A DNA stretch of 64,000 nucleotides from Fictibacillus macauensis ZFHKF-1. GTDB lineage: Bacteria; Bacillota; Bacilli; Bacillales; Fictibacillaceae. The stretch lies in assembly GCF_000269865.1 (NCBI RefSeq), contig NZ_AKKV01000036.1, positions 62,001 to 126,000 on the forward strand, written 5' to 3'. Under the pieces are notes generated by a model. It was not told where the DNA came from, ran no database searches, and saw nothing but the letters and a program-made list of their open reading frames with translations. Position numbers and translations under genes: made by a program. Shown here piece by piece: positions 1 through 64,000 of the stretch. The first letter of the stretch is position 1; every line of letters begins with the position of its first letter.

Positions 1-633
1 TCCGGAGCCACCATGTAAAACGAGCGGTACTGAGCTCACCGCATTAATTTCTTGGAGACGCTCGATATGAAGTGACGGCTCGCTGTGATAGACACCGTGA
101 GCGGTCCCAATGGAAACAGCAAGCGCATCACATGCAGTTGCCTCAATGAACGTTTGGACGCTTCTGGCATCGGTGAGCTGTGAATGCGAGCCATAATGAC
201 CGCCAAGCTCGTGACCGCCGACATGACCAAGCTCCGCTTCAACGCTTGCACCATACGCAGCAGCGAGTTTCACCGCTTCACTCGTAAGCGCAATGTTTTC
301 TGGAAGAGACAGTTGAGAGCCGTCGATCATGACCGACGTAAAGCCGTGTGCGAGTGCTTCTTCCACGAGCGTTACGTCCAGTGCATGATCTAAATGAAGC
401 ACAACCGGGATGGAATAGCTTTTGGCTGCTTCCCGAATATAGTGTGCAAGATGAACGTAGCCGTTTGGCTCACGTAAATTATGTTCAAGACACATGAGGA
501 TCACCGGCGATCCTTCCGCTTCAGCCGTATCTAGAATGGTGCGCACCATCACATCACCAATGACATCAAAAGCAGGGATGGCATAGTGATGCTGACGTGC
601 ATGAGGTAAAACATCACGTAGTGTGACAAGCAT
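1..633 (-). CDS. class II fructose/tagatose-bisphosphate aldolase family protein (N-terminal part, cut by window edge)
   Basis: The 211 N-terminal codons are in the window; the reading frame is still open at base 1, so the C-terminus lies outside. The protein begins MLVTLRDVLPHA and carries family marks of zinc-dependent class II aldolases (FbaA, GatY, KbaY, IolJ): an HLDHA segment near residue 82, GHVGG near residue 138 and HGGSG at the window edge. The family cleaves ketose-1,6-bisphosphates or related phosphorylated sugars to dihydroxyacetone phosphate plus an aldehyde. ATG at 633 follows a GGAAG-type binding site. It is the third gene of a minus-strand operon after a sugar kinase and an SDR oxidoreductase, so a role in catabolism of a less common sugar or polyol is inferred; the substrate cannot be read from the sequence. 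Confidence 0.85.
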   Translation of the reverse strand, partial: MLVTLRDVLPHARQHHYAIPAFDVIGDVMVRTILDTAEAEGSPVILMCLEHNLREPNGYVHLAHYIREAAKSYSIPVVLHLDHALDVTLVEEALAHGFTSVMIDGSQLSLPENIALTSEAVKLAAAYGASVEAELGHVGGHELGGHYGSHSQLTDARSVQTFIEATACDALAVSIGTAHGVYHSEPSLHIERLQEINAVSSVPLVLHGGSG

Positions 634-661
634 CTTCTATTCACTTCCTTTTCATTCTGTG

Positions 662-1420
662 TTAGCGCATCAGCATGCCACCCGTCGCGTCTACGGTTGT
701 ACCTGTCATATAACCAGCTCGGTTGGAGACGAGAAAGGTAGCGATGTTCGCAATCTCTTCAGGCGTTGCGACGCGTCCGAGCGGAATGCGCTTTTCATAA
801 TAATCACGCCGCTCCTTTAACGCTGCTTCGGTCATATCGGTTTCCACAATGCCAAGCGCAAGCGCATTAACGCGAATGCCATGGGGCGCCATTTCTCGTG
901 CCAGTGAAACAGTGAAAGACACGACACCTGCTTTGCTCGCCGCATAGTGGGCATGGCCAGTCGTGCTGCCATGAAAGGCGGCTTGCGACGTCATATTTAA
1001 AATAACGCCAGGCTGATTGTGGGCAAGCGCTTGTTGCACGAATGCTTGTGACGTTAAAAAAACACTCGTTAAATTAATCTGCATCGTTTCATTCCAGTCA
1101 GCAAGCGAGAGATCCTTCGCCCAGCCCTGTGGCCAGATGCCTGCATTGTTAATTAAAATATCAACGCTTCCGACGGCTTCGTAACACGCATCCATAAAGC
1201 GCTGACAGTCTGTAGCATCACCGAGATCACAAGCTAGCGCCAGCGCTTGACCGCCACTGGACACAATGGTACGCACGACGTCGAGCGCGGCTTCTTTACG
1301 AACGTGATAATGAACGATCACGGTGACACCCTCTGCGCCAAGAGCAAGAGCAATGGCGCGCCCTACTCCTCGGGAAGCACCTGTCACAATCGCTGTTTTG
1401 TTCTGTAGTGCTAAATCCAT
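662..1420 (-). CDS. short-chain dehydrogenase/reductase (SDR, FabG-like)
   Basis: A 252-residue classical SDR. Visible are the Rossmann glycine motif TGASRGVGRA (about residues 11-20), the NNAG motif near residue 90, the catalytic Ser in NMTSQAAF and the catalytic YAASK motif near residue 155, followed by the usual C-terminal MTGTTVDATGG segment. Such enzymes oxidise or reduce a hydroxyl or keto group with NAD(P). The GTG directly before the ATG is in frame, but the GGAAGTG site is better spaced for ATG 1420. The gene lies 26 bases after the kinase stop and 28 bases before the aldolase start. In this operon a polyol or sugar dehydrogenase is more likely than a fatty-acid FabG. Specificity is not determinable. 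Confidence 0.88.
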   Translation of the reverse strand: MDLALQNKTAIVTGASRGVGRAIALALGAEGVTVIVHYHVRKEAALDVVRTIVSSGGQALALACDLGDATDCQRFMDACYEAVGSVDILINNAGIWPQGWAKDLSLADWNETMQINLTSVFLTSQAFVQQALAHNQPGVILNMTSQAAFHGSTTGHAHYAASKAGVVSFTVSLAREMAPHGIRVNALALGIVETDMTEAALKERRDYYEKRIPLGRVATPEEIANIATFLVSNRAGYMTGTTVDATGGMLMR

Positions 1421-1446
1421 CACGCTTCACTTCCTTTTACTCCTGC

Positions 1447-2928
1447 TTACCACACATGTTCAAGCGCATGTAAAACTGAGTGGAAACGAGTATATTTTGC
1501 TTCATAAATCGTTTGATGCTGTTCATTTGGAAAATAGACGTTTCCTGTATGAACCATATGCTGTGCGGCTTCGTGAAGCGACGCGTATTGTTTCGTTGCT
1601 ACAGCTGCGCACATCGCAGCGCCTAACGCACCTTGCTCTCGACTTTCCACTGTTTGAATGGGATAGCCAAGAATGTCAGCAAAGAGCTGCGTCCAAACAG
1701 TAGAACGGGCGGCACCGCCTGCTAAGCGGATCAACGCTGGTGACTTGCGGTGACGCAACAGCTTTTCAAGGTGAATTTTATGACCGAAGACGACCCCCTC
1801 ATACAGCGCTCGGAGCATATGGGCCTTCGTATGCCAGCTATTGATGCCAAAAAAACAGCCTTTCGCTTCAGGATGAACGTTGGAGCCGTATACATAAGGA
1901 AAAAAGAGAATATCACTCTCTTCGGGAGCAATGGTCATGACGAGCTCGTTACACAACGCATAGAGCGTTTCTTTGTGCTCGTTTGGAAAGTATTCTTTCA
2001 AGTACCATTCAAGATTACTTGTTGAGGTGGGACTGCCTTCAAGTGTTAGCCAATAGTTTGGTAGGCAATAGCGAGATGTCATAAAAAGGGAAGGATCAAT
2101 GACTGGTGTTTTCGTAATATATTCATTAATACTCCACGTTCCTGCTACGATACAAAGCTTTTCTTCATCCGTCAGTCCAGAGGCAATCGCAGACGCATTG
2201 ACATCAAATAAGCCTCCTGCCACTGGCGTTCCTGCTCGTAATCCAGTGACTTGTGCAACTTCTTCTGTAATGTGACCCGCAACCTCATCACATGAGATCA
2301 CGGGCGGTAACTTGTTAACAAGTGTTTGTAAGCCGTAATGGGAGAGAAGGGTGTGATCATAACAATTGTCTCGACTATTAAAGAGGGAGGAGCCGGATAA
2401 ATCAGTGCGCTCAGCGGCGGCTTGCCCCGTTAACTTAAAGCGAATGTAATCTTTGCATAGGAAAATCCACCGGGTTTTGTGTAGGGATTCTGGTTCATTT
2501 TGCTGCAACCAAGCAAGCAAAGCAGGCGGCTGTCCGGCCCACAACGATTGCATCGTCATTGGAAATACTGCTTTTTTTGTATCACCATCCTCCCACATTT
2601 GAACTAGTTCTTTTGCTCGATGGTCACTCGAAAGGATGGCTGGACGAACTGGCTGACCAGCCGCATCGACTAAATAAAGTCCGTTTCCATGCCCTGTTAC
2701 AGCGACGCCGGTAATGTCCTTGGGAGCTACATTAGCAAGGGTGAGCGCCTCTTTTATAACAGTGAGTGTCGTTTGCCAAAGGTCATTCATATCGCGCTCA
2801 GTATGACCGGGTAGGACCATCTGCACAGCACTCGGTGCACTCGCCACCGCAAGCTCTTCTCCTTGTAGCGTGAACACACTTGCTTTCGTTACAGTAGAAC
2901 CATTGTCAATTCCCAATAGTTTTGTCAT
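1447..2928 (-). CDS. FGGY-family carbohydrate kinase
   Basis: A 493-residue kinase of the FGGY family (xylulokinase, gluconokinase and relatives), which phosphorylates a sugar or polyol with ATP. The N-terminal phosphate loop reads LLGIDNGSTVTKASVF; the second ATP-binding part contains LAGGAARSTVWTQLFADIL near residue 400, followed by EQGALGAAM. The reading frame extends seven codons further upstream, but AAGGAG ten bases before ATG 2928 fixes the start. It is the first gene of the operon kinase-SDR-aldolase; this set suggests oxidation or isomerisation, phosphorylation and aldol cleavage of an imported sugar alcohol or ketose. The exact sugar is unknown. Length and motifs look complete, so the enzyme is probably active. 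Confidence 0.88.
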   Translation of the reverse strand: MTKLLGIDNGSTVTKASVFTLQGEELAVASAPSAVQMVLPGHTERDMNDLWQTTLTVIKEALTLANVAPKDITGVAVTGHGNGLYLVDAAGQPVRPAILSSDHRAKELVQMWEDGDTKKAVFPMTMQSLWAGQPPALLAWLQQNEPESLHKTRWIFLCKDYIRFKLTGQAAAERTDLSGSSLFNSRDNCYDHTLLSHYGLQTLVNKLPPVISCDEVAGHITEEVAQVTGLRAGTPVAGGLFDVNASAIASGLTDEEKLCIVAGTWSINEYITKTPVIDPSLFMTSRYCLPNYWLTLEGSPTSTSNLEWYLKEYFPNEHKETLYALCNELVMTIAPEESDILFFPYVYGSNVHPEAKGCFFGINSWHTKAHMLRALYEGVVFGHKIHLEKLLRHRKSPALIRLAGGAARSTVWTQLFADILGYPIQTVESREQGALGAAMCAAVATKQYASLHEAAQHMVHTGNVYFPNEQHQTIYEAKYTRFHSVLHALEHVW

Positions 2929-3008
2929 AATGGGAAATCTCCTTTCCAATTCAGGAAGTCAGACGTGTGACAGGAGTCATAATCTTCAAAATAATGGCAG
3001 TATCTCAA

Positions 3009-3037
3009 GTTTAATCAAAAATAGTCAGAATTGTCAA
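3009..3037 (-). promoter_or_regulatory. candidate sigma-A promoter of the kinase-SDR-aldolase operon
   Basis: On the minus strand TTGACA (3037-3032) and TTAAAC (3014-3009) are separated by exactly 17 bases, about 80 bases before the kinase start. The -35 is perfect and the -10 weak, which would fit an activated or regulated promoter. Assignment rests on spacing alone. Confidence 0.45.
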
Positions 3038-3061
3038 TTAGTATAAAGGGGGATGACGCGT

Positions 3062-3502
3062 ATGAACACAAACCAAGAAACTGTACCACGTAAATACGGC
3101 AAGCCCCTCATCGTTGTGATTTGGGTCATGATTTTAGGTCTGCAAACATTTATGTATGATTTAGAAGCCTTTTTCGCGTATCACACCATTGATTTTACGT
3201 GGGATTGGACGCCGGATTATCGTACTTTTTTTCATATGAAAGACGTGATGAGCATTCATGACCAAGTATTAGTTGTGAAGATGGGGCATTTCTTCGGTTT
3301 TGGCATGCTCGATCTTTTATTATATTTATGGCTGCAAAAGCATAAACACTCTCTCCTTTTTTCACTTAGTTTCGCCATTTTTACCGAAGTGCTACAACTG
3401 TACTTCGGTCGCGACGGGCGCTTGTATGATGTCTTAATTGATTCAGCGGGAATTGCACTGCTTTATGTATTCGTGAAGGTTGTTGAAAAAAACAAGAAAT
3501 AG
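3062..3502 (+). CDS. VanZ-like family membrane protein
   Basis: A 146-residue protein with about four hydrophobic segments. The VanZ-like signature is present: KMGHFFGFGMLDLL (about residue 75), then AIFTEVLQLYFGRDGRLYDVLID (split here as FTEVLQLYFG and RDGRLYDVLID) and a last membrane helix. VanZ gives low-level teicoplanin resistance in enterococci, but most chromosomal VanZ-like proteins have no known function. An ATG at 3053 overlaps the GGGGG binding site; ATG 3062 is nine bases from it and preferred. The gene is divergent from the sugar kinase operon and monocistronic. Confidence 0.75.
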   Translation: MNTNQETVPRKYGKPLIVVIWVMILGLQTFMYDLEAFFAYHTIDFTWDWTPDYRTFFHMKDVMSIHDQVLVVKMGHFFGFGMLDLLLYLWLQKHKHSLLFSLSFAIFTEVLQLYFGRDGRLYDVLIDSAGIALLYVFVKVVEKNKK

Positions 3503-3601
3503 GCTTTCATTTCTAAAAAAACCTCCAAATTAAAGACCAATGTTCTGTGTGGTGCATAAGATACAGAGCTAATTCTAATCAATACAATTTTGGAGGTAAC
3601 G

Positions 3602-3976
3602 ATGGGACAATTTAAAGGTGGAAGTGGTAGTGGAAGCGGCGGAGGATTTAACTTTTCAAGAGGAACGTCCTATTTAATTACAGTAGGCATTAATGATGGT
3701 GATACGAACTGTCAGCCAATTCCTACCGCTCAAGCGCTTGCTTATATTGAAAGAGTGTGTAGTGTCACATTTCCGAATGGGTATACGGTCATAGAAAGTG
3801 TTACCGGCTATACCGATCAACGCACAGGTAAACCGTACGTGCAAACATCCTTTGTTATTAATGTCTTGAATACGACGGAAGCAGAAGTGTTAGAATGTGT
3901 AAGTTTATATAGTCAGCGGTTTAATCAACGAATTTTGGTTGAGCGATTTAATGTAGAATACACGTATTATAAGTAA
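3602..3976 (+). CDS. small conserved protein of unknown function, tandem family copy 1
   Basis: A 124-residue soluble protein starting at ATG 3602, five bases after GGAGG; an in-frame TTG at 3590 lies before the binding site. After a Gly/Ser-rich head (residues 5-16) comes one compact domain, with TVGINDGDTN, a helix containing ERVCS, FPNGYTV, and a C-terminal half that ends in YTYYK. The pattern, a strand with VGIND followed by a helix and an NGYTV strand, recalls DUF3574-type domains, but I cannot confirm this. It is the first of three tandem paralogues (next at 4108 and 4594). Each has its own binding site and a terminator, so they look independently expressed. No signal peptide. Function unknown. 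Confidence 0.75.
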   Translation: MGQFKGGSGSGSGGGFNFSRGTSYLITVGINDGDTNCQPIPTAQALAYIERVCSVTFPNGYTVIESVTGYTDQRTGKPYVQTSFVINVLNTTEAEVLECVSLYSQRFNQRILVERFNVEYTYYK

Positions 3977-3981
3977 GGGGG

Positions 3982-4018
3982 AGCTCTTCGTCTGTATACA
4001 AGACGGAGGGCTTTTTTT
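3982..4018 (+). terminator. factor-independent terminator after family copy 1
   Basis: Stem AGCTCTTCGTCT (3982-3993) with AGACGGAGGGCT (4000-4011), followed by seven T. It separates the first two paralogues. Confidence 0.8.
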
Positions 4019-4107
4019 GGTAACGTAGGTAAACGAACAAGCTGTTCATTGTAAAAAACATAAAATAATGCAGTACGTTGAAATGAATGATTTTGGAGGT
4101 TGCTATT

Positions 4108-4470
4108 TTGGGGCAATTTAAAACGGGCGTCACTCAAGGTTTTAATTTTACAACAGGAACGAACTATCGAATAACCGTTGGCATAAACGATGGTGATACG
4201 AACTGTCAACCGATACCGACTGCGCAAGCCCTCGCTTATATTGAAAGAGTGTGCAGTGTTACCTTTCCAAATGGCTACACGGTACTTGAGAGCGTAACCG
4301 GTTATACAGATCGACGAACAGGACGACCGTATGTGCAGACGTCCTTCGTTATTATTGTATTAAATACGACAGAAGCGGAAGTGCTAGAATGTGTCAGCTT
4401 GTATAGCCAACGCTTTAATCAAAGAATATTAGTAGAACGAACGCGTGTGGATTACACCTATTATAAATAA
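4108..4470 (+). CDS. small conserved protein of unknown function, tandem family copy 2 (TTG start)
   Basis: A 120-residue paralogue of the protein at 3602. Over the last 108 residues I count only 11 differences from copy 1, mostly near the ends, while the DNA differs at many third codon positions. The Gly/Ser-rich head is shorter. I place the start at TTG 4108 (LGQFKTG aligning with MGQFKGG) because GGAGG at 4095-4099 is correctly spaced for it; an ATG at 4087 lies upstream of that site and would add seven residues absent from copy 1. Function unknown; two nearly identical proteins kept side by side suggests selection for dose or for separate expression. Confidence 0.72.
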   Translation: MGQFKTGVTQGFNFTTGTNYRITVGINDGDTNCQPIPTAQALAYIERVCSVTFPNGYTVLESVTGYTDRRTGRPYVQTSFVIIVLNTTEAEVLECVSLYSQRFNQRILVERTRVDYTYYK

Positions 4471-4474
4471 TTGT

Positions 4475-4512
4475 ACCCCCCTTGTCGCTGAGTGGACAAG
4501 GGGGGTTCTTTT
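4475..4512 (+). terminator. factor-independent terminator after family copy 2
   Basis: Very GC-rich stem ACCCCCCTTGTC (4475-4486) with GACAAGGGGGGT (4495-4506), followed by a T-rich stretch. Confidence 0.85.
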
Positions 4513-4593
4513 GTTGGTGACAAAGGCTTGTCATATTCTATAAAATGCTACATAAAATTTAGTAGTTCAAAAAAACATGTGTAGGAGGGAAAA

Positions 4594-4926
4594 ATGGATA
4601 ACTTTACGCGAGGTGTCGCTTACAATTTACGGGTTGGACTTAATGATAAGGATTTAAATGCACAAATTATTTCAAATGCAGAAGCATTAAGCATTATTCA
4701 AAAGGTATGCTCACGGTACTTTAAAAACGGTTTTACGATTTTACCAGGAACAGGGGATGCTAGTCCGACCCCTTCGATTGAAAATTCCTTTTATATTAAC
4801 GCAGTAGAAGCCACTGAAAAGTCAGTCTTAACGGTCGCGAGCATTTTAAACAAACGTTTTAATCAGAGTAGTATTTTAATTGATCGAATGCCTACGGAAT
4901 TTTGGTTCTTTACAGGCCGCGTGTAA
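4594..4926 (+). CDS. small conserved protein of unknown function, divergent tandem family copy 3
   Basis: A 110-residue distant paralogue of the two preceding genes. It keeps the frame of the family (FTRGVAYNLRVGLNDKDLN, a helix with QKVCSRYF, KNGFTIL, a helix ending in KRFNQ, and an aromatic tail FWFFTG) but shares far fewer residues than copies 1 and 2 share with each other. Notably the Cys, NGFT and RFNQ positions are kept. It starts at ATG 4594 after AGGAGGG. The spacing and shared GLNDKD/GINDGD strand support one domain family with an old duplication followed by a recent one. Function unknown. Confidence 0.72.
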   Translation: MDNFTRGVAYNLRVGLNDKDLNAQIISNAEALSIIQKVCSRYFKNGFTILPGTGDASPTPSIENSFYINAVEATEKSVLTVASILNKRFNQSSILIDRMPTEFWFFTGRV

Positions 4927-4931
4927 GACGC

Positions 4932-4987
4932 AAAAAAAACCCGAGAGTGCAAATCACCATGCTGGTGGGGCACTTCGGGTTTTTTTA
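4932..4987. terminator. bidirectional terminator between family copy 3 and HU
   Basis: Stem AAACCCGAGAGTGC (4937-4950) with GCACTTCGGGTTT (4970-4982), with an inner CACCA/TGGTG stem. A runs on the left and T runs on the right allow function for both converging genes. Confidence 0.85.
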
Positions 4988-4994
4988 TGCTTGC

Positions 4995-5267
4995 TTATTT
5001 CGTTGCTTCTTTCAATTCTTTACCTGCTTTGAATGCTGGTACTTTAGAAGCTGCGATTTCGATTTCTTCACCAGTTTGTGGGTTACGACCCTTGCGAGCA
5101 GCGCGCTCACGAACTTCAAATGTTCCGAAGCCGATTAGTTGAACTTTCTCACCGTTTTTAAGTGCATCTGTAATGCTGTCCATAACAGCGTCTACAGCTT
5201 GAGAAGCGTCCTTTTTGCTAAGTTCTGTTGCGTCAGCTACTTTTGCGATTAAATCTGTTTTATTCAT
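4995..5267 (-). CDS. hup: HU-family DNA-binding protein
   Basis: A 90-residue HU protein, the main nucleoid-associated protein of bacilli; it binds DNA as a homodimer without strict sequence need, bends it and compacts the chromosome. The start [11 protein letters not shown], the [18 protein letters not shown] turn leading into the DNA-binding arm (residues 46-63) and the C-terminal [11 protein letters not shown] are all canonical. Length is standard. It faces the three small paralogues and shares their last terminator, with its own promoter at 5298-5326. Confidence 0.97.
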
Positions 5268-5297
5268 TGTTCATTCCCCCTAGGTAATTGAAATTTG

Positions 5298-5326
5298 ATT
5301 ATAACGTAAAGCCGCTACAAACACAA
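5298..5326 (-). promoter_or_regulatory. candidate sigma-A promoter of the HU gene
   Basis: On the minus strand TTGTGT (5326-5321) and a perfect TATAAT (5303-5298) are 17 bases apart, about 30 bases before the HU start codon. Confidence 0.65.
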
Positions 5327-5430
5327 GAACGCCTGTTCGAATGTGTGTTCGTAATTAATTGGTCTCATCATAACCGTTCTCGTTACGGTTTATACCCTCT
5401 TTCCGAAAAAATATGCATGACGTCATTTAT

Positions 5431-5450
5431 ATCGTATGATACGATACAAT
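5431..5450 (+). promoter_or_regulatory. palindromic operator overlapping the -10 of the MarR gene
   Basis: A perfect 7+1+7 inverted repeat, ATCGTAT-G-ATACGAT (5431-5445), runs directly into a TACAAT -10 hexamer (5445-5450) in front of the MarR-family gene at 5479. MarR dimers typically bind such palindromes and repress their own promoter, so autoregulation is inferred. A second palindrome, TGACGTCA, lies just upstream near 5418. Confidence 0.6.
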
Positions 5451-5478
5451 TGGAAGTTACGATATTGGAGGGTGTTGT

Positions 5479-5895
5479 ATGGATGTAAAAGAATTAAATC
5501 GCTATTGGACAGATATCTATTACTATCTTCACGTTGCTCATAAGGAAAAGCTTACACATCACATGGTGCGCATTATGCAAATGATTGAAAAAGAAGCGGA
5601 GGTAAGCGTGCGATCTGTTGCTGAACGCCTTGCGATCTCTCATAATACGGCCTCAGAGCATGTGAAACGTTTGTTAGAAAAAGCATACATAACGAAACGG
5701 CGCAGTGAACGTGATGAGCGCATCGTCTTTTTACAGTTAACCTCGCTTGGAGAAGATGTGCTGTATCGTCATACAAGTCTCGACGAAGAGCGATTGCAAC
5801 ACGTGATCAACAGCTATTCGGAAGAAGAAAGGACGATGATTCAACACGCGTTGAAACGGTTAAGTGAAGGAGCAAAGGCATGTTCATCGTACTAA
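5479..5895 (+). CDS. MarR-family transcriptional regulator
   Basis: A 138-residue winged-helix regulator. The recognition part reads SVRSVAERLAISHNTASEHVKRLLEKAYI (helices within about residues 38-68), followed by the wing RRSERDERIVFLQLT. MarR proteins are dimeric, usually ligand-responsive repressors. ATG 5479 follows GGAGGG. The 3' end overlaps the next gene, for a small membrane protein, by 16 bases, so the two are co-translated and the membrane protein is the likely target or partner. A perfect palindrome over the -10 suggests autorepression. The ligand is unknown. Confidence 0.88.
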   Translation: MDVKELNRYWTDIYYYLHVAHKEKLTHHMVRIMQMIEKEAEVSVRSVAERLAISHNTASEHVKRLLEKAYITKRRSERDERIVFLQLTSLGEDVLYRHTSLDEERLQHVINSYSEEERTMIQHALKRLSEGAKACSSY

Positions 5896-6209
5896 AAATA
5901 CTTGTTTCAGCATTCGTGATTGCCTTTGTGACCGAGCTAGCTAGTAAAAATCAGACGCTTGGCGGTTTGCTTGCCGCCCTACCGCTCGTTAGTATCTTAA
6001 GTTTGCTGTGGCTAGCAAAAGAGGGAATGTCAACGAACGGGCTGCGGGAGTTTTTACGAAACGTAATGTATGGATTACCTGTTACCTTCGTAATCTTGCT
6101 CGCCATTTGGTTAGCGCTTCGTTACGTTTCGGTTAGTATGGCGCTTGTCATTGGCGTGCTTTGTGGCAGTTGCTATGTTATTGTGCACCGACTTTTTAAT
6201 GTTGCATGA
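5880..6209 (+). CDS. DUF3147-like small membrane protein
   Basis: A 109-residue integral membrane protein with about four hydrophobic helices (roughly residues 2-17, 27-45, 62-82 and 85-103) and a charged loop in the middle. The LASKNQTLGGLLAALPLVSILSL region matches the pattern I know from DUF3147 proteins, which have no established function. It overlaps the MarR gene by 16 bases, and its product may be an exporter-like or stress membrane component whose level the MarR protein sets; this is inference. No terminator is obvious before the next gene. Confidence 0.65.
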   Translation: MFIVLKILVSAFVIAFVTELASKNQTLGGLLAALPLVSILSLLWLAKEGMSTNGLREFLRNVMYGLPVTFVILLAIWLALRYVSVSMALVIGVLCGSCYVIVHRLFNVA

Positions 6210-6304
6210 TGAGTATGCACGGCTCATTACCATAAAGTGGCGTCGCCTTCTACATTAAATCTACATGAGTGCTATGTACGATGGTAGAAAAGGAGGGGCA
6301 GCAT

Positions 6305-7732
6305 ATGAAAAAACAATGGAGTTTTTTGTTGCTACTTATAGGCGTGGTGGTGCTTATTACCGCTTGTTCTCAAAAAGAGGCACCGCGTTCTGTAAAGGTG
6401 AAGAAGGAGTCTTTTCAAGGATTAAAGGTGAATCGCTTTACGCTCGTCGCGCAAGAGAAAATGTGGCAACTATCCAAAAACAAGCAAGTAAGAGCTTGGA
6501 CATATGGGGGAACGGTTCCAGGAACAGCGATTTCAGTAAAACAAGGCGAGGTTGTCTCCGTTAAGCTTGTAAATCAATTAAAGCAGCCGATTTCCATTCA
6601 TTGGCATGGCGTGCCTCTTCCAAATACGGAAGACGGGATCCCTGGTCAGACGCAGGATGCGGTCGCGCCAAACGAGACGTATACGTATCAATTTATTGCA
6701 AAAGATGCCGGTACGTACTGGTACCACAGCCATCAAGACAGTGTAAATCAAGTCGATAAAGGATTGTATGGTACGTTTGTTGTAACGCCTAAAAAAGAGG
6801 AAAAGCCTAAGATGGATGTGACCTACGTACTCGACGAGTGGCAGTCAGGTAAGCAATCGATGACATCTATGAGTGGAATGACGCATGATATGTCATCGTA
6901 TAATCTTTTTACGGTGAATGGAAAGACAGCGGAGCTTCGATCACCACTAAGGCTTAAAAAAGGTGATGAGGTACGCATGCGTTTTATTAATGCAGGCTAT
7001 ATGGTGCATACGCTGCATGTTCCGACGAATTTTAAAGTAGTGGCGCTAGATGGACAAACGGTAAAAAATCCTCGAACCTATTACAACCAAACCTTTGCTA
7101 TTGCACCAGGTGAACGGTATGATCTCTTGTTTATTTTTACGGGTAAAGGATTTACAATCGATAGCCATGATGCATCACAAGCCGCTAAACAGATGAACAT
7201 CGCAGTTAAAGGAGAAAATAAGAGCGTAAATCACCCGGCTCCTGCGGGTCATGTGACGCTGTCTTCTGTAAGCGCAAGCGAGACAGCTTCACAGAACATA
7301 CGTTATGATCGCAACATAACGATGAAGCTTGGAACAGCGATGAAAAAGGAGCAAATGGTGTATACAATCAATGGGAAAACAGCGCCTAGTATTCCACCGA
7401 TCAACGTTACAAAAGGTGAGAAAGTGAAAGTCACCTTTTCCAATGAAACAGGCAGTATGGCCGCTACGCACCCGATGCATTTACACGGTCACTTTTTTCA
7501 AGTGCTAACGAGAAATGGGAAAAAGGTTCAGGGTAATCTTATGAAAGATACACTTAATGTTCAGCCAGGCGAAACGTACGAGGTGGTCTTTGCGGCGAAT
7601 AATCCAGGCAATTGGATGTTTCACTGTCATGACCTACATCATGCATCTGCGGGCATGATGACGAAAATAACCTATAATCATTTTCAACCATTTTATAAAG
7701 ACAGTGGCAAAGTAAAAAATAGTAGCGAATAA
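6305..7732 (+). CDS. multicopper oxidase, lipoprotein (laccase-like)
   Basis: A 475-residue exported copper enzyme. The signal peptide ends in LITACS, a lipobox, so it is probably anchored to the outer face of the membrane. Copper ligands are visible in all four conserved blocks: HWHG (about residue 98), HSHQ (about 138), HPMHLHGHFF (about 388) and HCHDLHHASAGMM (about 439), the last holding the type-1 Cys with a Met axial ligand. Multicopper oxidases oxidise phenols or metal ions and reduce oxygen to water. A Met-rich stretch, MTSMSGMTHDMSSYN, near residue 188 may bind copper. The reading frame extends 12 codons upstream, but AAAGGAGGGG before ATG 6305 sets the start. It appears to be transcribed alone. 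Confidence 0.93.
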   Translation: MKKQWSFLLLLIGVVVLITACSQKEAPRSVKVKKESFQGLKVNRFTLVAQEKMWQLSKNKQVRAWTYGGTVPGTAISVKQGEVVSVKLVNQLKQPISIHWHGVPLPNTEDGIPGQTQDAVAPNETYTYQFIAKDAGTYWYHSHQDSVNQVDKGLYGTFVVTPKKEEKPKMDVTYVLDEWQSGKQSMTSMSGMTHDMSSYNLFTVNGKTAELRSPLRLKKGDEVRMRFINAGYMVHTLHVPTNFKVVALDGQTVKNPRTYYNQTFAIAPGERYDLLFIFTGKGFTIDSHDASQAAKQMNIAVKGENKSVNHPAPAGHVTLSSVSASETASQNIRYDRNITMKLGTAMKKEQMVYTINGKTAPSIPPINVTKGEKVKVTFSNETGSMAATHPMHLHGHFFQVLTRNGKKVQGNLMKDTLNVQPGETYEVVFAANNPGNWMFHCHDLHHASAGMMTKITYNHFQPFYKDSGKVKNSSE

Positions 7733-7740
7733 CATCAAAA

Positions 7741-7778
7741 GAAAGTCTGCTTCGGTTGTTTGAAGAAGCAGGCTTTTT
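7741..7778 (+). terminator. terminator after the multicopper oxidase
   Basis: Stem CTGCTTC (7747-7753) with GAAGCAG (7765-7771), extended by AAAG/CTTT pairs and followed by a T run. Confidence 0.7.
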
Positions 7779-7812
7779 GGTATGATAGAGACGGAGAGTG
7801 AGGGGGGAGTAA

Positions 7813-8379
7813 ATGAGCGAGTGGCAAGATAGTATCCTTGTATTGATGAAAGATTTTGGTGCGTGGGCTCTTGTAGTGAGCATCGTCGTAAATATCATCA
7901 TTTCTGTGCTAGGCATCATTCCAAGTGTGTTTTTAACAGGTGCGAATCTCGTGCTGTTTGGCTTTTGGTTTGGAACCGGTCTTTCATTTGTTGGTGAAAC
8001 GCTCGGAGCGCTTGTTTCATTTTGGCTGTATCGCAAGGGCTTGCAAGCTTTTTTGCCGGCACGCTTTCAACAGTATCGCTTGCTGCAACGCTTGAAACAT
8101 GCGCAAGGCACCTCACTTTTTATGACGTTACTAAGCTTGCGGCTCTTGCCCTTTGTACCATCAGGCGTTGTGAATGTAGCAGCCGCCTTCAGTCAAGCAA
8201 GCGCTCTGCTCTTTTTATGTGCTACGATGATTGGGAAGGTACCCGCTATGCTACTAGAAGCTTTATCGGTTCAAGAAGTGTTGCACTTTTCTTGGGTAGG
8301 GAAACTTTTGTTAGCGGGAATCAGTGTCTATATGTTGTACTATCTACTGAAAAAGAAGAAAAATAGAGGTTTAGTATGA
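7813..8379 (+). CDS. VTT-domain (TVP38/TMEM64, DedA-like) membrane protein
   Basis: A 188-residue multi-helix membrane protein. The region LGIIPSVFLTGANLVLFGFWFGTGLSFVGETLGALVSFWLYR (positions about 35-76) carries the Pro, the Gly pairs and the GE..GA pattern of the VTT domain; LRLLPFVPSGVVN near residue 115 is the second hallmark. VTT proteins are thought to move lipids or lipid carriers across membranes; the substrate here is unknown. It ends in a 4-base ATGA overlap with a histidine kinase gene, forming an operon VTT-kinase-regulator, which suggests that the kinase senses membrane or envelope state. A TATGAT -10-like hexamer lies near 7781. Confidence 0.82.
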   Translation: MSEWQDSILVLMKDFGAWALVVSIVVNIIISVLGIIPSVFLTGANLVLFGFWFGTGLSFVGETLGALVSFWLYRKGLQAFLPARFQQYRLLQRLKHAQGTSLFMTLLSLRLLPFVPSGVVNVAAAFSQASALLFLCATMIGKVPAMLLEALSVQEVLHFSWVGKLLLAGISVYMLYYLLKKKKNRGLV

Positions 8380-9752
8380 AATTGGCAATGAAACTTGGCA
8401 TCTTATTTTTTGCAGTTGTTTTGCTGCTGCAACTATCCGGTTCCATTATTTTATATAATGCGCTCTTAAAAAGCCGAATTGATGAGGAAACCCATCGCTT
8501 AGTGGCGCGCGGCAAAAATTATAGTGAACTTTTAATGAAAAACAAACAAAACAAGGAAACGTTTATAAATATGGCGTCACTAGAAGAGCGATCGCCAACG
8601 AAGCTTGTGGTAACAGGCCCTTCGAAACAAGTGATTGTTAAAAGTGATGAGATTGATCCTGATATGCAAAAGATTATAAACAAAAAAGTGAAAATGAATC
8701 ATAAAGGGGTATTACTTGAAAGCGATTGGAAGGAAGATGGCTATATTACGTCGATCACCTTTGGGAAATATAAAGGAGAACCTAACGTCATTGTGTATTT
8801 ATTTCTTGATACCCTCTTTATTCAAGATATGAATGACCACTTAATGAAAGAATTTATAAAGGTCAGTCTTATTACAGCAGGTATTTCCATTGTTGCAATT
8901 ATATTTTTTACGCGCACGATTACGCGGCCGTTAATTTCTATGAAAAAAACGACGAAAATGTTAAGTCACGGACAGCATGAAGTGTCACTCGATATTAATC
9001 GTAAAGATGAGCTAGGGGAGCTCGCTCAAGAAATAACGAAGCTATCTCGGGCGATGTTGAAGTTACAACGAGAGCGCAATGACTTTTTAGCGAATATTTC
9101 TCATGAATTGCGGACACCACTCACGTATATTAAAGGCTATACGAATATTGTAAAACGCCCGACTTTGTCAGAAGAACAGCGAAATGAATACTTAAGCATT
9201 ATTAATGATGAAGCCAATCATTTAACAAAGCTCATTGAAGATTTATTTGAGCTTATGGCGATGAATGAAACGAAATTTTTGATAACAAAAAAAGAAGTGA
9301 TTGTCACAGATGTTGTTCGTAAGGTTATTGAAAATATAAAGCCGGCTTTCTTAGCGAAACGCATCCATCTTGTGTTTACGTGTGATGATGACTATTTGAT
9401 GCTCTTAGATGAAAATCGGATATCGCAAGTATTGCTCATCATGCTGGATAATGCGTTAAAACATTCAAAGGAAGAAACGCATGTGATTGTCACGGTCGGT
9501 GCGGAAGGCAATCATGTTGTGTTGCGCGTCATCGATCAAGGCGAAGGCATTGCCGAAGAAGAGCTGCCGTACATTTGGGAACGGCTTTATCGCGCAGAAA
9601 AATCCCGCACCCGTAATAAGGTGGGCTTCGGTCTTGGTCTAACAATCGCCAAGGAAATTCTGGAGCTACACGGTGCTGAGATTTCTGTACAAAGTAAAGA
9701 AGGCGAGGGGACGACGTTTATCATTCGCTTAGGAGAGGAGATCAAACGTTGA
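8376..9752 (+). CDS. sensor histidine kinase
   Basis: A 458-residue membrane kinase. Helix 1 (about residues 5-28) and helix 2 (about 164-184) enclose an external sensor domain of some 135 residues; a HAMP domain begins at TRTITRPLISM, and the HisKA block NISHELRTPLTYIKGY contains the phosphorylated His (about residue 243). The ATPase part shows N box LDNALKHS, G1 DQGEGI and G2 GFGLGLTIAK. It autophosphorylates and passes phosphate to the response regulator encoded next, with which it overlaps by four bases. It also overlaps the VTT gene. The signal is unknown; envelope stress is plausible from context. Confidence 0.93.
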   Translation: MKLAMKLGILFFAVVLLLQLSGSIILYNALLKSRIDEETHRLVARGKNYSELLMKNKQNKETFINMASLEERSPTKLVVTGPSKQVIVKSDEIDPDMQKIINKKVKMNHKGVLLESDWKEDGYITSITFGKYKGEPNVIVYLFLDTLFIQDMNDHLMKEFIKVSLITAGISIVAIIFFTRTITRPLISMKKTTKMLSHGQHEVSLDINRKDELGELAQEITKLSRAMLKLQRERNDFLANISHELRTPLTYIKGYTNIVKRPTLSEEQRNEYLSIINDEANHLTKLIEDLFELMAMNETKFLITKKEVIVTDVVRKVIENIKPAFLAKRIHLVFTCDDDYLMLLDENRISQVLLIMLDNALKHSKEETHVIVTVGAEGNHVVLRVIDQGEGIAEEELPYIWERLYRAEKSRTRNKVGFGLGLTIAKEILELHGAEISVQSKEGEGTTFIIRLGEEIKR

Positions 9753-10447
9753 AAAACATATTGATTGTTGACGATGAACATCGCATGGTTGAGCTACTTT
9801 CACTGTATTTAGCGCCACATCCGTACACCGTTTTCAAAGCATATAACGGAATGGAGGCAAAGGCTGTGTTACAGCAAGAGGCAATCGATCTCGTATTGTT
9901 AGACGTGATGATGCCAGAGCAAGATGGCTTTATTACGTGTCAACAAATACGAGAAAAGTCAGATGTACCGATTATTATGTTAACAGCGCGCAGTCAAAAG
10001 CAAGATATTGTGCATGGTTTACACATGGGTGCCGATGATTATATAACGAAGCCCATTGATGAAGAAGAGATGCTAGCGCGCATGGAAGCTGTTTTACGTC
10101 GATCCCCCGTTGTATCGAGGAAAGAAGATGCTAAGACAGATCATCATACGGGTATAGAAGGACTCATTTTAGTGCAAGAACACCATGAAATTACGTACTT
10201 CGACGCGCCAATTGTTTTAACACCAAAAGAGTTTGAAATGATGCAACTACTTATTAAGTCACCGAAGCGCGTCTTCGATCGTGAATATCTCATTCAAACC
10301 ATTTGGGGACTGGATTCAGAAACAGAAGGGCGAACGATTGATTCGCATATTCGCAACATTCGCGATAAGTTTCGTAAGGCGGACTTTCCTATTGATGACT
10401 ATTTAAAAACCGTGTGGGGTGTCGGCTATAAGTGGGAACAAACATGA
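9749..10447 (+). CDS. OmpR/PhoB-family response regulator
   Basis: A 232-residue two-domain regulator. The receiver domain has the acidic pair DD at residues 8-9, the phosphoacceptor Asp in LLDVMMPEQDGF (about residue 52), the Thr in LTAR and the Lys in ITKPID. The C-terminal winged helix (about residues 135-230) has LTPKEFEMMQLL and the closing TVWGVGYKW typical of the OmpR family. The start is TTG 9749, which overlaps the kinase stop in the pattern TTGA and is preceded by AGGAGAGGAG. It is the partner of the preceding kinase. Targets are not visible here, though autoregulation of the VTT-kinase-regulator operon is common for such systems. Confidence 0.94.
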   Translation: MKNILIVDDEHRMVELLSLYLAPHPYTVFKAYNGMEAKAVLQQEAIDLVLLDVMMPEQDGFITCQQIREKSDVPIIMLTARSQKQDIVHGLHMGADDYITKPIDEEEMLARMEAVLRRSPVVSRKEDAKTDHHTGIEGLILVQEHHEITYFDAPIVLTPKEFEMMQLLIKSPKRVFDREYLIQTIWGLDSETEGRTIDSHIRNIRDKFRKADFPIDDYLKTVWGVGYKWEQT

Positions 10448-10521
10448 ATACATTAGTCTATTTTACGAAAAAGTAGAGATCGTAAAAAAAGAGATTAGAA
10501 TACAACTGTATAGGACGATTC

Positions 10522-10560
10522 AAAAAAAGGAACTTTAGTATAAAATAGTTCCTTTTTCTT
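10522..10560 (+). terminator. terminator after the two-component operon
   Basis: Stem AAAAAGGAAC (10524-10533) with GTTCCTTTTT (10548-10557), followed by a T-rich tail. Confidence 0.8.
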
Positions 10561-10686
10561 TTTGTTTTCCACAAAATATGCACACTTTTTTGATATAAAA
10601 AATAAGGCATCGCATTTTTAAGCATAAAAGGCGATCAAACGTCTTTATATAAAAAACAGAAACAATCGTAAAAGGAGACAAGTATT

Positions 10687-12594
10687 ATGTGTGGTTTTAT
10701 CGGATTAATGAGTGCACGTCCGCTCAGTAGTGAAGCGGCGGAGGTCCAGCAATTTCAAGATATGACGAACATCATTACGCACCGAGGTCCAGATGATGTT
10801 GGTTATTATTTCGATGAACACGTACGTCTTGGATTTCGTCGTCTCAGCATTATTGATGTAGAGCACGGAAAACAACCACTAAGTTATGAAAATGAACGCT
10901 ATTGGATTACATTTAACGGTGAAGTATATAACTATGTTGAGTTGCGTGAAGAGCTTGAGAAAAAAGGCTACACGTTCCAAACAGAGTCTGATACAGAAGT
11001 AATTCTAGCTCTTTATGCACATAAAGGTGAAAAGGCTGTCAATGATCTCCGTGGAATGTTTGGTTTTCTTATCTGGGATAAACAAGAGGAAGTACTTTTT
11101 GGAGCACGTGACCATTTTGGCATCAAGCCATTTTTCTATTTAGAAGAAGGCGAGATGTTCTATGCAGGTAGTGAAAAGAAAAGCATTCTTCTAGCAGCAG
11201 ATGGCGGCATTTTTAATAAAGAAGCACTACAACATTATTTAACCTATCAATTCGTTCCAGAGCCACACACGTTATCACAAAAAATTAAACGTCTCGAGCC
11301 AGGTCATTGCTTTAAAAAGAAACCAGGTAAACCAATGCACATTCGTAAATATTGGGAACCTAAATTCCGTCCAAAGCATGAGCCAATCGAAAAGCAAATT
11401 AAAACCATTCAAGATACACTACGTGAATCGGTGAAAATGCATATGCGCAGTGATGTACCAGTAGGCGCGTTCCTTTCTGGTGGAATCGATTCTTCTAGTA
11501 TTGTAGCGCTTGCGAAAGAATTTCACCCGAATTTAAAAACATTCACCGTCGGATTCGAACGTGAAGGCTTCAGTGAAATTGACGTTGCAAAAAATACTGC
11601 AAAAGAACTTGGTGTGGAAAACATTCACTATGTGGTGACACCAGAAGAATTTTTGCAAGAACTACCTAAAATCATTTGGCACATGGATGAGCCTGTTGCA
11701 GATCCAGCAGCCGTTCCACTTTACTTCGTTGCTCGTGAAGCGCGCAAGCATGTAACGGTTGTCTTGTCTGGTGAAGGTGCGGACGAGTTGTTTGGTGGCT
11801 ATAACATTTATCGTGAGCCACATTCGCTTCGTTTCTTTAATAACCTACCAGATCCATTGCTATCTGCGATTGCAAAAGTGGCGTCTGTCCTACCGGAATC
11901 CATGAAAGGTAAAAGCTTCTTAGAGCGCGGTACGACAGCTTTAGAACAGCGCTACATTGGTAACGCGAAAATGTTTACAGAAGAAGAGAAGAAGCAGCTT
12001 TTAACAAAATATCATTCTGTATGGGATTATACGACGATTACAAAACCAATTTACGAGCAGGCAGCTTTCTATCATGATGTGCATAAAATGCAATACGTAG
12101 ATATGCATACATGGCTTCGTGGCGATATTCTTGTAAAAGCAGATAAAATGACGATGGCTAACTCTCTTGAGCTACGTGTACCGTTCCTAGATAAAGAAGT
12201 CTTTGAAGTGGCGTCACAACTTGATCCATCCGTAACCGTTTGTAACCAAACAACGAAGTATACGCTTCGTAAAGCGATGGAAGGCGTTGTTCCAGATTCC
12301 GTTCTTCACCGCAAAAAGCTTGGATTCCCAGTGCCGATTCGTCACTGGCTAAGAAACGAATGGTATGACTGGGCACAGCAATTAATTAAAGAAAGCGCTA
12401 CTGACTACTTATTCGATAAAAACTATTTATATCAATTGTTAGAAGATCATAAAGGCGAGAAAAAAGACAACAGCCGTAAGCTTTGGACCGTTCTTTGCTT
12501 CATGATCTGGCACCAAATCTATATCGAGGGAAAGTACAATTTCAGTGAAAATCTTGAAGCCGAGCGTCAAAAAGAGCTTAGCCTTGTAATGTAA
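10687..12594 (+). CDS. asnB: asparagine synthase (glutamine-hydrolysing)
   Basis: A 635-residue enzyme close in length to B. subtilis AsnB. Cys2 (MCGFIG) is the glutaminase nucleophile, and the N-terminal class II amidotransferase domain has RRLSIID, NGEVYNY and GPDDVGYY. The synthetase domain has the pyrophosphate-loop SGGIDSS (about residue 263) and LSGEGADELFGGY (about 361). It makes asparagine from aspartate, glutamine and ATP; some Bacillus AsnB-type enzymes instead amidate cell-wall diaminopimelate, so this alternative cannot be excluded. ATG 10687 follows AAAGGAG. It is monocistronic between two strong terminators. The codon use here is clean and host-like. Confidence 0.95.
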   Translation: MCGFIGLMSARPLSSEAAEVQQFQDMTNIITHRGPDDVGYYFDEHVRLGFRRLSIIDVEHGKQPLSYENERYWITFNGEVYNYVELREELEKKGYTFQTESDTEVILALYAHKGEKAVNDLRGMFGFLIWDKQEEVLFGARDHFGIKPFFYLEEGEMFYAGSEKKSILLAADGGIFNKEALQHYLTYQFVPEPHTLSQKIKRLEPGHCFKKKPGKPMHIRKYWEPKFRPKHEPIEKQIKTIQDTLRESVKMHMRSDVPVGAFLSGGIDSSSIVALAKEFHPNLKTFTVGFEREGFSEIDVAKNTAKELGVENIHYVVTPEEFLQELPKIIWHMDEPVADPAAVPLYFVAREARKHVTVVLSGEGADELFGGYNIYREPHSLRFFNNLPDPLLSAIAKVASVLPESMKGKSFLERGTTALEQRYIGNAKMFTEEEKKQLLTKYHSVWDYTTITKPIYEQAAFYHDVHKMQYVDMHTWLRGDILVKADKMTMANSLELRVPFLDKEVFEVASQLDPSVTVCNQTTKYTLRKAMEGVVPDSVLHRKKLGFPVPIRHWLRNEWYDWAQQLIKESATDYLFDKNYLYQLLEDHKGEKKDNSRKLWTVLCFMIWHQIYIEGKYNFSENLEAERQKELSLVM

Positions 12595-12600
12595 AGATGA

Positions 12601-12638
12601 GACGCGAATTAGAGCAATCTAATTCGCGTCTTTTTTTT
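12601..12638 (+). terminator. terminator after asnB
   Basis: Stem GACGCGAATTA (12601-12611) with TAATTCGCGTC (12620-12630), followed by eight T. The first 21-bp repeat array starts immediately behind it. Confidence 0.92.
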
Positions 12639-12639
12639 G

Positions 12640-12989
12640 CGCGCAGGGCGGGTGAAGTGCGGAGGCACGCTTGTTCATGCGCAGGAGTAAGCTCGTTCGC
12701 GCGAGGAGGCAGGTCGTTCGCGCGCAGAGCATGGTCGTTCGCGCGATTCGCGCGCAGAGGCACGTCGTTCGCGCGCAGGGCACGGTCGTTCGCGCGCAGG
12801 GCACGGTCGTTCGCGCGCAGAGGCAGGTCGTTCGCGCGCAGGACACGCTTATTCGCGCGCAAAGGCAGGTCGTTCGCGCGCAGAGGCAGGTCGTTCGCGC
12901 GCAGGGCACGGTCGTTCGCTCGCAGGAGCACCCGATTCAAGCACAGAGGCAGTTTGTTCGCGCGCAAACAGGGTAAAATCACACAAATA
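12640..12989. repeat. 21-bp tandem repeat array 1 (GCGCGC-cored, about 14 units)
   Basis: From 12696 to about 12977 a 21-bp unit repeats with exact period: a 12-base core TTCGCGCGCAGA (or G at positions 11-12) followed by a 9-base spacer such as GGCACGTCG, GGCAGGTCG or GCACGGTCG. One 9-base partial unit (near 12738) interrupts the period, and more degenerate units extend to 12640. The last unit changes to TTCGCGCGCAAAC and runs into AAATCACAC. Because 21 is a multiple of three and the unit lacks stops, several frames on both strands stay open, but none has a ribosome binding site. The 600-base interval 12639-13237 holds nothing else recognisable. Confidence 0.93.
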
Positions 12990-13237
12990 TGAAAGAATTA
13001 CGCATAAAATGAGAGAAATCATGCGAAAATCATGTGAAATCTCCGATATTTTGAGTAAAATCAGCGTTACAATTACAGCATGGTTGTTAAAGGAATAAGA
13101 AGTGAACCGATAGAAGTAGTATAGACAATCATCATGGAGCGTGTTTTTTGGTATAGCAACTGTTAAATAGTAAAAAAGTATATACTTGTAAAAATCTGAT
13201 ATAATGAAATTCTGTGATTGAAAGGGGAGCAATGATA

Positions 13238-13936
13238 ATGAGGTTAGGAAAGAAACTACTGATGACCTTAGGGGTTAGTGCCGTGGTAATAGGTACTTTA
13301 AGTGCTTGTAATGAAGAAGACAAAGCTTATGCACAAGTCAAAATGAATGCGCCGCTGATTGAGCAGAATCCACAACTGCCACGCGGCTGTGAAGTAACAA
13401 CACTAGCAATGATGCTACAACATGCAACAGGGAAAAAAATCTCTAAAATGACGTTAGCAAGCCAAGTGAAAAAGGATCCGACGCCGTACCGTGAGCGCAA
13501 TGGGCGCATTTATTTCGGAAACCCGAATACGGGCTTTGTCGGCAGCATGTACACGTTTAATAAGCCTGGCTTTGCAGTCTATCACGGCCCTATCGCACAA
13601 CTTGCGCGCCGTTATATGCCAGGCAAAATTGTGGACTTGTCAGGCGGTAGCTTTAAAAATATTTATACATATTTAAAAAAGGGACGTTCAGTATGGGTGA
13701 TTAACAATACGTGGTTTGACACTGTCCCGTCGCGCTATTGGCAAACATGGCACACACCAACAGGCACAATTCGTATTACAAAAAAAGAGCATAGCGTCTT
13801 AGTGACCGGCTATGATTCACATTACATTTATTTTAATGATCCTTTAGCTGGCATGAAAAATCGCCGAATTAGCATCGCGAAATTCAAGCGGGGCTGGGAG
13901 CAAATGGGCCGTCAAGCCATTTCGTATACTAAATAA
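13238..13936 (+). CDS. C39-like family peptidase, lipoprotein
   Basis: A 232-residue exported protein with lipobox LSAC, so probably membrane-anchored outside. The peptidase_C39_2-type (papain-like) domain shows the nucleophile in PRGCEVTTLAMML, the His in KEHSVLVTGYD and YFNDPLAG as the third site. These proteins are common in bacilli; most are uncharacterised cysteine peptidases or peptidase-fold proteins. The reading frame is open to GTG 13214, and ATG 13232 is also in frame, but GGGGAG is best spaced for ATG 13238. The gene stands alone between two 21-bp repeat arrays. All expected catalytic residues appear present. Confidence 0.82.
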   Translation: MRLGKKLLMTLGVSAVVIGTLSACNEEDKAYAQVKMNAPLIEQNPQLPRGCEVTTLAMMLQHATGKKISKMTLASQVKKDPTPYRERNGRIYFGNPNTGFVGSMYTFNKPGFAVYHGPIAQLARRYMPGKIVDLSGGSFKNIYTYLKKGRSVWVINNTWFDTVPSRYWQTWHTPTGTIRITKKEHSVLVTGYDSHYIYFNDPLAGMKNRRISIAKFKRGWEQMGRQAISYTK

Positions 13937-13969
13937 TAATAAAGGAATTTCTTCAAAACTTTCGCACAG

Positions 13970-14221
13970 TGATTCGTTAAGTGCAAAGTTCTTATTTCGC
14001 TCTGAAATAGGCTTTCGCGCGCAGAGGCACGTCGTTCACGCGCAGAGGCACGTCGTTCGCGCGCAGAGGCACGTCGTTCGCGCGCAGAGGCACGTCGTTC
14101 GCGCGCAGAGGCACGTCGTTTGCGCGCAGAGGCACGTCGTTCGCGCGCAAGGGCACCCGATTCGCGCGCAGAGACACGTAATTGACTCGCAAATGCTTTT
14201 TTTTCGGGTAAAAGCAGGCAT
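13970..14221. repeat. 21-bp tandem repeat array 2 (eight contiguous units) with leader
   Basis: Eight units of exactly 21 bp lie at 14014, 14035, 14056, 14077, 14098, 14119, 14140 and 14161. Six are nearly identical (core TTCGCGCGCAGA, spacer GGCACGTCG), with one or two base changes at units 2 and 6; the last two are degenerate, and the array ends in a CGCAAATGC variant. A leader with TAAGTGCAAAGTTCTTATTTC and CTGAAATAGGC (13979-14013, the two parts separated by GCT) precedes it and returns in diverged form at 14266-14306. The open frames through it lack ribosome binding sites and are not taken as genes. Confidence 0.95.
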
Positions 14222-14263
14222 TTTTACTGTGATAGATCCTCTTTTTGTATAAAATGAAGACTC

Positions 14264-14335
14264 TAAGCGTGCAAAGTCCTCATTTCATGCTGAAATAGGC
14301 ATTCCTACGCAGAGGTACGGGGTTCGCGCAATTCA
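14264..14335. repeat. second leader copy with degenerate array remnant
   Basis: The segment has GTGCAAAGTCCTCATTTC, then GCTGAAATAGGCATTC, matching the leader of array 2 at most positions, followed by ACGCAGAGGTACGG and GGTTCGCGCAATTC, which look like decayed array units. This supports leader plus array as one module that has been duplicated here. Confidence 0.7.
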
Positions 14336-14455
14336 CACCTCTCTGTGCGAGAACCACAATAGCGTCTATATCATTGTGTAAAAGCATAAAAAGGCCACAA
14401 CCATCCTTATGTTACAATGTTTCGACCAAGAAAAAACTGTAATGGAGGAATGGTT

Positions 14456-14527
14456 GTGACCCAAATTAATCTTACCCTAAATATGGAGGATTTAAAAGAA
14501 AGACTCATGGACGCTATTTTTGCTTAA
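14456..14527 (+). pseudogene. IS256-family transposase, N-terminal remnant
   Basis: GTG 14456, seven bases after GGAGGA, opens a 23-codon frame reading MTQINLTLNMEDLKERLMDA and then stopping. This is the typical beginning of IS256/mutator-type transposases of bacilli; the remaining 360 or so codons are missing. The preceding ACAACCATCCTTATGTTACA stretch is plausibly the element's left end. A dead fragment. Confidence 0.65.
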
Positions 14528-14586
14528 GAAAAGTGAATTCTAAAAAAATCATCAAGTTCATGATTTTACAAATAGCGTTTTACAAA

Positions 14587-14620
14587 AAAAGAGAGCCTTA
14601 AGATGAGGGCTTTCTTTTTT
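14587..14620 (+). terminator. possible terminator between the IS remnants
   Basis: AAAGAGAGCC (14588-14597) can pair with GGGCTTTCTTT (14607-14617), followed by T residues. Confidence 0.45.
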
Positions 14621-14662
14621 TGTGGTGTATTAAAAGCTCTGTCTATGCCGAGGGATTCTACT

Positions 14663-14752
14663 TCACTCATCATAAAAGGAGCACACACGACATGGAATGA
14701 TAAGTACCACATCGTATTCGCACCAAAATATAGATTTAGAAAATATCATTTT
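14663..14752 (+). pseudogene. IS200/IS605-family TnpA transposase, N-terminal remnant
   Basis: An in-frame stretch reads GAHTTWNDKYHIVFAPKYR, the hallmark N-terminus of IS200-type Y1 transposases (HxxWNxKYHIVFAPKYRR). After about 30 codons the match ends and the DNA becomes the 3' end of the LysR gene read from the other strand. The HUH motif and catalytic Tyr are absent. It is a truncated relic whose breakpoint coincides with the LysR terminus near 14750. Confidence 0.75.
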
Positions 14753-15642
14753 TTTGATAACGAAAGAGCATGCTGCAGAACGAATGTCTCAAAAGCTTTT
14801 ATGAGATTTTGCTTCGGATGCATCTTATCACTATATAGTGCAAAGAGCAGTTCACGTGGCTCATAGTCAACAAGTGGAATAGCTACAATGGAACCTTGAG
14901 CAAGATAGGGATCATTCACGAGCATAACATCCGTAAAGAAGCTAATTGCCACATTCGCAGCAACAAGGCGTTTAATTGTCTCAGATTGGTTTGTCGTACA
15001 TAGCACGGTAAATGGTCCATTCGTGTCGAGTCGCCATTGTGTAAGGTAAGAGAGCCAGCGGTCACCGTGAAACAGTGCGATTGTTTCATGAGCAAGCTCT
15101 TTAACCGTTACTTCACGCATGTTTGCTAACGGAGATTGCGCAGAAACAATCACTTGCATTGTACCGGTATGGAGGGGGAGTTGTTGCACCGTTGACGAAT
15201 GTATGGCAACAGCTAAACCGACGTCGATGGTTCGCTCCTCAATGCCGTTAATAATTTCATCGCTCCCAAGCTCTTGAAGCTGAAGAACGACGTTTGGGTA
15301 ATGTTGTTTAAAATGAGGAAGAATTGATGGTAAAAGAGATGTGAATAGGCTAGGGATTGCGGCAATTCTCAAGGTTCCTTCAACACGTTCTTGTTTTGCT
15401 TCCGCTTGAATATCCTGAATCGATTGAAGAATGACGTTCGCTTTGGCGATAATACGTTCTCCTTCACTAGTAGGGATCGTTCCTAGGCGTGAGCGCTTGA
15501 ACAGAGGAAGTTCTAGTTCTTTTTCTAGTGAGAGAATAGCTTGGCTAATTGCAGCTTGTGAGACGTGTAAGTTGACTGCTGCTTGTGAAATAGAGCGTGT
15601 ATACGAAATTTCAACAAGATAGTGCATTTGTTCAAGATTCAT
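14746..15642 (-). CDS. LysR-family transcriptional regulator
   Basis: A 298-residue LysR protein. The N-terminal helix-turn-helix reads SISQAAVNLHVSQAAISQAILSLEKEL (about residues 15-41), followed by a co-inducer domain with RIAAIPSLFTSLLP at about residue 92. ATG 15642 is ten bases from AAAGGAG; upstream in-frame ATGs are too near or before that site. It is divergent from an EamA transporter and a two-domain multicopper oxidase, the likely targets. The 3' end is odd: the stop codon lies inside sequence that also matches an IS200 relic, so the last residues (LSLSKK) may have been supplied or altered by the insertion. Overall length remains normal. Confidence 0.9.
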   Translation of the reverse strand: MNLEQMHYLVEISYTRSISQAAVNLHVSQAAISQAILSLEKELELPLFKRSRLGTIPTSEGERIIAKANVILQSIQDIQAEAKQERVEGTLRIAAIPSLFTSLLPSILPHFKQHYPNVVLQLQELGSDEIINGIEERTIDVGLAVAIHSSTVQQLPLHTGTMQVIVSAQSPLANMREVTVKELAHETIALFHGDRWLSYLTQWRLDTNGPFTVLCTTNQSETIKRLVAANVAISFFTDVMLVNDPYLAQGSIVAIPLVDYEPRELLFALYSDKMHPKQNLIKAFETFVLQHALSLSKK

Positions 15643-15746
15643 AAGGATCATGCTCCTTTCCATAACTTTCACTTATATTACTATAAAAAATACATATTTT
15701 ACATCATTCTATTGTATGGATTATCGTTACAGTACGAGGTGATGAG

Positions 15747-16619
15747 ATGTATTATTTTGTAACACTACTCGCAGCTAGTTGTTATGCAGGGATGACGATT
15801 TGTATGAAAATAGCAAGTCAATCTGCAGATGGAGCAACTATGACATTTGTCCGGTATGGTTTTTCTTTTCTAATCGTTCTCTTACTCTATGGTATAAGTG
15901 GCAAACCACCGATCAAAACAAGCGTCTTGCCGATTCATATGCTTCGAAGTGTATTGGGTGTACTTATGTTTGGTTGCTACGCATGGGCATTGCGCGATTT
16001 ACCAGTAAGTAACGCCTTAAGTTTAAATGCAGCATATCCGCTATTTTTGCCGTTTTTATTGTTCTTTTTTTACAGAGAACCGCTTAAGCTGCACCGATTC
16101 TTATTGATTGGTCTTGGTTTTATCGGCATGATTGTTATCGTAAGACCACAAATGGAGGATTACAATCTTGTAGCATCACTCGTTGCTATATTATCAGCCA
16201 TCTGTTCGGCGTGCGCTAATCTTACCGTGCAAGCCTTACGAAAAACAGAAGCTAGCTATACCATCGTTTTTTATTTTTTTCTACTAGCAAGCTTAGGTTC
16301 TTTTGGTTGGATGCTTGCAACAGGCATTCATGTAAAAAACCTACCGTGGCTCCCCCTACTAGGAGTCGCCCTGTTCGGAGTTCTTTCACAACAGCTCCTT
16401 TCATATGTATTAAAGTATTTACACGCAACTGTTGTCTCTATGATTATGAATAGCTCCATTATGGTTGGAATGCTAGGATCATGGATGGTGTGGGGAGAAC
16501 AACCGCGCGTACTTGATGTGCTTGGTGCGTTAATCTTAATCGCAAGTATGATGAGCTTATCGGTTGCAACGAAAGGGGTGAAGGCACCGTGCAACAAAGA
16601 ATCACAACGCCAAATATGA
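15747..16619 (+). CDS. EamA/DMT-family transporter
   Basis: A 290-residue membrane protein with about ten hydrophobic helices and the two EamA repeats; MTFVRYGFSFLIVLLLY (about residues 32-48) and ALSLNAAYPLFLPFL (about 91-105) are typical of the drug/metabolite transporter superfamily. Members export amino acids, nucleotide-like compounds or other small metabolites. ATG 15747 follows GAGGTGAT. It is divergent from the LysR gene and overlaps the following multicopper oxidase gene by 31 bases, so both are co-expressed and perhaps controlled by that LysR. Substrate unknown. Confidence 0.88.
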   Translation: MYYFVTLLAASCYAGMTICMKIASQSADGATMTFVRYGFSFLIVLLLYGISGKPPIKTSVLPIHMLRSVLGVLMFGCYAWALRDLPVSNALSLNAAYPLFLPFLLFFFYREPLKLHRFLLIGLGFIGMIVIVRPQMEDYNLVASLVAILSAICSACANLTVQALRKTEASYTIVFYFFLLASLGSFGWMLATGIHVKNLPWLPLLGVALFGVLSQQLLSYVLKYLHATVVSMIMNSSIMVGMLGSWMVWGEQPRVLDVLGALILIASMMSLSVATKGVKAPCNKESQRQI

Positions 16620-17479
16620 AGATAGCGAACTATACGTTACTCGCCAATGGCGTGAAACATTTTCATTTGATTGCGCAGCCGGTCATCCATGAACTGGTTC
16701 AAGGGGTAAAGGTGATGGCGTATGGTTATAATGGCAGTGTTCCAGGGCCGGTTATTGTTGTGGATGAAGGGGACACCGTGGCCATCACAGTGGAAAATGC
16801 GTTGCCGGAAGTAACGTCTGTTCATTGGCATGGCTTAAATGTGCCAAATGATGTGGATGGCGTTCCAGGTGAACAAGGAACCACTTTAATTTCTCCGGGA
16901 AGTGCGCATACGTATCAATTTACACTTCATCAACATGGGACGTATATGTATCATAGCCATGTTGAAACGTCGATACAAGAACTGATGGGCTTAGCGGGGA
17001 TGTTCATTGTTCGAGGGCGAGAGGAGCCTCTCGTTGCCGTGGATGCTGTTTTTTTGTTGCAAGAATGGGCTGTGCAAGGACAGGGACGCGCGCAGCCGGT
17101 TTATGCAGTGTTACCGCAATCGATGATGTTTAACTATTTTACGATGAATGGGGTCGCGTACCCGGATACAACCCCAATTGCTGTAAAGGCAGGCGATTGC
17201 GTGCGACTAAGGCTAGGGAACTTAAGTATGGACTCGCATCCGATGCACTTACACGGTCATTCTTTTCGTGTTACAGCAGCAGACGGAAACCCGATCCCGG
17301 CTAGTGCACAAATTTATAAAAATACGATGAATGTAGCGCCAGGGGAAACATGGAACGTTGAATTTTTCGCCAACAATCCAGGTCGATGGATTTTTCACTG
17401 TCATAAACCCCATCATACAACGAATGCGCATAGTGACGCGCTTGGAGGCATGGTCACCTTTATTGATTATGTCCACTAA
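16589..17479 (+). CDS. small two-domain multicopper oxidase
   Basis: A 296-residue multicopper oxidase. All ligand blocks are present: HWHG (about residue 78), MYHSHVE (about 123), HPMHLHGHSF (about 217) and FHCHKPHH (about 269). At this size only two cupredoxin domains fit, so the active form is probably a trimer, as in small laccases. No signal peptide or lipobox is seen, unlike the 475-residue enzyme at 6305, so a cytoplasmic or unusually exported location is possible. GTG 16589 is preceded by GGGGTG; ATG 16616, which overlaps the EamA stop as ATGA, is an alternative with no clear binding site. It probably oxidises phenolic compounds or metal ions. Confidence 0.88.
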   Translation: MQQRITTPNMKIANYTLLANGVKHFHLIAQPVIHELVQGVKVMAYGYNGSVPGPVIVVDEGDTVAITVENALPEVTSVHWHGLNVPNDVDGVPGEQGTTLISPGSAHTYQFTLHQHGTYMYHSHVETSIQELMGLAGMFIVRGREEPLVAVDAVFLLQEWAVQGQGRAQPVYAVLPQSMMFNYFTMNGVAYPDTTPIAVKAGDCVRLRLGNLSMDSHPMHLHGHSFRVTAADGNPIPASAQIYKNTMNVAPGETWNVEFFANNPGRWIFHCHKPHHTTNAHSDALGGMVTFIDYVH

Positions 17480-17512
17480 AAAAACCACCCGCCTGATTGT
17501 GACGGGTGGTTT
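17480..17512. terminator. bidirectional terminator between multicopper oxidase 2 and the anti-sigma gene
   Basis: Stem AAACCACCCG (17482-17491) with CGGGTGGTTT (17503-17512), A run on the left, converging genes on both sides. Confidence 0.8.
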
Positions 17513-17534
17513 ATCGATGGATCGTTACGGGTAG

Positions 17535-18263
17535 TTACAATTTAGAGAGCATCAAGATTTTTCCTTTTGGTTGTTTGTTATGCGGTTTTGGTTCGAGAGA
17601 AATCGCAATCGCATCCCATTTGTGTTTGCTAGAATAGTGGATCGGATAAATGAGGGAGCCGTTTCCACTTTCGTTTGGCACAAATGAACCAGCGGGATAT
17701 TTTTTATCGCCTTCCACAAGCCATACTTGATACGTTTGTGTACCGGATAATTTCGGCATTTTTCCCATTTGTACGACTAAGTTTGTTGCTTGATTTTCTT
17801 GGATAAAAGAGGCCGTTCCACCTGCTTCTTTTTGATCGACTGTACCTAGTGCTACCGATTGCGCGGTTTTACTTACTTCTTGCGGAGCCGCTTGCTGGTC
17901 ATTCGTTTGTTTGGTGCTGTATAAATACACGTTAGCGCCAAGCGAGAGAAGTAAGCCTGCTGCGAGAAGGCTTGGAAGCCATCGACGTGGCTTTGGCTTC
18001 AGCACGGTCACTTGCTCGGGCTGCTCTTGCTTTTGATCTAGTGATTCGGCGAACACATTGGTAAGTACGCGCTTCTTCATGCTAGCGGGTGGTGTGATAT
18101 CTTCTGAAAGATAAGGAAGTGGCTCAGTCAATGCTTGCCACTCTTGCCATTCTTGTTGACAATCTGAACAGGAGTGAAGGTGTGCTTCGAATGCTGCTTT
18201 TTCTTCGCCTGTTAGTTGGTCGTTGTAATAGTCCAATAGTTGATCACACTGTTTACGTTCCAA
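17535..18263 (-). CDS. anti-sigma factor (zinc-finger plus RskA-type domain)
   Basis: About 242 residues. The N-terminal part has the anti-sigma zinc-finger pattern HLHSCSDC (about residues 29-36), then a linker, one membrane helix (WLPSLLAAGLLLSLGANVYLY, split by length, about residues 94-114) and an outer RskA-like domain with QTYQVWLVEGDKKYPAGSF. RskA proteins hold an ECF sigma factor at the membrane and release it on proteolysis. I choose TTG 18263 because AAGGGGGG is spaced for it and the start overlaps the sigma stop; an in-frame ATG at 18284 lies before that site. It is encoded directly after the ECF sigma factor, its obvious partner. Confidence 0.88.
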   Translation of the reverse strand: MERKQCDQLLDYYNDQLTGEEKAAFEAHLHSCSDCQQEWQEWQALTEPLPYLSEDITPPASMKKRVLTNVFAESLDQKQEQPEQVTVLKPKPRRWLPSLLAAGLLLSLGANVYLYSTKQTNDQQAAPQEVSKTAQSVALGTVDQKEAGGTASFIQENQATNLVVQMGKMPKLSGTQTYQVWLVEGDKKYPAGSFVPNESGNGSLIYPIHYSSKHKWDAIAISLEPKPHNKQPKGKILMLSKL

Positions 18264-18813
18264 TGCGGTCCCCCCTTTCTTCATACACTTTTCGTAAGTG
18301 CTGTAATGCTAAGCGAATTCTTCCTTTAACCGTTCCCAACGGAAGATCTTTCTTTTCGGCAATAGTTGCTTGTGAACAGCCCTTGAAATAGAACAGTTGC
18401 ACGATTTCTTGTTGCTCTGAGCTTAAGGTAGAGACAGCTTCTTGCAGACGTTGGCGTTCCTCGTTCCATGTGACCGTCTCCTCCGTGCTTTCCGTTTGCT
18501 CGCGTTCTAAGTCTTTATCTAACAACTCTACTTGGTTTTTTGATTGTTTTCGTAACAAGTCTAGGCAGGTATTCCTTGTAACGGTTAATAAAAACGAGGA
18601 AAACTTCCCCTTATCAGCCGTATAAATCCCCTTCTTTCGCCATAATTTCATAAATACATCCTGAATCGCTTCTTCTGCTAAGTCAGAGGTATTTACAATT
18701 TTATAAGAAAATGAGAATAGCAGCTTTTCATAACGATCATACAGCTGCTCAAGGGCTTCTTTATTGTCTGCCTGGACGAGCTCGTATAATTCTTCATCAG
18801 AAATTCGTCCCAT
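18253..18813 (-). CDS. ECF-type RNA polymerase sigma factor
   Basis: A 186-residue group IV sigma factor. Region 2 (about residues 22-90) contains EQLYDRYEKLLFSF, the core-binding DLAEEAIQDVFMKLW and the RNTCLDLLRK end; region 4 (about 125-178) has QREIVQ-like QQEIVQLFYFKGCSQATIA and GTVKGRIRLALQHL for -35 recognition. Regions 1 and 3 are absent, as expected. ATG 18813 follows AAAGGAG. It overlaps the RskA-type anti-sigma gene by 11 bases. The sigma-RskA pairing is often linked to oxidative or cell-envelope stress, but the regulon here is unknown. A sigma-A-like TATAAT for this operon is at 18853-18848. Confidence 0.92.
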   Translation of the reverse strand: MGRISDEELYELVQADNKEALEQLYDRYEKLLFSFSYKIVNTSDLAEEAIQDVFMKLWRKKGIYTADKGKFSSFLLTVTRNTCLDLLRKQSKNQVELLDKDLEREQTESTEETVTWNEERQRLQEAVSTLSSEQQEIVQLFYFKGCSQATIAEKKDLPLGTVKGRIRLALQHLRKVYEERGDRIGT

Positions 18814-18870
18814 GCATTTTCTCCTTTGTCATGTACAGTGTATCCTCATTATACTAGAAAGGCTCTTTAA

Positions 18871-18952
18871 TAAGCTAACGATCCTTCTTTGTTTTTTGAT
18901 CATTTTTTTCGGAAAAAAAGTGATCGAAAGGGCCTTTTGTTACGTTAGCTTA
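18871..18952. promoter_or_regulatory. long palindrome in the divergent sigma factor / sortase intergenic region
   Basis: The ten bases CGTTAGCTTA occur once on each strand, at 18880-18871 (minus) and 18943-18952 (plus), each pointing to its own gene. Between them lies a hairpin, GATCATTTTTTT (18898-18909) with AAAAAAAGTGATC (18913-18925). Divergent genes need no terminator here, so a shared operator or matched promoter elements for both transcripts is the more likely reading. This is inference from symmetry. Confidence 0.55.
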
Positions 18953-18981
18953 GTACTACGACAAGCGAAAGGCGTGATTCT

Positions 18982-19881
18982 GTGAAAAAAGGGTCGACGA
19001 TTGCGCTCATTGTGCTAACATGTCTTGGACTGATGGGCTATACGTACTGGCATTCCGAACAGAAGGAGAGTAGCGCTTCCCCCACGCTATCAAAGGCGCA
19101 AACGAGTCCGTCTGCGCAAGCGAAAGCAGAGGCGCATTTAAAAGCGCTCCATGTAAAAGCCCGAGAGCAAAGCATTGTACCGACAAAGCTTTCCATTCCA
19201 GCCATTCATGTGAAAGCTTCTATTGAAAAAGTCGGGGTTTTAGACAATGGTCAGCTTGGTGTTCCATCGAGTGAGGAGTCTGTTGGTTGGTATAAAGATG
19301 GCGTGAAGCCGGGTGAACGTGGCAATGCGGTCATTGATGGTCACGTGGATAGTCGAGACGGTCCGGCTGTCTTTTTTGATCTAAAAAAGGTAACGCCAGG
19401 CGATACCGTTATGCTAAACGATCAGAAGGGCAAGGTATTAACGTTTGTCGTGCGCAACGTAAAAAGTTATGTGACAGACAAAGCGCCACTCCCTTTAATT
19501 TTCGGTGAAAGTAAAGGGCGACATTTAAATTTAATTACGTGTACGGGTGTGTTTAATTCGGAAAAACGCACACATGAAAAACGGCTTGTTGTGTATACCG
19601 ATTTAGTTAAGAATGATTCTTCTCAACAGCCATCATCGCCTAAAAATGTGCAGGTAAGCGACAATGTGATTTCATGGAAAGCAGCAAAGCCTTCAAAGGT
19701 TGTTGGCTATGCGATCTACGAAAAACGGGCACAAAGCGTTCATCTTGTCGCTCATACGAAAACGCCCACGTATCGTGTAAAGAGCAATAAAAGCCGTACC
19801 TATTATGTAACGGCCATTAATGAAGTGGGTGCGGAATCAGCGCCTTCAAAATCTGTGGTCAGCCCATCGAAACAGCACTGA
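18982..19881 (+). CDS. class F sortase with C-terminal FN3-like domain
   Basis: A 299-residue exported transpeptidase-fold protein. A signal anchor (about residues 4-22) is followed by a Ser/Ala-rich linker, then the sortase domain (about 60-212) with IDGHVDS (catalytic His), LITCTG (catalytic Cys) and KRLVVYTDL (the conserved Arg). The signature of the class is complete. About 80 C-terminal residues (NVISWKAAKPSKVVGYAIYE to RTYYVTAINEVGAES) look like a fibronectin type III domain, which is unusual for the short class F enzymes. GTG 18982 is the start. No sortase substrate with an LPXTG-like tail is seen in the window. It is divergent from an ECF sigma factor. Confidence 0.85.
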   Translation: MKKGSTIALIVLTCLGLMGYTYWHSEQKESSASPTLSKAQTSPSAQAKAEAHLKALHVKAREQSIVPTKLSIPAIHVKASIEKVGVLDNGQLGVPSSEESVGWYKDGVKPGERGNAVIDGHVDSRDGPAVFFDLKKVTPGDTVMLNDQKGKVLTFVVRNVKSYVTDKAPLPLIFGESKGRHLNLITCTGVFNSEKRTHEKRLVVYTDLVKNDSSQQPSSPKNVQVSDNVISWKAAKPSKVVGYAIYEKRAQSVHLVAHTKTPTYRVKSNKSRTYYVTAINEVGAESAPSKSVVSPSKQH

Positions 19882-19939
19882 ACACCAAAAAGGTGAGCAG
19901 GGCTGTTTTTTTTATTTCTCCTTTTTTGTATAAAAATGG

Positions 19940-19968
19940 TTGTGAATTGGGAATGTATAGCGTACAAT
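19940..19968 (+). promoter_or_regulatory. sigma-A promoter of the GntR-ABC operon
   Basis: TTGTGA (19940-19945) and TACAAT (19963-19968) are separated by 17 bases and followed at once by the operator palindrome. Confidence 0.8.
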
Positions 19969-19971
19969 GAG

Positions 19972-19993
19972 GTTAGTTACTACAGTAACTAAC
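19972..19993 (+). promoter_or_regulatory. GntR (YtrA-type) operator
   Basis: A perfect inverted repeat, GTTAGTTAC-TACA-GTAACTAAC, begins three bases after the -10 hexamer and covers the expected transcription start. Position and symmetry fit autorepression by the GntR protein encoded just behind it. Confidence 0.82.
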
Positions 19994-20014
19994 CAATTAG
20001 GTGGTGAAAAAAGA

Positions 20015-20380
20015 ATGTCACAAATGGACGGCGAAGGACGCCCTCTTTTTTTACAAATTGCAGAACGCATTGAAAATGACATTATGGAAGAAGTCTTAAA
20101 AGAAGAAGAGCAGGTGCCCTCAACGAATCAATTTGCTGTCTTTTATCGCATCAATCCTGCGACAGCAGCAAAGGGTGTCAATATTCTTGTTGATCAAAAT
20201 ATTTTATACAAAAAGCGAGGGATTGGCATGTTTGTCATGACAGGAGCGCGAGAACAATTACTTAAGAAGCGAAAAGCCGAGTTTTATGAACGGTATGTAG
20301 TCGCTATGATTCAAGAAGCAGAAAAAATTGGGATAACGCTGGATCAGCTCGTCACTATGGTTGCTAAAGGAGCGAAATAA
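20015..20380 (+). CDS. GntR-family regulator, YtrA subfamily
   Basis: A 121-residue regulator. The winged helix (LFLQIAERIENDIMEEVLKEEEQVPSTNQFA, within residues 9-42, then INPATAAKGVNILVDQ and YKKRGIGMFV) is complete; the short C-terminal helical part instead of a large ligand domain defines the YtrA type. YtrA-like repressors control their own ABC transporter operons, often induced by cell-wall antibiotics. An ATG at 19967 is in frame but lies in the promoter region; ATG 20015 after AGGTGGTG is right. The stop is one base from the ABC ATPase start. The operator at 19972-19993 supports autoregulation. Confidence 0.92.
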   Translation: MSQMDGEGRPLFLQIAERIENDIMEEVLKEEEQVPSTNQFAVFYRINPATAAKGVNILVDQNILYKKRGIGMFVMTGAREQLLKKRKAEFYERYVVAMIQEAEKIGITLDQLVTMVAKGAK

Positions 20381-20381
20381 C

Positions 20382-21257
20382 ATGCATGTAAAACTTTCCA
20401 AAGTGCGGAAGGCATACGGCAAAAATGTTGTTTTAAATGATATAAATATGGTGTTAGAAAAAGAGAAGATTTACGGTTTAGTGGGCCGAAATGGAGCCGG
20501 CAAAACGACTTTATTAAAGATAATCGCTGCACAGCTGTTTCCGAGTGAAGGAACCGTACAGGTAAATGAGGAGAACCCGTTTGAGAATGAAGCCATTCTC
20601 TCACAGCTGTGCTTTGTGAAAGAAAGTCAAACATATCCGGATCACTTCACCGTAAAAGATATTCTGCTCACTGCAAAGGCAACATTTCCACTTTGGGATG
20701 AGACCTTTTGCCAAGCGTTAGTCGCACGGTATAACGTACCAGTAAAATTACGCATGCGTAAATTGTCACGCGGTATGCGTTCGGTTGTTGGGGTCATTAT
20801 CGGTCTTGCGAGCCGGGCGCCTTTAACGATTTTTGATGAGCCATATCTTGGTATGGATGCTGTTGCCCGTCAATACTTTTATGACCAACTATTAGCCGAT
20901 TATGCGGACCATCCGCGGACAATTATTTTATCAACGCATTTAATTGATGAGGTAAGTGAACTATTGGAACATGTTATTGTCGTAAAGGAAGGACGCATTT
21001 TAATGCAAGAGGATGTAGAAACTTTGCGTGCTGGGGCAGTGACCGTAACGGGCGAAAAAGGTAAGGTTGCGGCCTTCATTCAACAGCAGCATGTTCTTTC
21101 ATCACAAACATTAGGAAATGTTACTAACGTAATGATCTTCGGTACGATTTCCCGTCAAGAACGGTTGCAGGCAGAGGCAGAAGGATTATCATTTAGTGCA
21201 GTTTCTTTACAAAAAGTGATGGTTCATCTAACAGACCAAGAGAAGGGAAGTGCGTAA
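20382..21257 (+). CDS. ABC transporter ATP-binding protein
   Basis: A 291-residue ATPase. Walker A is GRNGAGKT (about residue 36), the signature is LSRGM (about 128), Walker B TIFDEPYLGMD (about 149) and the H-loop ILSTHLIDEVS (about 183). The signature is shortened relative to LSGGQ, as in many YtrB-like export ATPases. About 80 C-terminal residues form the usual extra domain of this group. ATG 20382 follows AAAGGAG. It energises the membrane protein encoded directly downstream. The substrate is probably a peptide, a lipid or an antibiotic, by analogy with Ytr and Bcr-type systems; not provable here. Confidence 0.92.
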   Translation: MHVKLSKVRKAYGKNVVLNDINMVLEKEKIYGLVGRNGAGKTTLLKIIAAQLFPSEGTVQVNEENPFENEAILSQLCFVKESQTYPDHFTVKDILLTAKATFPLWDETFCQALVARYNVPVKLRMRKLSRGMRSVVGVIIGLASRAPLTIFDEPYLGMDAVARQYFYDQLLADYADHPRTIILSTHLIDEVSELLEHVIVVKEGRILMQEDVETLRAGAVTVTGEKGKVAAFIQQQHVLSSQTLGNVTNVMIFGTISRQERLQAEAEGLSFSAVSLQKVMVHLTDQEKGSA

Positions 21258-21260
21258 TGT

Positions 21261-21956
21261 ATGAAAGGTATTAGAAGTGTCCTTTATATGCACTGGCGAA
21301 GTGTAGGTTCATGGGTATATATCCCGTGGCTTATTCTAGGTTCAGTCTTTCTAATAAATTATGGATGGCGTAGCTTTCATCAAGATTCGCAGAGTACGAA
21401 CGATGTAGGAAATATGGTAATCTTTATCTATCTTTTCACAGTTGCATGGATCTTTAATGGTCAGTTGTTTGCTTTTGCCTCAGGGCTTAGTATTAAGCGC
21501 ATGCACTTTGTGCTCGGTTCAGTTATGGCTGCTATATTGATAAGTATTGGTTCTAGCTTATTATTAATGCTACTCATTGTGGTTGAAAACATGACAAATG
21601 GGTGGGGAATCGACTGGCACACCTTTTCATGGAAAGTTACACAGACGTTCGCATACTGGGAGCAATTTGCGATCTACCTCCTTGTGTTTTTATGTTTAAT
21701 TTTACTTGGCTTCTTTTTATCGAGTATTGTCATTCGCTTTAGAAAAAGAGGGTTACTCGTATTTGGTGTACTTCTTTATGTGTTTTTTCTAGTAATAAGC
21801 AATACGTCAGTCAATGGATTTGATCATGAAGAGGCATTTTGGACGTGGATCGGGCAGCATGGCTTGCTTGTTTTTTATAGTTTAATTCCTGCCATCATCT
21901 TACTCTTATTCGGATGTTATATGCTATTCATGCGCCGAGCAATCATTCGTTCGTAA
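21261..21956 (+). CDS. ABC transporter membrane subunit
   Basis: A 231-residue membrane protein with about six hydrophobic helices (near residues 18-32, 46-66, 76-104, 125-150, 158-175 and 195-222) and no soluble domain. It follows the ATPase after three bases and completes the GntR-ATPase-permease operon. Such two-part transporters act as homodimers of each subunit. Sequence itself carries no strong family motif, so the call rests on topology and position. A strong terminator closes the operon. Confidence 0.82.
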   Translation: MKGIRSVLYMHWRSVGSWVYIPWLILGSVFLINYGWRSFHQDSQSTNDVGNMVIFIYLFTVAWIFNGQLFAFASGLSIKRMHFVLGSVMAAILISIGSSLLLMLLIVVENMTNGWGIDWHTFSWKVTQTFAYWEQFAIYLLVFLCLILLGFFLSSIVIRFRKRGLLVFGVLLYVFFLVISNTSVNGFDHEEAFWTWIGQHGLLVFYSLIPAIILLLFGCYMLFMRRAIIRS

Positions 21957-21957
21957 A

Positions 21958-21993
21958 AAAAAGCGACTTCCTTTCTAGTTGGGAAGTCGCTTT
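21958..21993. terminator. bidirectional terminator after the GntR-ABC operon
   Basis: Stem AAAGCGACTTCC (21960-21971) with GGGAAGTCGCTTT (21981-21993), A run before and T-rich after; it also serves the converging lipoprotein gene. Confidence 0.85.
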
Positions 21994-22000
21994 CATATTG

Positions 22001-22768
22001 CTAGTGAGGTAAGGGGAAAGTATGCGTAGCTATGGTAGGTAAGCTGTCTGCTACTGTTATAATTTGCTGTTCATTGAGGTTGCCAGAAAGCAATACCGTT
22101 TTGCTGCCATCAAAATAGTAGAGTACAGGATGCGTAAAAGCATCTATAGAAAGGTAGGCTTTGCTTTTTTTCTGAGGTAGTACAACCGTTTTAGCTGGAG
22201 ATGATGCTTGTTTGCTGTTAGTAAATGTAAGGATGGAAACGGTGAATTGTTGATCAGCAATATTCCACATATGCATAGCTTTATTTATTTTCATATGCGA
22301 AATATTGACTCTAGTCATAGGCAGTTTCAATCCATGTTTTTGCGGATTAAGTGATTCTTCAGGTCCTATTCTATTAGTAAATGTGCTGTGTAACGCCCAC
22401 CGTTTGCTCGGTTGCATTAGATCATAATAAGCAATTTTATAGCTATCTTTAAATTCTAGCGAATGAAGCGTGACAATTCCCTTATTTCCAAAAGTCGCTT
22501 CAGAGATAAGATCTTTTTTCTGTACCTTTTTTTTGTGACCATTTGTATAGATTACACTGTATTGATGGAGAATTGCTTCGGCAGGTGATTTTACCGTAGC
22601 GGGCGGCTCCTCTAAGAGGCTAGCCTTAACTTCAGGTTCTTTTTCTTTGACTATTGCTGTTTTTTCGTGACGATGCGTATCTTTTTTTTTGGAGGATGCT
22701 TCCTCGTTTGCACAGCCGACGAGTGCTGTTACTGTGAGTGCGCAAAGAATGGCCTTCGTTCTGTTCAT
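22001..22768 (-). CDS. lipoprotein of unknown function
   Basis: A 255-residue exported protein. The signal sequence ends in the lipobox ALVGC, so the mature Cys is near residue 19 and the protein is tethered outside the membrane. A charged, Lys/Glu-rich linker (to about residue 60) is followed by a domain of alternating beta-strand-like segments (for example AYLSIDAFTHPVLYYFDGSKTVLLSG split around residues 202-227). I do not recognise the family. ATG 22768 follows AGAGGTG. Monocistronic; the neighbours on its right are orphan permease genes on the same strand, separated by a terminator, so no functional link is evident. Confidence 0.75.
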   Translation of the reverse strand: MNRTKAILCALTVTALVGCANEEASSKKKDTHRHEKTAIVKEKEPEVKASLLEEPPATVKSPAEAILHQYSVIYTNGHKKKVQKKDLISEATFGNKGIVTLHSLEFKDSYKIAYYDLMQPSKRWALHSTFTNRIGPEESLNPQKHGLKLPMTRVNISHMKINKAMHMWNIADQQFTVSILTFTNSKQASSPAKTVVLPQKKSKAYLSIDAFTHPVLYYFDGSKTVLLSGNLNEQQIITVADSLPTIATHTFPLPH

Positions 22769-22883
22769 AAGACACCTCTGGAATCATTTATAAGACGTTT
22801 ACCCTTTCACTATATCATGTTGATTTTGGATGTTACATACTTTTATGTTAAATAAAAGGGGGGTGGAGAGCGAACGGTAGAAC

Positions 22884-22908
22884 TAAAAAAAGGCACAAAG
22901 CTGTGCCT
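22884..22908 (-). terminator. terminator after the second permease pair
   Basis: On the minus strand AGGCACA (22908-22902) pairs with TGTGCCT (22897-22891), followed by a run of T (the A run at 22884-22890 on the plus strand). Confidence 0.8.
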
Positions 22909-22913
22909 GCAAT

Positions 22914-23843
22914 TTATTGCGAATGAAGCGGTGTAAAATCATGCTGTGAGGAGGCTGTAGTAGAAATCTCAGTCTTACGGCTCTGTTGAGATGATGGTGC
23001 TGCTAGTATTTGCTCAACACCCTTTACGAGCAAATGGAACGAGTAAAAGCATAAAAAGAACACAAGAACTGGCGTATAGATTTCCCATGTGGTTGTCATG
23101 AGTTTCGTGTAATTATTGCTAATATCTCTCGTTAAATCAGCTATCTGTAATGCAATGAGAAAAATACTAAGATGAAGCATAAGAATCAATGCTTGCGTGA
23201 CTTGTTGAATAAAATGAATCTTTAACCGTGGTGTGAAATAAGGCCATAAATGCTTGCGTAGTAAATGAAAGCGGCTCGCTCCCATCATCTTACTTGGTAT
23301 GATATATTCTTGCTGAAGTTGATAGTGAAGTTCTTCCCCAATTACCTCTGTTAAAACGGGGAGAGCAATAAGAACAAGCGTAATGAAATGAATCCAAAAT
23401 AATGTACTTTCTGGTAGAGGAGATTCGTATTTAAAGGGTGTTAAGATAATCACGGCGAGTAATACGGCAGGTATAAAGCGAAACGGACGAAAAAAGGCTT
23501 GAAAGAGCCAGCGCGATTTTTTCGCATACAAACCGTAAAGTACGCCAAAGATTGTACTAATCAGCAGACGACAAATAGCGATCGCAAGCGCATAGCCAAT
23601 CGTCTCTTTCACCCCTCGTAAAGAACTGACGAGCATATCTTCACCGGCATCATCGGTTCCAAACCAATGATGGGCGGAAGGCGGATAGGGTGCCGTATAG
23701 AGAATAGCTTTACGGGGACCATAGACGGTTGGATCGGACTTAAAGGCCGTAACATTTGTAAGCGCAAAACTACTGATTAGTAAGCAACTAAGGATCACTA
23801 ATCCAATCATAAATGAAGGGTTCCGTAGAAATTTTTTAATAAT
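22914..23843 (-). CDS. OppC-like ABC permease, duplicate copy B, probable ATT start
   Basis: About 309 residues with an N-terminal helix, an external loop with HHWFGTDDAGEDM and then five or so helices; the HWFGTDxxGxDxL motif belongs to OppC/DppC-type permeases of peptide and nickel importers. The first in-frame ATG is at 23810, but alignment with copy A (25209-26114) requires eleven more residues (IIKKFLRNPSF against MIRRLIRNPRF). The codon at the aligned start is ATT 23843, six bases after GGAG and overlapping the upstream stop exactly as ATG does in copy A. I therefore annotate ATT as the start. No ATPase or binding-protein gene is near. Substrate unknown. Confidence 0.75.
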   Translation of the reverse strand: MIKKFLRNPSFMIGLVILSCLLISSFALTNVTAFKSDPTVYGPRKAILYTAPYPPSAHHWFGTDDAGEDMLVSSLRGVKETIGYALAIAICRLLISTIFGVLYGLYAKKSRWLFQAFFRPFRFIPAVLLAVIILTPFKYESPLPESTLFWIHFITLVLIALPVLTEVIGEELHYQLQQEYIIPSKMMGASRFHLLRKHLWPYFTPRLKIHFIQQVTQALILMLHLSIFLIALQIADLTRDISNNYTKLMTTTWEIYTPVLVFFLCFYSFHLLVKGVEQILAAPSSQQSRKTEISTTASSQHDFTPLHSQ

Positions 23844-24747
23844 AGTCCGCTCCTTTCGTCACGATTCCACGTTTTTTATTGTAAGAAGCTACGAGCCCCT
23901 CCATAAGATAGAAAAAGAAAAAGAAGGTAAGAAAGAGCATTAATAAGCAAATCGAAAAAAGCTCAGGTGAATAATAGGTTTGAAAAAAGCTCATAAAGCC
24001 TTGAATGTTAAATATATATTCGATAACAAGTAAGTTACCGAGCATAAACCAAAACAATTGTTTAAAAGATTGAAAGAGAGACAATAACGTGTTGCGAAAG
24101 ACGTGATGTAGGAGAATGTAGAAATGACTTAGACCTTTTCCTTGCGCAAACTCAACATAAGGTTTTGTTAGTTCCTCCGAAAAGGAATGTAGCGTTAATT
24201 GAAATAAAAAGATGGCTGGAAAGATGGTGAGTGCAAGTATTGGAAATAAGTAAACAGGATCAAATGTAGTGGCGAGCGGATCAATGAATAAAACCCCGGT
24301 TTGTTTATATATCCAGATAACGATTAATTGAAGTGAAAAAATAAAAAAGACATCAGGAATCGAGTTGAGTAATGAAAAGAGTGTAGCAATTGTTTTTCTT
24401 ATAAATTGAGGCATGAGTAGCACGAAAAAGACAAGCAACATGGCTAGTGCGAGCGCACAAGCTATAGCACTTATAAGCAAAATCATCATGTATTCATAAT
24501 GCTCAAAAATATCTGGATAAATGGTAAATTCATTGGTACCAACAATAAAGGTTGCATCCTGCCAGTGGATAAATGTATACAGTATACGCTGAATGATGCC
24601 GAAAAAGCGATTAAAATCAAACTCACCTGTAGTAGTGAATAAGCTTGGTGCAGCGCTAATTAAGACAATCAAGCAAAAAGTAATACAAAATACGACAACG
24701 AGTTTAATAACTCGCATGCATAACAGCCTCCTTTTGTGAATTGACAT
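23836..24747 (-). CDS. OppB-like ABC permease, duplicate copy B
   Basis: A 303-residue membrane protein with about six helices; an N-terminal helix, a short external segment with HWQDATFIVGTNEF, and a C-terminal block with RNTLLSLFQSFKQLFWFMLGNLLVIEYIFNIQG (within about residues 208-241) that resembles the OppB/DppB inner-membrane domain with its conserved GN.L.IE..F..PG pattern, here ending in QG. It is paralogous to the gene at 26107-26985 along its whole length. It is first of the pair copy B and overlaps the next gene by eight bases. The normal partners of such permeases, two ATPases and a binding protein, are not encoded here. Confidence 0.8.
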   Translation of the reverse strand: MSIHKRRLLCMRVIKLVVVFCITFCLIVLISAAPSLFTTTGEFDFNRFFGIIQRILYTFIHWQDATFIVGTNEFTIYPDIFEHYEYMMILLISAIACALALAMLLVFFVLLMPQFIRKTIATLFSLLNSIPDVFFIFSLQLIVIWIYKQTGVLFIDPLATTFDPVYLFPILALTIFPAIFLFQLTLHSFSEELTKPYVEFAQGKGLSHFYILLHHVFRNTLLSLFQSFKQLFWFMLGNLLVIEYIFNIQGFMSFFQTYYSPELFSICLLMLFLTFFFFFYLMEGLVASYNKKRGIVTKGADYY

Positions 24748-24851
24748 AATGGAAAATTTTTCTTATAGTCAATATACAGAATATTCCTTCTACTTAGTGT
24801 AAAAGTACATACATTTTTTGTCAAATTATTTTTTAGGAGGCTTTTTTTACA

Positions 24852-25159
24852 ATGATAGCTTGTTTACTAGTAACGATCGGTTGCAAAAGTACATTGAGTT
24901 TAGGCCCATCCAGTTAAGATGGAGACGTATAGGTAAAGATGAATGCGACAAATTATAATGGAAATAAGGGAACGCATGTTGAGAATTTTTTTTACGTTAC
25001 ATAGTTCATTACAGTATGATGGAAAACGCATGAAGTTCAAGGATGGTAGCAAACTGAATAAACAAGAAAAAATATGATTGTAAAGAAATTACGATTAATG
25101 ATGCCATTGTGCCATTCTCTACCGCAGAAATTGAGGCGAATAAAGGCAATAAGAAGTAA
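24852..25159 (+). pseudogene. decayed copy of the lipoprotein gene at 27120
   Basis: Read in shifting frames the segment gives MIACLLVTIGC, then GDV and VKMNATNYNGNKGTHVEN, then YDGKRMKFKDGSK, then YDCKEITINDA and IEANKGNKK before a stop. Each block matches the intact lipoprotein (MMVGCVLLTVGC, VKVNATNINASPGKHVEK, FDGKRLKFKDDSK, YDCKGIAINDS, IEAKKGDKK). Frameshifts, in-frame stops and deletions have destroyed it. The upstream sequence (24760-24851) also matches that before the intact gene. This proves that the duplication included the divergent lipoprotein and that one copy was later lost. Confidence 0.88.
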
Positions 25160-25163
25160 GTAA

Positions 25164-25206
25164 AAAAGTGTCACATCATGAAACGATTATGATGAACACT
25201 TTTTTA
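25164..25206. terminator. bidirectional terminator between the duplicate cassettes
   Basis: Nested stems AAAAAGTGT/ACACTTTTT and CATCAT/ATGATG surround a GAAACGATT loop between the decayed lipoprotein and permease copy A. Confidence 0.75.
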
Positions 25207-25208
25207 TT

Positions 25209-26114
25209 TTATTTCATAAATTTAAAGGAGAGTGGGACCGGTTGAGCAGCAGGAGGTGTAGTGACTTTTAATGGCCGCTTTTCAAGTGGCGGAGCTGACA
25301 ATACGCTCTCTACACCTTTTACAAGAAGCTGAAAGGAACAAAGCAATAGAAAGAAGACTAGCACTGGCGTATAGATTTCCCATGTTGTTGTCATAAGTTT
25401 CGTATAGAAATTACTAATATAATAGGTTAGATCATACGTCTGGAATAGTGTAATCTCTAAAATACCAAGATGAAGCATGAGCAGCAAAACTTGCGCGATT
25501 TGCTGTAAAAAGTGAAGTGTAAGACGTGGCGCTAAAAAAGGCCATAAATGTTTGCGTAGAAGATGGAAGCGGCTCGCGCCCATTAGCTTGGATGGTATAA
25601 TATGCTCTTGTTGCAGTTGGTGGCGCACATCTTCCCCAATTATTTCTGTTAAAACAGGTACGGCAATGAAAATGGTCACGAGAAGAGAGAGCCAAATACC
25701 TGGAAGTAATGTTAGAAAAATAAGTGCAAGTAAAACGGCTGGTATAAAGCGAAAGGGCCGAATGAATGCTTGAAAGAGTCGGCGTGATTTTTTCGCATAC
25801 AATCCGTAAAGAATGCCAAGTGCTGTACTAATAAGCAGGCGACAGATGGCAACCGCAAGTGCATAGCCTATTGTATATTTCACACCTTGTATGACGAGAA
25901 ACAGTTCGTCCTCCCCTTGATCATTCGTACCAAACCAATGCTGTGCTGATGGCGGGAAAGGCGCAACAGCTGTTACTTCATGATTGCTGCCATATTGAAG
26001 TTCGTTTGCTTTTGGTACAGTCATGTTTGTAAGCGCGAAGCTACTAATTAGCAAGCAGGCGAGTACAATAAAGCCTAGTATAAAGCGAGGATTACGTATC
26101 AATCGTCTAATCAT
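25209..26114 (-). CDS. OppC-like ABC permease, duplicate copy A
   Basis: A 301-residue permease, paralogue of the gene at 22914-23843. After an N-terminal helix (FILGFIVLACLLISSFAL, residues 11-28) comes QHWFGTNDQGEDELF, the OppC-type external motif, and then five helices including FRFIPAVLLALIFLTLL and EDVRHQLQQEHIIPSKLMGASRFHLLRKH (coupling-loop region within residues 174-203), the part expected to contact an ATPase. ATG 26114 lies inside the end of the upstream gene (8-base overlap) five bases after GGAGG. Binding protein and ATPase genes are absent nearby; they may be shared from elsewhere. Confidence 0.83.
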   Translation of the reverse strand: MIRRLIRNPRFILGFIVLACLLISSFALTNMTVPKANELQYGSNHEVTAVAPFPPSAQHWFGTNDQGEDELFLVIQGVKYTIGYALAVAICRLLISTALGILYGLYAKKSRRLFQAFIRPFRFIPAVLLALIFLTLLPGIWLSLLVTIFIAVPVLTEIIGEDVRHQLQQEHIIPSKLMGASRFHLLRKHLWPFLAPRLTLHFLQQIAQVLLLMLHLGILEITLFQTYDLTYYISNFYTKLMTTTWEIYTPVLVFFLLLCSFQLLVKGVESVLSAPPLEKRPLKVTTPPAAQPVPLSFKFMK

Positions 26115-26985
26115 AAAATCCTCCTTTCATCACAAGACCGCGTTTTCTATGATAGGAAGCGAGTAGTCCTTCCGCGATATAAAAGAAAAAGAAAAAAGTA
26201 AGAAACAAAAAAAGTAAACAAATCGCAAAAAGCTCGGGTGAGTAGTAGGTCCGAAAAAAGTACATAAATCCTTGAATATTAAACATATATTCAATCAAAA
26301 GTAAGTTACCAAGCATAAACCAAAATAATTGCTTAAAGGATTGAAAGAGGGAAAGCAGCGTATTGCGAAAAATGTGATGAAGAAAAATGGAAAAGTAGGA
26401 TAAGCCTTTACCTTTCGCAAATTCAACATACGGTTTCGTAAGTTCATCTTCAAACGATTGTAGCGTTAACTGAAATAGAAATAACGTAGGATAAATACAG
26501 AGAGCAATGATCGGAAACAAATAAACAGGTTCAAATGTCGTTGCTAATGGATCAATGAAAAGGATACCCGTACTTCTGTAAATCCAAATGATGATTAATT
26601 GTAGTGCAAAGATAAAAAAGACATCAGGAATAGCGCTAAGCATGGAGACGACAGCATTCACAGCATTTTTTAAGAACTGTGGAAGCAATAGTGTGACAAT
26701 AACAAGAATCATGGCCAAAAGAAGCGAACATGCTAGCGCACTGCCAAGCAAAATCAACATGTATGTATAGTGATCAAACACATCTGGAAAAATCTTATAT
26801 TCATTCGTATTAAGAATAAACGTTGCATCTTGCCAGTGAACAAACGTATACAGAATGCGTTGGACCATTTCATAAAAGCGGTGGAAGTCGAGTGTATCGG
26901 AACTCAATAGTCCAGGTGCCGCGCTGATCACAACAATGATGCAAAACGTCAGACAAAGTTCGCCTATTAATTTACGAAGTGCCAT
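26107..26985 (-). CDS. OppB-like ABC permease, duplicate copy A
   Basis: A 292-residue membrane protein with about six helices, paralogous to the gene at 23836-24747; conserved stretches include VQRILYTFVHWQDATF, LFIDPLATTFEPVYLFPI and FKQLFWFMLGNLLLIEY. The last two belong to the transmembrane domain of OppB-like permeases. It is first in the permease pair and divergent from the intact lipoprotein gene at 27120, sharing a 134-base intergenic region that is also conserved in copy B. The N-terminus lacks the LxxxP loop typical of long OppB proteins, so this is a divergent subfamily. Substrate unknown. Confidence 0.82.
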   Translation of the reverse strand: MALRKLIGELCLTFCIIVVISAAPGLLSSDTLDFHRFYEMVQRILYTFVHWQDATFILNTNEYKIFPDVFDHYTYMLILLGSALACSLLLAMILVIVTLLLPQFLKNAVNAVVSMLSAIPDVFFIFALQLIIIWIYRSTGILFIDPLATTFEPVYLFPIIALCIYPTLFLFQLTLQSFEDELTKPYVEFAKGKGLSYFSIFLHHIFRNTLLSLFQSFKQLFWFMLGNLLLIEYMFNIQGFMYFFRTYYSPELFAICLLFLFLTFFFFFYIAEGLLASYHRKRGLVMKGGFYD

Positions 26986-27119
26986 ACGGACAAAATCCCT
27001 CTTTTCTTCATTGACGTAATGGAAAAATTTTCTTATAGTTAAAATACAGAATATTCCTTCATTTAAGTGTATTTTTTCATACAGTTTTTGTCAATTTATA
27101 TTTTTAGGGGGCTTTTTTA

Positions 27120-27587
27120 GTGAAAAGGTTAGCAAGCTTAGGAATGATGGTAGGTTGTGTACTGTTGACTGTCGGGTGTTCAAGCGAATCGAGTTCAGGA
27201 TCACCGCAAAAAAAGGGCGATGTGTACGTAAAAGTGAATGCTACAAATATCAATGCAAGTCCAGGGAAGCATGTCGAAAAGATTTTTAAATTTAGAGACG
27301 ATGTAAAGCAGCAGAAAAAAGCATCGCTCACAATTGACATAGAAGATACAGATGCCACCATCTATCACAATTCACTTACATTCGATGGGAAACGTCTGAA
27401 GTTTAAAGATGATAGTAAATACAATATTCATGGAAAGACGTATGATTGTAAGGGGATAGCAATTAATGATTCAACTATAAGTGCAACCGGCTGTAAAGAT
27501 GTGAAATATGACCCGCTCGTGGCAATAATTCTCCAACATGATTTGCAATTGGGAGAGATTGAAGCAAAAAAGGGAGACAAGAAATAG
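27120..27587 (+). CDS. small lipoprotein divergent from the orphan permeases
   Basis: A 155-residue lipoprotein: signal peptide with lipobox TVGC (mature Cys near residue 20), a Ser-rich linker, then an acidic/basic domain with KASLTIDIEDTDATIYHNSL and IHGKTYDCKGIAIND, and a second Cys pair (YDCKG, TGCKD) that could form a disulfide. GTG 27120 follows AGGGGGC. I do not recognise the family, and at 155 residues it is too small for an ordinary peptide-binding protein. Its duplication together with the permease pair points to a functional partnership, which is inference. A degraded paralogue is at 24852-25159. Confidence 0.78.
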   Translation: MKRLASLGMMVGCVLLTVGCSSESSSGSPQKKGDVYVKVNATNINASPGKHVEKIFKFRDDVKQQKKASLTIDIEDTDATIYHNSLTFDGKRLKFKDDSKYNIHGKTYDCKGIAINDSTISATGCKDVKYDPLVAIILQHDLQLGEIEAKKGDKK

Positions 27588-27604
27588 CATAGAAGTGAAG
27601 ATAA

Positions 27605-27646
27605 AAAGAAGCAATAAAGCACGCTCGTAGCTTTATTGCTTTTTCT
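27605..27646. terminator. bidirectional terminator
   Basis: Stem GAAGCAATAAAGC (27608-27620) with GCTTTATTGCTTTTTC (27630-27645), between converging genes. Confidence 0.85.
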
Positions 27647-28184
27647 TTTTGCTCTTAAAGATGGATGGGCCTGTTTCGAATAAAAAGTAGATGATGGCAA
27701 GTAAGAACGCTAATAAAAACTCGCCATGTTCTTGAAGTGATACATTTAAAAATGATTGACTGAGAACGATCCGTAGCGCTACATAGGCTGCGAGCGCATC
27801 TAAACACAATTGAAGTACTTTAAATAGTGTAGAAGATAGGGCTACAAACCGTCTTACTTGAAAAGCTAAAAACGACAAACATAGTTCAAAAAATCCAGCT
27901 AGTATAACGGCGCCTAGTGAAAAGATGTATAGTTCTTTCCAGTCGCGATAGTGAATAAAGCCATCGTGCCATTTGTTGACACCATATGCAAGCAGCGCCA
28001 TTGTCAGCGCATATACTAAAACGATGATCATGAGTGGTATACCAATTAAGAATACATAAGCGATTCCCTCAAGTGGGTGATCGGGTTTTTCAATGGCTTG
28101 TAAATAACGCAGTATGATGTAAAAAACGCCAGACATTGCGAGGGCAATCCAAATAACATGGCTAATAGCATACGTATAGGTCAT
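27633..28184 (-). CDS. multi-helix membrane protein of unknown function
   Basis: A 183-residue protein with about five hydrophobic segments (near residues 6-27, 39-68, 88-110, 115-135 and 153-171) and a Lys-rich C-terminus, suggesting the tail is cytoplasmic. No family motif is recognised. ATG 28184 follows CAGGAGGAA. Its stop lies inside the terminator shared with the lipoprotein at 27120. It is divergent from the nitric oxide synthase gene with a 186-base gap. It might be a sensor or channel subunit, but there is no evidence for either. Confidence 0.7.
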   Translation of the reverse strand: MTYTYAISHVIWIALAMSGVFYIILRYLQAIEKPDHPLEGIAYVFLIGIPLMIIVLVYALTMALLAYGVNKWHDGFIHYRDWKELYIFSLGAVILAGFFELCLSFLAFQVRRFVALSSTLFKVLQLCLDALAAYVALRIVLSQSFLNVSLQEHGEFLLAFLLAIIYFLFETGPSIFKSKKKKQ

Positions 28185-28298
28185 AGTATTCCTCCTGCTG
28201 TAACAAACACATCCTCATGTATTGTACACTATTTCCAGCACCCATAGTGTCATTGCATTGTTCAAAATTTTGTGCTTTGCGTTTGTACCCCTACCTGG

Positions 28299-28307
28299 TG
28301 ATATAAT
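28299..28307 (+). promoter_or_regulatory. extended -10 promoter of the nos gene
   Basis: TGATATAAT is a perfect extended -10 (TG-n-TATAAT). A TTGCGT -35-like hexamer lies at 28277-28282, at 19-base spacing, so the extended -10 probably dominates. Confidence 0.6.
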
Positions 28308-28370
28308 GAAGCAATTGGATACACTAGAATAGAAGCTCTATTTTAGTAGAAGGTACAGGGGGACGTTTGG

Positions 28371-29435
28371 TTGTTAGTACACGAAGCAGAACAATTTATT
28401 ACGATCATGTATGACGAATTGAATCGTTCAGATGAGGAAAAGGCGCAGCGGTTAGAAGAAGTTGCGTCTGACATAAAAGCAACAGGCACGTATGAATTAA
28501 CAGAAGAAGAGCTAACCTATGGCGCAAAGCTTGCGTGGCGCAATAGCAATCGCTGTATTGGGCGGTTGTTTTGGCAAAGTTTACACGTGTTTGATCACCG
28601 TCATGTTCGCACACGAGGTGAGGTAAAGGAAGCGTTGCTCTCGCACATTGCTTTTGCCACGAATGAAGGGCGCATTCGTCCGGTTATTTCGGTTTTTCCA
28701 GAGCAAGGTGTACGCATCTGGAACCACCAGCTTATTCGCTATGCCGGCTATGAAACAACGGATGGCGTTATTGGTGATCCAGATTCAATCGCTTTTACGA
28801 ACGAGTGTCGAAAGCTTGGCTGGGAGCCGCGCTTTGGTGCGTTTGACGTGTTGCCGATTGTTTTTCAAATAGACGGTGAAGAACCTACGTGGTTTGACGT
28901 GCCGCCGGAGCTGGTCGTTGAAGTGGATCTAGAGCATCCAACGTTTTCATGGTTTACAGATCTAGCATTAAAATGGTACGCTGTGCCGATTATTTCAAGT
29001 ATGAAATTAGAAATTGGTGGTATTGAGTTTCCGGCCGCTCCGTTTAATGGCTGGTATATGGGAACGGAAATTGGTGCACGAAATTTTGCGGATGAAGCGC
29101 GGTACAACATGCTACCGGTCATTGGGGAAAGAATGGGTCTCGATGTCACAAAACTAGCGTCCTTATGGCGTGATCGTGCGCTCGTAGAACTAAATGAAGC
29201 GGTGCTCTATTCCTATAAAAAAGCAGGCGTCAGCATCGTCGATCATCATACCGCTGCGCAACAGTTTAAGAAATTTGAAGAAATCGAACAAGATCACGGG
29301 CGTGAGATTACCGGCTACTGGCCATGGCTCATCCCACCAATGTCACCAGCCACCACCCACATTTTCCATCAATCATATAAAGATGAAGTTAAGAAACCGA
29401 ACTTTTTTTATCAAGAAGAGCACTATCAAAAGTGA
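28371..29435 (+). CDS. nos: bacterial nitric oxide synthase oxygenase
   Basis: A 354-residue NOS oxygenase domain without a reductase domain, as in other bacilli. The heme-ligating Cys lies in AWRNSNRCIGRLFW (about residue 61); GWYMGTEIGARN, FDVLPIVFQ and the substrate-binding WYAVPIISSMKLEIGG with ASLWRDRALVELNEAVLYS (within 260-290) are canonical. It converts arginine to citrulline and nitric oxide using electrons from unspecific flavodoxins or reductases; NO in bacilli protects against oxidative stress and antibiotics. TTG 28371 is the only good start, eight bases after GGGGG. It is monocistronic with an extended -10 promoter and a terminator. Confidence 0.96.
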   Translation: MLVHEAEQFITIMYDELNRSDEEKAQRLEEVASDIKATGTYELTEEELTYGAKLAWRNSNRCIGRLFWQSLHVFDHRHVRTRGEVKEALLSHIAFATNEGRIRPVISVFPEQGVRIWNHQLIRYAGYETTDGVIGDPDSIAFTNECRKLGWEPRFGAFDVLPIVFQIDGEEPTWFDVPPELVVEVDLEHPTFSWFTDLALKWYAVPIISSMKLEIGGIEFPAAPFNGWYMGTEIGARNFADEARYNMLPVIGERMGLDVTKLASLWRDRALVELNEAVLYSYKKAGVSIVDHHTAAQQFKKFEEIEQDHGREITGYWPWLIPPMSPATTHIFHQSYKDEVKKPNFFYQEEHYQK

Positions 29436-29443
29436 GGAGAAGA

Positions 29444-29480
29444 GGCTATTTAAACAACTGTTTAAGTAGTCTTTTTTTTT
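29444..29480 (+). terminator. terminator after nos
   Basis: Stem GGCTATTTAAAC (29444-29455) with GTTTAAGTAGTC (29460-29471), followed by nine T. Confidence 0.85.
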
Positions 29481-29514
29481 GATGATTACACCGCACATTT
29501 CCTGTCAGCCTCAA

Positions 29515-29766
29515 TCAGAGTACTAGAAGCAGGTAACTAGTGAAGCATTTCAAGAGGTAGAAACGAACGTTGGAATGAACGTACAAAGAGGGGCTAGTGA
29601 GATGATTTCATCAGCTCCTATCAATTTGAACCTGTTAATCACTACGATTGCCGTAATATAAGCAGAGTTTACAGCTGAAGATCTAGCTGCATTTTCATGA
29701 GCAGGTTTAGATCGGATTCAATGCTTAGAGCGTTTGAATACATTTATCACTCTATTTTCCAGTTCA
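29515..29766 (+). pseudogene. possible decayed coding sequence
   Basis: One frame from about 29540 reads EAFQEVETNVGMNVQRGASE, then MISSAPINLNLLITTIAVI, a TAA stop, AEFTAEDLAAFS, a TGA stop and AGLDRIQCLERLNTF. The amino acid make-up looks like real protein interrupted by stops, but there is no start, no binding site and no family I recognise. Low-confidence remnant; otherwise the interval between nos and the small membrane ORF at 29772 holds nothing. Confidence 0.3.
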
Positions 29767-29771
29767 TAGTC

Positions 29772-29954
29772 TTATTTTTTTAAAAGTAATACTATGAACA
29801 TCATAATAGATAGTTCTATAGCAAAACGAATATAGTGAGTCGTGCCAACATATGTTTTTCCGAATAAGCCAGTAATTGACTGGAAAGTAAGCTCTAAAAC
29901 TATAAATCCTATACCCGTTAAAAGGCTCATTAAGATTTTTTGATATAATTTCAT
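29772..29954 (-). CDS. small two-helix membrane protein
   Basis: A 60-residue ORF starting MKLYQKILMSLLTG at ATG 29954, preceded by AGAGGCG; the frame is open further upstream to 30017, but without a binding site. Two hydrophobic helices (about residues 5-30 and 40-58) are joined by a short polar loop with GKTYVGTTHY, and the C-terminus is LLLKK. No family is recognised. Such proteins are common in bacilli and often unannotated. It lies in a gene-poor stretch. Confidence 0.5.
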   Translation of the reverse strand: MKLYQKILMSLLTGIGFIVLELTFQSITGLFGKTYVGTTHYIRFAIELSIMMFIVLLLKK

Positions 29955-30507
29955 ATGCTCTACGCCTCTTTTTATAGTATTGTCTAATGAAAAAATTCTC
30001 TTAATTTTGCTGCACATGCGATACCATTAGCATCACCTAACATATATGAAAAAGCAAAAATGAAAGTAACACGTTCAGTAGCCGATCGGGAATAATTTTT
30101 GAAAATAGCTAATAAGGATTCTTTTGCTTTATTAAATACTCTGTTAACCACACAAATGCTAGTATTTTATCGACGAGAGTCATATTCCCTCAAAATATAA
30201 CATTTAAACCATATTTTACTTTCATGAAACTATAGTGTTTAACAGAGGAAGTATAGTCGATTACCCAAGGGTTAAGATACTCACTAATATTGCATTATCC
30301 CTATTTTCTGCTAATATAGTAAAAATAACCAAAATGATGGTCGTTGGATCGCAAGAAATGTTTCACGAGCGCTATGATGTGCAGAAAATTGTCTCGGTCG
30401 TTTTGCGGGCATGGGTCAGGACGTGAAGATGCATGTATTTTGGAGTCAACCAGAAGAAGTAGCAAGCTTGCCAGGTAACGGGTCTATAAAAGGGGAGAGT
30501 GAACGTA
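29955..30507. other. gene-poor interval
   Basis: About 550 bases without a convincing gene. A 63-codon frame at 30235-30426 has no binding site. In another frame, 30396-30500 reads FAGMGQDVKMHVFWSQPEEV and could be the tail of a lost gene, but no start or family is visible. Confidence 0.4.
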
Positions 30508-31074
30508 GTGTTTGAATGGAAAGTAGATGAAAATGTTTCGCTAAAATTAATTGATCATCATGATGCAGAAGCGTTATTTGCGCTCATACAAGATTCACGA
30601 GCTCATTTAAGAGAATGGCTGCCATGGCTCGATTACAATACAGAGCTACAGCATACGAAAGAATTTATTGAAAGCTCACTCGTTAGCTATAGCAAGCAAC
30701 AAAGCGTAACAACATTAATGCTTTCTAAAGGACAACCGGCTGGAGTATGCACCTTACGCTATCCTTTTAGCTTTAATCAAACAGCCTCCATTGGCTACTG
30801 GATTGCACCAGCCTTTACGGGGAACGGCATCGTTACAAAAGCGTCGCAGGCACTAACGAATTATGCCTTTTTAGGCGGCAATGTTGATAAGGTAGAAATT
30901 CGAGCGGCCGTTGAAAATAAGAAAAGTCGAAATGTTCCCGAACGCCTTGGCTTCGTGCAAGAAGGAACCATTCGTCAAGAAGAATGGCTGTATGATCATT
31001 ATGTAGATATTGTTGTGTACGGGTTACTGAAATCAGAGTGGTTACAGCGAGAGCATACGAAGAGCGGGCGGTAA
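30508..31074 (+). CDS. GNAT-family N-acetyltransferase (RimJ/RimL-like)
   Basis: A 188-residue acetyltransferase of the RimJ/RimL group, which acetylates N-terminal amines of ribosomal proteins or related substrates with acetyl-CoA. HLREWLPWLDY (about residue 33) is the typical N-terminal motif, SIGYWIAPAFTGNGIVTKA (about residues 94-112) forms the CoA-binding loop in altered form (TGNGIV instead of RGKGIA), and NKKSRNVPERLGF (about 137) is the conserved C-terminal part. GTG 30508 is preferred; an in-frame GTG at 30499 is too near the GGGGAG site. Substrate unknown. Confidence 0.85.
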   Translation: MFEWKVDENVSLKLIDHHDAEALFALIQDSRAHLREWLPWLDYNTELQHTKEFIESSLVSYSKQQSVTTLMLSKGQPAGVCTLRYPFSFNQTASIGYWIAPAFTGNGIVTKASQALTNYAFLGGNVDKVEIRAAVENKKSRNVPERLGFVQEGTIRQEEWLYDHYVDIVVYGLLKSEWLQREHTKSGR

Positions 31075-31114
31075 ATGTTCACGCACGTTTGATTTTCGGT
31101 TTAGAAAAGAGGAA

Positions 31115-31240
31115 ATGCTATCGTGGGATAAATTAACTGATGATGGCTGTTGGGGGAGTTTTGACCTTGGAAGTTATTCACCAGAGCAATTGAAGAAACA
31201 TTTTGGACCACTTTTATTTCCAAAAGAAGTAAAGGGCTAA
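31115..31240 (+). pseudogene. short ORF, probable C-terminal gene fragment
   Basis: A 41-codon frame, MLSWDKLTDDGCWGSFDLGS and YSPEQLKKHFGPLLFPKEVKG in sequence, is open upstream into the GNAT gene without a good start (AAGAGG is only two bases before the ATG). The text looks like the well-folded C-terminus of a larger protein, so truncation by deletion is the simplest view. I do not recognise the parent family. A terminator follows at 31287. Confidence 0.45.
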
Positions 31241-31286
31241 AGGGAATACTAGAAATTGCTTATTACAAAAAGCTCCAATAACATCG

Positions 31287-31314
31287 AAAAAAGCCTTGTT
31301 ATAAGGCTTTTTTT
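31287..31314 (+). terminator. terminator after the GNAT region
   Basis: Stem AAGCCTT (31291-31297) with AAGGCTT (31303-31309) flanked by A and T runs. Confidence 0.85.
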
Positions 31315-31432
31315 AGTGCCTAGGTTAAGTAACATTGTGTTTTGTGTTGAAGTAAGATAAGCGTAGTGTAGAACAAGTACTTGCGTGCAGATCTTCCTCT
31401 TAAATCGTTGCAGCACCCGAAATACCTAAATT

Positions 31433-31682
31433 ACATGCAAAAGTCATCTATCGAGGTAGCAATCTTATTATTACGTATAAATTTCATCAAAATAAGAGCA
31501 AATGACTATTTTAAATTTTTCGTAAACGTTTCCTAACTAAGCACAAAATTTTGATTCGCGCGCAGAAGCCACTGAATCGCGCGCAGAGCCCTTCGATTCG
31601 CGCGCAGAAGCCACTGAATCGCGCGCAGAGCCCCTCGATTCGCGCGCAGAGCCCCTCGATTCGCGCGCAAACCCCGAAATCG
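31433..31682. repeat. repeat module 3: leader plus 21-bp array (about six units)
   Basis: A leader of about 120 bases (31433-31552), with ATTACGTATAAATTTCATC, AAAATAAGAGCAAATGA and a closing AAAATTTTGATTC, precedes units at 31553, 31574, 31595, 31616, 31637 and 31658. The period is again 21 bp and the core TTCGCGCGCAGA or ATCGCGCGCAGA, but spacers differ from arrays 1 and 2 (AGCCACTGA, GCCCCTCGA). The last unit has the GCGCAAAC variant and ends in GAAATCGCAC. The units alternate between two spacer types at first. Confidence 0.92.
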
Positions 31683-31870
31683 CACCTGCAAAAGTCATTA
31701 AATAAGGAAGTAATCTTCTAATTACGTATAAATTTCATCAAAATAAGAGCAAATGATTATATTTTTACGCAAAAGTCTCTTAACTAGGCATGAAATTTTG
31801 ATTCACGCGCAGTCCCCTGATTCACGCGCAGTCTTCCTAATCCACGCGCATCCTCCCCGATATCGCACAC
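31683..31870. repeat. repeat module 4: second leader copy plus degenerate array
   Basis: The leader is repeated at about 31683-31802 with few changes (TGCAAAAGTCAT, ATTACGTATAAATTTCATC, AAAATAAGAGCAAATGATTAT, TTAACTAGGCATGAAATTTTG). Three cores, ACGCGC at 31805, 31824 and 31844, have spacing of 19-20 bp, and the module closes with GATATCGCACAC. It directly adjoins module 3 as a tandem duplicate. The 660 bases between the terminator at 31314 and the LysR gene hold only these two modules. Confidence 0.88.
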
Positions 31871-31899
31871 ACCCTCAACACCCGACTCAATCATCCTAA

Positions 31900-32781
31900 T
31901 CACACCACCACATTCTCAAATAACGTCATAAATTTCTTCGCTGCTTTTGATAAGTAGCGGTCTTTCTGCCAGATGAGGGCAGCGCGTGATTGAATTTGGC
32001 AATCTTCTAATTCGTATACGGTTAAGTCTTGGCTTGGAAAGGCTTGTAGTGTTGAACTAGGTAGAAGTGCGGCTCCGACTCCGGCGCGTACGAGGGAAAG
32101 GAGCATCGTCGCGTCAGCACATTGACAGACAACGTGCGGCGTATAGCCTTGTTTGTGACATTCATTTAAGACGAGCTCATAGAGACCGACGCCGCTGATC
32201 CGGTGCAGTAGCATAAGAGGCATGCGCGCTACTTCGCTAAGTGGCATGCTTGTCACAGTTGATGGTGAATGATTCGTAACGACGACGAAATGATCGGGAG
32301 GTAGTTCATGAGATGCATAGTCTTGTAGGGAATCGAGTGGGAGACGAATTAACGCCATCTCAATCTCACGTTGCTGTAGTAATTGCGCGAGACGATACGA
32401 GTCGCCTTCATGTAGACGGAAGGTGACGTCTTTATATTGGGTACGAAAGTGACGAAGGCGATCGGGAATGTAGGAAAAGCACGTTTTGACGACACCGAGC
32501 GCTAATTCTCCTTTTAAACCTTCACCAACTTCTCTTACTTCTAAAATCGTTTCTTCCATTGTTTGTAGGATACTTTGCGCTTTTTTATAAAGAACTTTTC
32601 CTGGGACCGTTAAGTCCATATTTTTTCCATTGCGTTCTAATAGGAGTACACCGAGTTCTTGTTCAAGTGACTTTAGCTGCTGACTTAGCGGTGGTTGGGC
32701 CATGTTGAGACGTTTTGCGGCACGGGTAATCTGACCTTCTTCGGCGATCGCGGCAAAGTAACGAAGCTGTTTCATATCCAC
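31900..32781 (-). CDS. LysR-family regulator, probably of the hpa operon
   Basis: A 293-residue LysR protein. The helix-turn-helix is GQITRAAKRLNMAQPPLSQQLKSLEQEL (about residues 16-43), and the effector domain starts near residue 90 (ELALGVVKTCFSYIPDRL). GTG 32781 is eight bases from AAAAGGGG; the in-frame ATG two codons later is more distant. It is divergent from the 4-hydroxyphenylacetate operon, the usual arrangement for a LysR activator and its target, so it probably responds to 4-hydroxyphenylacetate or a pathway intermediate. Two AACGTT hexamers flank the centre of the 134-base shared intergenic region (near 32826 and 32863) and are candidate parts of its operator. Confidence 0.9.
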   Translation of the reverse strand: MDMKQLRYFAAIAEEGQITRAAKRLNMAQPPLSQQLKSLEQELGVLLLERNGKNMDLTVPGKVLYKKAQSILQTMEETILEVREVGEGLKGELALGVVKTCFSYIPDRLRHFRTQYKDVTFRLHEGDSYRLAQLLQQREIEMALIRLPLDSLQDYASHELPPDHFVVVTNHSPSTVTSMPLSEVARMPLMLLHRISGVGLYELVLNECHKQGYTPHVVCQCADATMLLSLVRAGVGAALLPSSTLQAFPSQDLTVYELEDCQIQSRAALIWQKDRYLSKAAKKFMTLFENVVV

Positions 32782-32915
32782 AAGGAAAACCCCTTTTCGT
32801 TATATCTTTTTCGTATAGGGAACCAACGTTTTAAGTATTTTCCATATAGTATAGCATGTGATAACGTTAATTTGTGGATAGAATTCTGAATACTCTCAAA
32901 AAAGGAGTGCTAATC

Positions 32916-33845
32916 ATGTCTGATTTTACATCAATAAAAAAACGTTTACGAGGTTCGATTGCGCCGATTATTACCCCATTTTATGAAAGCGGTTCCGTTG
33001 ATTTTGAAACGTTAGAGCGTCTCATTCACTGGCATATCGAAAGCGGTACGCACGGAATTTCTGTAACAGGTACAACCGGTGAACCAAGCTCGCTGACGGT
33101 AGAAGAGCGTGTTCAAGTGATGGAAGTCGCAATGAAAGCAGTAGGTGGTCGCGTGCCGTTCGTACCTGGAACGGGCTCAACGAATCATGATGAAACGATT
33201 TATTTAACGAAAAAAGCAGAAGAGATGGGCGTTGATGCTGCCATGGTCATCGTTCCTTACTATAATAAGCCGTCGCAGCATGCGCTGTATAAACACTTTA
33301 AAGCAGTTGCGGATGCTGTTTCTATTCCAATCATTGTGTATAACATTCCAGGGCGCACGGGCGTGAATATGGAACCAAAAACGCTCGCTCGTTTGCATAA
33401 CGATTGTCCGAACATTATCGGTGTCAAAGAATCAAATAAAGATTTTGAGCATGTGAATCGTGTTCTGTTGGAGTGTGGAAGAGATTTTCTACTCTATTCA
33501 GGCATTGAATTGCTATGTTATCCGATGCTTGCGATTGGTGGAGCAGGCTACATTTCAGCGACAGCTAACGTGGAGCCGAAAAAAGTCGCGGAAGTATACG
33601 ATGCGTATGCGGCAGGCAATCACGACCGTGCGCTTGAGCTTCACTACGAACTGATGCCACTAAATGACGTGTTATTTAAAGATACGAACCCTGCACCATT
33701 AAAAGCAGCGCTTGGCATGATGGGGAAAATCAAGCCGGTGCTTCGCTTGCCGATGGACTTGCCAACAGAAGCCTTACAGCAGGAAATTCGTGAGGTATTA
33801 CAAACGTACGTTGATCTTCCAAGCACGAGTGTTACATCTAACTAA
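32916..33845 (+). CDS. DapA-family (DHDPS/NAL) aldolase of the hpa operon
   Basis: A 309-residue class I lyase of the dihydrodipicolinate synthase/N-acetylneuraminate lyase family. Visible are GTTGEPSSL (substrate carboxylate loop, about residue 47), the Tyr in YNIPGRTG (about 139) and the Schiff-base Lys in IIGVKESNKD (about 167). Because it opens the 4-hydroxyphenylacetate operon and no HpaI-type aldolase is present, it probably cleaves 4-hydroxy-2-oxo-heptanedioate to pyruvate and succinate semialdehyde; this is inferred from position. The alternative, a true lysine-pathway DapA, is less likely here. ATG 32916 follows AAAGGAG; the frame extends 14 codons upstream without support. Confidence 0.82.
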   Translation: MSDFTSIKKRLRGSIAPIITPFYESGSVDFETLERLIHWHIESGTHGISVTGTTGEPSSLTVEERVQVMEVAMKAVGGRVPFVPGTGSTNHDETIYLTKKAEEMGVDAAMVIVPYYNKPSQHALYKHFKAVADAVSIPIIVYNIPGRTGVNMEPKTLARLHNDCPNIIGVKESNKDFEHVNRVLLECGRDFLLYSGIELLCYPMLAIGGAGYISATANVEPKKVAEVYDAYAAGNHDRALELHYELMPLNDVLFKDTNPAPLKAALGMMGKIKPVLRLPMDLPTEALQQEIREVLQTYVDLPSTSVTSN

Positions 33846-33860
33846 AAAGGAGTGAACGTC

Positions 33861-35384
33861 ATGGCAATGCCATCAACGAATGTTGAGAATATGCGAAGTC
33901 ATCAAAAGGTAGACGATGTTTTGTTGTACATTGACGGTGCGTTCGTAGCGGCCGAACAAGGTGGTACGTTCGTCAATCGTAGTCCGTATACAAATGAACT
34001 GCTCGGCGAAGTAGCAGAAGGAACGGAAGCGGATATTGAAAAAGCGGTTGCTTGTGCAAAGGCCGCTTTTAAAAAGGGACCGTGGGGCTCGATGAAAGTC
34101 GACGAGCGCATGACCTATATTCATAAAATTGCCGATTTAATTGACGAAGAAATTGAAGAAATCGCTTATCTAGAAGCGCTTGATACCGGATTACCGATTG
34201 CACAAACGCGTAAAATGACGGCGCGTGCAGCCGAGAACTTCCGTTTTTACGCACGCATGGTGCAAACGAAGCTACATGGCGAATCGTATCCTGTCGACCA
34301 TGAATTTATTAACTATACGGTATATAAGCCGGTTGGCGTTGTTGGATTAATTACGCCGTGGAACGCTCCCTTTATGCTAGAGACGTGGAAAGTGGCGCCA
34401 GCGCTCGCTACCGGGAATACGGTCGTGTTAAAGCCCGCTGAATTATCACCGCTTACCGCGAATAAGTTAGCCGAAATTATTCATAAAGCACAGCTACCAA
34501 ATGGCGTGTTTAACGTCGTTCATGGGATGGGTGAACGTGCCGGGGCAGCGCTCGTTGCGCATAAAGAGGTGCAGGCGATTTCATTTACGGGAGAAACGAC
34601 AACGGGCTCTCTTATTATTAAAAATGCAGCGGATTCTCTGAAAAAAACATCAATGGAGCTTGGTGGCAAATCGCCACTCATTGTGTTTGATGATGCTGAT
34701 TTTGACCGTGCACTCGATGCGGCTGTTTGGGGCATTTTTTCGTTTAACGGTGAGCGTTGTACCGCTAACTCGCGTGTTTTGTTGCATAAAAACATAAAAG
34801 ACCGTTTTGTCGAAGCACTGAAAGAACGGGTGATGAACATTACGATTGGCGATCCGTTAGACGCCAGTACGCAGCTTGGTCCGCTCATTGAACAAGCGCA
34901 CTATGAAAAAGTAAAGCACTACATTGAGCTTGCAAAAGAAGAAGGCTGCGAGGTCATTCAAGGGACCGTACCTGAGAATATGAAGGCAGGAAACTTCATT
35001 CCACCGACGCTGCTTTTAAATGCACGCAACGAGATGCGTGTTTGTCAGGAAGAAATTTTCGGTCCGGTAATGGCGGTTATTGAGTTTGAAGACGAAGAGG
35101 AAGCCATTGCTGTAGCAAATGACGTGCGCTATGGCTTGGCGGGGTATGTGTGGACGAATGATTTGAAGCGCGGTCATCGCGTGGCTCAAGCGGTAGAAGC
35201 AGGCATGCTCTGGGTAAATGCGCAAAATGTGCGTGATTTACGCATCCCATTTGGCGGCACGAAAGACAGTGGGATCGGTCGCGAGGGTGGTCATTATGCC
35301 TTTGAATTTTATACAGAAGCAAAAGTGATTCACGTTGCAATTGGTGAACATCATATTCCGCAATTCGGTAAGAAAAAAAGCTAA
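33861..35384 (+). CDS. hpaE: 5-carboxymethyl-2-hydroxymuconate semialdehyde dehydrogenase
   Basis: A 507-residue aldehyde dehydrogenase. The catalytic Cys is in GERCTANSRVL (about residue 300), the general-base Glu in MELGGKSPLI (about 266), and the NAD-binding GETTTGSLI and TPWNAP motifs are intact. In the homoprotocatechuate route it oxidises the ring-cleavage product to 5-carboxymethyl-2-hydroxymuconate. A GTG at 33852 is too near the AAGGAG site; ATG 33861 is used. It lies between the DapA-like gene and hpaB with gaps of about 15 bases. Confidence 0.9.
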   Translation: MAMPSTNVENMRSHQKVDDVLLYIDGAFVAAEQGGTFVNRSPYTNELLGEVAEGTEADIEKAVACAKAAFKKGPWGSMKVDERMTYIHKIADLIDEEIEEIAYLEALDTGLPIAQTRKMTARAAENFRFYARMVQTKLHGESYPVDHEFINYTVYKPVGVVGLITPWNAPFMLETWKVAPALATGNTVVLKPAELSPLTANKLAEIIHKAQLPNGVFNVVHGMGERAGAALVAHKEVQAISFTGETTTGSLIIKNAADSLKKTSMELGGKSPLIVFDDADFDRALDAAVWGIFSFNGERCTANSRVLLHKNIKDRFVEALKERVMNITIGDPLDASTQLGPLIEQAHYEKVKHYIELAKEEGCEVIQGTVPENMKAGNFIPPTLLLNARNEMRVCQEEIFGPVMAVIEFEDEEEAIAVANDVRYGLAGYVWTNDLKRGHRVAQAVEAGMLWVNAQNVRDLRIPFGGTKDSGIGREGGHYAFEFYTEAKVIHVAIGEHHIPQFGKKKS

Positions 35385-35399
35385 CAAGGAGAGAGACCG

Positions 35400-36872
35400 A
35401 TGCCAGCAAAAACAGGACAAGAGTATATAAATCGTGTGAATGAAGCGAAAGCAAACGTCTGGATCAATGGCGAGGCGGTAACAGGGAACATTTCAGAGCA
35501 TCCAGCCTTTAGTGGGGTTATGAAAACACAAGGCGAGCTCTATGATATGCAACATGATCCGAAGAAACGGGATTTAATGACGTACGTTTCCCCAACCAGT
35601 GGAGACCGCGTCGGAACATCTTTTTTACAGCCGCGCAGTCGTGAAGATTTAGAAAAGCGGCGCTTGATGATGTACGAATGGGCGAAGCATAACGGCGGCA
35701 TGATGGGGCGCTCCCCAGATTATATTAACTCCGGCATGATGGCGTATGGCGCAGCCTCGAATATGTTTGCGACGCAAGATCCTTTTTACGGAAAAAATAT
35801 GGAAGCGTATTATGCGTATTGTCGTGAAAATGATCTATCGCTTACGCATACGCTCATCCAACCTCAAGTAAATCGAGGCGTAAATGCCGCACAATTGCCA
35901 GATCCGTATATTGCGGCTCGAATTGTTGAAAAAACGTCAGAAGGTGTCGTCATTCGTGGTGCCCGTTTACTGGCAACGCAAGGCGGCATTACAGATGAAA
36001 TTATGGTGTTTCCATCCACGTTGCTCAAGCAATCTGATGAGGAAAATCCGTATGCCTACGCCTTCTCCATTCCGAACAATACAAAAGGCTTGAAGTTCAT
36101 TTGTCGGGAGTCTTTTGATTATGGCAAATCCGCGTTTGATCATCCGCTCGGCTCGCGTTTTGAAGAAATGGATACGATCGTCGTGTTTGACGATGTAGTT
36201 GTGCCGTGGGACCGGGTGTTTGCGCTAGCAGACGTTGAAGTGTGTAATCGTGCGTATAACGAAAGCAATGCGGTCGTTCATATGACGCATCAAGTCGTTT
36301 CAAAAAATATCGCCAAGACTGAATTCATTCTCGGCATTCTACAATTAATGGTTGAGACGATTAACATCGGTCAATTTCAACATGTTCAAGAAAAAATGTC
36401 AGAAGTAATCGTCGCACTAGAAACCGTTAAATCGTTTGTAACAGCTGCCGAGGCGAATGCGAAGCTTGATCAGTGGGGCATTATGACGCCAGATTTTACG
36501 CCGCTAAATATTGCGCGTAACTATTATCCAAAAATTTATCCGCGTTTCTCTGAAATTATGCAACAGCTTGGCGCGAGTGGACTTATGGCCATTCCAAACG
36601 AAGCTGATTTCCATTCAGCGCTGCGTCCTGATTTAGATAAATACTTACAAGCTGCCAATGGTGATGCGTATAACCGCGTGAAGCTCTATCGTCTTGCTTG
36701 GGATGTATGCATGAGTGCTTTCGGTTCTCGGCAAACGCTGTATGAGCGCTTTTTCTTCGGCGATCCTGTGCGCATGGCAGGAGCGCTTTACAACGGCTAC
36801 GACAAACAAGTGTACGTGGATCGCGTGAAGGAGTTTTTAGATCGCAGTGAAGAGCTAGCAAAAAACGTATAA
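35400..36872 (+). CDS. hpaB: 4-hydroxyphenylacetate 3-monooxygenase, oxygenase component
   Basis: A 490-residue FADH2-dependent hydroxylase of the HpaB family, which converts 4-hydroxyphenylacetate to 3,4-dihydroxyphenylacetate. Segments such as MGRSPDYINSGMMAYGA (about residue 102), THTLIQPQVNRG (about 148) and LGSRFEEMDTIVVFDDVVVPW (within about residues 249-269) are typical. It needs reduced flavin from a separate reductase (HpaC); none is encoded in this cluster. ATG 35400 follows AAGGAGAG. The tight position between hpaE and hpaD confirms the pathway. Confidence 0.94.
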   Translation: MPAKTGQEYINRVNEAKANVWINGEAVTGNISEHPAFSGVMKTQGELYDMQHDPKKRDLMTYVSPTSGDRVGTSFLQPRSREDLEKRRLMMYEWAKHNGGMMGRSPDYINSGMMAYGAASNMFATQDPFYGKNMEAYYAYCRENDLSLTHTLIQPQVNRGVNAAQLPDPYIAARIVEKTSEGVVIRGARLLATQGGITDEIMVFPSTLLKQSDEENPYAYAFSIPNNTKGLKFICRESFDYGKSAFDHPLGSRFEEMDTIVVFDDVVVPWDRVFALADVEVCNRAYNESNAVVHMTHQVVSKNIAKTEFILGILQLMVETINIGQFQHVQEKMSEVIVALETVKSFVTAAEANAKLDQWGIMTPDFTPLNIARNYYPKIYPRFSEIMQQLGASGLMAIPNEADFHSALRPDLDKYLQAANGDAYNRVKLYRLAWDVCMSAFGSRQTLYERFFFGDPVRMAGALYNGYDKQVYVDRVKEFLDRSEELAKNV

Positions 36873-36895
36873 AAACGTGAGGAGGCTTGGCGAGC

Positions 36896-37879
36896 ATGGA
36901 TTTTAATATTATTCGAATTGCACGAACGGTGATTAATGTAAAAGATTTAGAGCGTTCGCGTGCTTTTTATGTCGATGCCCTTGGTTTCATTGAAACAGAG
37001 CGTGATGACGAACACTTGTATTTGCGCGGATTAGAAGAGCATACGCACCATAGCCTTGTGCTAAAGAAAGCCGATACGCTCGGGGTGCATGCGCTCGGCT
37101 ATAAAGTAGAAAAAGATGAACAGTTAGAAGCGCTTGAGGCATTTTTTAAACAGCAAGGACTGCCAACAAAATGGATGCCTCAAGGAACACAGCGCGCACT
37201 CGGCCGCTCCTTACGCGTGCATGACGTGTCTGGCATGCCACTTGAGTTTTTCGCTGAGATGGAAGGCGTGGAGCGCATGTTGCAGCGCTACGACTTATAC
37301 CGTGGCGCCCGCATTCAACGCATCGACCATGTGAACTGTGCGGTAGCGGATGTGGAAAAGGCGTATGATTTTTACCGAAAGTCACTTGGTTTCCGATGCT
37401 CTGAATATACAGCTAACGATGATGATCGCGTCTGGGCCGCTTGGTTGCACCGCAAACAAGGTGTGCACGATCAAGCCTTTATGAATGGCGAAGGTCCACA
37501 TTTGCATCATATCGGCTTTTGGCTACCCGATCCGCTCGCCATCATTCATTGTTGCGATGTACTTGCCTCGCTCGGCTACGGAGATTGCATTGAGCGCGGA
37601 CCTGGCCGTCACGGACTATCGAACGCGTTCTTCCTATACTTACGCGATCCAGATGGCTATCGCATCGAGCTTTATAACGGCGATTATTTAACGAGCGATC
37701 CGGATTTCAAACCGATTCGTTGGGACTTAGATGATCCACGCCGCCAAACGTTCTGGGGCCATAAAGCACCAGAAAGCTGGTTCAATGAAACGATGCCATT
37801 TTTACACATTGAAACCGGCGAAGTCATTCCAACAGCTGAGCCAACGTTGAAAAAAATAAAACCTGAATTCGTGTTGTAG
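36896..37879 (+). CDS. hpaD: 3,4-dihydroxyphenylacetate 2,3-dioxygenase (extradiol)
   Basis: A 327-residue type I extradiol dioxygenase with two vicinal-oxygen-chelate domain pairs. The metal ligands are seen in RIDHVNCAVAD (His, about residue 146), LHHIGFW (His, about 206) and RIELYNGDY (Glu, about 258). The enzyme opens the ring of homoprotocatechuate next to the hydroxyls using Fe(II) or Mn(II). ATG 36896 is ten bases from GAGGAGG; an in-frame TTG at 36887 is too close to it. It lies 23 bases behind hpaB. All ligands are present, so activity is expected. Confidence 0.94.
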   Translation: MDFNIIRIARTVINVKDLERSRAFYVDALGFIETERDDEHLYLRGLEEHTHHSLVLKKADTLGVHALGYKVEKDEQLEALEAFFKQQGLPTKWMPQGTQRALGRSLRVHDVSGMPLEFFAEMEGVERMLQRYDLYRGARIQRIDHVNCAVADVEKAYDFYRKSLGFRCSEYTANDDDRVWAAWLHRKQGVHDQAFMNGEGPHLHHIGFWLPDPLAIIHCCDVLASLGYGDCIERGPGRHGLSNAFFLYLRDPDGYRIELYNGDYLTSDPDFKPIRWDLDDPRRQTFWGHKAPESWFNETMPFLHIETGEVIPTAEPTLKKIKPEFVL

Positions 37880-37926
37880 AAAAGGAGAGGGGGCGCTTGC
37901 TCCCTTTTTTATAAGGGGGATTTCGT

Positions 37927-38259
37927 ATGGGGATGCAACAAAGCCACGTGCAGACGTCGACGCTGCCTTACCAAGAAATAGTAGCTTCGGCACGTTTTCA
38001 AGAATTAGTGACCATGAAAAAACGTTTCACCATTGCGGTTACGCTCTTTTTTATGAGTTTTGCTTTGCTCTTACCAATCCTGGCGTTTTATACGAATTGG
38101 CTACGTATCGCTGCAATTGGTCCGATTACATGGGGATGGCTATATGCATTTGCACAATTTGTCATGACGTTCACCATATGTCACTTGTATGTGAAAAAGG
38201 CTGCGCTTTTTGATGACATGGCAGAACGTGTGCTAACGGACGTAGGAAGGGGACGCTAA
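37927..38259 (+). CDS. DUF485-family membrane protein
   Basis: A 110-residue protein with two membrane helices (about residues 39-59 and 70-91); residues 21-32, SARFQELVTMKK, form the typical DUF485 lead-in. DUF485 genes sit before acetate permease-type symporters (yjcH-actP in E. coli), and the same arrangement is found here, with a solute:sodium symporter starting two bases later. It probably helps that transporter in assembly or stability; the molecular role is not established. ATG 37927 follows AAGGGGG. Confidence 0.88.
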   Translation: MGMQQSHVQTSTLPYQEIVASARFQELVTMKKRFTIAVTLFFMSFALLLPILAFYTNWLRIAAIGPITWGWLYAFAQFVMTFTICHLYVKKAALFDDMAERVLTDVGRGR

Positions 38260-38261
38260 GT

Positions 38262-39809
38262 ATGGATGTAAAAGTCGTTGTCCTCTTTGCAGCAATTGTT
38301 GCTCTTACGTTGCTCATCACGTACTATGCTTCGAAAAAAACGCGCAATGCGAGTGCTTTTTATACCGCGGGTGGTGGTTTGAATGCGTGGCAAAATGGCT
38401 TTGCAATTGCGGGTGACTTTATGTCGGCTTCCTCTTTTCTCGGACTGATTGGCGCGATTGCGTTGTTCGGTTACGATGGTTACTTTTTAATGTATGGCGC
38501 GCTCGTTTCGTATTTAGTCGTCTTGTTGCTAGTCGCTGAACCGCTACGCAACCTTGGCAAATATACGTTAGCTGATATGATTGCCGAACGCTTTGCGGCA
38601 AAAAAAGTCCGCGGTGTGACCGCCTTTAATGCGTTAACGATTTCAGTTTTCTATATGCTGGCGCAGCTTGTTGCCGCTGGTGCGCTGTTTAAATTGTTGT
38701 TAGGCATTCCGTACGAGCTGTCGGTCGTAATCGTTGGTATTGTGATGTTAACGTTCGTGCTATTTGGCGGCATGACGGCAACGAGCTGGGTACAAATTAC
38801 GAAAGCCTTTTTATTGCTTGGAGGTACGGTCGTTGTATTTTTGCTCGTTATGGGAAAATTTCATTACAACGTGTTTCAGATTTTCACAGATATGAAGAGT
38901 GCAACACCGCTACAGGGTGCGTATTTACAACCTGGCGCGAAGTATACGAACGGTCTTGATGCCTTTTCGCTCACGCTTGGACTTGTGCTCGGAACAGCCG
39001 GCTTACCGCACGTCTTGAGCCGCTTTTTAACCGTACCTAATGCAAAAGTTGCTCGTAAATCTGTTGTCTATTCGATTTGGATTATTGGCCTTTTTTATGT
39101 GATGGTAATTTTCCTCGGCTTTGCGGCAGCAAAATTCGTCGGTTTCCAAAACATTATGAAAGCCAATCCAGCTGGCAATATGGCAGCCCCTCTACTCGCT
39201 AAAATACTTGGCGGTGATACGCTATTTGCTGTCATTTCTGCCGTGTCCTTTGCAACGATTTTAGCCGTCGTAGCCGGCATTGTCCTTACTGGGGCTACGT
39301 CTTTTTCGCACGATTTTTACAATGAAATGATCAAAGGTGGTAAAGCGACAGAAAAAGAACAGATGAGAATGGCGCGTCTCGCTTCCATTGGCATTACCGT
39401 GCTTTCTATCGTACTGGCGTTATTCGTACAAAAAGTAAATGTGGCGTTTCTTGCTTCCCTTGCACTAACGGTGGCAGCAAGCTCGAATTTACCCGTCATT
39501 CTGCTGACGGTGTATTGGAAAAAGTTTAACGTCGCAGGTGCGGTTACTGGGATGCTCGTCGGCTTAGTCGGAACGATGCTTCTCGTGGCACTCAGTCCGA
39601 ACGTATGGAATCCAGAAGTCGGTAAAGCGCTGTTTGTCGGACAACCTCTCTTTCCACTAAGTTCACCAGGAATTGTTTCAATTCCGCTTGGCTTTTTAGG
39701 AGCCTATGTTGGAACAATCGTAGCAAGAAAGCGCAGTGAACGTGGCAATTTTGAAGAAATGCTAGTGAAATCAACGACCGGTAGTGATGTTAAAGGCATT
39801 CATCATTAA
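38262..39809 (+). CDS. sodium:solute symporter (SSS family), probable 4-hydroxyphenylacetate uptake
   Basis: A 515-residue transporter with about 13 helices. AIAGDFMSASSFLGLIGAIA (about residues 49-68) and TAGLPHVLSRFLTVPNAKVAR (within about residues 245-266) are the conserved parts of the ActP/PutP-like SSS family. Its place inside the hpa operon behind the DUF485 gene suggests import of 4-hydroxyphenylacetate or a related aromatic acid with sodium ions; the family as a whole also takes acetate and other monocarboxylates. ATG 38262 follows AGGAAGGGG. Complete. Confidence 0.9.
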   Translation: MDVKVVVLFAAIVALTLLITYYASKKTRNASAFYTAGGGLNAWQNGFAIAGDFMSASSFLGLIGAIALFGYDGYFLMYGALVSYLVVLLLVAEPLRNLGKYTLADMIAERFAAKKVRGVTAFNALTISVFYMLAQLVAAGALFKLLLGIPYELSVVIVGIVMLTFVLFGGMTATSWVQITKAFLLLGGTVVVFLLVMGKFHYNVFQIFTDMKSATPLQGAYLQPGAKYTNGLDAFSLTLGLVLGTAGLPHVLSRFLTVPNAKVARKSVVYSIWIIGLFYVMVIFLGFAAAKFVGFQNIMKANPAGNMAAPLLAKILGGDTLFAVISAVSFATILAVVAGIVLTGATSFSHDFYNEMIKGGKATEKEQMRMARLASIGITVLSIVLALFVQKVNVAFLASLALTVAASSNLPVILLTVYWKKFNVAGAVTGMLVGLVGTMLLVALSPNVWNPEVGKALFVGQPLFPLSSPGIVSIPLGFLGAYVGTIVARKRSERGNFEEMLVKSTTGSDVKGIHH

Positions 39810-39832
39810 AACTAACAAGGTAGGTGTAGGAA

Positions 39833-40606
39833 ATGGTACAAGTGAAAGTAAAAGGACAGCAACAAATGCTGTCAGGAATGCTTCATGAAGAGGGAATTAC
39901 GATTCATGGAGAAACGAAAACACTTCAAGAGCTAGAGGTTGAAGCGCCACTCGTAAACACCATTTATGGCGTGGCGTTAAATTATAAAGGGGTGCTTGCG
40001 GCTTTAGGCGAGGCGATGCACGAGGCACCGTATAAAGCACCACCAAAGGCGCCTGTTCTCTATATAAAACCGAGAAATACAATTAATAGTCATCGCTGTC
40101 CCATCGAAATGCCAGCCTCGGTAACTGAACTGGAAATGGGGGCAACGCTTGGCGTAATCATTGGCAAACGCGCCACCCATGTCCCGCAACAAGAGGCGTT
40201 ACACTATGTGGCTGGCTATACGATCGTCAATGATGTGAGCATTCCGCATGATAGTGTGTACCGGCCGGCAGTCGCGCAAAAAGCGCGTGATGGCTTTTGT
40301 GCGATTGGTCCGTGGATGGTCGAGGCAGCCGCGCTACCGAACGTAGAGGATGTAACGATTGCTGTTAGTATTAACGGCGAACGGCGCATGGAAACGAACA
40401 CGTCACAGCTCGTTCGCTCGATTCCAGCGCTCATTGCTGATATTACAGAATTCATGACGCTAGAAGCAGGTGATCTGTTGCTTGTTGGCATTCCAGAAAA
40501 CGCGCCCCGAGCTGTTGTCGGCGATGCGGTATGCATTGACATTGCTGGTATTGGTTCGTTGGAAAATCATATTGTACCGCAAAAGATAGGAGGCGACGCT
40601 CGATGA
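39833..40606 (+). CDS. hpaG1: fumarylacetoacetate-hydrolase-family protein (HpaG subunit 1)
   Basis: A 257-residue FAH-family protein. YGVALNYKGVL (about residue 44), TELEMGATLGVIIGK (metal-binding acidic residues, about 98-112) and GYTIVNDVSIPHD (about 130) mark the fold. In E. coli HpaG is one fused protein whose two FAH halves do decarboxylation of 5-oxo-pent-3-ene-1,2,5-tricarboxylate and isomerisation of the product; here two separate genes, this and the next, take that place. Which does which cannot be told. ATG 39833 follows AGGTGTAGG. Its end overlaps the next gene by four bases. Confidence 0.85.
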   Translation: MVQVKVKGQQQMLSGMLHEEGITIHGETKTLQELEVEAPLVNTIYGVALNYKGVLAALGEAMHEAPYKAPPKAPVLYIKPRNTINSHRCPIEMPASVTELEMGATLGVIIGKRATHVPQQEALHYVAGYTIVNDVSIPHDSVYRPAVAQKARDGFCAIGPWMVEAAALPNVEDVTIAVSINGERRMETNTSQLVRSIPALIADITEFMTLEAGDLLLVGIPENAPRAVVGDAVCIDIAGIGSLENHIVPQKIGGDAR

Positions 40607-41397
40607 AAAAAGCACGTGTTGCTTACGATGGCATAATTCATGAAGCAAGTGAGGCAAGCGATGGCCGACTACAGTTAGACGACGGTCGCTATGTTGCAAG
40701 TGATGAGGTGGTGTGGCTGCCACCAGTTATTCCAGGCACGATTTTTGCGCTCGGTTTAAATTATGCCGATCATGCGTCTGAGCTTGCGTTTCAAGCTCCG
40801 AAAGAGCCGCTTGTCTTTTTAAAAGGACCGAATACGTTAATCGGTCATAACAGCTCTACGCGGCGGCCGGGAGATGTTTCGTACATGCATTATGAATGTG
40901 AATTAGCGGTTGTCATCGGTAAAAGCGGGAAGGATATTGCGAAAGAAGAGGCTTATGACTATGTAGCCGGCTATAGTGTGGCTAATGATTATGCGTTTCG
41001 CGATTACTTGGAAAACTACTATCGTCCGAACTTACGCGTTAAAAATCGCGATGGCTGTACACCGCTTGGCCCATGGCTTGTAGACGCTAGTGATGTCGCT
41101 GATCCTATGAATCTCGCCATCACGACGTATGTGAATGGCGTAAAAACACAAGAAGGCAATACGCGCGACATGATTTTTACGATTGCTGATCTTATTTCCT
41201 ATTTAAGTAGTTTTCTAACGCTGCAAGCAGGCGATCTTATTTTAACAGGGACACCGCATGGCACGGTCGACACAGCTGTCGGTGATGAAGTGGTGACAGA
41301 AATCGAAGGCATTGGACGCTTGAAGAACACCGTTAGTGGAGACGAGGCATACGGGCGTGAGACGACGTCTACCACGAAAGCGACTATTGAAAGATGA
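40603..41397 (+). CDS. hpaG2: fumarylacetoacetate-hydrolase-family protein (HpaG subunit 2)
   Basis: A 264-residue FAH-family enzyme. FALGLNYADHASEL (about residue 46), MHYECELAVVIGK (acidic metal ligands, about 95-107) and YSVANDYAFRDY (about 125), plus GDLILTGTPHGT near the C-terminus, are all intact. It overlaps hpaG1 in an ATGA junction, consistent with equal production of both subunits. It performs the isomerase or decarboxylase step; because no HpaH hydratase gene is seen and that enzyme belongs to a related fold, a broader role is conceivable but unproven. Confidence 0.87.
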   Translation: MKKARVAYDGIIHEASEASDGRLQLDDGRYVASDEVVWLPPVIPGTIFALGLNYADHASELAFQAPKEPLVFLKGPNTLIGHNSSTRRPGDVSYMHYECELAVVIGKSGKDIAKEEAYDYVAGYSVANDYAFRDYLENYYRPNLRVKNRDGCTPLGPWLVDASDVADPMNLAITTYVNGVKTQEGNTRDMIFTIADLISYLSSFLTLQAGDLILTGTPHGTVDTAVGDEVVTEIEGIGRLKNTVSGDEAYGRETTSTTKATIER

Positions 41398-41421
41398 TTA
41401 GGTAGGGAAAGGAAGAGAACA

Positions 41422-41811
41422 ATGCCACATTTTATTATAGAATATACAGATAATATTGCTGACGAAGGCAATTTTCCTGCCTTACTTCAAAAAATTAATG
41501 CGGTTCTTGTCGCCCGCAACGATTTATTCCCTGTTGGCGGCATTCGCTCACGCGCCATTCCCTTGCATCATTATTGTATCGCAGACGGTACAAATGAACG
41601 TGATGCCTTCGTTCACGCGCATTTAAAAATAGGTGCTGGTCGCAGTGAACAAGACAAACAAGCTGTCTGTACACGACTTTTCACGGTGATGAAAGAACAC
41701 TTTGCCCCACTCTACGAAACGCGGGGCTTTGCTCTTTCTATGGAGCTAAGCGAATTTAGTGAAAGCGGCACGTATAAACATAACAACCTTCATGCGCGTT
41801 ATAAAGCGTAA
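41422..41811 (+). CDS. hpaF: 5-carboxymethyl-2-hydroxymuconate delta-isomerase
   Basis: A 129-residue protein of the tautomerase superfamily. The start MPHFIIEYTDNI has the N-terminal Pro (Pro2 after Met removal) that acts as general base, and the length matches CHMI. FAPLYETRGFALSMELSEF (about residues 91-109) is conserved. It isomerises 5-carboxymethyl-2-hydroxymuconate to its 2-oxo form between the HpaE and HpaG steps. ATG 41422 follows AAAGGAAGAG. It is the last gene of the operon, before a strong terminator. Confidence 0.93.
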   Translation: MPHFIIEYTDNIADEGNFPALLQKINAVLVARNDLFPVGGIRSRAIPLHHYCIADGTNERDAFVHAHLKIGAGRSEQDKQAVCTRLFTVMKEHFAPLYETRGFALSMELSEFSESGTYKHNNLHARYKA

Positions 41812-41813
41812 GG

Positions 41814-41849
41814 AAAAAAGCGATCTCTCTTTTCGAGATCGCTTTTTTA
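41814..41849 (+). terminator. terminator of the hpa operon
   Basis: Stem AAAAAAGCGATCTC (41814-41827) with GAGATCGCTTTTTT (41835-41848). Confidence 0.93.
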
Positions 41850-41938
41850 ACGTTAGGCAGGAAATTGACAGTTAAATAAAAACTATAAAAAGATATTTAG
41901 GCTATATACATTTCATGTTATCTCAAGGAGTTGATCAC

Positions 41939-42073
41939 ATGAAAACCAATATTGAATTTGCTAAGGAAATTAGCGTATACGTTAAATTCCGATTTTCTAA
42001 CCCATCTGGGCATCGCTATTACTCTCAAAAGAAACTAGAGGGGCTGATAAGTTCATCTTATCAGCCCCTATGA
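41939..42073 (+). CDS. 44-residue ORF of unknown function
   Basis: ATG 41939 lies eight bases after AAGGAG and opens 44 codons, MKTNIEFAKEISVYVKFRFS followed by NPSGHRYYSQKKLEG and a short tail. A TTGACA box is at 41866. The last ten codons lie inside a perfect 12-bp hairpin (42040-42068), so the tail is dictated by the hairpin and the ORF may be the head of a gene lost by deletion. Basic, without a membrane segment. No family recognised. Confidence 0.45.
   Translation: MKTNIEFAKEISVYVKFRFSNPSGHRYYSQKKLEGLISSSYQPL
42040..42068 (+). other. perfect 12-bp hairpin
   Basis: GGGGCTGATAAG (42040-42051), loop TTCAT, then CTTATCAGCCCC (42057-42068). No T run follows, so it is not an ordinary terminator. 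It covers the 3' end of the 44-codon ORF. Confidence 0.7.
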
Positions 42074-42135
42074 ATGGATTTGAAACTATTAAAAATAAAA
42101 ATTACGATTAATAATCCTTATTAGAAAGAAAATCG

Positions 42136-42330
42136 TCAAGATCGCATTGAGAAAAAAAGAATGGATGTGACTAACTTAGCCGTTCGATTATGTTTATACA
42201 TTCTAAAGTAATAGATTGAAAGCATTGCAAAATAGAATGCCGTAAAAGTCAGTAGTATTAAGAATAAGGGTAAATCCGTTAGTATAGATTCAATTGTTTT
42301 CACGAATGCGTCCAGTTTGATCTCCTCCAC
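42136..42330 (-). CDS. possible small membrane protein
   Basis: A 64-codon frame with one long hydrophobic stretch (LTDLPLFLILLTFTAFYFAM, about residues 18-37) and a basic tail. GTG 42330 overlaps the only GGAGGAG site; a CTG seven codons in-frame later is better spaced, so the start is unclear. It could be a real short membrane protein of about 59 residues. No family known, no operon. Confidence 0.35.
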   Translation of the reverse strand: MEEIKLDAFVKTIESILTDLPLFLILLTFTAFYFAMLSIYYFRMYKHNRTAKLVTSILFFSMRS

Positions 42331-42487
42331 ATTTGCTACAAAGAACTATACCTGTTTTTTGAGATCGATAAACAACGATTCAACATCACTGTTAGCACTC
42401 CATACACTACAACGAGCTTTATAGTTGCGGCCGCAACTCCAAGCCCCAGTAATGGTACCAGCTAATCATGCGCATAGCCAAACCACA

Positions 42488-42527
42488 AAAGCAGTCGCCA
42501 TTTTTTTAAAAAAATGGCGACTGCTTT
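42488..42527. terminator. long hairpin terminator downstream of the NlpC/P60 gene
   Basis: AAAGCAGTCGCC with seven T (42488-42507) mirrors seven A with GGCGACTGCTTT (42508-42527), a 20-bp perfect palindrome that can end the minus-strand NlpC/P60 transcript. Confidence 0.7.
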
Positions 42528-42561
42528 ATGTTTATTATGTGTACAGGGCGGGTATTGGTTA

Positions 42562-43008
42562 TTACATGCGTTTTCCTTTTAGAAAACGAGGCCCCCAATA
42601 ACTATTTGTTAACGAGTCAACGCGTACGCCGTTAGATGCGGCGTGAACGAACTTTTTACCTCCAAGATAAATACCAACATGTGAAGCGCCACGCTTATAT
42701 GTATGGAAGAAGACCATGTCGCCCTTTTTTAAGTTCGATTTTGATACGCTTGATCCTCTATTGTATAAATCTCCTGTCGTACGAGGTACCCATTTTCCAG
42801 CCTTTTTGAAAGAATAGCCAACAAATCCGGAGCAATCAAACCCACTTGGTGATGTGCCACCCCATTTATATTTTACGCCAATATAGCGTTTCCCGATGTC
42901 TGCTGCTTTTTCTCGATATGTATACTTTGCATCTACAGAATGTCCGCCTACTAACCCAGTGACTGCCAAACTCATTGTAAGCATTGAAGCAATTAGTCCT
43001 TTTTTCAT
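42562..43008 (-). CDS. secreted NlpC/P60 endopeptidase
   Basis: A 148-residue protein: signal peptide (to about residue 26, GGHSVDA) followed directly by an NlpC/P60 (C40) domain. The catalytic Cys lies in GFDCSGFV (about residue 58), the His in ASHVGIYLG (about 110) and the third residue in FVHAASNGV (about 122). Such enzymes cut the D-Glu to diaminopimelate bond of cell-wall peptides. It has no SH3 or LysM wall-binding domain, which many relatives carry. ATG 43008 follows GGAGGGG. Monocistronic. Confidence 0.93.
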   Translation of the reverse strand: MKKGLIASMLTMSLAVTGLVGGHSVDAKYTYREKAADIGKRYIGVKYKWGGTSPSGFDCSGFVGYSFKKAGKWVPRTTGDLYNRGSSVSKSNLKKGDMVFFHTYKRGASHVGIYLGGKKFVHAASNGVRVDSLTNSYWGPRFLKGKRM

Positions 43009-43362
43009 CGTTTCAAAACCCCTCCGTTTTTTGGTCAGACACTTTGTTCGTTCAACGTGCCTGCTTTCTTGTAATCTACTAGTTATAATTTAACAGAAAA
43101 AGGCATAAAAAGTTATTACAGGAAACTTACTTTACATATCATCTATGTTACAAATATGACATAAAAATCCAAAAATAATGAAACTAGTTGCTATTACGAG
43201 GGATTTCGCTGTTACATTTGTCGGGTACATGCTCATAGAAAAGGTGAATTCGACAAAATTCTAGGTCTCTTTTCACCTTTTTTCTACTATTCTTTTCCTG
43301 AAAATATCAATATAATAGTAATGGTTTACAAAAGAGTTACGAATAAAGAAAGTAGGATTGTT
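43009..43362. promoter_or_regulatory. intergenic region with divergent promoters
   Basis: About 350 bases between the NlpC/P60 gene (minus) and the metallo-hydrolase gene (plus). It holds a TATAAT at 43311-43316 for the plus gene and a hairpin, AAAAGGTGAA (43239-43248) with TTCACCTTTT (43272-43281) plus T run, that looks like a terminator or attenuator. Nothing coding is seen. Confidence 0.45.
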
Positions 43363-44223
43363 ATGTTAAAAGCATTATCACCACGCGTGTATTATATGGA
43401 ACATGTACAGGAGACGGATCGTCCTGCGCTCGGACTCATTGTTGGAGAGAATTATAGTATAGCGGTAGATGCTGGTAATTCACCTGCTCATGCCTCTCTT
43501 TTTTTAGAACAAGCAACAGCGCTTACACAATCACCGATTGAATTTGTGGTAATTACACACTGGCACTGGGATCATGTGTTTGGCATTCGTACAATGAATT
43601 GCCATAGCATTAGCCATTTTGAAACGAAGGAAAAAATTGCAATCATGACAACGCAAGACTGGGACGATGCCTCATTAGATGAACGTGTTGTTACAGGAGA
43701 GGAAATTTCCTTTTGTAGTGAAATGATTAAGAAAGAAATGCCTGTTCGAGATGATTTAATACTTAAAGTACCGGATATTACATTTACTCAAACAATGACG
43801 CTTGATTTAGGTGGCATTACCGCTGTCATTGACCATGTAGGTGGTGTGCATGCCCCTGATTCTTCCATTGTTTATGTACCACAAGAACACATCGTATTTG
43901 TAGGAGATTGTCTGTATCAAGATTTCTATTCTGGGGAATGGAGCTATGATTTGCAAGCGTTTCAGGTGCTTGTTGACAAGCTATTACGCTATGAAGCTCG
44001 CTGGTACGTTCTCGGACATCAGCATCCAAAAACGAAAGAAGATTTTACCGCTTTTGTGCAAGAAATCTTAACCATCGGTGAGCTTGTTGGACAGGCGGAA
44101 TCACTTCATGATGTGCAAGCGGTGTATGAGCAGGCGTACGGGCATGAACCAAGTGAGGATGAGCGCGAATGGATGCGGAATTTTATTGCCGGTAATCATA
44201 AAAAACGGAACGCTCAAGCATGA
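43363..44223 (+). CDS. metallo-beta-lactamase-fold hydrolase
   Basis: A 286-residue metallo-beta-lactamase-fold protein. The signature THWHWDHVFG (about residue 67) gives the first metal site; HVGGVHAPDSS (about 164), FVGDCLYQDF (about 183) and LGHQHPK (about 228) complete the set of ligands. This family includes esterases, lactonases and thiol-acting hydrolases; the substrate is unknown. ATG 43321 is in frame but lies only five bases after the TATAAT, so ATG 43363 after AGTAGGA is preferred. The stop overlaps the next gene, for a small membrane protein, by four bases (ATGA). Confidence 0.87.
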   Translation: MLKALSPRVYYMEHVQETDRPALGLIVGENYSIAVDAGNSPAHASLFLEQATALTQSPIEFVVITHWHWDHVFGIRTMNCHSISHFETKEKIAIMTTQDWDDASLDERVVTGEEISFCSEMIKKEMPVRDDLILKVPDITFTQTMTLDLGGITAVIDHVGGVHAPDSSIVYVPQEHIVFVGDCLYQDFYSGEWSYDLQAFQVLVDKLLRYEARWYVLGHQHPKTKEDFTAFVQEILTIGELVGQAESLHDVQAVYEQAYGHEPSEDEREWMRNFIAGNHKKRNAQA

Positions 44224-44564
44224 AAAACTTAGGAAAACTATTCGGACTAGGACTCATTGTTGTAGCGATATACATGACATTTTTCACTACGTTTTCAGTA
44301 GAGCTTACAGACTATATAACGCTCATTCAAATCGTTATTGTACTAGGCGGATGGCTGTTAGGATACTTTCGCTTGGTTAATAAAGATAAGCTTAAAACGA
44401 TTTTCATCATGGAGTTTTATGTATATTTAACCGTACTTTTCTTTGTAAAGGACGCGTCAATTTTCTTTACGGTTATGTACATTATTTGTACGATTTTTAT
44501 AGTGTTTTTTATCGGTATAACGTTGATTACCTCTAGAGGAAGTCAAGAGTATAGCAAACGATAA
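44220..44564 (+). CDS. small four-helix membrane protein of unknown function
   Basis: A 114-residue hydrophobic protein with about four helices (near residues 6-26, 30-50, 58-77 and 80-103). It begins inside the stop of the metallo-hydrolase gene (ATGA), so the two are translated together. No motif is recognised. The C-terminus is polar (SRGSQEYSKR) and probably cytoplasmic. Role unknown. Confidence 0.68.
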   Translation: MKNLGKLFGLGLIVVAIYMTFFTTFSVELTDYITLIQIVIVLGGWLLGYFRLVNKDKLKTIFIMEFYVYLTVLFFVKDASIFFTVMYIICTIFIVFFIGITLITSRGSQEYSKR

Positions 44565-44614
44565 CATAAAAGTAAAATAGTGGTATAGTTGACCGATAAG
44601 GGGGCATCTTGATA

Positions 44615-45658
44615 GTGAAAAAATACATGCCGATTGCACTCGGTGCTTTGATTATTATTATCATAAGTGTCGCTACAGCTGTTTATTTTGGTAAGAAATC
44701 AACGGCAGAATCACCGGAAAGACCATTAAAAATTATCGATCATGATTATAAGGTAAAAGTAACCTTGCCAATTGGCAATACGTTTGCGTATGCAGGATCT
44801 GCTGATTACCTCTATTTCAATGCTGCGATTGACAGCGAGTTGCCTAATAAAATTGTTCAATATAATTGAAAAACGAAGAAAATAAAAGAACTATTCACCT
44901 CAAAAAACGACGCCCCATATGTGGGTAGCAGCTTGCAATCAAATCGTGATTGGGTTATTTGGCAAGACGGCGCCGATCAAGGCGGAACAATGGGGATTTA
45001 TGCATATAACGTACATACAGGCGAAACACACGAAGTAGATCCGCCACGTCACTCGCTTGAAGGTTTAGGTCGTATTGTACTAGCAGAGAATTATGTAGTG
45101 TGGACTGATCCTGGGGAACAGAAGAGTAAAGAGGTGATGTATACCTACCATTTGCCTAGCAAAAAGAAAGAGACGTTAGCAAGAGGGGATGTATACGTTT
45201 TGTCTGAACGAAATGGAAAGGTTTTGTACAGAACAAAACATCACCTCATTTTATATGATCCACAACGCCATTCGAAAAAGAGATGGAACGTACCGAAAGA
45301 AGCAGCCGAAATCTTTTTACTGAATGAACATCAAGTGTTATTTACGACGGAGACGAAGGCTAATACGGCGCTATTATGGTTGTATGATCTTACAACAAAA
45401 GCAAAGACAAAGTTTCCGATTATGGTTTCAACCAAGGAGTTAATGATTGATGGTGATGATCAAGTTAGTATTTTAGATGACGACGCGCCCATTTTACATC
45501 GCTTTAAGATTACGAGTCATATGAAGCTTCAGCATAAAAAAATGAAAAGCGATGGAGAAGAGATTCTTCAACAAAACAATCTATTTTTGCAATTAAAAGT
45601 TGATTCGAAATTCAAAGAACAGCAGTTAATCGTATCGAAAAAAGACTACGTAAAATAG
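44615..45658 (+). pseudogene. beta-propeller-like membrane-anchored protein, interrupted by one TGA
   Basis: A single reading frame of about 347 codons contains one stop, TGA at 44867-44869, after KIVQYN; the frame continues at once with KTKKIKELF and VGSSLQSNRDWVIW to 45658. The two downstream paralogues read IQYNRETKNY and LEYNRQTHKL at this point, so the stop stands where Arg is expected and one CGA-to-TGA change explains it. N-terminal anchor at about residues 6-25, then blocks with W..W and YAYN.HTGE that resemble six-bladed TolB-like propellers. GTG 44615 or TTG 44609 may start it. Read as a recent nonsense mutation; readthrough or a sequencing error are alternatives. Confidence 0.85.
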
Positions 45659-45687
45659 AAGAAACGGCAAAGAGGGATTCGATTGTG

Positions 45688-46716
45688 ATGAAGCTAAAAA
45701 ATCTTGGCATACTTTTAGTAGGTATTATATTAATTACCTTTGGTAGCTTTAAAGCTTGGGAGTGGTTTGCAGGGACAAAAGAGCCTGCAACCACAACGTT
45801 ACTCGTTGACCAAGAACAGCGAACAAAGGTAAAGCTTCCCTATGGAGGCATCCATTCGTATACTGGAAACAGTCGTTATTTGTTTTTTAGCGCAAATGAT
45901 ACAAATAAGGTGAGTAAACCAAATAAAGTAATTCAATACAACCGTGAAACAAAAAATTACGCATGTATTTATACGTCTGATCGTAAAGAAGCAAACGTTC
46001 AAAATGTAAGCGCTAATAAAGAGTGGGTTGTGTGGGAAGAAGGCCAAGATCAAAAGCCTAATGCAATCTATGTAAAAGGCATTAAAACAAAGACGATTAC
46101 CCCCATCCGTCCGGACACAAAGGATGTTACGTACCATCACTTAGCTTTAGGAAGAAATCACATTGCATGGATTGCCTCTAATCAAGTAAGTAAGGAACAA
46201 TCATTGTACGTCTACGATTTAATTAATCAAACACAAAAGAAAATAGCGACACTGTCCACAACAGAGCCACCATTAGTATCTGTTCGAAACGATCAGCTTT
46301 TATATGTGAATGAAGAGCGCTTTAACATGTATTCATTCTTTTCGGAACAAACGAAAACGTATCCATGTCCAAAAAAACACATGCAGCGTGTGAAACTGCT
46401 CGGTAAAGATAAGATTGTCTTGTTAGAAAAAGTAGGTCAAGGCATTCTCGATAATCGCGCCTTTCTATATAATTATAAAAAGAAGCAGATCATTGCTTTT
46501 CCAAAAGAAGCGACAGGAATTGATGGGATGGAAGTAGATCAGCATAATGTCTTTCTACATAAAGAAGATGATCGGCAAGATACGCTCTATAAAGTGTTGA
46601 AAAATAAAGTGAAAAAGGTTGGGAAAAGGGATAGCTGTTATTTAAAAGCGGTAAATGGTCTTTATTTCTATTATGGCTCTGATCCATTAATTGTTTCCAA
46701 TCAACGCCCACATTAA
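45688..46716 (+). CDS. membrane-anchored beta-propeller-like protein, paralogue 2
   Basis: A 342-residue protein with one N-terminal membrane anchor (about residues 5-22, LGILLVGIILITFGSF) and a large outer part. Repeating blocks, such as NKEWVVWEEGQDQKPNAIYV, LGRNHIAWIASNQ and LLYVNEERFNMYSF, have the four-strand spacing of TolB/WD-like propellers. It is paralogous to the genes before and after it along its length. A GTG directly before ATG 45688 is equally placed to AGAGGG. Substrate or partner unknown; propellers of this type usually bind peptides, sugars or proteins outside the cell. Confidence 0.75.
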   Translation: MKLKNLGILLVGIILITFGSFKAWEWFAGTKEPATTTLLVDQEQRTKVKLPYGGIHSYTGNSRYLFFSANDTNKVSKPNKVIQYNRETKNYACIYTSDRKEANVQNVSANKEWVVWEEGQDQKPNAIYVKGIKTKTITPIRPDTKDVTYHHLALGRNHIAWIASNQVSKEQSLYVYDLINQTQKKIATLSTTEPPLVSVRNDQLLYVNEERFNMYSFFSEQTKTYPCPKKHMQRVKLLGKDKIVLLEKVGQGILDNRAFLYNYKKKQIIAFPKEATGIDGMEVDQHNVFLHKEDDRQDTLYKVLKNKVKKVGKRDSCYLKAVNGLYFYYGSDPLIVSNQRPH

Positions 46717-46810
46717 AAATCTATCCATCGTCATGTATTCCTTATGTTGGGATTGTTGTAAAATAATAAAAGAATACAAGAGGTAGTAACAGTAAAAAAG
46801 GAGATTGGAC

Positions 46811-47848
46811 ATGAAACGAATAATGATGGTAGCTACAGCTCTAACACTCGCTACAGTACTAACTAGCCAAACAGTCGATGCCGAAGAAACGAAGCGAAAA
46901 GCGCATAGCCTTTCTCAACTGATCGATCAAGACTATGGTAAAAAAATAAATATAAAAGAAAAATCCTTTTATGAGTTTGATAGTACTAAAAAAGGGGTTT
47001 ATTTTACGAACAATGAAGACGCTAAAGATCGGCTACTAGAGTATAATCGGCAAACGCATAAGCTGCGTACGATTTATACAACGAAAGTAAAAGACGACTC
47101 CCTGATTAAAGATGTATCGGCCAATGAGAAATGGGTAACGTGGGTTGATACAGGGGATGAAGTAGAAGAAACGTCTGTTATTTATGCGATGAATACAGCT
47201 ACGCATCAAGTGAAATTGCTCACGCCAAAAGCTCAAAGAAAGAATTATAAGCATGACCTCGTCTTGTCCGGTCATTATATTGCGTACCAAACGTATAATC
47301 AACATGCCCATCAATTTGAAGTCATTCTTCAAGATCTGATTTCGCAGAAACGGAAAGTCATTATGGCTTCAAAGGATTACCGCAGTCAGCTTCGTGTTCA
47401 AGATGGTAAGCTCATTTTAAATGTAATCTCGCGTCATCATAGTAAGATTCATGTGTATTCTATAAACAATCATCAGCTTAAAACGTATAGGCTTCCCAAT
47501 GTGCGTGTGCATGAAGCAACGATGGTCGGTAAAAAGCTTCTATATGTAGCAACCACAACGTCTGATACTACCGAAACGCAACGCGTCATGTTGTACAATC
47601 CACAAAGCAAAAGTGTCGTCAAGTTTCCGAAAAAAATGAATATGATTAGTTCAATCGTTGTTGGTCCTAAGAATCAAGTGTATTTGCAAAGAAATCATGG
47701 TTTCTATACACCATTTGCTATTTCCGCTAGTGGACAGATTAGTGAGAAAACACCGTTAATGGCTGAACAATTGAAAATTCATAACCGTCTGTATGTGTAT
47801 CGAAAGGCTTCAGCTAGCGGTAGCTTAACCGTTATGACCAAACGCTAA
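46811..47848 (+). CDS. secreted beta-propeller-like protein, paralogue 3
   Basis: A 345-residue paralogue of the two preceding genes, but with a cleavable signal peptide (TSQTVDAEE, cut after about residue 23) instead of a membrane anchor, so it is probably released. Blocks NEKWVTWVDTGDEVEETSVIYA, split about residues 106-127, LSGHYIAYQTYNQHAHQF and KKLLYVATTTSDTTETQRVM follow the same propeller-like spacing. ATG 46811 follows AAGGAG; a TTG at 46805 is too close. It ends the group before a terminator. Function unknown. Confidence 0.75.
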   Translation: MKRIMMVATALTLATVLTSQTVDAEETKRKAHSLSQLIDQDYGKKINIKEKSFYEFDSTKKGVYFTNNEDAKDRLLEYNRQTHKLRTIYTTKVKDDSLIKDVSANEKWVTWVDTGDEVEETSVIYAMNTATHQVKLLTPKAQRKNYKHDLVLSGHYIAYQTYNQHAHQFEVILQDLISQKRKVIMASKDYRSQLRVQDGKLILNVISRHHSKIHVYSINNHQLKTYRLPNVRVHEATMVGKKLLYVATTTSDTTETQRVMLYNPQSKSVVKFPKKMNMISSIVVGPKNQVYLQRNHGFYTPFAISASGQISEKTPLMAEQLKIHNRLYVYRKASASGSLTVMTKR

Positions 47849-47864
47849 TGAACCATAGTGAGTT

Positions 47865-47894
47865 ACTCCTCTTTACTACAAAGAGGAGTTTTTT
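47865..47894 (+). terminator. terminator after the propeller group
   Basis: Stem ACTCCTCTTT (47865-47874) with AAAGAGGAGT (47880-47889) plus T run. Confidence 0.88.
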
Positions 47895-47939
47895 ACATAC
47901 TTCACTTGTAAAAAAAGTAGACAGAAACGGAGAACTGAC

Positions 47940-48911
47940 ATGAAAAAGAAAACGCGGCGTTTAGTCGTATTATATAGCACCTTTGTGCTAGCGATTGCTT
48001 TTATACTCTATACGGTTTATGATCAGCACCGAGTTGCTGTTGTGAAAGAGAGGATTACCTTGCCTCGGTTGCCTGCTTCCTTTCAAGATTTTCATATTTT
48101 ACAAGTAAGTGATTTGCATGGAACGTACTTTGGTAAAGAACAAAGCAGGCTTGCGCAAGCCATTAATTCGTTAGACTATGATGTGATTGTTTTTACAGGC
48201 GATATGGGGAAAAAGGAAAGTGGCACGTCTGCTATTTTTGATCTCATGAAGCATATTGAGAAAAAACGTGGGATGTATTGGGTGGACGGCCATACAAAGC
48301 CACAAGCAATGCAGCGAGTTGGTGGACTTGTGACAGGTAAGCTTACAGCTTTTGGGATTGAGCTTGAACGTCGCGGTGTGACGGTTCTCAAAGAGCCTGT
48401 TGCAATTAAACGTGGACATGACGCCATATGGTTTACGCCGCAAATGTCAGAAGGCACGTTTTCTTTATACACCCCAAAGAAAACGGCAGCGACCATTCAA
48501 CAGTTTGGGGGAGAGCAAACGTTTGACGAGGTACATACGTACTATACCCATTTAAAAAAAGCGTATAATCAACTAAAAAACAAGACAGATCTCAAAATTC
48601 TTCTAAGTCATTATCCACAAACAGCATCTCGTTTGAGCGGCAATGATCACCTTCCCTATGATTTCATTGTGGCGGGGCATCTGCACGGTGGACAGTATCG
48701 AATACCAGGCTATGGAGCACCCTATGTGCAAGCGTTGCAAGAAGGCGCTTTTCCCGTGCAATCGCATGTCAAAGGGCTACAAACGTTCAGCTCTACCTCG
48801 CAATACGTGAGTGCTGGTCTTGGCGGAAGTGGAAGCCTTCCCTTTTTGAACATTCGCTTATGGAACACACCGGAAATTAATCTCTTAACACTTTCAAAAA
48901 AGAGTGATTGA
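47940..48911 (+). CDS. metallophosphoesterase-like membrane protein with altered metal site
   Basis: A 323-residue protein with an N-terminal anchor (about residues 8-25) and a calcineurin-like domain, closest in plan to YkuE/YaeI-type enzymes. VSDLHG (about residue 58), FTGDMG (about 87), LLSHYP (about 222) and VAGHLHGGQYRIPG (about 242) give most metal ligands. The normal GNHD/E motif, however, reads VDGHTKPQ near residue 119, so the bridging Asn is missing. Relatives hydrolyse phosphoester bonds such as in UDP-diacylglucosamine or lipid-linked substrates; activity here is uncertain. ATG 47940 follows CGGAGA. Confidence 0.8.
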   Translation: MKKKTRRLVVLYSTFVLAIAFILYTVYDQHRVAVVKERITLPRLPASFQDFHILQVSDLHGTYFGKEQSRLAQAINSLDYDVIVFTGDMGKKESGTSAIFDLMKHIEKKRGMYWVDGHTKPQAMQRVGGLVTGKLTAFGIELERRGVTVLKEPVAIKRGHDAIWFTPQMSEGTFSLYTPKKTAATIQQFGGEQTFDEVHTYYTHLKKAYNQLKNKTDLKILLSHYPQTASRLSGNDHLPYDFIVAGHLHGGQYRIPGYGAPYVQALQEGAFPVQSHVKGLQTFSSTSQYVSAGLGGSGSLPFLNIRLWNTPEINLLTLSKKSD

Positions 48912-48958
48912 TATTCGTTGTAGGATTTGGTAATATCATCCTAAAAGCAGGTGCGAAA

Positions 48959-49159
48959 ATGAAAAAGAAGCGAACAAGTAACATTCTTCTTGTTCTCGGC
49001 ATGTGGATTGTTTTGGCAGGTATTGCTTGTTATTTACCAGAAACAAAAATTCCAGCATCGTTTTCAAATCTAGGTATTGGGTTTATTATTACCGGTATTC
49101 TCGTATTGCTCACCGCTACTTACTACAGAGTGCAATCACATAAAAACACAAATGCGTAA
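48959..49159 (+). CDS. small two-helix membrane protein
   Basis: A 66-residue protein with two helices (about residues 8-25 and 37-56), basic at both ends. ATG 48959 follows AGCAGGTG; the frame is open to 48908 but the extra residues have no binding site. It follows the metallophosphoesterase-like gene by 47 bases and probably shares its transcript. Family not recognised. Confidence 0.62.
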   Translation: MKKKRTSNILLVLGMWIVLAGIACYLPETKIPASFSNLGIGFIITGILVLLTATYYRVQSHKNTNA

Positions 49160-49165
49160 CACACC

Positions 49166-49196
49166 GTTCGAATGGGATGACCATTCGAATTTTTTT
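49166..49196 (+). terminator. terminator, plus strand
   Basis: Stem TTCGAATGG (49167-49175) with CCATTCGAA (49181-49189), followed by seven T. Confidence 0.9.
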
Positions 49197-49200
49197 ATGT

Positions 49201-49238
49201 AAAAAAAAGCGAACTTGAAGAGCATCAAGTTCGCTTTT
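49201..49238 (-). terminator. terminator of gbsR
   Basis: Stem AAAAGCGAACTTG (49205-49217) with CAAGTTCGCTTTT (49226-49238); on the minus strand it ends in a T run. It stands directly beside the plus-strand terminator at 49166. Confidence 0.88.
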
Positions 49239-49797
49239 ATTCTTCGATTGGTAAGTAGTCAAAGATCTCACCCGTGCGAAAGCTAGCAACGAGTCGGGTT
49301 AACCAATCATAGTATTTTTTTGATTCTTCTAGTTGTGTATAGTACGTTTGTGCGGTTTCTCGTAGGTGACTTAAAATCTCCTCATCGTTCATGATGTCCG
49401 TTAATTGTTGCTGAGCTACCGCAATCGATTCTAAGTTGATTTTTACTTCTCGATCCCATTTTTTGCAGAAGAAATCGATAAATGATTTAAAGAAGTTTTT
49501 TTCGGCGACGAACACATCTTTGCGAGAGCCTTTTAGCCACGTTTTATGCACCATCGAAATATCTTGTAGTGTGCGGACAGCCGTGCTCATACTCGGTTTG
49601 CTCATTTTCAGCTCGTCCTTCATCTCATCAAGATTCAGCGGACCACTAAAATACATCGTGCCATAAAGCTTACCTGCTGATGGGGTAACACCGTATAAGT
49701 CCATTGTTTCGGCAATAGACTGAATGACCACGTCCTTTGCGTATTCCAAAGTCTCACTCGCGCGCTGATCTTTCTCTTGATCCACTACGTCATCCAT
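49237..49797 (-). CDS. gbsR: GbsR-type choline-responsive repressor
   Basis: A 186-residue MarR-fold regulator of the GbsR group. The recognition part LNLDEMKDELKMSKPSMSTAVRTL (about residues 54-77) and the wing LKGSRKDVFVAE are intact, followed by a long helical dimer domain. In B. subtilis GbsR binds choline and then releases the gbsAB promoter. It is divergent from gbsA, as in that species, with 283 bases between. The start ATG 49797 is followed by a hydrophilic head typical of the family. This identification is strengthened by the two target genes. Confidence 0.93.
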   Translation of the reverse strand: MDDVVDQEKDQRASETLEYAKDVVIQSIAETMDLYGVTPSAGKLYGTMYFSGPLNLDEMKDELKMSKPSMSTAVRTLQDISMVHKTWLKGSRKDVFVAEKNFFKSFIDFFCKKWDREVKINLESIAVAQQQLTDIMNDEEILSHLRETAQTYYTQLEESKKYYDWLTRLVASFRTGEIFDYLPIEE

Positions 49798-49983
49798 CCT
49801 TTTTGTTAAAATTGTTTCATATTTATTTTATAAATTTAATACTACAGAATTTAAAGGCAATGTCAAATGTTCAAGAGGAACTTGTTTGTGATGGGTAGAA
49901 AAGGCCTTGTCGCTCGTACCATCCGTTAGGAACAATCCGCTACATTTTTTTACAATACATGAAAAATTCAGTTTTGTTTTTCT

Positions 49984-50013
49984 TTGACAGGGTATACATA
50001 GAAATGATAGATT
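49984..50013 (+). promoter_or_regulatory. candidate gbsAB promoter
   Basis: A perfect TTGACA at 49984-49989; the best -10 candidates 17-18 bases later are ATAGAT or TAGATT. It lies about 70 bases before gbsA, leaving room for a GbsR roadblock site downstream. Confidence 0.45.
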
Positions 50014-50080
50014 AAAGTTGTTAAAAACGTTAAGAAAAAATTTAACAAACTTTACACTCTTGCTTACAGGAGGATTTACT

Positions 50081-51547
50081 ATGACGAAGATGTACATCAA
50101 TGGAGAATGGACAGCGTCCATTAGCGGTAAGACACGTGATATTATGAATCCATTTAATCAAGAAATTGTGGCAACTGTCGCTGAAGGAAATGAACAAGAT
50201 GCCCGAGCGGCCATTGCGGCTGCGAGAACAGCATTTGACGACGGTCCGTGGCGTCACACACCAGCTAACGAACGTGGAGCCATCGTAGCAAAAATTGCAG
50301 CGCTTATTTTACGTGATAAAGAAGAGCTAGCAACCTTAGAGTCGCTTGATACCGGCAAAACAATCATTGAAAGCCGAGGCGATATGGAGGATATTGCGTC
50401 TGTATTTCAATACTATGCAGGGTTAGCAGATAAGGATCAAGGAGAAGTGTTAGCATCACCGATTCCTGATTCCAAAAGCATCGCCGTACGCGAACCAGTT
50501 GGTGTGTGTGGACAGATTACACCTTGGAATTATCCATTATTACAAGCGTCTTGGAAGCTTGCGCCGGCATTAGTGGCAGGAAATACAATCGTTATTAAAC
50601 CAAGTGAGATTACACCGTTAACGACAATTAAAGTAACAGAATTAATAGAAGAAGCCGGTGTACCTAAGGGAGTTGTCAATCTCGTATTAGGTAAAGGATC
50701 TGAAGTCGGCCACGAATTGGCGATTCACCGCGATGTCGACTTGATCTCCTTTACAGGCGGCCTAGAAACAGGTCGATCCATCATGCAGGCGGCGAGTACA
50801 AATTTTAAGAAAATCGCCTTAGAACTTGGTGGAAAAAATCCAAATATCGTATTTGCAGACAGCGATTTTGATACGGCTGTTGATCAGGCACTAAATGCCG
50901 TCTATTTTCATGCCGGGCAAGTTTGCTCAGCTGGTGCACGTTTATTAGTAGAAGATTCAATTCATGATGATTTCGTTGAAGCGCTTGTTGAACGTGTGAA
51001 GCGCATTAAGCTTGGCAATGGATTTGATGAAGGGACAGAGTCAGGACCGCTAATTTCTGCAGAACATCGAGAAAAAGTAGAAAATTATGTGGCGATTGGT
51101 GTAAAAGAAGGTGCCATGTTACGCGCTGGTGGAAAACGTCCAGAAGACGAAGCGTTACAAAATGGCTTTTTCTATGAACCTACCATTTTTACAAACTGCC
51201 ATTCTTCAATGAGAATTGTGCAGGAAGAAGTGTTTGGTCCTGTCTTAACGGTAGAGCGCTTTTCCACAGAGGAAGAAGTGATTACGCTTGCGAACAATAC
51301 CATTTATGGTTTAGCTGGTGCTGTTTGGAGTAATGACATTGTCAAAGCAGAACGCGTTGCGGCTGCACTTCGTATGGGAACGGTATGGATTAACGATTTC
51401 CATCCTTATTTTGCACAAGCGCCTTGGGGTGGTTATAAGCAATCTGGCATTGGTAGGGAGCTCGGAAAAACAGGTCTAGAGGAATATACAGAGTTAAAGC
51501 ATGTGTATCAAAATACAAATCCACAGCCAGTCGGTTGGTTTAAATAA
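50081..51547 (+). CDS. gbsA: betaine-aldehyde dehydrogenase
   Basis: A 488-residue NAD-dependent aldehyde dehydrogenase that oxidises glycine betaine aldehyde to glycine betaine. The catalytic Cys is in AGQVCSAGARL (about residue 282), the Glu in LELGGKNPNIVF (about 248), and TPWNYPLLQ and SFTGGLETGRS are the cofactor motifs. ATG 50081 follows AGGAGGA; the frame extends 21 codons further into the leader without support. It is first in the gbsAB operon behind the divergent gbsR, an osmoprotection locus. Confidence 0.95.
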   Translation: MTKMYINGEWTASISGKTRDIMNPFNQEIVATVAEGNEQDARAAIAAARTAFDDGPWRHTPANERGAIVAKIAALILRDKEELATLESLDTGKTIIESRGDMEDIASVFQYYAGLADKDQGEVLASPIPDSKSIAVREPVGVCGQITPWNYPLLQASWKLAPALVAGNTIVIKPSEITPLTTIKVTELIEEAGVPKGVVNLVLGKGSEVGHELAIHRDVDLISFTGGLETGRSIMQAASTNFKKIALELGGKNPNIVFADSDFDTAVDQALNAVYFHAGQVCSAGARLLVEDSIHDDFVEALVERVKRIKLGNGFDEGTESGPLISAEHREKVENYVAIGVKEGAMLRAGGKRPEDEALQNGFFYEPTIFTNCHSSMRIVQEEVFGPVLTVERFSTEEEVITLANNTIYGLAGAVWSNDIVKAERVAAALRMGTVWINDFHPYFAQAPWGGYKQSGIGRELGKTGLEEYTELKHVYQNTNPQPVGWFK

Positions 51548-51624
51548 GCGTTCGTTCATAAAATACTACATTCTGAAGGTGAGGTGAAGCGACTATTCAT
51601 TCTCTGAATAGCTCGCACATACGT

Positions 51625-52833
51625 ATGGCTTTAAATATGAAGGTAGAAAGCATGTACAACTTCCATACTTTTGAAATTCCAACAACGATTAAACACGGAA
51701 TCGGTTCAATCCAAAAGGTAGGCGAAGAAGTAAAAAATCTCGGTTGCAGTAAAGTATTGCTCGTAACCGATCCTGGCATTTATGGAGCAGGCGTTGTAAC
51801 ACCAGTAGAAGAAGCGCTACAAGGTGCAGGAGTAGAGGTCGTTCTTTTTAATAAAGTAGTGCCGAACCCTCCTGTTTCACTCGTCAATGAAGGATCCGCG
51901 CTGTATAAAGAACAAGGCTGTAACGGCTTAGTTGCTGTTGGTGGTGGAAGCTCGATGGATACGGCAAAAGCAATTGGTGTGGAAGCAACACACGAAGGTT
52001 CTGTACTTGATTATGAGGCAGCAGATGGAAAAAAACCACTCGAAAACCGCATTCCGCCACTAACAACGATTCCGACTACAGCTGGAACTGGCTCTGAAGT
52101 AACACAATGGGCAGTTATTACGGATGAAGAGCGTGAGTTTAAATTTAATACAGGTGGACCGCTAATTGCAGCCCATCTAACGATTATCGACCCAGAACTT
52201 CATACATCTATGCCACCACACGTAACCGCAATGACGGGAATTGATGCGCTTGCACATGCCATTGAGTGCTATACGATGAAATTCGCGCAACCCATTACAG
52301 ATGCGGTCGCACTGATGGCAATGGAATATGGTGCAAAGTATATTCGCCGTGCCTTTGCTGACGGTGATGATCTTGAAGCACGCTACGGAATGGCGCAAGC
52401 CGCGATGCTCGCCGGGCTCTCTTACGGAAGTGAATCTGCAGGTGCTGCTCATGCAATGAGCCAGACGCTCGGGGGTATCATCCCGGTTGCCCATGGTCAA
52501 TGTGTAGCGGCGATGATGGGGCCAGTTATGGAATATAACTGGAAAGGGAATCCAGAGAAATTTGCAAGAATGGCAAAGGCCTTCGGTATTCCAACAGAAT
52601 CATTAACAGTAGAAGAAGCAGCTAAAGCAGCTGTTCAATGGATGTATGAGCTTGTGGAAGACTTGGAAGTACCTACGCTAGAAGAGCAAGGTGTTTCTCC
52701 TGATCTTATTGATCGCTTATCTGATGAAGCGATGAAAGATCCGCAAACAGTCGGTAATCCACGTGACCTTCGTAAAGAAAACTATGTATGGATTTATGAA
52801 CGTTGCTTCAATTTAACACCAACAACGATTTAA
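51625..52833 (+). CDS. gbsB: choline dehydrogenase (type III, iron-containing alcohol dehydrogenase)
   Basis: A 402-residue iron-dependent alcohol dehydrogenase that oxidises choline to betaine aldehyde with NAD. GGGSSMDTAKAIG (about residue 109) binds NAD; the metal ligands are in GIDALAHAIECY (about 205) and GAAHAMSQTLGGIIPVAHGQ (within about residues 273-292). ALNMKVES at the start matches what I recall of B. subtilis GbsB and supports ATG 51625, although the only GGTGAGG site is some 40 bases upstream, with a 7-bp hairpin (CTATTCA/TGAATAG, 51591-51609) between. ATG 51652 after AAGGT is the alternative. Confidence 0.93.
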   Translation: MALNMKVESMYNFHTFEIPTTIKHGIGSIQKVGEEVKNLGCSKVLLVTDPGIYGAGVVTPVEEALQGAGVEVVLFNKVVPNPPVSLVNEGSALYKEQGCNGLVAVGGGSSMDTAKAIGVEATHEGSVLDYEAADGKKPLENRIPPLTTIPTTAGTGSEVTQWAVITDEEREFKFNTGGPLIAAHLTIIDPELHTSMPPHVTAMTGIDALAHAIECYTMKFAQPITDAVALMAMEYGAKYIRRAFADGDDLEARYGMAQAAMLAGLSYGSESAGAAHAMSQTLGGIIPVAHGQCVAAMMGPVMEYNWKGNPEKFARMAKAFGIPTESLTVEEAAKAAVQWMYELVEDLEVPTLEEQGVSPDLIDRLSDEAMKDPQTVGNPRDLRKENYVWIYERCFNLTPTTI

Positions 52834-52875
52834 CAGGCAATGAGGAGAGGCTAGGACATAAACAGCCTAATTCAT

Positions 52876-52918
52876 AAAAATGGCTTCATCATCGTTTTTG
52901 ATGCTGAAGCCATTTTTT
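52876..52918 (+). terminator. terminator of gbsAB
   Basis: Stem AAAAATGGCTTCA (52876-52888) with TGAAGCCATTTTTT (52904-52917), with further CATC/GATG pairing inside. Confidence 0.9.
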
Positions 52919-52944
52919 GGTCGCTTGTTATGTTCATTTTTAGA

Positions 52945-53070
52945 TTGTTTTGCGGTCAAGTATTCGCGCGCAAACAAAACATATCTCCCTCAGAGCAAGA
53001 GCAAGAGATCCAAAAGAGAGCAAATGAAGCGCTAAACTCGCGAATGCGTCACAAAACAGAGGAAATAGGG
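52945..53070. repeat. single-core relic of the 21-bp repeat element
   Basis: One core, TTCGCGCGCAAAC (52963-52975), identical to the end units of arrays 1 and 3, stands alone here; GAGCAAATGA, part of the module 3/4 leader, occurs at about 53020-53029. The rest is unrecognised A/G-rich sequence with GAGCAAGAGCAAGAG. It looks like a degenerate or minimal member of the same family. Confidence 0.5.
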
Positions 53071-53130
53071 TGTCCCAAGTCTTTTCTGTTCTTATAAAAA
53101 ATGAATTTTCTAAATAAAAAGTAAATGATG

Positions 53131-53159
53131 TTGACGCCTTAGATAGAACCTGTTACTCT
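53131..53159 (+). promoter_or_regulatory. candidate promoter of the T-box/ilvA transcript
   Basis: TTGACG (53131-53136) and TACTCT (53154-53159) at 17-base spacing, about 20 bases before the first T-box helix. Confidence 0.5.
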
Positions 53160-53175
53160 TATCATTAAAAAAATT

Positions 53176-53422
53176 AACGTCAATGACGAGAACAGTATGT
53201 TATAAGAGGACTCTAAAGAGAGCTGGAGTAGCTGAGAACCAGTGGGTGTCTATAACAGAAGATCCTCTCGAGAGACGTAATGCTGAACTGCATGATGTAA
53301 GCATTGCCGGGCAATCCGTTATCGTTGTATTTAAACAAGTGTCAGTAGTGGTTTGCTACTGGAACTAGGGTGGTAACGCGTGTATTAACTCGTCCCTACT
53401 ATTATAGGGGGCGAGTTTTTTT
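53176..53422 (+). ncRNA. T-box riboswitch, isoleucine specifier
   Basis: A T-box leader in front of ilvA. Stem I shows the loop-E pair AGTA (53194-53197) and GAA (53258-53260) around helix TGTTATA (53198-53204)/TATAACA (53251-53257); the next bases are G and then ATC (53262-53264), an isoleucine codon in the specifier position. A CAGTAG/CTACTG hairpin (53343-53361) precedes the T-box AGGGTGGTAACGCG (53367-53380), which varies from the usual GGAACCGCG. The terminator stem AACTCGTCCCT/AGGGGGCGAGTT (53388-53417) plus T run is the alternative fold. Uncharged tRNA-Ile should allow readthrough into ilvA. Confidence 0.93.
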
Positions 53423-53446
53423 GTTAGTGAAAGGAGATTGAGGAGG

Positions 53447-54712
53447 ATGAAATTGGAACAGCTAAAAGAAAAGGTACTCGTAGAGGATATTATGATCGCG
53501 GGTCAACGTATTAAGGACGTTGTTGTGCATACACCTCTTCAATACAATGCCTTATTATCAAAGCAATATGGATGCAAGCTCTATTTAAAGCGTGAAGATC
53601 AACAAATTGTACGTTCGTTTAAAATTCGAGGTGCCTATAATTGTATAAAGAAATTAAGTAAAGAGAAGCTAGCGCGGGGGGTTACGTGTGCAAGTGCAGG
53701 TAATCACGCCCAAGGGGTAGCCTACTCTTGTCAATTGTTAGGTGTGAATGGAAAGATTTTTATGCCAACGACAACCCCAAAGCAAAAAGTAAATCAAGTT
53801 GAATTTTTCGGAGGAAACCAGGTGGAGATTGTCTTAACTGGCGATACCTTTGATGATGCGTATGCAGAGGCTATGCTATGCTGTGAGGAAGAAAAGCGGA
53901 CCTTTATCCATCCATATGACGATTTAGACGTGATTGCGGGTCAAGGCACGACCGCTGTTGAGTTTCTCAACGATTGCGACGAACAAGTGGATTACGTATT
54001 TTTACCGATTGGCGGAGGTGGCTTAGCGGCTGGCGTTGGCACCTATGTAAAAAGTGTGTCGCCACAAACGAAAGTGATTGGTGTAGAGCCAGCAGGTGCT
54101 CCGGGTATGCATGAATCAAGGAAAAGCGGACAAGCCGTCGCACTTTCTACCATTGATCCTTTTGTAGATGGTGCCGCCGTTAAAAATGTTGGTAAGCTCA
54201 CCTATGAAATCTGTCAACACGTCATCGATGAAATTGCCGTTATTCCTGAAGGAAAAGTCTGCTCCACGTTGCTTTCTCTGTATAACCGGAACGCAATTGT
54301 CGCAGAACCAACGGGAGCTTTAGCATTAGCAGCCCTTGATCAGTATCGAGATCACTTGAAAGGTCGCACGGTTATTTGCGTGATAAGCGGTGGCAATAAT
54401 GATATTGGTCGCATGCAAGAAATTAAAGAGCGATCGATGATTTATGAAGGACTGCAGCATTATTTCATTGTTCATTTTCCACAGCGTGCCGGAGCGCTTC
54501 GCCAGTTTTTAGAAGAAGTGCTTGGACCAGATGATGATATTAATCGATTTGAATATACGAAGAAAAACAATAAAGAACGTGGACCTGCGCTTGTAGGTAT
54601 TGAATTAAAGCAAAAAGAAGAGTATCGCGGTTTAATGGAACGGTTATCAGCAAGTGGCTTTTCCTATCAAGAAGTAAATAAAGATCGCACACTATTTCAA
54701 CTATTAATCTAG
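53447..54712 (+). CDS. ilvA: threonine ammonia-lyase (threonine deaminase)
   Basis: A 421-residue PLP enzyme that converts threonine to 2-oxobutyrate, first step of isoleucine synthesis. The PLP Lys lies in RSFKIRGAYN (about residue 58), CASAGNHAQGVAYS (about 84) and PIGGGGLAAGVG (about 188) bind PLP phosphate, and one ACT-like regulatory domain (YFIVHFPQRAGALRQFLEEV, about 343-362) closes the protein, as in the short Bacillus type. ATG 53447 lies 11 bases from AAAGGAG; TTG 53453 would be six bases from AGGAGG and is an alternative. The upstream isoleucine T-box controls it. Confidence 0.95.
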   Translation: MKLEQLKEKVLVEDIMIAGQRIKDVVVHTPLQYNALLSKQYGCKLYLKREDQQIVRSFKIRGAYNCIKKLSKEKLARGVTCASAGNHAQGVAYSCQLLGVNGKIFMPTTTPKQKVNQVEFFGGNQVEIVLTGDTFDDAYAEAMLCCEEEKRTFIHPYDDLDVIAGQGTTAVEFLNDCDEQVDYVFLPIGGGGLAAGVGTYVKSVSPQTKVIGVEPAGAPGMHESRKSGQAVALSTIDPFVDGAAVKNVGKLTYEICQHVIDEIAVIPEGKVCSTLLSLYNRNAIVAEPTGALALAALDQYRDHLKGRTVICVISGGNNDIGRMQEIKERSMIYEGLQHYFIVHFPQRAGALRQFLEEVLGPDDDINRFEYTKKNNKERGPALVGIELKQKEEYRGLMERLSASGFSYQEVNKDRTLFQLLI

Positions 54713-54796
54713 TAGAAATTTCTCTGTATAATATATCCATTTTAACGTTTTCCAGTTATACTAATACAGTAAATGAAAAAGGGAAAGAGGATTAGG

Positions 54797-55600
54797 ATGA
54801 AAAAATGGAAAACGTATGGAAGTGCGATTGTATTCATGGTTTTAGTTGCCATGTTGCAGACTTCGGCAATAGGAGAGGCATCGTTTGTATTGCCTGTTAG
54901 CAAAAAGGTTCCTGCTGCGCAAAGTGGAGGCATTATCGGTAAAGATGATCGTCAGAAAATAGATCTCAGAAAGCAACCGTATGGCTCCATTGTTTACGTA
55001 TATGTAGGCAGTAAGCTGAAGGGCAAGGGAGATTATGCATCGGCTTGTTCCGGCACTGTTATTGCAAAAGATAAAGTCCTAACGAGCGCCGTCTGTCTAG
55101 AAAATATCAATACGCAAAAGACATTTACGAAAGGCGTAGTCGTACCTGGTTACAACAATGGCGGTGGTTATGGACTTTATAACATCAAAACATATTATGT
55201 GACTGGATACTGGCATCGTTATGCGTTCTATCCTGAAAACTTTGCCGTGCTTAAAATTGAAAAGTACAAGGGGAAAAACATTGGAGATGTGGTAAAGCCA
55301 CTTTCTATAAAGAAAGCTGGAAAGATGAAAGGTACTATAGTAAAAAACGCAGGCTACTCCACAACACGTGAAAAAGACCCCGGTCAGTGGGGAATGCAAG
55401 GAAAGATTTTAAACGAAACCGTTGATGAGCTCATGATGAATATAGATGTAGAACTTAGTCAAATTGGCTCACCTATTCTCAACCGTTCGAACGAAATTAA
55501 TGGCATCGTAGTCGGTTACACATATAATTCAACGATGAGCTTAGGACTTAAGGTGAATGATCAAATGGAATCCTTTGTTAAAAGTGTGATTAAAAAGTAA
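54797..55600 (+). CDS. V8-like serine protease homologue lacking the catalytic triad
   Basis: A 267-residue secreted protein with trypsin fold, paralogous to the intact protease at 55737. Signal peptide to about residue 28, then GGIIGKDDRQKI, a block shared with the paralogue near the pro-region end. The three catalytic residues are all replaced: TSAVCLEN has Val99 where the paralogue has His, ENFAVLKI has Asn148 instead of Asp, and LSQIGSP has Ile223 instead of Ser. Framework residues (CSGTVIAKDKVLT, QWGMQGKI) are kept and the frame is intact, so it is probably a folded pseudoenzyme. ATG 54797 after AGAGGATTAGG; the upstream ATG 54773 lies close to the promoter. Confidence 0.85.
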   Translation: MKKWKTYGSAIVFMVLVAMLQTSAIGEASFVLPVSKKVPAAQSGGIIGKDDRQKIDLRKQPYGSIVYVYVGSKLKGKGDYASACSGTVIAKDKVLTSAVCLENINTQKTFTKGVVVPGYNNGGGYGLYNIKTYYVTGYWHRYAFYPENFAVLKIEKYKGKNIGDVVKPLSIKKAGKMKGTIVKNAGYSTTREKDPGQWGMQGKILNETVDELMMNIDVELSQIGSPILNRSNEINGIVVGYTYNSTMSLGLKVNDQMESFVKSVIKK

Positions 55601-55606
55601 TGAGGG

Positions 55607-55644
55607 CTGTTCAGTAGAGAAAGAAAGCTACTGAACAGTTTTTT
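55607..55644 (+). terminator. terminator after the pseudo-protease
   Basis: Stem CTGTTCAGTAG (55608-55618) with CTACTGAACAG (55628-55638) plus T run. Confidence 0.92.
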
Positions 55645-55736
55645 CATAGTGTAAAAGTTTTACAATGAAGATTTGCTGTTTAGAACGTTTGTCGTTATAC
55701 TATCATAGAATCATAGTTGAGGAGGAGAGAAAAAAA

Positions 55737-56609
55737 GTGAAAAAATGGTTATCCGTTGCCGCCTGCAGTGTGGCAAGTATTGTGATGCTGTCACCAGTAG
55801 CGAATGCAAAAGAGGCACCAGCACAAAGCAACATTCAAATGATAAAGGCCGATCAACAAACCACAAGTCAACTAGCAATGAAGCATGTGCTTCAGTCTCC
55901 GAAACACTTTACAGCAGCAAAGAAAATTGATGGAATTATCGGCAAAGATGATCGCAAAAAAGTGAAAAGCACCGCATCTACTCCGCATCGTCAAATTGCC
56001 ATGCTACTATTACGAACGAATCAAAACAAAAATGTACTATGCAGTGGGACAGTTATTGCTAAAAATAAAGTATTAACGGCTGCACATTGCGTGAGCCAAA
56101 AAGGTGTAAAAATCCTAGGTGGTTACGTATACCCAGCAATAAATAGTAATAACATTTCTGAAAAATATGGCATGTATCCAACGAAAACGTTCTACATACC
56201 GAGTGGATGGAAGAAAAATGAAAACAGTAAGTATGATTATGCTGTCATTAAAGTTGGTACATTTAAAGGGAAGAATATCGGTACGAAAGTCGGCACATTA
56301 CCGCTAAAGAAAAAAACAAAGTTAGTTAACGCTACTGTAAAAACATACGGCTATCCAGGCGATAAAACGAAAAAAAATATTGCACAATGGGGCATGAAAG
56401 GAAAGATTGTCGGCGAAGACTCTTATTTTGCTTATAGCAAAATGGATGTAGCGGGTGGTCAATCGGGCTCTTCATTGCTAGATTCCTCTAATCACATTGT
56501 TGGTATTCTAGATTCCTATACGTGGACTGATTCAAAGCACGTATATAGCAAGTTTCATAAGTTTAATTCGACAGCGTATTCGTTCATTAAGAATGCCATG
56601 AAAAAATAA
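55737..56609 (+). CDS. secreted V8-like (glutamyl endopeptidase-type) serine protease
   Basis: A 290-residue secreted protease of the trypsin clan, S1B/V8-like. Signal peptide ends ANA-KEA (about residue 23), then a pro-region up to DGIIGKDDRKKV. The triad is complete: TAAHC (His117), KYDYAVIKV (Asp167) and GGQSGSS (Ser243). Glutamate-specific cleavage is typical of the group but not proven here. GTG 55737 is preceded by GAGGAGGAG; an open frame to 55665 crosses that site and is not used. It follows the dead paralogue, each with its own terminator, so they are separate transcripts. Confidence 0.88.
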   Translation: MKKWLSVAACSVASIVMLSPVANAKEAPAQSNIQMIKADQQTTSQLAMKHVLQSPKHFTAAKKIDGIIGKDDRKKVKSTASTPHRQIAMLLLRTNQNKNVLCSGTVIAKNKVLTAAHCVSQKGVKILGGYVYPAINSNNISEKYGMYPTKTFYIPSGWKKNENSKYDYAVIKVGTFKGKNIGTKVGTLPLKKKTKLVNATVKTYGYPGDKTKKNIAQWGMKGKIVGEDSYFAYSKMDVAGGQSGSSLLDSSNHIVGILDSYTWTDSKHVYSKFHKFNSTAYSFIKNAMKK

Positions 56610-56615
56610 CACGCA

Positions 56616-56657
56616 CGATGCTAACGGTGTAAACAGCCTGTTAGTATCGTTTTTTTT
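56616..56657 (+). terminator. terminator after the V8-like protease
   Basis: Stem CGATGCTAAC (56616-56625) with GTTAGTATCG (56640-56649) plus eight T. Confidence 0.88.
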
Positions 56658-56820
56658 ATTGCCTTTTTTAGATGAGGTACGAGAAGCTTAACTACTTACT
56701 ACAAAAGCCATACGAATGACCCACCACTTAAAAAAGAAGAATCGAAAAATAGTTCATGTGAAAGATGTCTTTTTCTTACTAATCTTGTAAAATTTTATGT
56801 GGATGAAATGGGGGATTGCG

Positions 56821-56937
56821 ATGAAAAAGTGGATTCTTGTTGTTGCGATTGGCTTAGCTAGTTTACTCATTTTGAGTCCTTTTGCAGCAACCATTGCAAA
56901 GGCAAATGATACAGTGGCGGAGTTAGTACACTACTAG
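56821..56937 (+). CDS. 38-residue secreted peptide or signal-peptide remnant
   Basis: ATG 56821, six bases after GGGGG, encodes 38 residues: a complete signal peptide (MKKWILVVAIGLASLLILSP, then FAATIAKA) and a short tail NDTVAELVHY. The size, export signal and short C-terminus resemble Bacillus exported signalling peptides (Phr, PapR). The head also resembles that of the V8-like protease 1.1 kb upstream (MKKWLSVAACSVASIVMLSP), so it could be what remains of a third protease copy. No receptor gene (Rap, PlcR-like) adjoins. It has its own terminator at 56988. Confidence 0.6.
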   Translation: MKKWILVVAIGLASLLILSPFAATIAKANDTVAELVHY

Positions 56938-56987
56938 ATGAAGAGCAGGGCTCATAGTGTAAGCGGTTACGAATACGAAATAAAGAG

Positions 56988-57025
56988 AAATTCGAACGAG
57001 ATCACGATGCGTTCGAATTTTTTTT
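56988..57025 (+). terminator. terminator after the 38-residue peptide
   Basis: Stem AAATTCGAACG (56988-56998) with CGTTCGAATTT (57010-57020) plus T run. Confidence 0.9.
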
Positions 57026-57136
57026 GTTTCTCTTTCTTTTAATACGGGTAACTTTTAGGTAGCAAACAATCGGTATATCTCATCGCAGGATTAGAAATAA
57101 TGGGAAGAATGATTGATAAAAGGAGACGAGGCAAGC

Positions 57137-58861
57137 ATGAAAAAAACGGTAGCCGATTTACTCGTAGAGGCACTTGTTAATGCAGGAATTAAACGAATTT
57201 ATGGAATTGTAGGAGACTCGTTAAATGCGGTGCTCGATTCCATTCGTGAGTCAGGAAAGATTGAGTGGATTTCAGTACGTCATGAAGAAGTAGCTGCTTT
57301 TGCAGCAGGATCAGAAGCGGCCTTAACGAATAGTATTGCGGTATGCGCAGGTAGTAGTGGTCCCGGGAATCTTCATTTAATTAATGGCTTATATGATTGT
57401 CATCGCAATCGTGTTCCTGTTTTAGCGATTGCCGCGCATATTCCAAGTAATGAAATTGGTGCGGAATATTTTCAACAAACACGTCCAGAGTTGTTGTTTC
57501 GCGACTGCAGTCACTATTGTGAAGTAGTAACGCGCAGCGAGCAAATGCCACGTATGATGACGATGGCCATGCAGCAAGCAATCGGGAAAAAAGGCGTCTC
57601 TGTTTTAATTTTACCAGGTGACGTAGCCGCACTTGAAGCAGAACATGAAGTGGCTGAAAATGTCGTTCATTATACAGAACCTGCGATTCTGCCTTCACAG
57701 CAGGAACTAGAACAACTTGCGCAGTATTTAAATGATAGTAAGAAAGTGACCGTCTTAGCAGGAGCGGGTTGCGAAGGTGCGCATACAGAAGTGATGGCCC
57801 TATGCGAGGAACTGCAAGCGCCTATGGTCATTGCGCTGCGTGGAAAAGAACACTTAGAATATGATAATCCATATTCTGTTGGCTTAACCGGATTAATCGG
57901 CTATGCTTCTGGGTATCATGCGATGATGGATTGTGACGTCTTACTCATGCTAGGAACGGACTTTCCCTATGCACAGTTTTTCCCTGAAAAGGCGAAAATT
58001 TTGCAAATCGATGTGCGTCCAGAACATCTCGGACGTCGTGCTCCGCTAACACTTGGTGTTTGTGGAAAGGTGTTGGATACGGCTGCAGCATTGCTTCCAC
58101 TCCTGTCTTCCAAGCGAAGCAGCAGTCATCTCAAAAAGCATGTGAAAGATTATGAAAAAGTACGCAAGGATCTTGATAAACTAGCTGTTGATAAAAAAGG
58201 TAAAGGACCCATTCATCCGCAGCATTTAACAAAAACGATTAGCGACTTAGCTCGTGAGGATGCAATTTTTACATGTGATGTAGGGACGCCTACGTTATGG
58301 GCGGCGCGTTATTTACAAATGAGTAAAGAGCGCCGGTTGCTTGGTTCCTTTACGCATGGAACGATGGCCAGTGCCCTACCACAGGCCATCGGCGCTCAAG
58401 TTTCTCATAGCGATCGCCAAGTTATTTCTTTATCGGGCGATGGCGGACTGTCGATGCTTATGGGTGATTTATTAACACTGAAGCAACATCAGCTGCCCGT
58501 TAAAATCGTAGTCTACAATAATGATGCGTTAAGCTTTGTTGAGTTAGAAATGAAAGTAGCGGGCTTTTTAGAAACTGGTACAGAGCTTGGTAAGACGAGC
58601 TTTGCCGGCATAGCTGAAAGCATTGGGATTAAAGGCTATACCGTAACCGCTCCTGGCGACTTAGAAGCAACTCTTACAGAAGCGCTCGCCCATGAAGGCC
58701 CTGCTTTAATTGATGTTGCTGTTAATCGTCAAGAGTTAGCAATGCCTCCGAAAATTGAATTTGGCCAAGCACATGGCTTTAGTTTATGGATGATGAAATC
58801 CGTCTTAAATGGAAAAGGCGATGAATTAATTAAATTAGCAAAAACAAACTTATTACGATAG
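57137..58861 (+). CDS. poxB: pyruvate oxidase/dehydrogenase (PoxB, YdaP-like)
   Basis: A 574-residue thiamine-diphosphate enzyme closely following E. coli PoxB in its N-terminus: GDSLNAVLDSIRESGKIEW, RHEEVAAFAAG and CAGSSGPGNLHLINGLYDCH. The TPP-binding motif GDGGLSMLMGDLLTLKQHQLPVKIVVYNN lies at about residues 434-462. It decarboxylates pyruvate to acetate and CO2 with FAD, passing electrons to quinone at the membrane, or to oxygen in oxidase types. The C-terminal tail resembles the lipid-binding part of PoxB only loosely. ATG 57137 follows AAAAGGAG; eight further codons upstream are open but unsupported. Single gene. Confidence 0.9.
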   Translation: MKKTVADLLVEALVNAGIKRIYGIVGDSLNAVLDSIRESGKIEWISVRHEEVAAFAAGSEAALTNSIAVCAGSSGPGNLHLINGLYDCHRNRVPVLAIAAHIPSNEIGAEYFQQTRPELLFRDCSHYCEVVTRSEQMPRMMTMAMQQAIGKKGVSVLILPGDVAALEAEHEVAENVVHYTEPAILPSQQELEQLAQYLNDSKKVTVLAGAGCEGAHTEVMALCEELQAPMVIALRGKEHLEYDNPYSVGLTGLIGYASGYHAMMDCDVLLMLGTDFPYAQFFPEKAKILQIDVRPEHLGRRAPLTLGVCGKVLDTAAALLPLLSSKRSSSHLKKHVKDYEKVRKDLDKLAVDKKGKGPIHPQHLTKTISDLAREDAIFTCDVGTPTLWAARYLQMSKERRLLGSFTHGTMASALPQAIGAQVSHSDRQVISLSGDGGLSMLMGDLLTLKQHQLPVKIVVYNNDALSFVELEMKVAGFLETGTELGKTSFAGIAESIGIKGYTVTAPGDLEATLTEALAHEGPALIDVAVNRQELAMPPKIEFGQAHGFSLWMMKSVLNGKGDELIKLAKTNLLR

Positions 58862-58871
58862 CAAACATACA

Positions 58872-58919
58872 GCACGATCCTCTTACTCTTCATTGTTAGG
58901 ATCGTGCTTCTCTTTTTTT
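58872..58919 (+). terminator. terminator after poxB
   Basis: Stem GCACGATCCT (58872-58881) with AGGATCGTGC (58898-58907), then a T-rich tract. Confidence 0.88.
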
Positions 58920-59081
58920 GAAAAAACATTTACAAAGCTAACCGTATAAAAGAATGACTATTTGACTAGTGAGCTGCGCAAAAACTTATGCCAAAGGAAG
59001 GGTTTTTGTGTAAAATAGTCAAGAAGCTGTAGGAATGTATTATAATGCCTTTTGTTGGAAAAGTGGAAGGACAGTGATGAC

Positions 59082-60674
59082 ATGAAAAAACTGTATAAGG
59101 TTGTGACGGCATTAACGGCAACCACGAGTGCGGCCTCGATGTTCTTAGCAACAGGAGGTGGTCCTGCTTATGCGAAAGATCATGGAGGAGCAGCGGTCGC
59201 TTCGCATACAGCCGTTATGCCAGAGAACGTATTTAAAGAAACGAATGAAGCGGTACCGATGAATCTAGTGTTAAAGCGTGAGATTATTGTACGTGTAAAA
59301 GATCATCATTCTTTTTCCTTTTCTTCCTATGGACTACAGGAGAAGCGTCAGCCGAAGGAATTAGCGAAGACAAATGTACGAATTGCCTCTGTACCAGCAA
59401 AAACGAATTTTCAAAAAACGGTGAATGCGCTGCAAAAAAATGATGCCATTCAATATGCAGAACCGAACTACATACGAAAGAAAACAGAAACAGCAAGCGC
59501 GAATGATGCGTTATTTGCGAAACAATATGCACTAAAGCGATTAAATTGGTCCCCATCTTTTGCGAAATCGACACGTACACCTGTTACAGTAGCGATTCTC
59601 GATTGTGGCGTGCGCGCCGATCATCCGGATATGAAAGGGAAGGTCATTGAAGGAGTTGACTATAAAAAGGCAAAAAAATTCGGCGTCCATGGGACGCGCG
59701 TGGCGGGTGTCATTGCCGCTACGATTAATAATAAAATAGGCATTAGCGGCATCAACGATAATGTGCGCATTATGCCCGTTCGCCTTGGCGACAATGAAGT
59801 CTTTGATAGCAATATGATAGCTGCTGGCATTCATTATGCGGTCGATCATGGCGCGAAGATTATTAATATGAGCTTTGCAGAACGTGTCGTTTCAAAAACA
59901 GAGTATGATGCGATTTTGTATGCCTATCGTAAAGGCGTAACCGTCGTAGCAGCTTCAGGAAATGAATATCCACAGGAAGTGAAATACCCGGCGGCCTATC
60001 CCGAAGTCATCGCCGCATCCGCTACAAACAATCGTAGTGAGCCAGCCTCTTTTACTACACGCGGAAAAGAAATCGACCTGGCTGCCCCTGGGGTTGATAT
60101 TTGGACAACAGATCATGGCAAGGGTAATGATTATGCGGTCTCTTCAGGCACCTCCTATTCGTCACCGATGATTGCTGGCCTTGCTTCTTTATTGATTGGG
60201 CGCAATCCGTCGCTCACTCCGCCACAAGTCGAGTATTTAATGGAAAAGTCAGCGTATACGCCGAAAGCACATCGCAATAGTGAGCATTATACGCATGAAT
60301 ACGGCTATGGTGAGATTGATATCGGTCCAGCGATGAGTGCCACATTACCATCATTTGCTGATGATGTGTCAGACACACAAGCTCAAGCGAAAGCCATAAA
60401 AGTTGGTCAATCTTATACATCGAAGTATGATCTGCCATCCGATCGCGACACGTATAAACTACAATTGACAGGTGCGAAAGCAGTGCATATCGACGTGTCC
60501 GCGGTAAAAGCCATCGATCCTGTTATTGAAGTAAATGGGAAAAAGTATGATGTGCGTGGACCAGGACGCAATGAAATGGTGGACGTTACGTTAAAAAGCG
60601 GTACCAACTATATTACGATTTATGAAAATAATAGCCACTGGTCAGAAAGTCCGTATACACTTTCAATCTCATAA
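59082..60674 (+). CDS. subtilisin-like S8 serine protease with I9 pro-domain and PPC-like tail
   Basis: A 530-residue secreted subtilase. Signal peptide to about residue 30 (GGPAYAKD); an I9-type pro-domain around residues 65-135, ending IQYAEPNYIRKK; the S8 domain with Asp174 (AILDCGVRADHPD), His203 (VHGTRVAGVIAA) and Ser358 (SSGTSYSSPMIAG); and a C-terminal pre-peptidase-type (PPC) domain from about 440. All catalytic residues are present; DCG instead of the common DTG/DSG is shared with the second subtilase at 63284. ATG 59082 is chosen because the signal peptide begins there; a TTG at 59052 is in frame. A TATAAT lies at 59041. Confidence 0.92.
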   Translation: MKKLYKVVTALTATTSAASMFLATGGGPAYAKDHGGAAVASHTAVMPENVFKETNEAVPMNLVLKREIIVRVKDHHSFSFSSYGLQEKRQPKELAKTNVRIASVPAKTNFQKTVNALQKNDAIQYAEPNYIRKKTETASANDALFAKQYALKRLNWSPSFAKSTRTPVTVAILDCGVRADHPDMKGKVIEGVDYKKAKKFGVHGTRVAGVIAATINNKIGISGINDNVRIMPVRLGDNEVFDSNMIAAGIHYAVDHGAKIINMSFAERVVSKTEYDAILYAYRKGVTVVAASGNEYPQEVKYPAAYPEVIAASATNNRSEPASFTTRGKEIDLAAPGVDIWTTDHGKGNDYAVSSGTSYSSPMIAGLASLLIGRNPSLTPPQVEYLMEKSAYTPKAHRNSEHYTHEYGYGEIDIGPAMSATLPSFADDVSDTQAQAKAIKVGQSYTSKYDLPSDRDTYKLQLTGAKAVHIDVSAVKAIDPVIEVNGKKYDVRGPGRNEMVDVTLKSGTNYITIYENNSHWSESPYTLSIS

Positions 60675-60683
60675 CATAGAGTT

Positions 60684-60723
60684 AGCTTGTAGAGAAGCAC
60701 TGTCTTCGCTACAAGCTTTTTTT
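60684..60723 (+). terminator. terminator after the first subtilase
   Basis: Stem AGCTTGTAG (60684-60692) with CTACAAGCT (60708-60716) and an inner GAAG/CTTC, followed by seven T. Confidence 0.9.
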
Positions 60724-60742
60724 AGAAAAAGGGGGAGGTAAG

Positions 60743-62050
60743 ATGAAAGAGTTACTAGAGAAATATCCTTTGCTAGAGAAGGTAAGGGCCTTACAAGAAA
60801 CAAGCTGGTTGAATCCACATTACGGCTTAACAGCCGATCAGCTGTCATTAACGCTTTCTGATGTGGTAGAGGCAAGCGAACGGTTGGCGCGTTTTGCGCC
60901 CTACATCGCTTCTGTATTTCCAGAAACAGAAAAACAACAAGGCTTGATTGAATCGCCACTTCTTCGCATTCCACGCATGAAAGCAACGCTCCAACGACTT
61001 CATAACGTGACCATCCCTGGAGAACTGTATCTAAAAGCAGATAGTCATTTGCCGATTTCAGGGTCTATTAAAGCGCGCGGGGGCATTTATGAAGTGTTGG
61101 CGCATGCCGAGCGTTTGGCCCTATCGCATGGGCTTTTAACGCGACAAGATAATTATGCGAAGTTAGCAGAACCGCGCTTTCGCTCCTTTTTTTCACAGTT
61201 TAAAATAGCTGTAGGTTCAACGGGCAATCTCGGCTTAAGCATTGGTGTGATGAGTGCACAGCTTGGCTTTCGAGTAACGGTTCATATGTCACAAGAGGCA
61301 AAAGCATGGAAAAAAGAGCTGTTGCGCAGGAAAGGGGTAACCGTCATCGAATACCCCTCTGATTACAGTCAAGCGGTGGAACAAGGACGCGCCCAAGCAG
61401 CGCTGGATCCCCACTGTTATTTTGTAGATGATGAAAATTCCGTTACGTTGTTTTTAGGCTATGCTGTTGCCGCCCTACGTTTGCAGCAACAGTTAACTTC
61501 CCAAGGCATTGTAGTGGATGAACAGCATCCGCTCTTCGTTTATTTACCGTGTGGCGTTGGCGGAGGTCCTGGCGGTGTTGCATTTGGCTTGAAGCTACTC
61601 TTTGGAGAGCACGTTCACCCGTTTTTTGCCGAACCCATGCATTCGCCATGCATGTTACTTGGCATGATGACTGAATTACACGATGAGATTGCTGTACAAG
61701 ATCTTGGCATTGATAATCTAACCGCAGCAGATGGCTTAGCGGTCGGTCGTCCATCTGGATTTGTTGGGCGAGTCATGAAGACGCTTCTGAGTGGATGTTA
61801 TACCGTGAGTGATGACCAACTGTTTCAACATTTACATCACCTGTATGAAAGTGAACAGCTCGCGCTCGAACCGTCCGCACTAGCAGGGATGAGGGGGCCT
61901 GTTCTTCTTCACTCTGATCATCGTTATGTACAGAAACAAAAGCTATCACCACATATGCAGCAAGCGACCCACATCGTCTGGGGAACAGGGGGCAGCATGG
62001 TTCCAGCGCACGAAATGGCACAATACCAAGCACGAGGCGCAGCGCTTTAA
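60743..62050 (+). CDS. dsdA: D-serine ammonia-lyase
   Basis: A 435-residue PLP enzyme of the DsdA family, converting D-serine to pyruvate and ammonia and so detoxifying D-serine. The PLP Lys lies in [15 protein letters not shown] (about residue 111); [15 protein letters not shown] (about 158) and the glycine-rich [14 protein letters not shown] (about 272) hold the phosphate. HFxADxHLP-type [12 protein letters not shown] is typical for DsdA rather than for threonine deaminase. ATG 60743 follows GGGGGAGG. No dsdC regulator or transporter adjoins. It is followed after 97 bases by an epimerase-like gene. Confidence 0.93.
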
Positions 62051-62147
62051 TCATTTGGTTACGTTTGCAAGCGAAAAGTAGTGTATAGTGATGAATTGGA
62101 CAGAGCAGGGAATACTGTAACGAAGCGAAGGAGTGTGTTTTTTTTAA

Positions 62148-63080
62148 ATGATAACAGAAACAACGTATTTAGAAGAACAAGCGTACGTGCTTGAAAACGA
62201 ACATCTACAAGTAACGGTTGTACCGGCCCTAGGAAGTAATGTTATGCGCATTTTCGATCGCTATACGAAGCAAGACATCCTGCGATCGCCTGCTACAAGG
62301 GAAGAGCGCGAGCAACGCAAAACGGTATATGGCACACCGGTCTTGTTTCCGCCCAATCGAATGGAAGATGCGACCTTTACATATCGAGGCGTTACCTATG
62401 CGCTAGAAATGAATCGTGCGAAAGAAAATGTGCATATTCACGGCTTTGTGCAAGAGTTGCCATGGAACGTACAAGAAGTGCAGGCAGCGAACACTACGCT
62501 AACAACAGTGCTGCATTCAAAAGACCATGCGTCCATTCTTTCTCAATTTCCACATGACTTTTCATTAGAGATGACCATTACATTGCAAGGGCAAGATGTT
62601 ATTCAAACACTAACTGTTAAAAATCATGGCGACGAACCAATGCCTTGTGGCCTCGGTTACCATACGACCTTTCACTTTCCAAAAGGTTCAAAGCTTGCAA
62701 TTGATATTGAGCAGCAGTGGGAATTAAATGAGCGTCATTTACCAACAGGAACGCTGCTGCCTGTAAAAGAAGCAACTGCATTTAAACAAGGCCGCGTGCT
62801 AGATGGTGTTGCACTTGATGATGTATATGTCATGACGCAAGACCGTAAAGCCGTAATCACGACGCCACACGATACGACAATTACGTACAGTACGAATGAA
62901 CGCTTTACACAATGGGTGCTTTTTACAGCGAGTGGTGATGAAGAATTACTAGCCATTGAGCCCTATTCTTGGGTGACGAATGCCCCGAATTTAGCGCAGC
63001 TACCAGCCACTTTAACTGGAATGGATGAAGTAGCGGGTCATCGCAATAAGGTGTATGAAACGAAGATTACTGTTAAATAA
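62148..63080 (+). CDS. aldose 1-epimerase family protein
   Basis: A 310-residue protein of the galactose mutarotase-like fold. FPPNRMEDATFTYRG (about residue 67), the His in HIHGFVQELPW (about 96) and LGYHTTFHFP (about 168) are the active-site blocks, and EPYSWVTNAPN near the C-terminus is the usual final motif. It probably interconverts anomers of a sugar or sugar phosphate; the substrate is unknown. The AAGGAG site is 14 bases before ATG 62148 with a T run between, so translation may be weak. Monocistronic, ends in a terminator. Confidence 0.87.
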   Translation: MITETTYLEEQAYVLENEHLQVTVVPALGSNVMRIFDRYTKQDILRSPATREEREQRKTVYGTPVLFPPNRMEDATFTYRGVTYALEMNRAKENVHIHGFVQELPWNVQEVQAANTTLTTVLHSKDHASILSQFPHDFSLEMTITLQGQDVIQTLTVKNHGDEPMPCGLGYHTTFHFPKGSKLAIDIEQQWELNERHLPTGTLLPVKEATAFKQGRVLDGVALDDVYVMTQDRKAVITTPHDTTITYSTNERFTQWVLFTASGDEELLAIEPYSWVTNAPNLAQLPATLTGMDEVAGHRNKVYETKITVK

Positions 63081-63081
63081 T

Positions 63082-63130
63082 AAAAGCCGAACACAGATTG
63101 CCATATAGGCATTCCGTCGTTCGGCTTTTC
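63082..63130 (+). terminator. terminator after the epimerase gene
   Basis: Stem AAAAGCCGAAC (63082-63092) with GTTCGGCTTTT (63119-63129). Confidence 0.85.
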
Positions 63131-63283
63131 TTGTCTTCTCTCCGTCTCCTTGCCTAGATTCTCGGGACAAGGCGTCATTCTATCGGCTCATTTCTTGGCT
63201 CTCCGATTCAAAAAAATTCAAAAGAAAAATTTTCTATATTATAATGTTTTTCATCTGTTAATAAGTTGAAAGGAACGTAAAAA

Positions 63284-64000
63284 ATGAATTCATTGGTAAA
63301 ATCTATTATGGTTACAACACTATCTGCGGTAGTTATGCTTCCAACGACTTCACTTGCACAAGAAGATGCGAAACAAGGAATCGACTCCAATTCAATGAAA
63401 AATGAAATGGTAGAAGAAGCATCCAAGGACGTTGATTTAAACGTAATTGATGAACGTGAAATTATCGTAAAGCCGAAAGCGCAACACAGTGTTTCTCTCG
63501 CTAAGTATGATGTACAGAAAAAAAAGACGGAGCCTGAACTAGCGGATCTTGGCCTTTCTGTCGTAAAAGTGTCTCCAAGTAAAAGCTATGAAGCGACATT
63601 GCACGAATTGCAACGTGATAAAGCCATTGAATATGCGGAGCCTAACTATGTGCGAAAAGAAGCGGGTGGCGTAGCAGCACGCGTGAATGACCCGAACTTT
63701 TATCGCCAATATGATTTAAAGCAAATTAATTGGTCATCGCGCTATGTTCCGAAATCAAAGCCGATTACAGTAGCCGTGTTAGATTGTGGCGTTATTCGCA
63801 ATCATCCAGATTTAAAAGGAAAGATTTTAAAAGGAAAAGACTATATTGGTACGGAGATGACGTGTGGTCATGGGACGCGCGTGTCCGGGGTCATTGCTGC
63901 AACGTACAATAATGGCATTGGCTTAAGCGGAATGAATAATAACGTCCGCATTCTGCCAATTCGAGCATCACAGGCCACCTCGTTTCGATCAACGACGATA
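63284..64000 (+). CDS. second subtilisin-like S8 serine protease (N-terminal part, cut by window end)
   Basis: The first 239 codons are in the window; the frame is open at base 64000. Signal peptide to about residue 25 (TTSLAQED); an I9-like pro-domain with EREIIVKPKA and IEYAEPNYVRKE; then VAVLDCGVIRNHPDLKGK (catalytic Asp) and CGHGTRVSGVIAATYNNGIG (catalytic His). It is a close paralogue of the subtilase at 59082, sharing the DCG and the EPNY(I/V)RK junction. The Ser site lies beyond the window. ATG 63284 follows AAAGGAACG; a TATAAT is at 63238. The pair suggests local duplication of a secreted protease now separated by dsdA and an epimerase gene. Confidence 0.92.
   Translation, partial: MNSLVKSIMVTTLSAVVMLPTTSLAQEDAKQGIDSNSMKNEMVEEASKDVDLNVIDEREIIVKPKAQHSVSLAKYDVQKKKTEPELADLGLSVVKVSPSKSYEATLHELQRDKAIEYAEPNYVRKEAGGVAARVNDPNFYRQYDLKQINWSSRYVPKSKPITVAVLDCGVIRNHPDLKGKILKGKDYIGTEMTCGHGTRVSGVIAATYNNGIGLSGMNNNVRILPIRASQATSFRSTTI

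Follow-up and report, generated by a model that had tools for sequence, protein, structure and literature searches.

Dispersed non-coding tandem arrays with a constant 11-bp core and a 21-bp step lie behind genes of Fictibacillus macauensis

Main

The genome of Fictibacillus macauensis ZFHKF-1 carries tandem arrays in at least 42 places, spread over many contigs, whose repeat unit is an 11-bp core, TTCGCGCGCAG, joined to a 10-bp free spacer. We tentatively read these arrays as dispersed non-coding satellites at gene 3′ ends that resemble REP/BIME sequences, in which the core is a candidate DNA site read once every two turns of the helix; the REP/BIME-like function is one that we infer from constancy of the core, position and rhythm. 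Below we describe the arrays, their spread and their gene context, and weigh this reading against a neutral satellite and other explanations.

Results

Four arrays in the window

The window, the whole 64,000-nt stretch that was analysed, holds four tandem arrays. The original prediction, made from the letters of this stretch, had listed two GC-rich arrays flanking one peptidase gene, and both are present (arrays 1 and 2); arrays 3 and 4 were not in its list. The features are as follows, in window coordinates.

10687–12594, + strand: asnB-like glutamine-hydrolysing asparagine synthase gene, upstream of array 1
12601–12638, + strand: terminator-like hairpin with T-run, behind asnB and abutting array 1 (by eye)
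12636–12967, + strand: array 1, 14 near-cores of TTCGCGCGCAG
12968–13060, + strand: AT-rich flank 3′ of array 1, a decayed, A-rich form of the repeat (by eye)
13214–13936, + strand: Peptidase_C39_2 family gene, between arrays 1 and 2 (listed with a GTG start; translation may begin further inside)
14014–14181, + strand: array 2, eight contiguous units of exactly 21 bp, consensus TTCGCGCGCAGAGGCACGTCG
14746–15672, − strand: LysR-family regulator gene, convergent to array 2
31430–31554, + strand: AT-rich linker before array 3, copy 1 of a duplicated linker (direct sequence reading)
31555–31670, + strand: array 3, six units at a 21-bp step with alternating A/B spacers
31671–31801, + strand: AT-rich linker between arrays 3 and 4, copy 2 of the duplicated linker, included in the periodicity test
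31802–31850, + strand: array 4, about three degenerate units with core TTCACGCGCAG at a step of about 20 bp

Array 1 starts inside the T-run of the preceding terminator-like hairpin, and array 2 lies behind the Peptidase_C39_2 gene. A strict 21-bp step had been claimed for both; it holds for the eight units of array 2 but not for array 1, because its steps run 38, 22, 21 and 30 bp, then 21 bp eight times, then 42 bp. Elsewhere in the window, a T-box leader (53174–53400; RF00230, 125.6 bits) is preceded at a distance of about 200 bases by one isolated near-core, TTCGCGCGCAA, at 52963. By eye, we take the short reading frame at 14690–14750 to resemble the start of an IS200-type transposase; the 87-amino-acid ORF at this place matched no Pfam family by hmmscan.

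Arrays and a carrier element throughout the genome

Searched through the whole 3.74-Mb genome, as had been proposed from the window, the core gave 316 exact adjacent pairs at 21-bp spacing (163 forward, 153 reverse), far above chance, with none for the reversed-pattern control; exact four-core runs numbered 130. We fetched 34 loci, of which 33 gave a cluster under a rule of three near-cores (L044 gave none), and these with the window amount to 37 clusters (48 blocks); a carrier element led to five more arrays, and for the genome as a whole both numbers are lower bounds. Array lengths are probably underestimated, because four contigs (C2, C4, C7 and C19) stop no more than 60 bases from an array, and for the same reason the arrays are an assembly hazard and possible strain markers.

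Other repeats were seen in passing. One of the spaced stretches of the genome contains a core array of 17 copies (L207, 11531–11886), whose frame stays open and which the length rule hence labelled an ORF; a 39-bp tandem repeat of 9.6 copies (L144, 3562–3934) lies near another asparagine-synthase homologue of this genome; and, in array orientation, the first 115 bases of L072, at the end of contig C37, hold a different, longer GC-rich tandem repeat immediately before a 21-bp array.

Many arrays sit inside the carrier, a dispersed intergenic element that runs from a left module, which contains a strong terminator-like hairpin, through an array and an AT-rich linker, often to a second array, and on to a right end. 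Its left module occurs in at least 25 places of the genome (25 candidates scored of 86), is absent from the window’s arrays and was found in none of 33 family relatives. Seven carrier copies lie outside our array list, five with several units and two (L100 and L105) without a tandem repeat by TRF. Inverted carrier ends matched at 14, 16, 15 and 15 of 18 positions in L054, L061, L065 and L068, above these loci’s own shuffled maxima of 12–13; the remaining loci were within or near the control range, and shuffles reached up to 15 in two other loci.

The core is constant and the spacer is free

Among the 343 steps in the sampled loci and the window, 315 were of 21 bp; the others were 20 (n = 12), 19 (4), 22 (3), 40 (2) and 42 bp (2), with single steps of 30, 37, 38, 59 and 121 bp. 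In the 315 units preceding a 21-bp step, each core position was conserved at 94–100%, and the spacers took 177 distinct forms, with column biases towards a purine at the first position, pyrimidines at 18–19 and a purine at the last. The spacer had been given as 9 bases; it is 10 bp long, and the invariant part covers 11 bp. Spacer identity was 0.43 for neighbouring units and 0.40 for units of different arrays but rose to 0.73 for units two apart, which indicates that the arrays often evolve by 42-bp A/B dimers.

In 202 pairs of units two apart, differences per site were 0.032 for the core as against 0.270 for the spacer. Because the original arrays had been found by means of the core, we reran the core/spacer test on arrays found through the carrier left module, and in all five a conserved ten-base arc stood against a variable remainder (p ≤ 0.011 in four, 0.067 in one; combined p = 2 × 10−7). 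The prediction of a strongly conserved core beside a spacer drifting in sequence is therefore upheld, also in arrays found without the core.

The arrays lie behind genes

With genes called by ORF length only, the 31 clusters with both neighbours (6 of the 37, at contig ends, lack one and are omitted) were convergent in 18 cases, co-directional in 13 and divergent in none. Ordinary gaps of at least 150 bp in the sampled DNA of this genome, including the window, were convergent in 17, co-directional in 58 and divergent in 25 of 100 (Fisher test, p = 3 × 10−5 for convergent and 0.001 for divergent). The core lay in the gene sense in 11 of the 13 co-directional clusters (p = 0.022). In the rest of the sampled DNA, arrays with a period of 19–22 and 2.5 or more copies tend toward the same context, but they are few (5 convergent, 7 co-directional and 1 divergent; n = 13, including one from another class), set against 82 convergent, 285 co-directional and 106 divergent among 473 gaps in relatives.

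We take a constant core to suggest that something reads it, a location behind gene ends to suggest a task behind transcription units, and a two-turn rhythm to point to the level of DNA rather than RNA. Each unit is roughly one helical turn of constant 11-bp core and another of variable spacer, and the arrays may lengthen and shorten through slippage or unequal recombination. The core could be retained as a putative site for a chromosome-organising or supercoil-managing factor, which would act behind transcribed genes, in the manner proposed for enterobacterial BIME/REP clusters.

Spacer length and a neutral satellite

That the spacing is constant was rejected as a proof of phasing. By an approximate calculation, which takes indels over each 21-bp step but substitutions from the spacers alone, the indel:substitution ratio was 0.042 when units two apart were compared; 11 aligned flanking linkers gave 0.044. 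The ratio between neighbouring units, whose spacer differences are near-saturated (0.57 per site), was 0.020, and it is this comparison that leans towards the fixed spacer length that had been claimed, which the comparison two units apart does not bear out.

These ratios bear on a neutral, self-expanding satellite, which we consider nearly as likely as the REP/BIME-like reading. Slippage or recombination would make the arrays, which would be tolerated only behind gene ends; the step would be a mutational preference, for example if duplications arose more readily at full turns of the helix, and the core would be read by nothing. Agreeing with this are the match between spacers two units apart and flanks, the degradation of array ends, the congeners without arrays, the two carrier copies without a tandem repeat, the same step in unrelated sequences of relatives, and a transition:transversion ratio in spacers (140:33) that resembles ordinary mutation. 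Against it, the core changes about eightfold less than the spacer, in arrays found without the core as well. A neutral satellite that likes whole turns accounts equally well for the step and the length data, but not for the core.

A 20–21-bp rhythm in flanks and in relatives

At their ends the arrays pass into AT-rich DNA that retains a 20–21-bp rhythm. From 115-bp stretches behind arrays, 46 of them full-length, dropping cores and near-duplicates left 19 (the window flank at 12968–13060 lies within one), which are degenerate relatives of each other and so not fully independent. Autocorrelation in these core-free flanks peaked at lags 11, 20–22, 31 and 40–42, and dipped at 15 and 26 (z = 4.8, 6.3, 5.3 and 6.5 at lags 11, 20, 21 and 41, and −7.2 at lag 26); 79 control intergenic stretches stayed at |z| ≤ 3.2 at every lag and at 1.9 at lag 21. 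A looser rule that kept 29 stretches left the picture unchanged. By eye, the flanks are mostly degenerate A-rich versions of the repeat, and a few continue into neighbouring sequence.

A preference for the same step appeared in relatives. Stretches placed regardless of repeats covered 400 kb of congeners, 400 kb of family relatives and core-hit genomes, and 654 kb (35 of 40 stretches) of other families of the order; we counted tandem repeats of period 12–100 and at least 2.5 copies, a copy threshold set after a first view of the period data. Intergenic repeats had a period of 20 or 21 in 12 of 20 cases, and in 8 of 14 when genomes picked for core arrays were left aside (binomial p = 5 × 10−6 and 3 × 10−4, against an assumed chance of 0.15); at any copy number and a period of at least 12, the count was 20 of 48. 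Repeats in ORFs had this period in 2 of 14 cases and multiples of three in 12 of 14, a difference from intergenic repeats of p = 0.013 for the 12 of 20 and 0.046 for the 8 of 14. Of the eight, three were among 5 repeats of congeners, four among 4 of other family members and one among 5 of the other families of the order, and the preference may therefore be strongest near this family. One qualifying intergenic repeat, of period 21, was found in 248 kb of other classes, too few to judge, and one, of period 13, in 300 kb of spaced DNA from the F. macauensis genome; an E. coli control had no intergenic tandem repeat in 100 kb and is uninformative.

By eye, the relatives’ 20–21-bp repeats are unrelated to one another and to the core. 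A division into a conserved and a variable half was individually significant in 2 of 12 of their arrays (combined p = 0.007), three of the 12 (L089, L090 and L117) having been found through a core pattern. Strong intergenic 20–21-bp arrays of unrelated sequence were seen in other genera of the order (L192, L188, L180 and L216). A step common to unrelated intergenic repeats hints at a shared physical cause. Helical phasing, as originally proposed, is favoured by the core-free flanks, which keep the 10.5/20–21-bp rhythm, and by the relatives’ unrelated repeats; it is not exact in general, for a similar array in another genus steps by 20 bp and genome G070 mixes 18 and 21 bp.

A wider reading, which we regard as rather unlikely, is that intergenic DNA behind genes of this order is built on a two-turn (20–21-bp) rhythm whatever its sequence. 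Arrays would then arise and persist mainly at whole turns, through a nucleoid or supercoiling machine that reads or creates one species-specific motif per two turns.

The core in other genomes

The exact 21-bp core pair was found in none of 59 other genomes, a set that included six congeners, and a looser three-core pattern in none of 33 family relatives; the search of related genomes that had been suggested gave nothing in these congeners and family relatives. For the F. macauensis genome itself the three-core pattern is uninformative (345/345 on the two strands, control 360/360), because the cores are palindromic. Across the order, a search fixed to the 21-bp step and tolerating three mismatches matched 4 of 396 other genomes, against one control match; free spacing gave 2 of 248 against no control, one stepping mostly by 21 bp and one by 20 bp; and a third form of the core gave 4 of 396 against two controls, one of the four being a non-tandem match inside a gene. 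This modest excess over the reversed control hints that the core may recur in other families. Phylum-wide, the core was found in none of 298 other genomes; for the same class and phylum outside the order, the count is none in 295. A scan of contig records, from which the species itself was perhaps left out, gave single matches in four records of unrelated taxa.

The GCGCGC palindrome, present in the F. macauensis core, is kept in similar arrays of genomes G064, G122 and G150 and not in that of G190; the third core form required a non-palindromic pattern and was not counted for palindrome conservation. The one close AsnB homologue (72% identity, congener G002) was considered as a place for the same array, and the DNA behind its gene lacks it. 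In front of that gene is a 21-bp array of another kind, whose core had no match in seven genomes of the genus.

RNA, a copying enzyme and coding

The arrays might be transcribed as 3′ UTRs or small RNAs, their cores forming serial hairpins that protect or sequester something. The sense orientation of the core behind upstream genes would suit such a role, as would a mean folding z of −1.6 over 36 arrays, but the antisense strand folds as well (−2.2); folding is mildly better than in shuffles on both strands, and the folded RNA originally offered as an alternative is not well supported. By eye, many arrays lie behind terminator-like hairpins, and the self-pairing core is not kept in the G190 array. 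Rfam 15 gave nothing over its gathering score at the window arrays or at 15 array loci, and a known RNA family there was rejected; a permissive run returned weak sub-threshold matches alone. We regard an RNA-level role as improbable.

We think it very unlikely that a dedicated enzyme copies or inserts the units in the manner of REP/RAYT or CRISPR systems, although short repeats with variable spacers and the imperfect inverted carrier ends of a few loci would be in keeping with one. No intact RAYT-type gene was found in the genome, and a RAYT link was rejected, the only Y1 transposase (PF01797) matches being two, each interrupted by one in-frame stop:

G000:C27:104654-105010 (L134): Y1 transposase match with one in-frame stop
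C30:65589-65765 (L135): Y1 transposase match with one in-frame stop

Spacers of 10 bp that recur as A/B dimers are, for their part, unlike acquired CRISPR spacers.

A heptapeptide-repeat protein, for which 21 bp would be seven codons and which the long chance ORFs that GC-rich units leave in several frames might suggest, is hardly credible, for the 315 units have stops in all six frames (45, 7 and 4 on the plus strand; 14, 3 and 11 on the minus), steps of 19, 20 and 22 bp break the frame, and relatives use period 20 besides 21. On the grounds of these stops and frame-breaking steps the arrays are non-coding, as had been predicted.

Discussion

If the 20–21-bp step holds in a full census, it becomes testable whether bacterial chromosomes use helically phased DNA at gene ends or whether tandem duplication has a preference of its own for full turns. 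Each outcome would inform how nucleoid structure and repeats shape one another. Our literature search, whose coverage left out most subscription papers, found no description of such arrays.

Several known systems invite comparison. In the Beggiatoaceae (PMC4679880), TAACTGA direct repeats are abundant between genes, sometimes interrupted and sporadic across taxa, and have been proposed as protein-binding sites; these are spacerless heptamers mostly just upstream of start codons, whereas the arrays here are built of 21-bp units behind genes. A-tract periodicity and curved DNA in prokaryotes, with a 10–11-bp phasing linked to nucleoid proteins (PMC3940949), share their rhythm with the AT-rich flanks here, but the arrays themselves are GC-rich and without A-tracts.

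Bacterial satellites, as surveyed by Subirana and Messeguer (2019, PMC6749651), are tandem repeats of 10–200 nt in at least four copies, and certain families that do not code for protein are dispersed within a single genome. In the accessible part of that survey, dispersed non-coding families with repeats above 30 nt are rare, just Leptospira interrogans and Methanocella conradii being named; short-repeat families exist, such as one of 14 nt in Chloroflexus aurantiacus, and short satellite families are traced to microsatellites of 6–8 nt; that part mentions neither a preferred 20–21-bp period nor a constant core with a free spacer. The arrays described here have at least four tandem units within 10–200 nt, lie in several unlinked places and are non-coding, as satellites are. 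Several hundred copies of an 11-bp core in 21-bp steps are a poor fit to either surveyed class.

CRISPR arrays have repeats of 23–50 bp, unique spacers of 26–72 bp and cas genes, in contrast to an 11-bp core with recurring 10-bp spacers. MITEs are multicopy elements with inverted ends; the carrier is multicopy too, with candidate imperfect inverted ends in a few copies, and differs from them in its long internal satellite. REP/BIME sequences are short GC-rich repeats clustered behind genes, with none between divergent genes and many copies per genome. The arrays here differ from these in being direct 21-bp tandem units and in having a carrier that was not found in the family relatives. They resemble REP/BIME sequences in being GC-rich and of many copies, and in their placement, which is intergenic, clustered behind genes and never between divergent ones.
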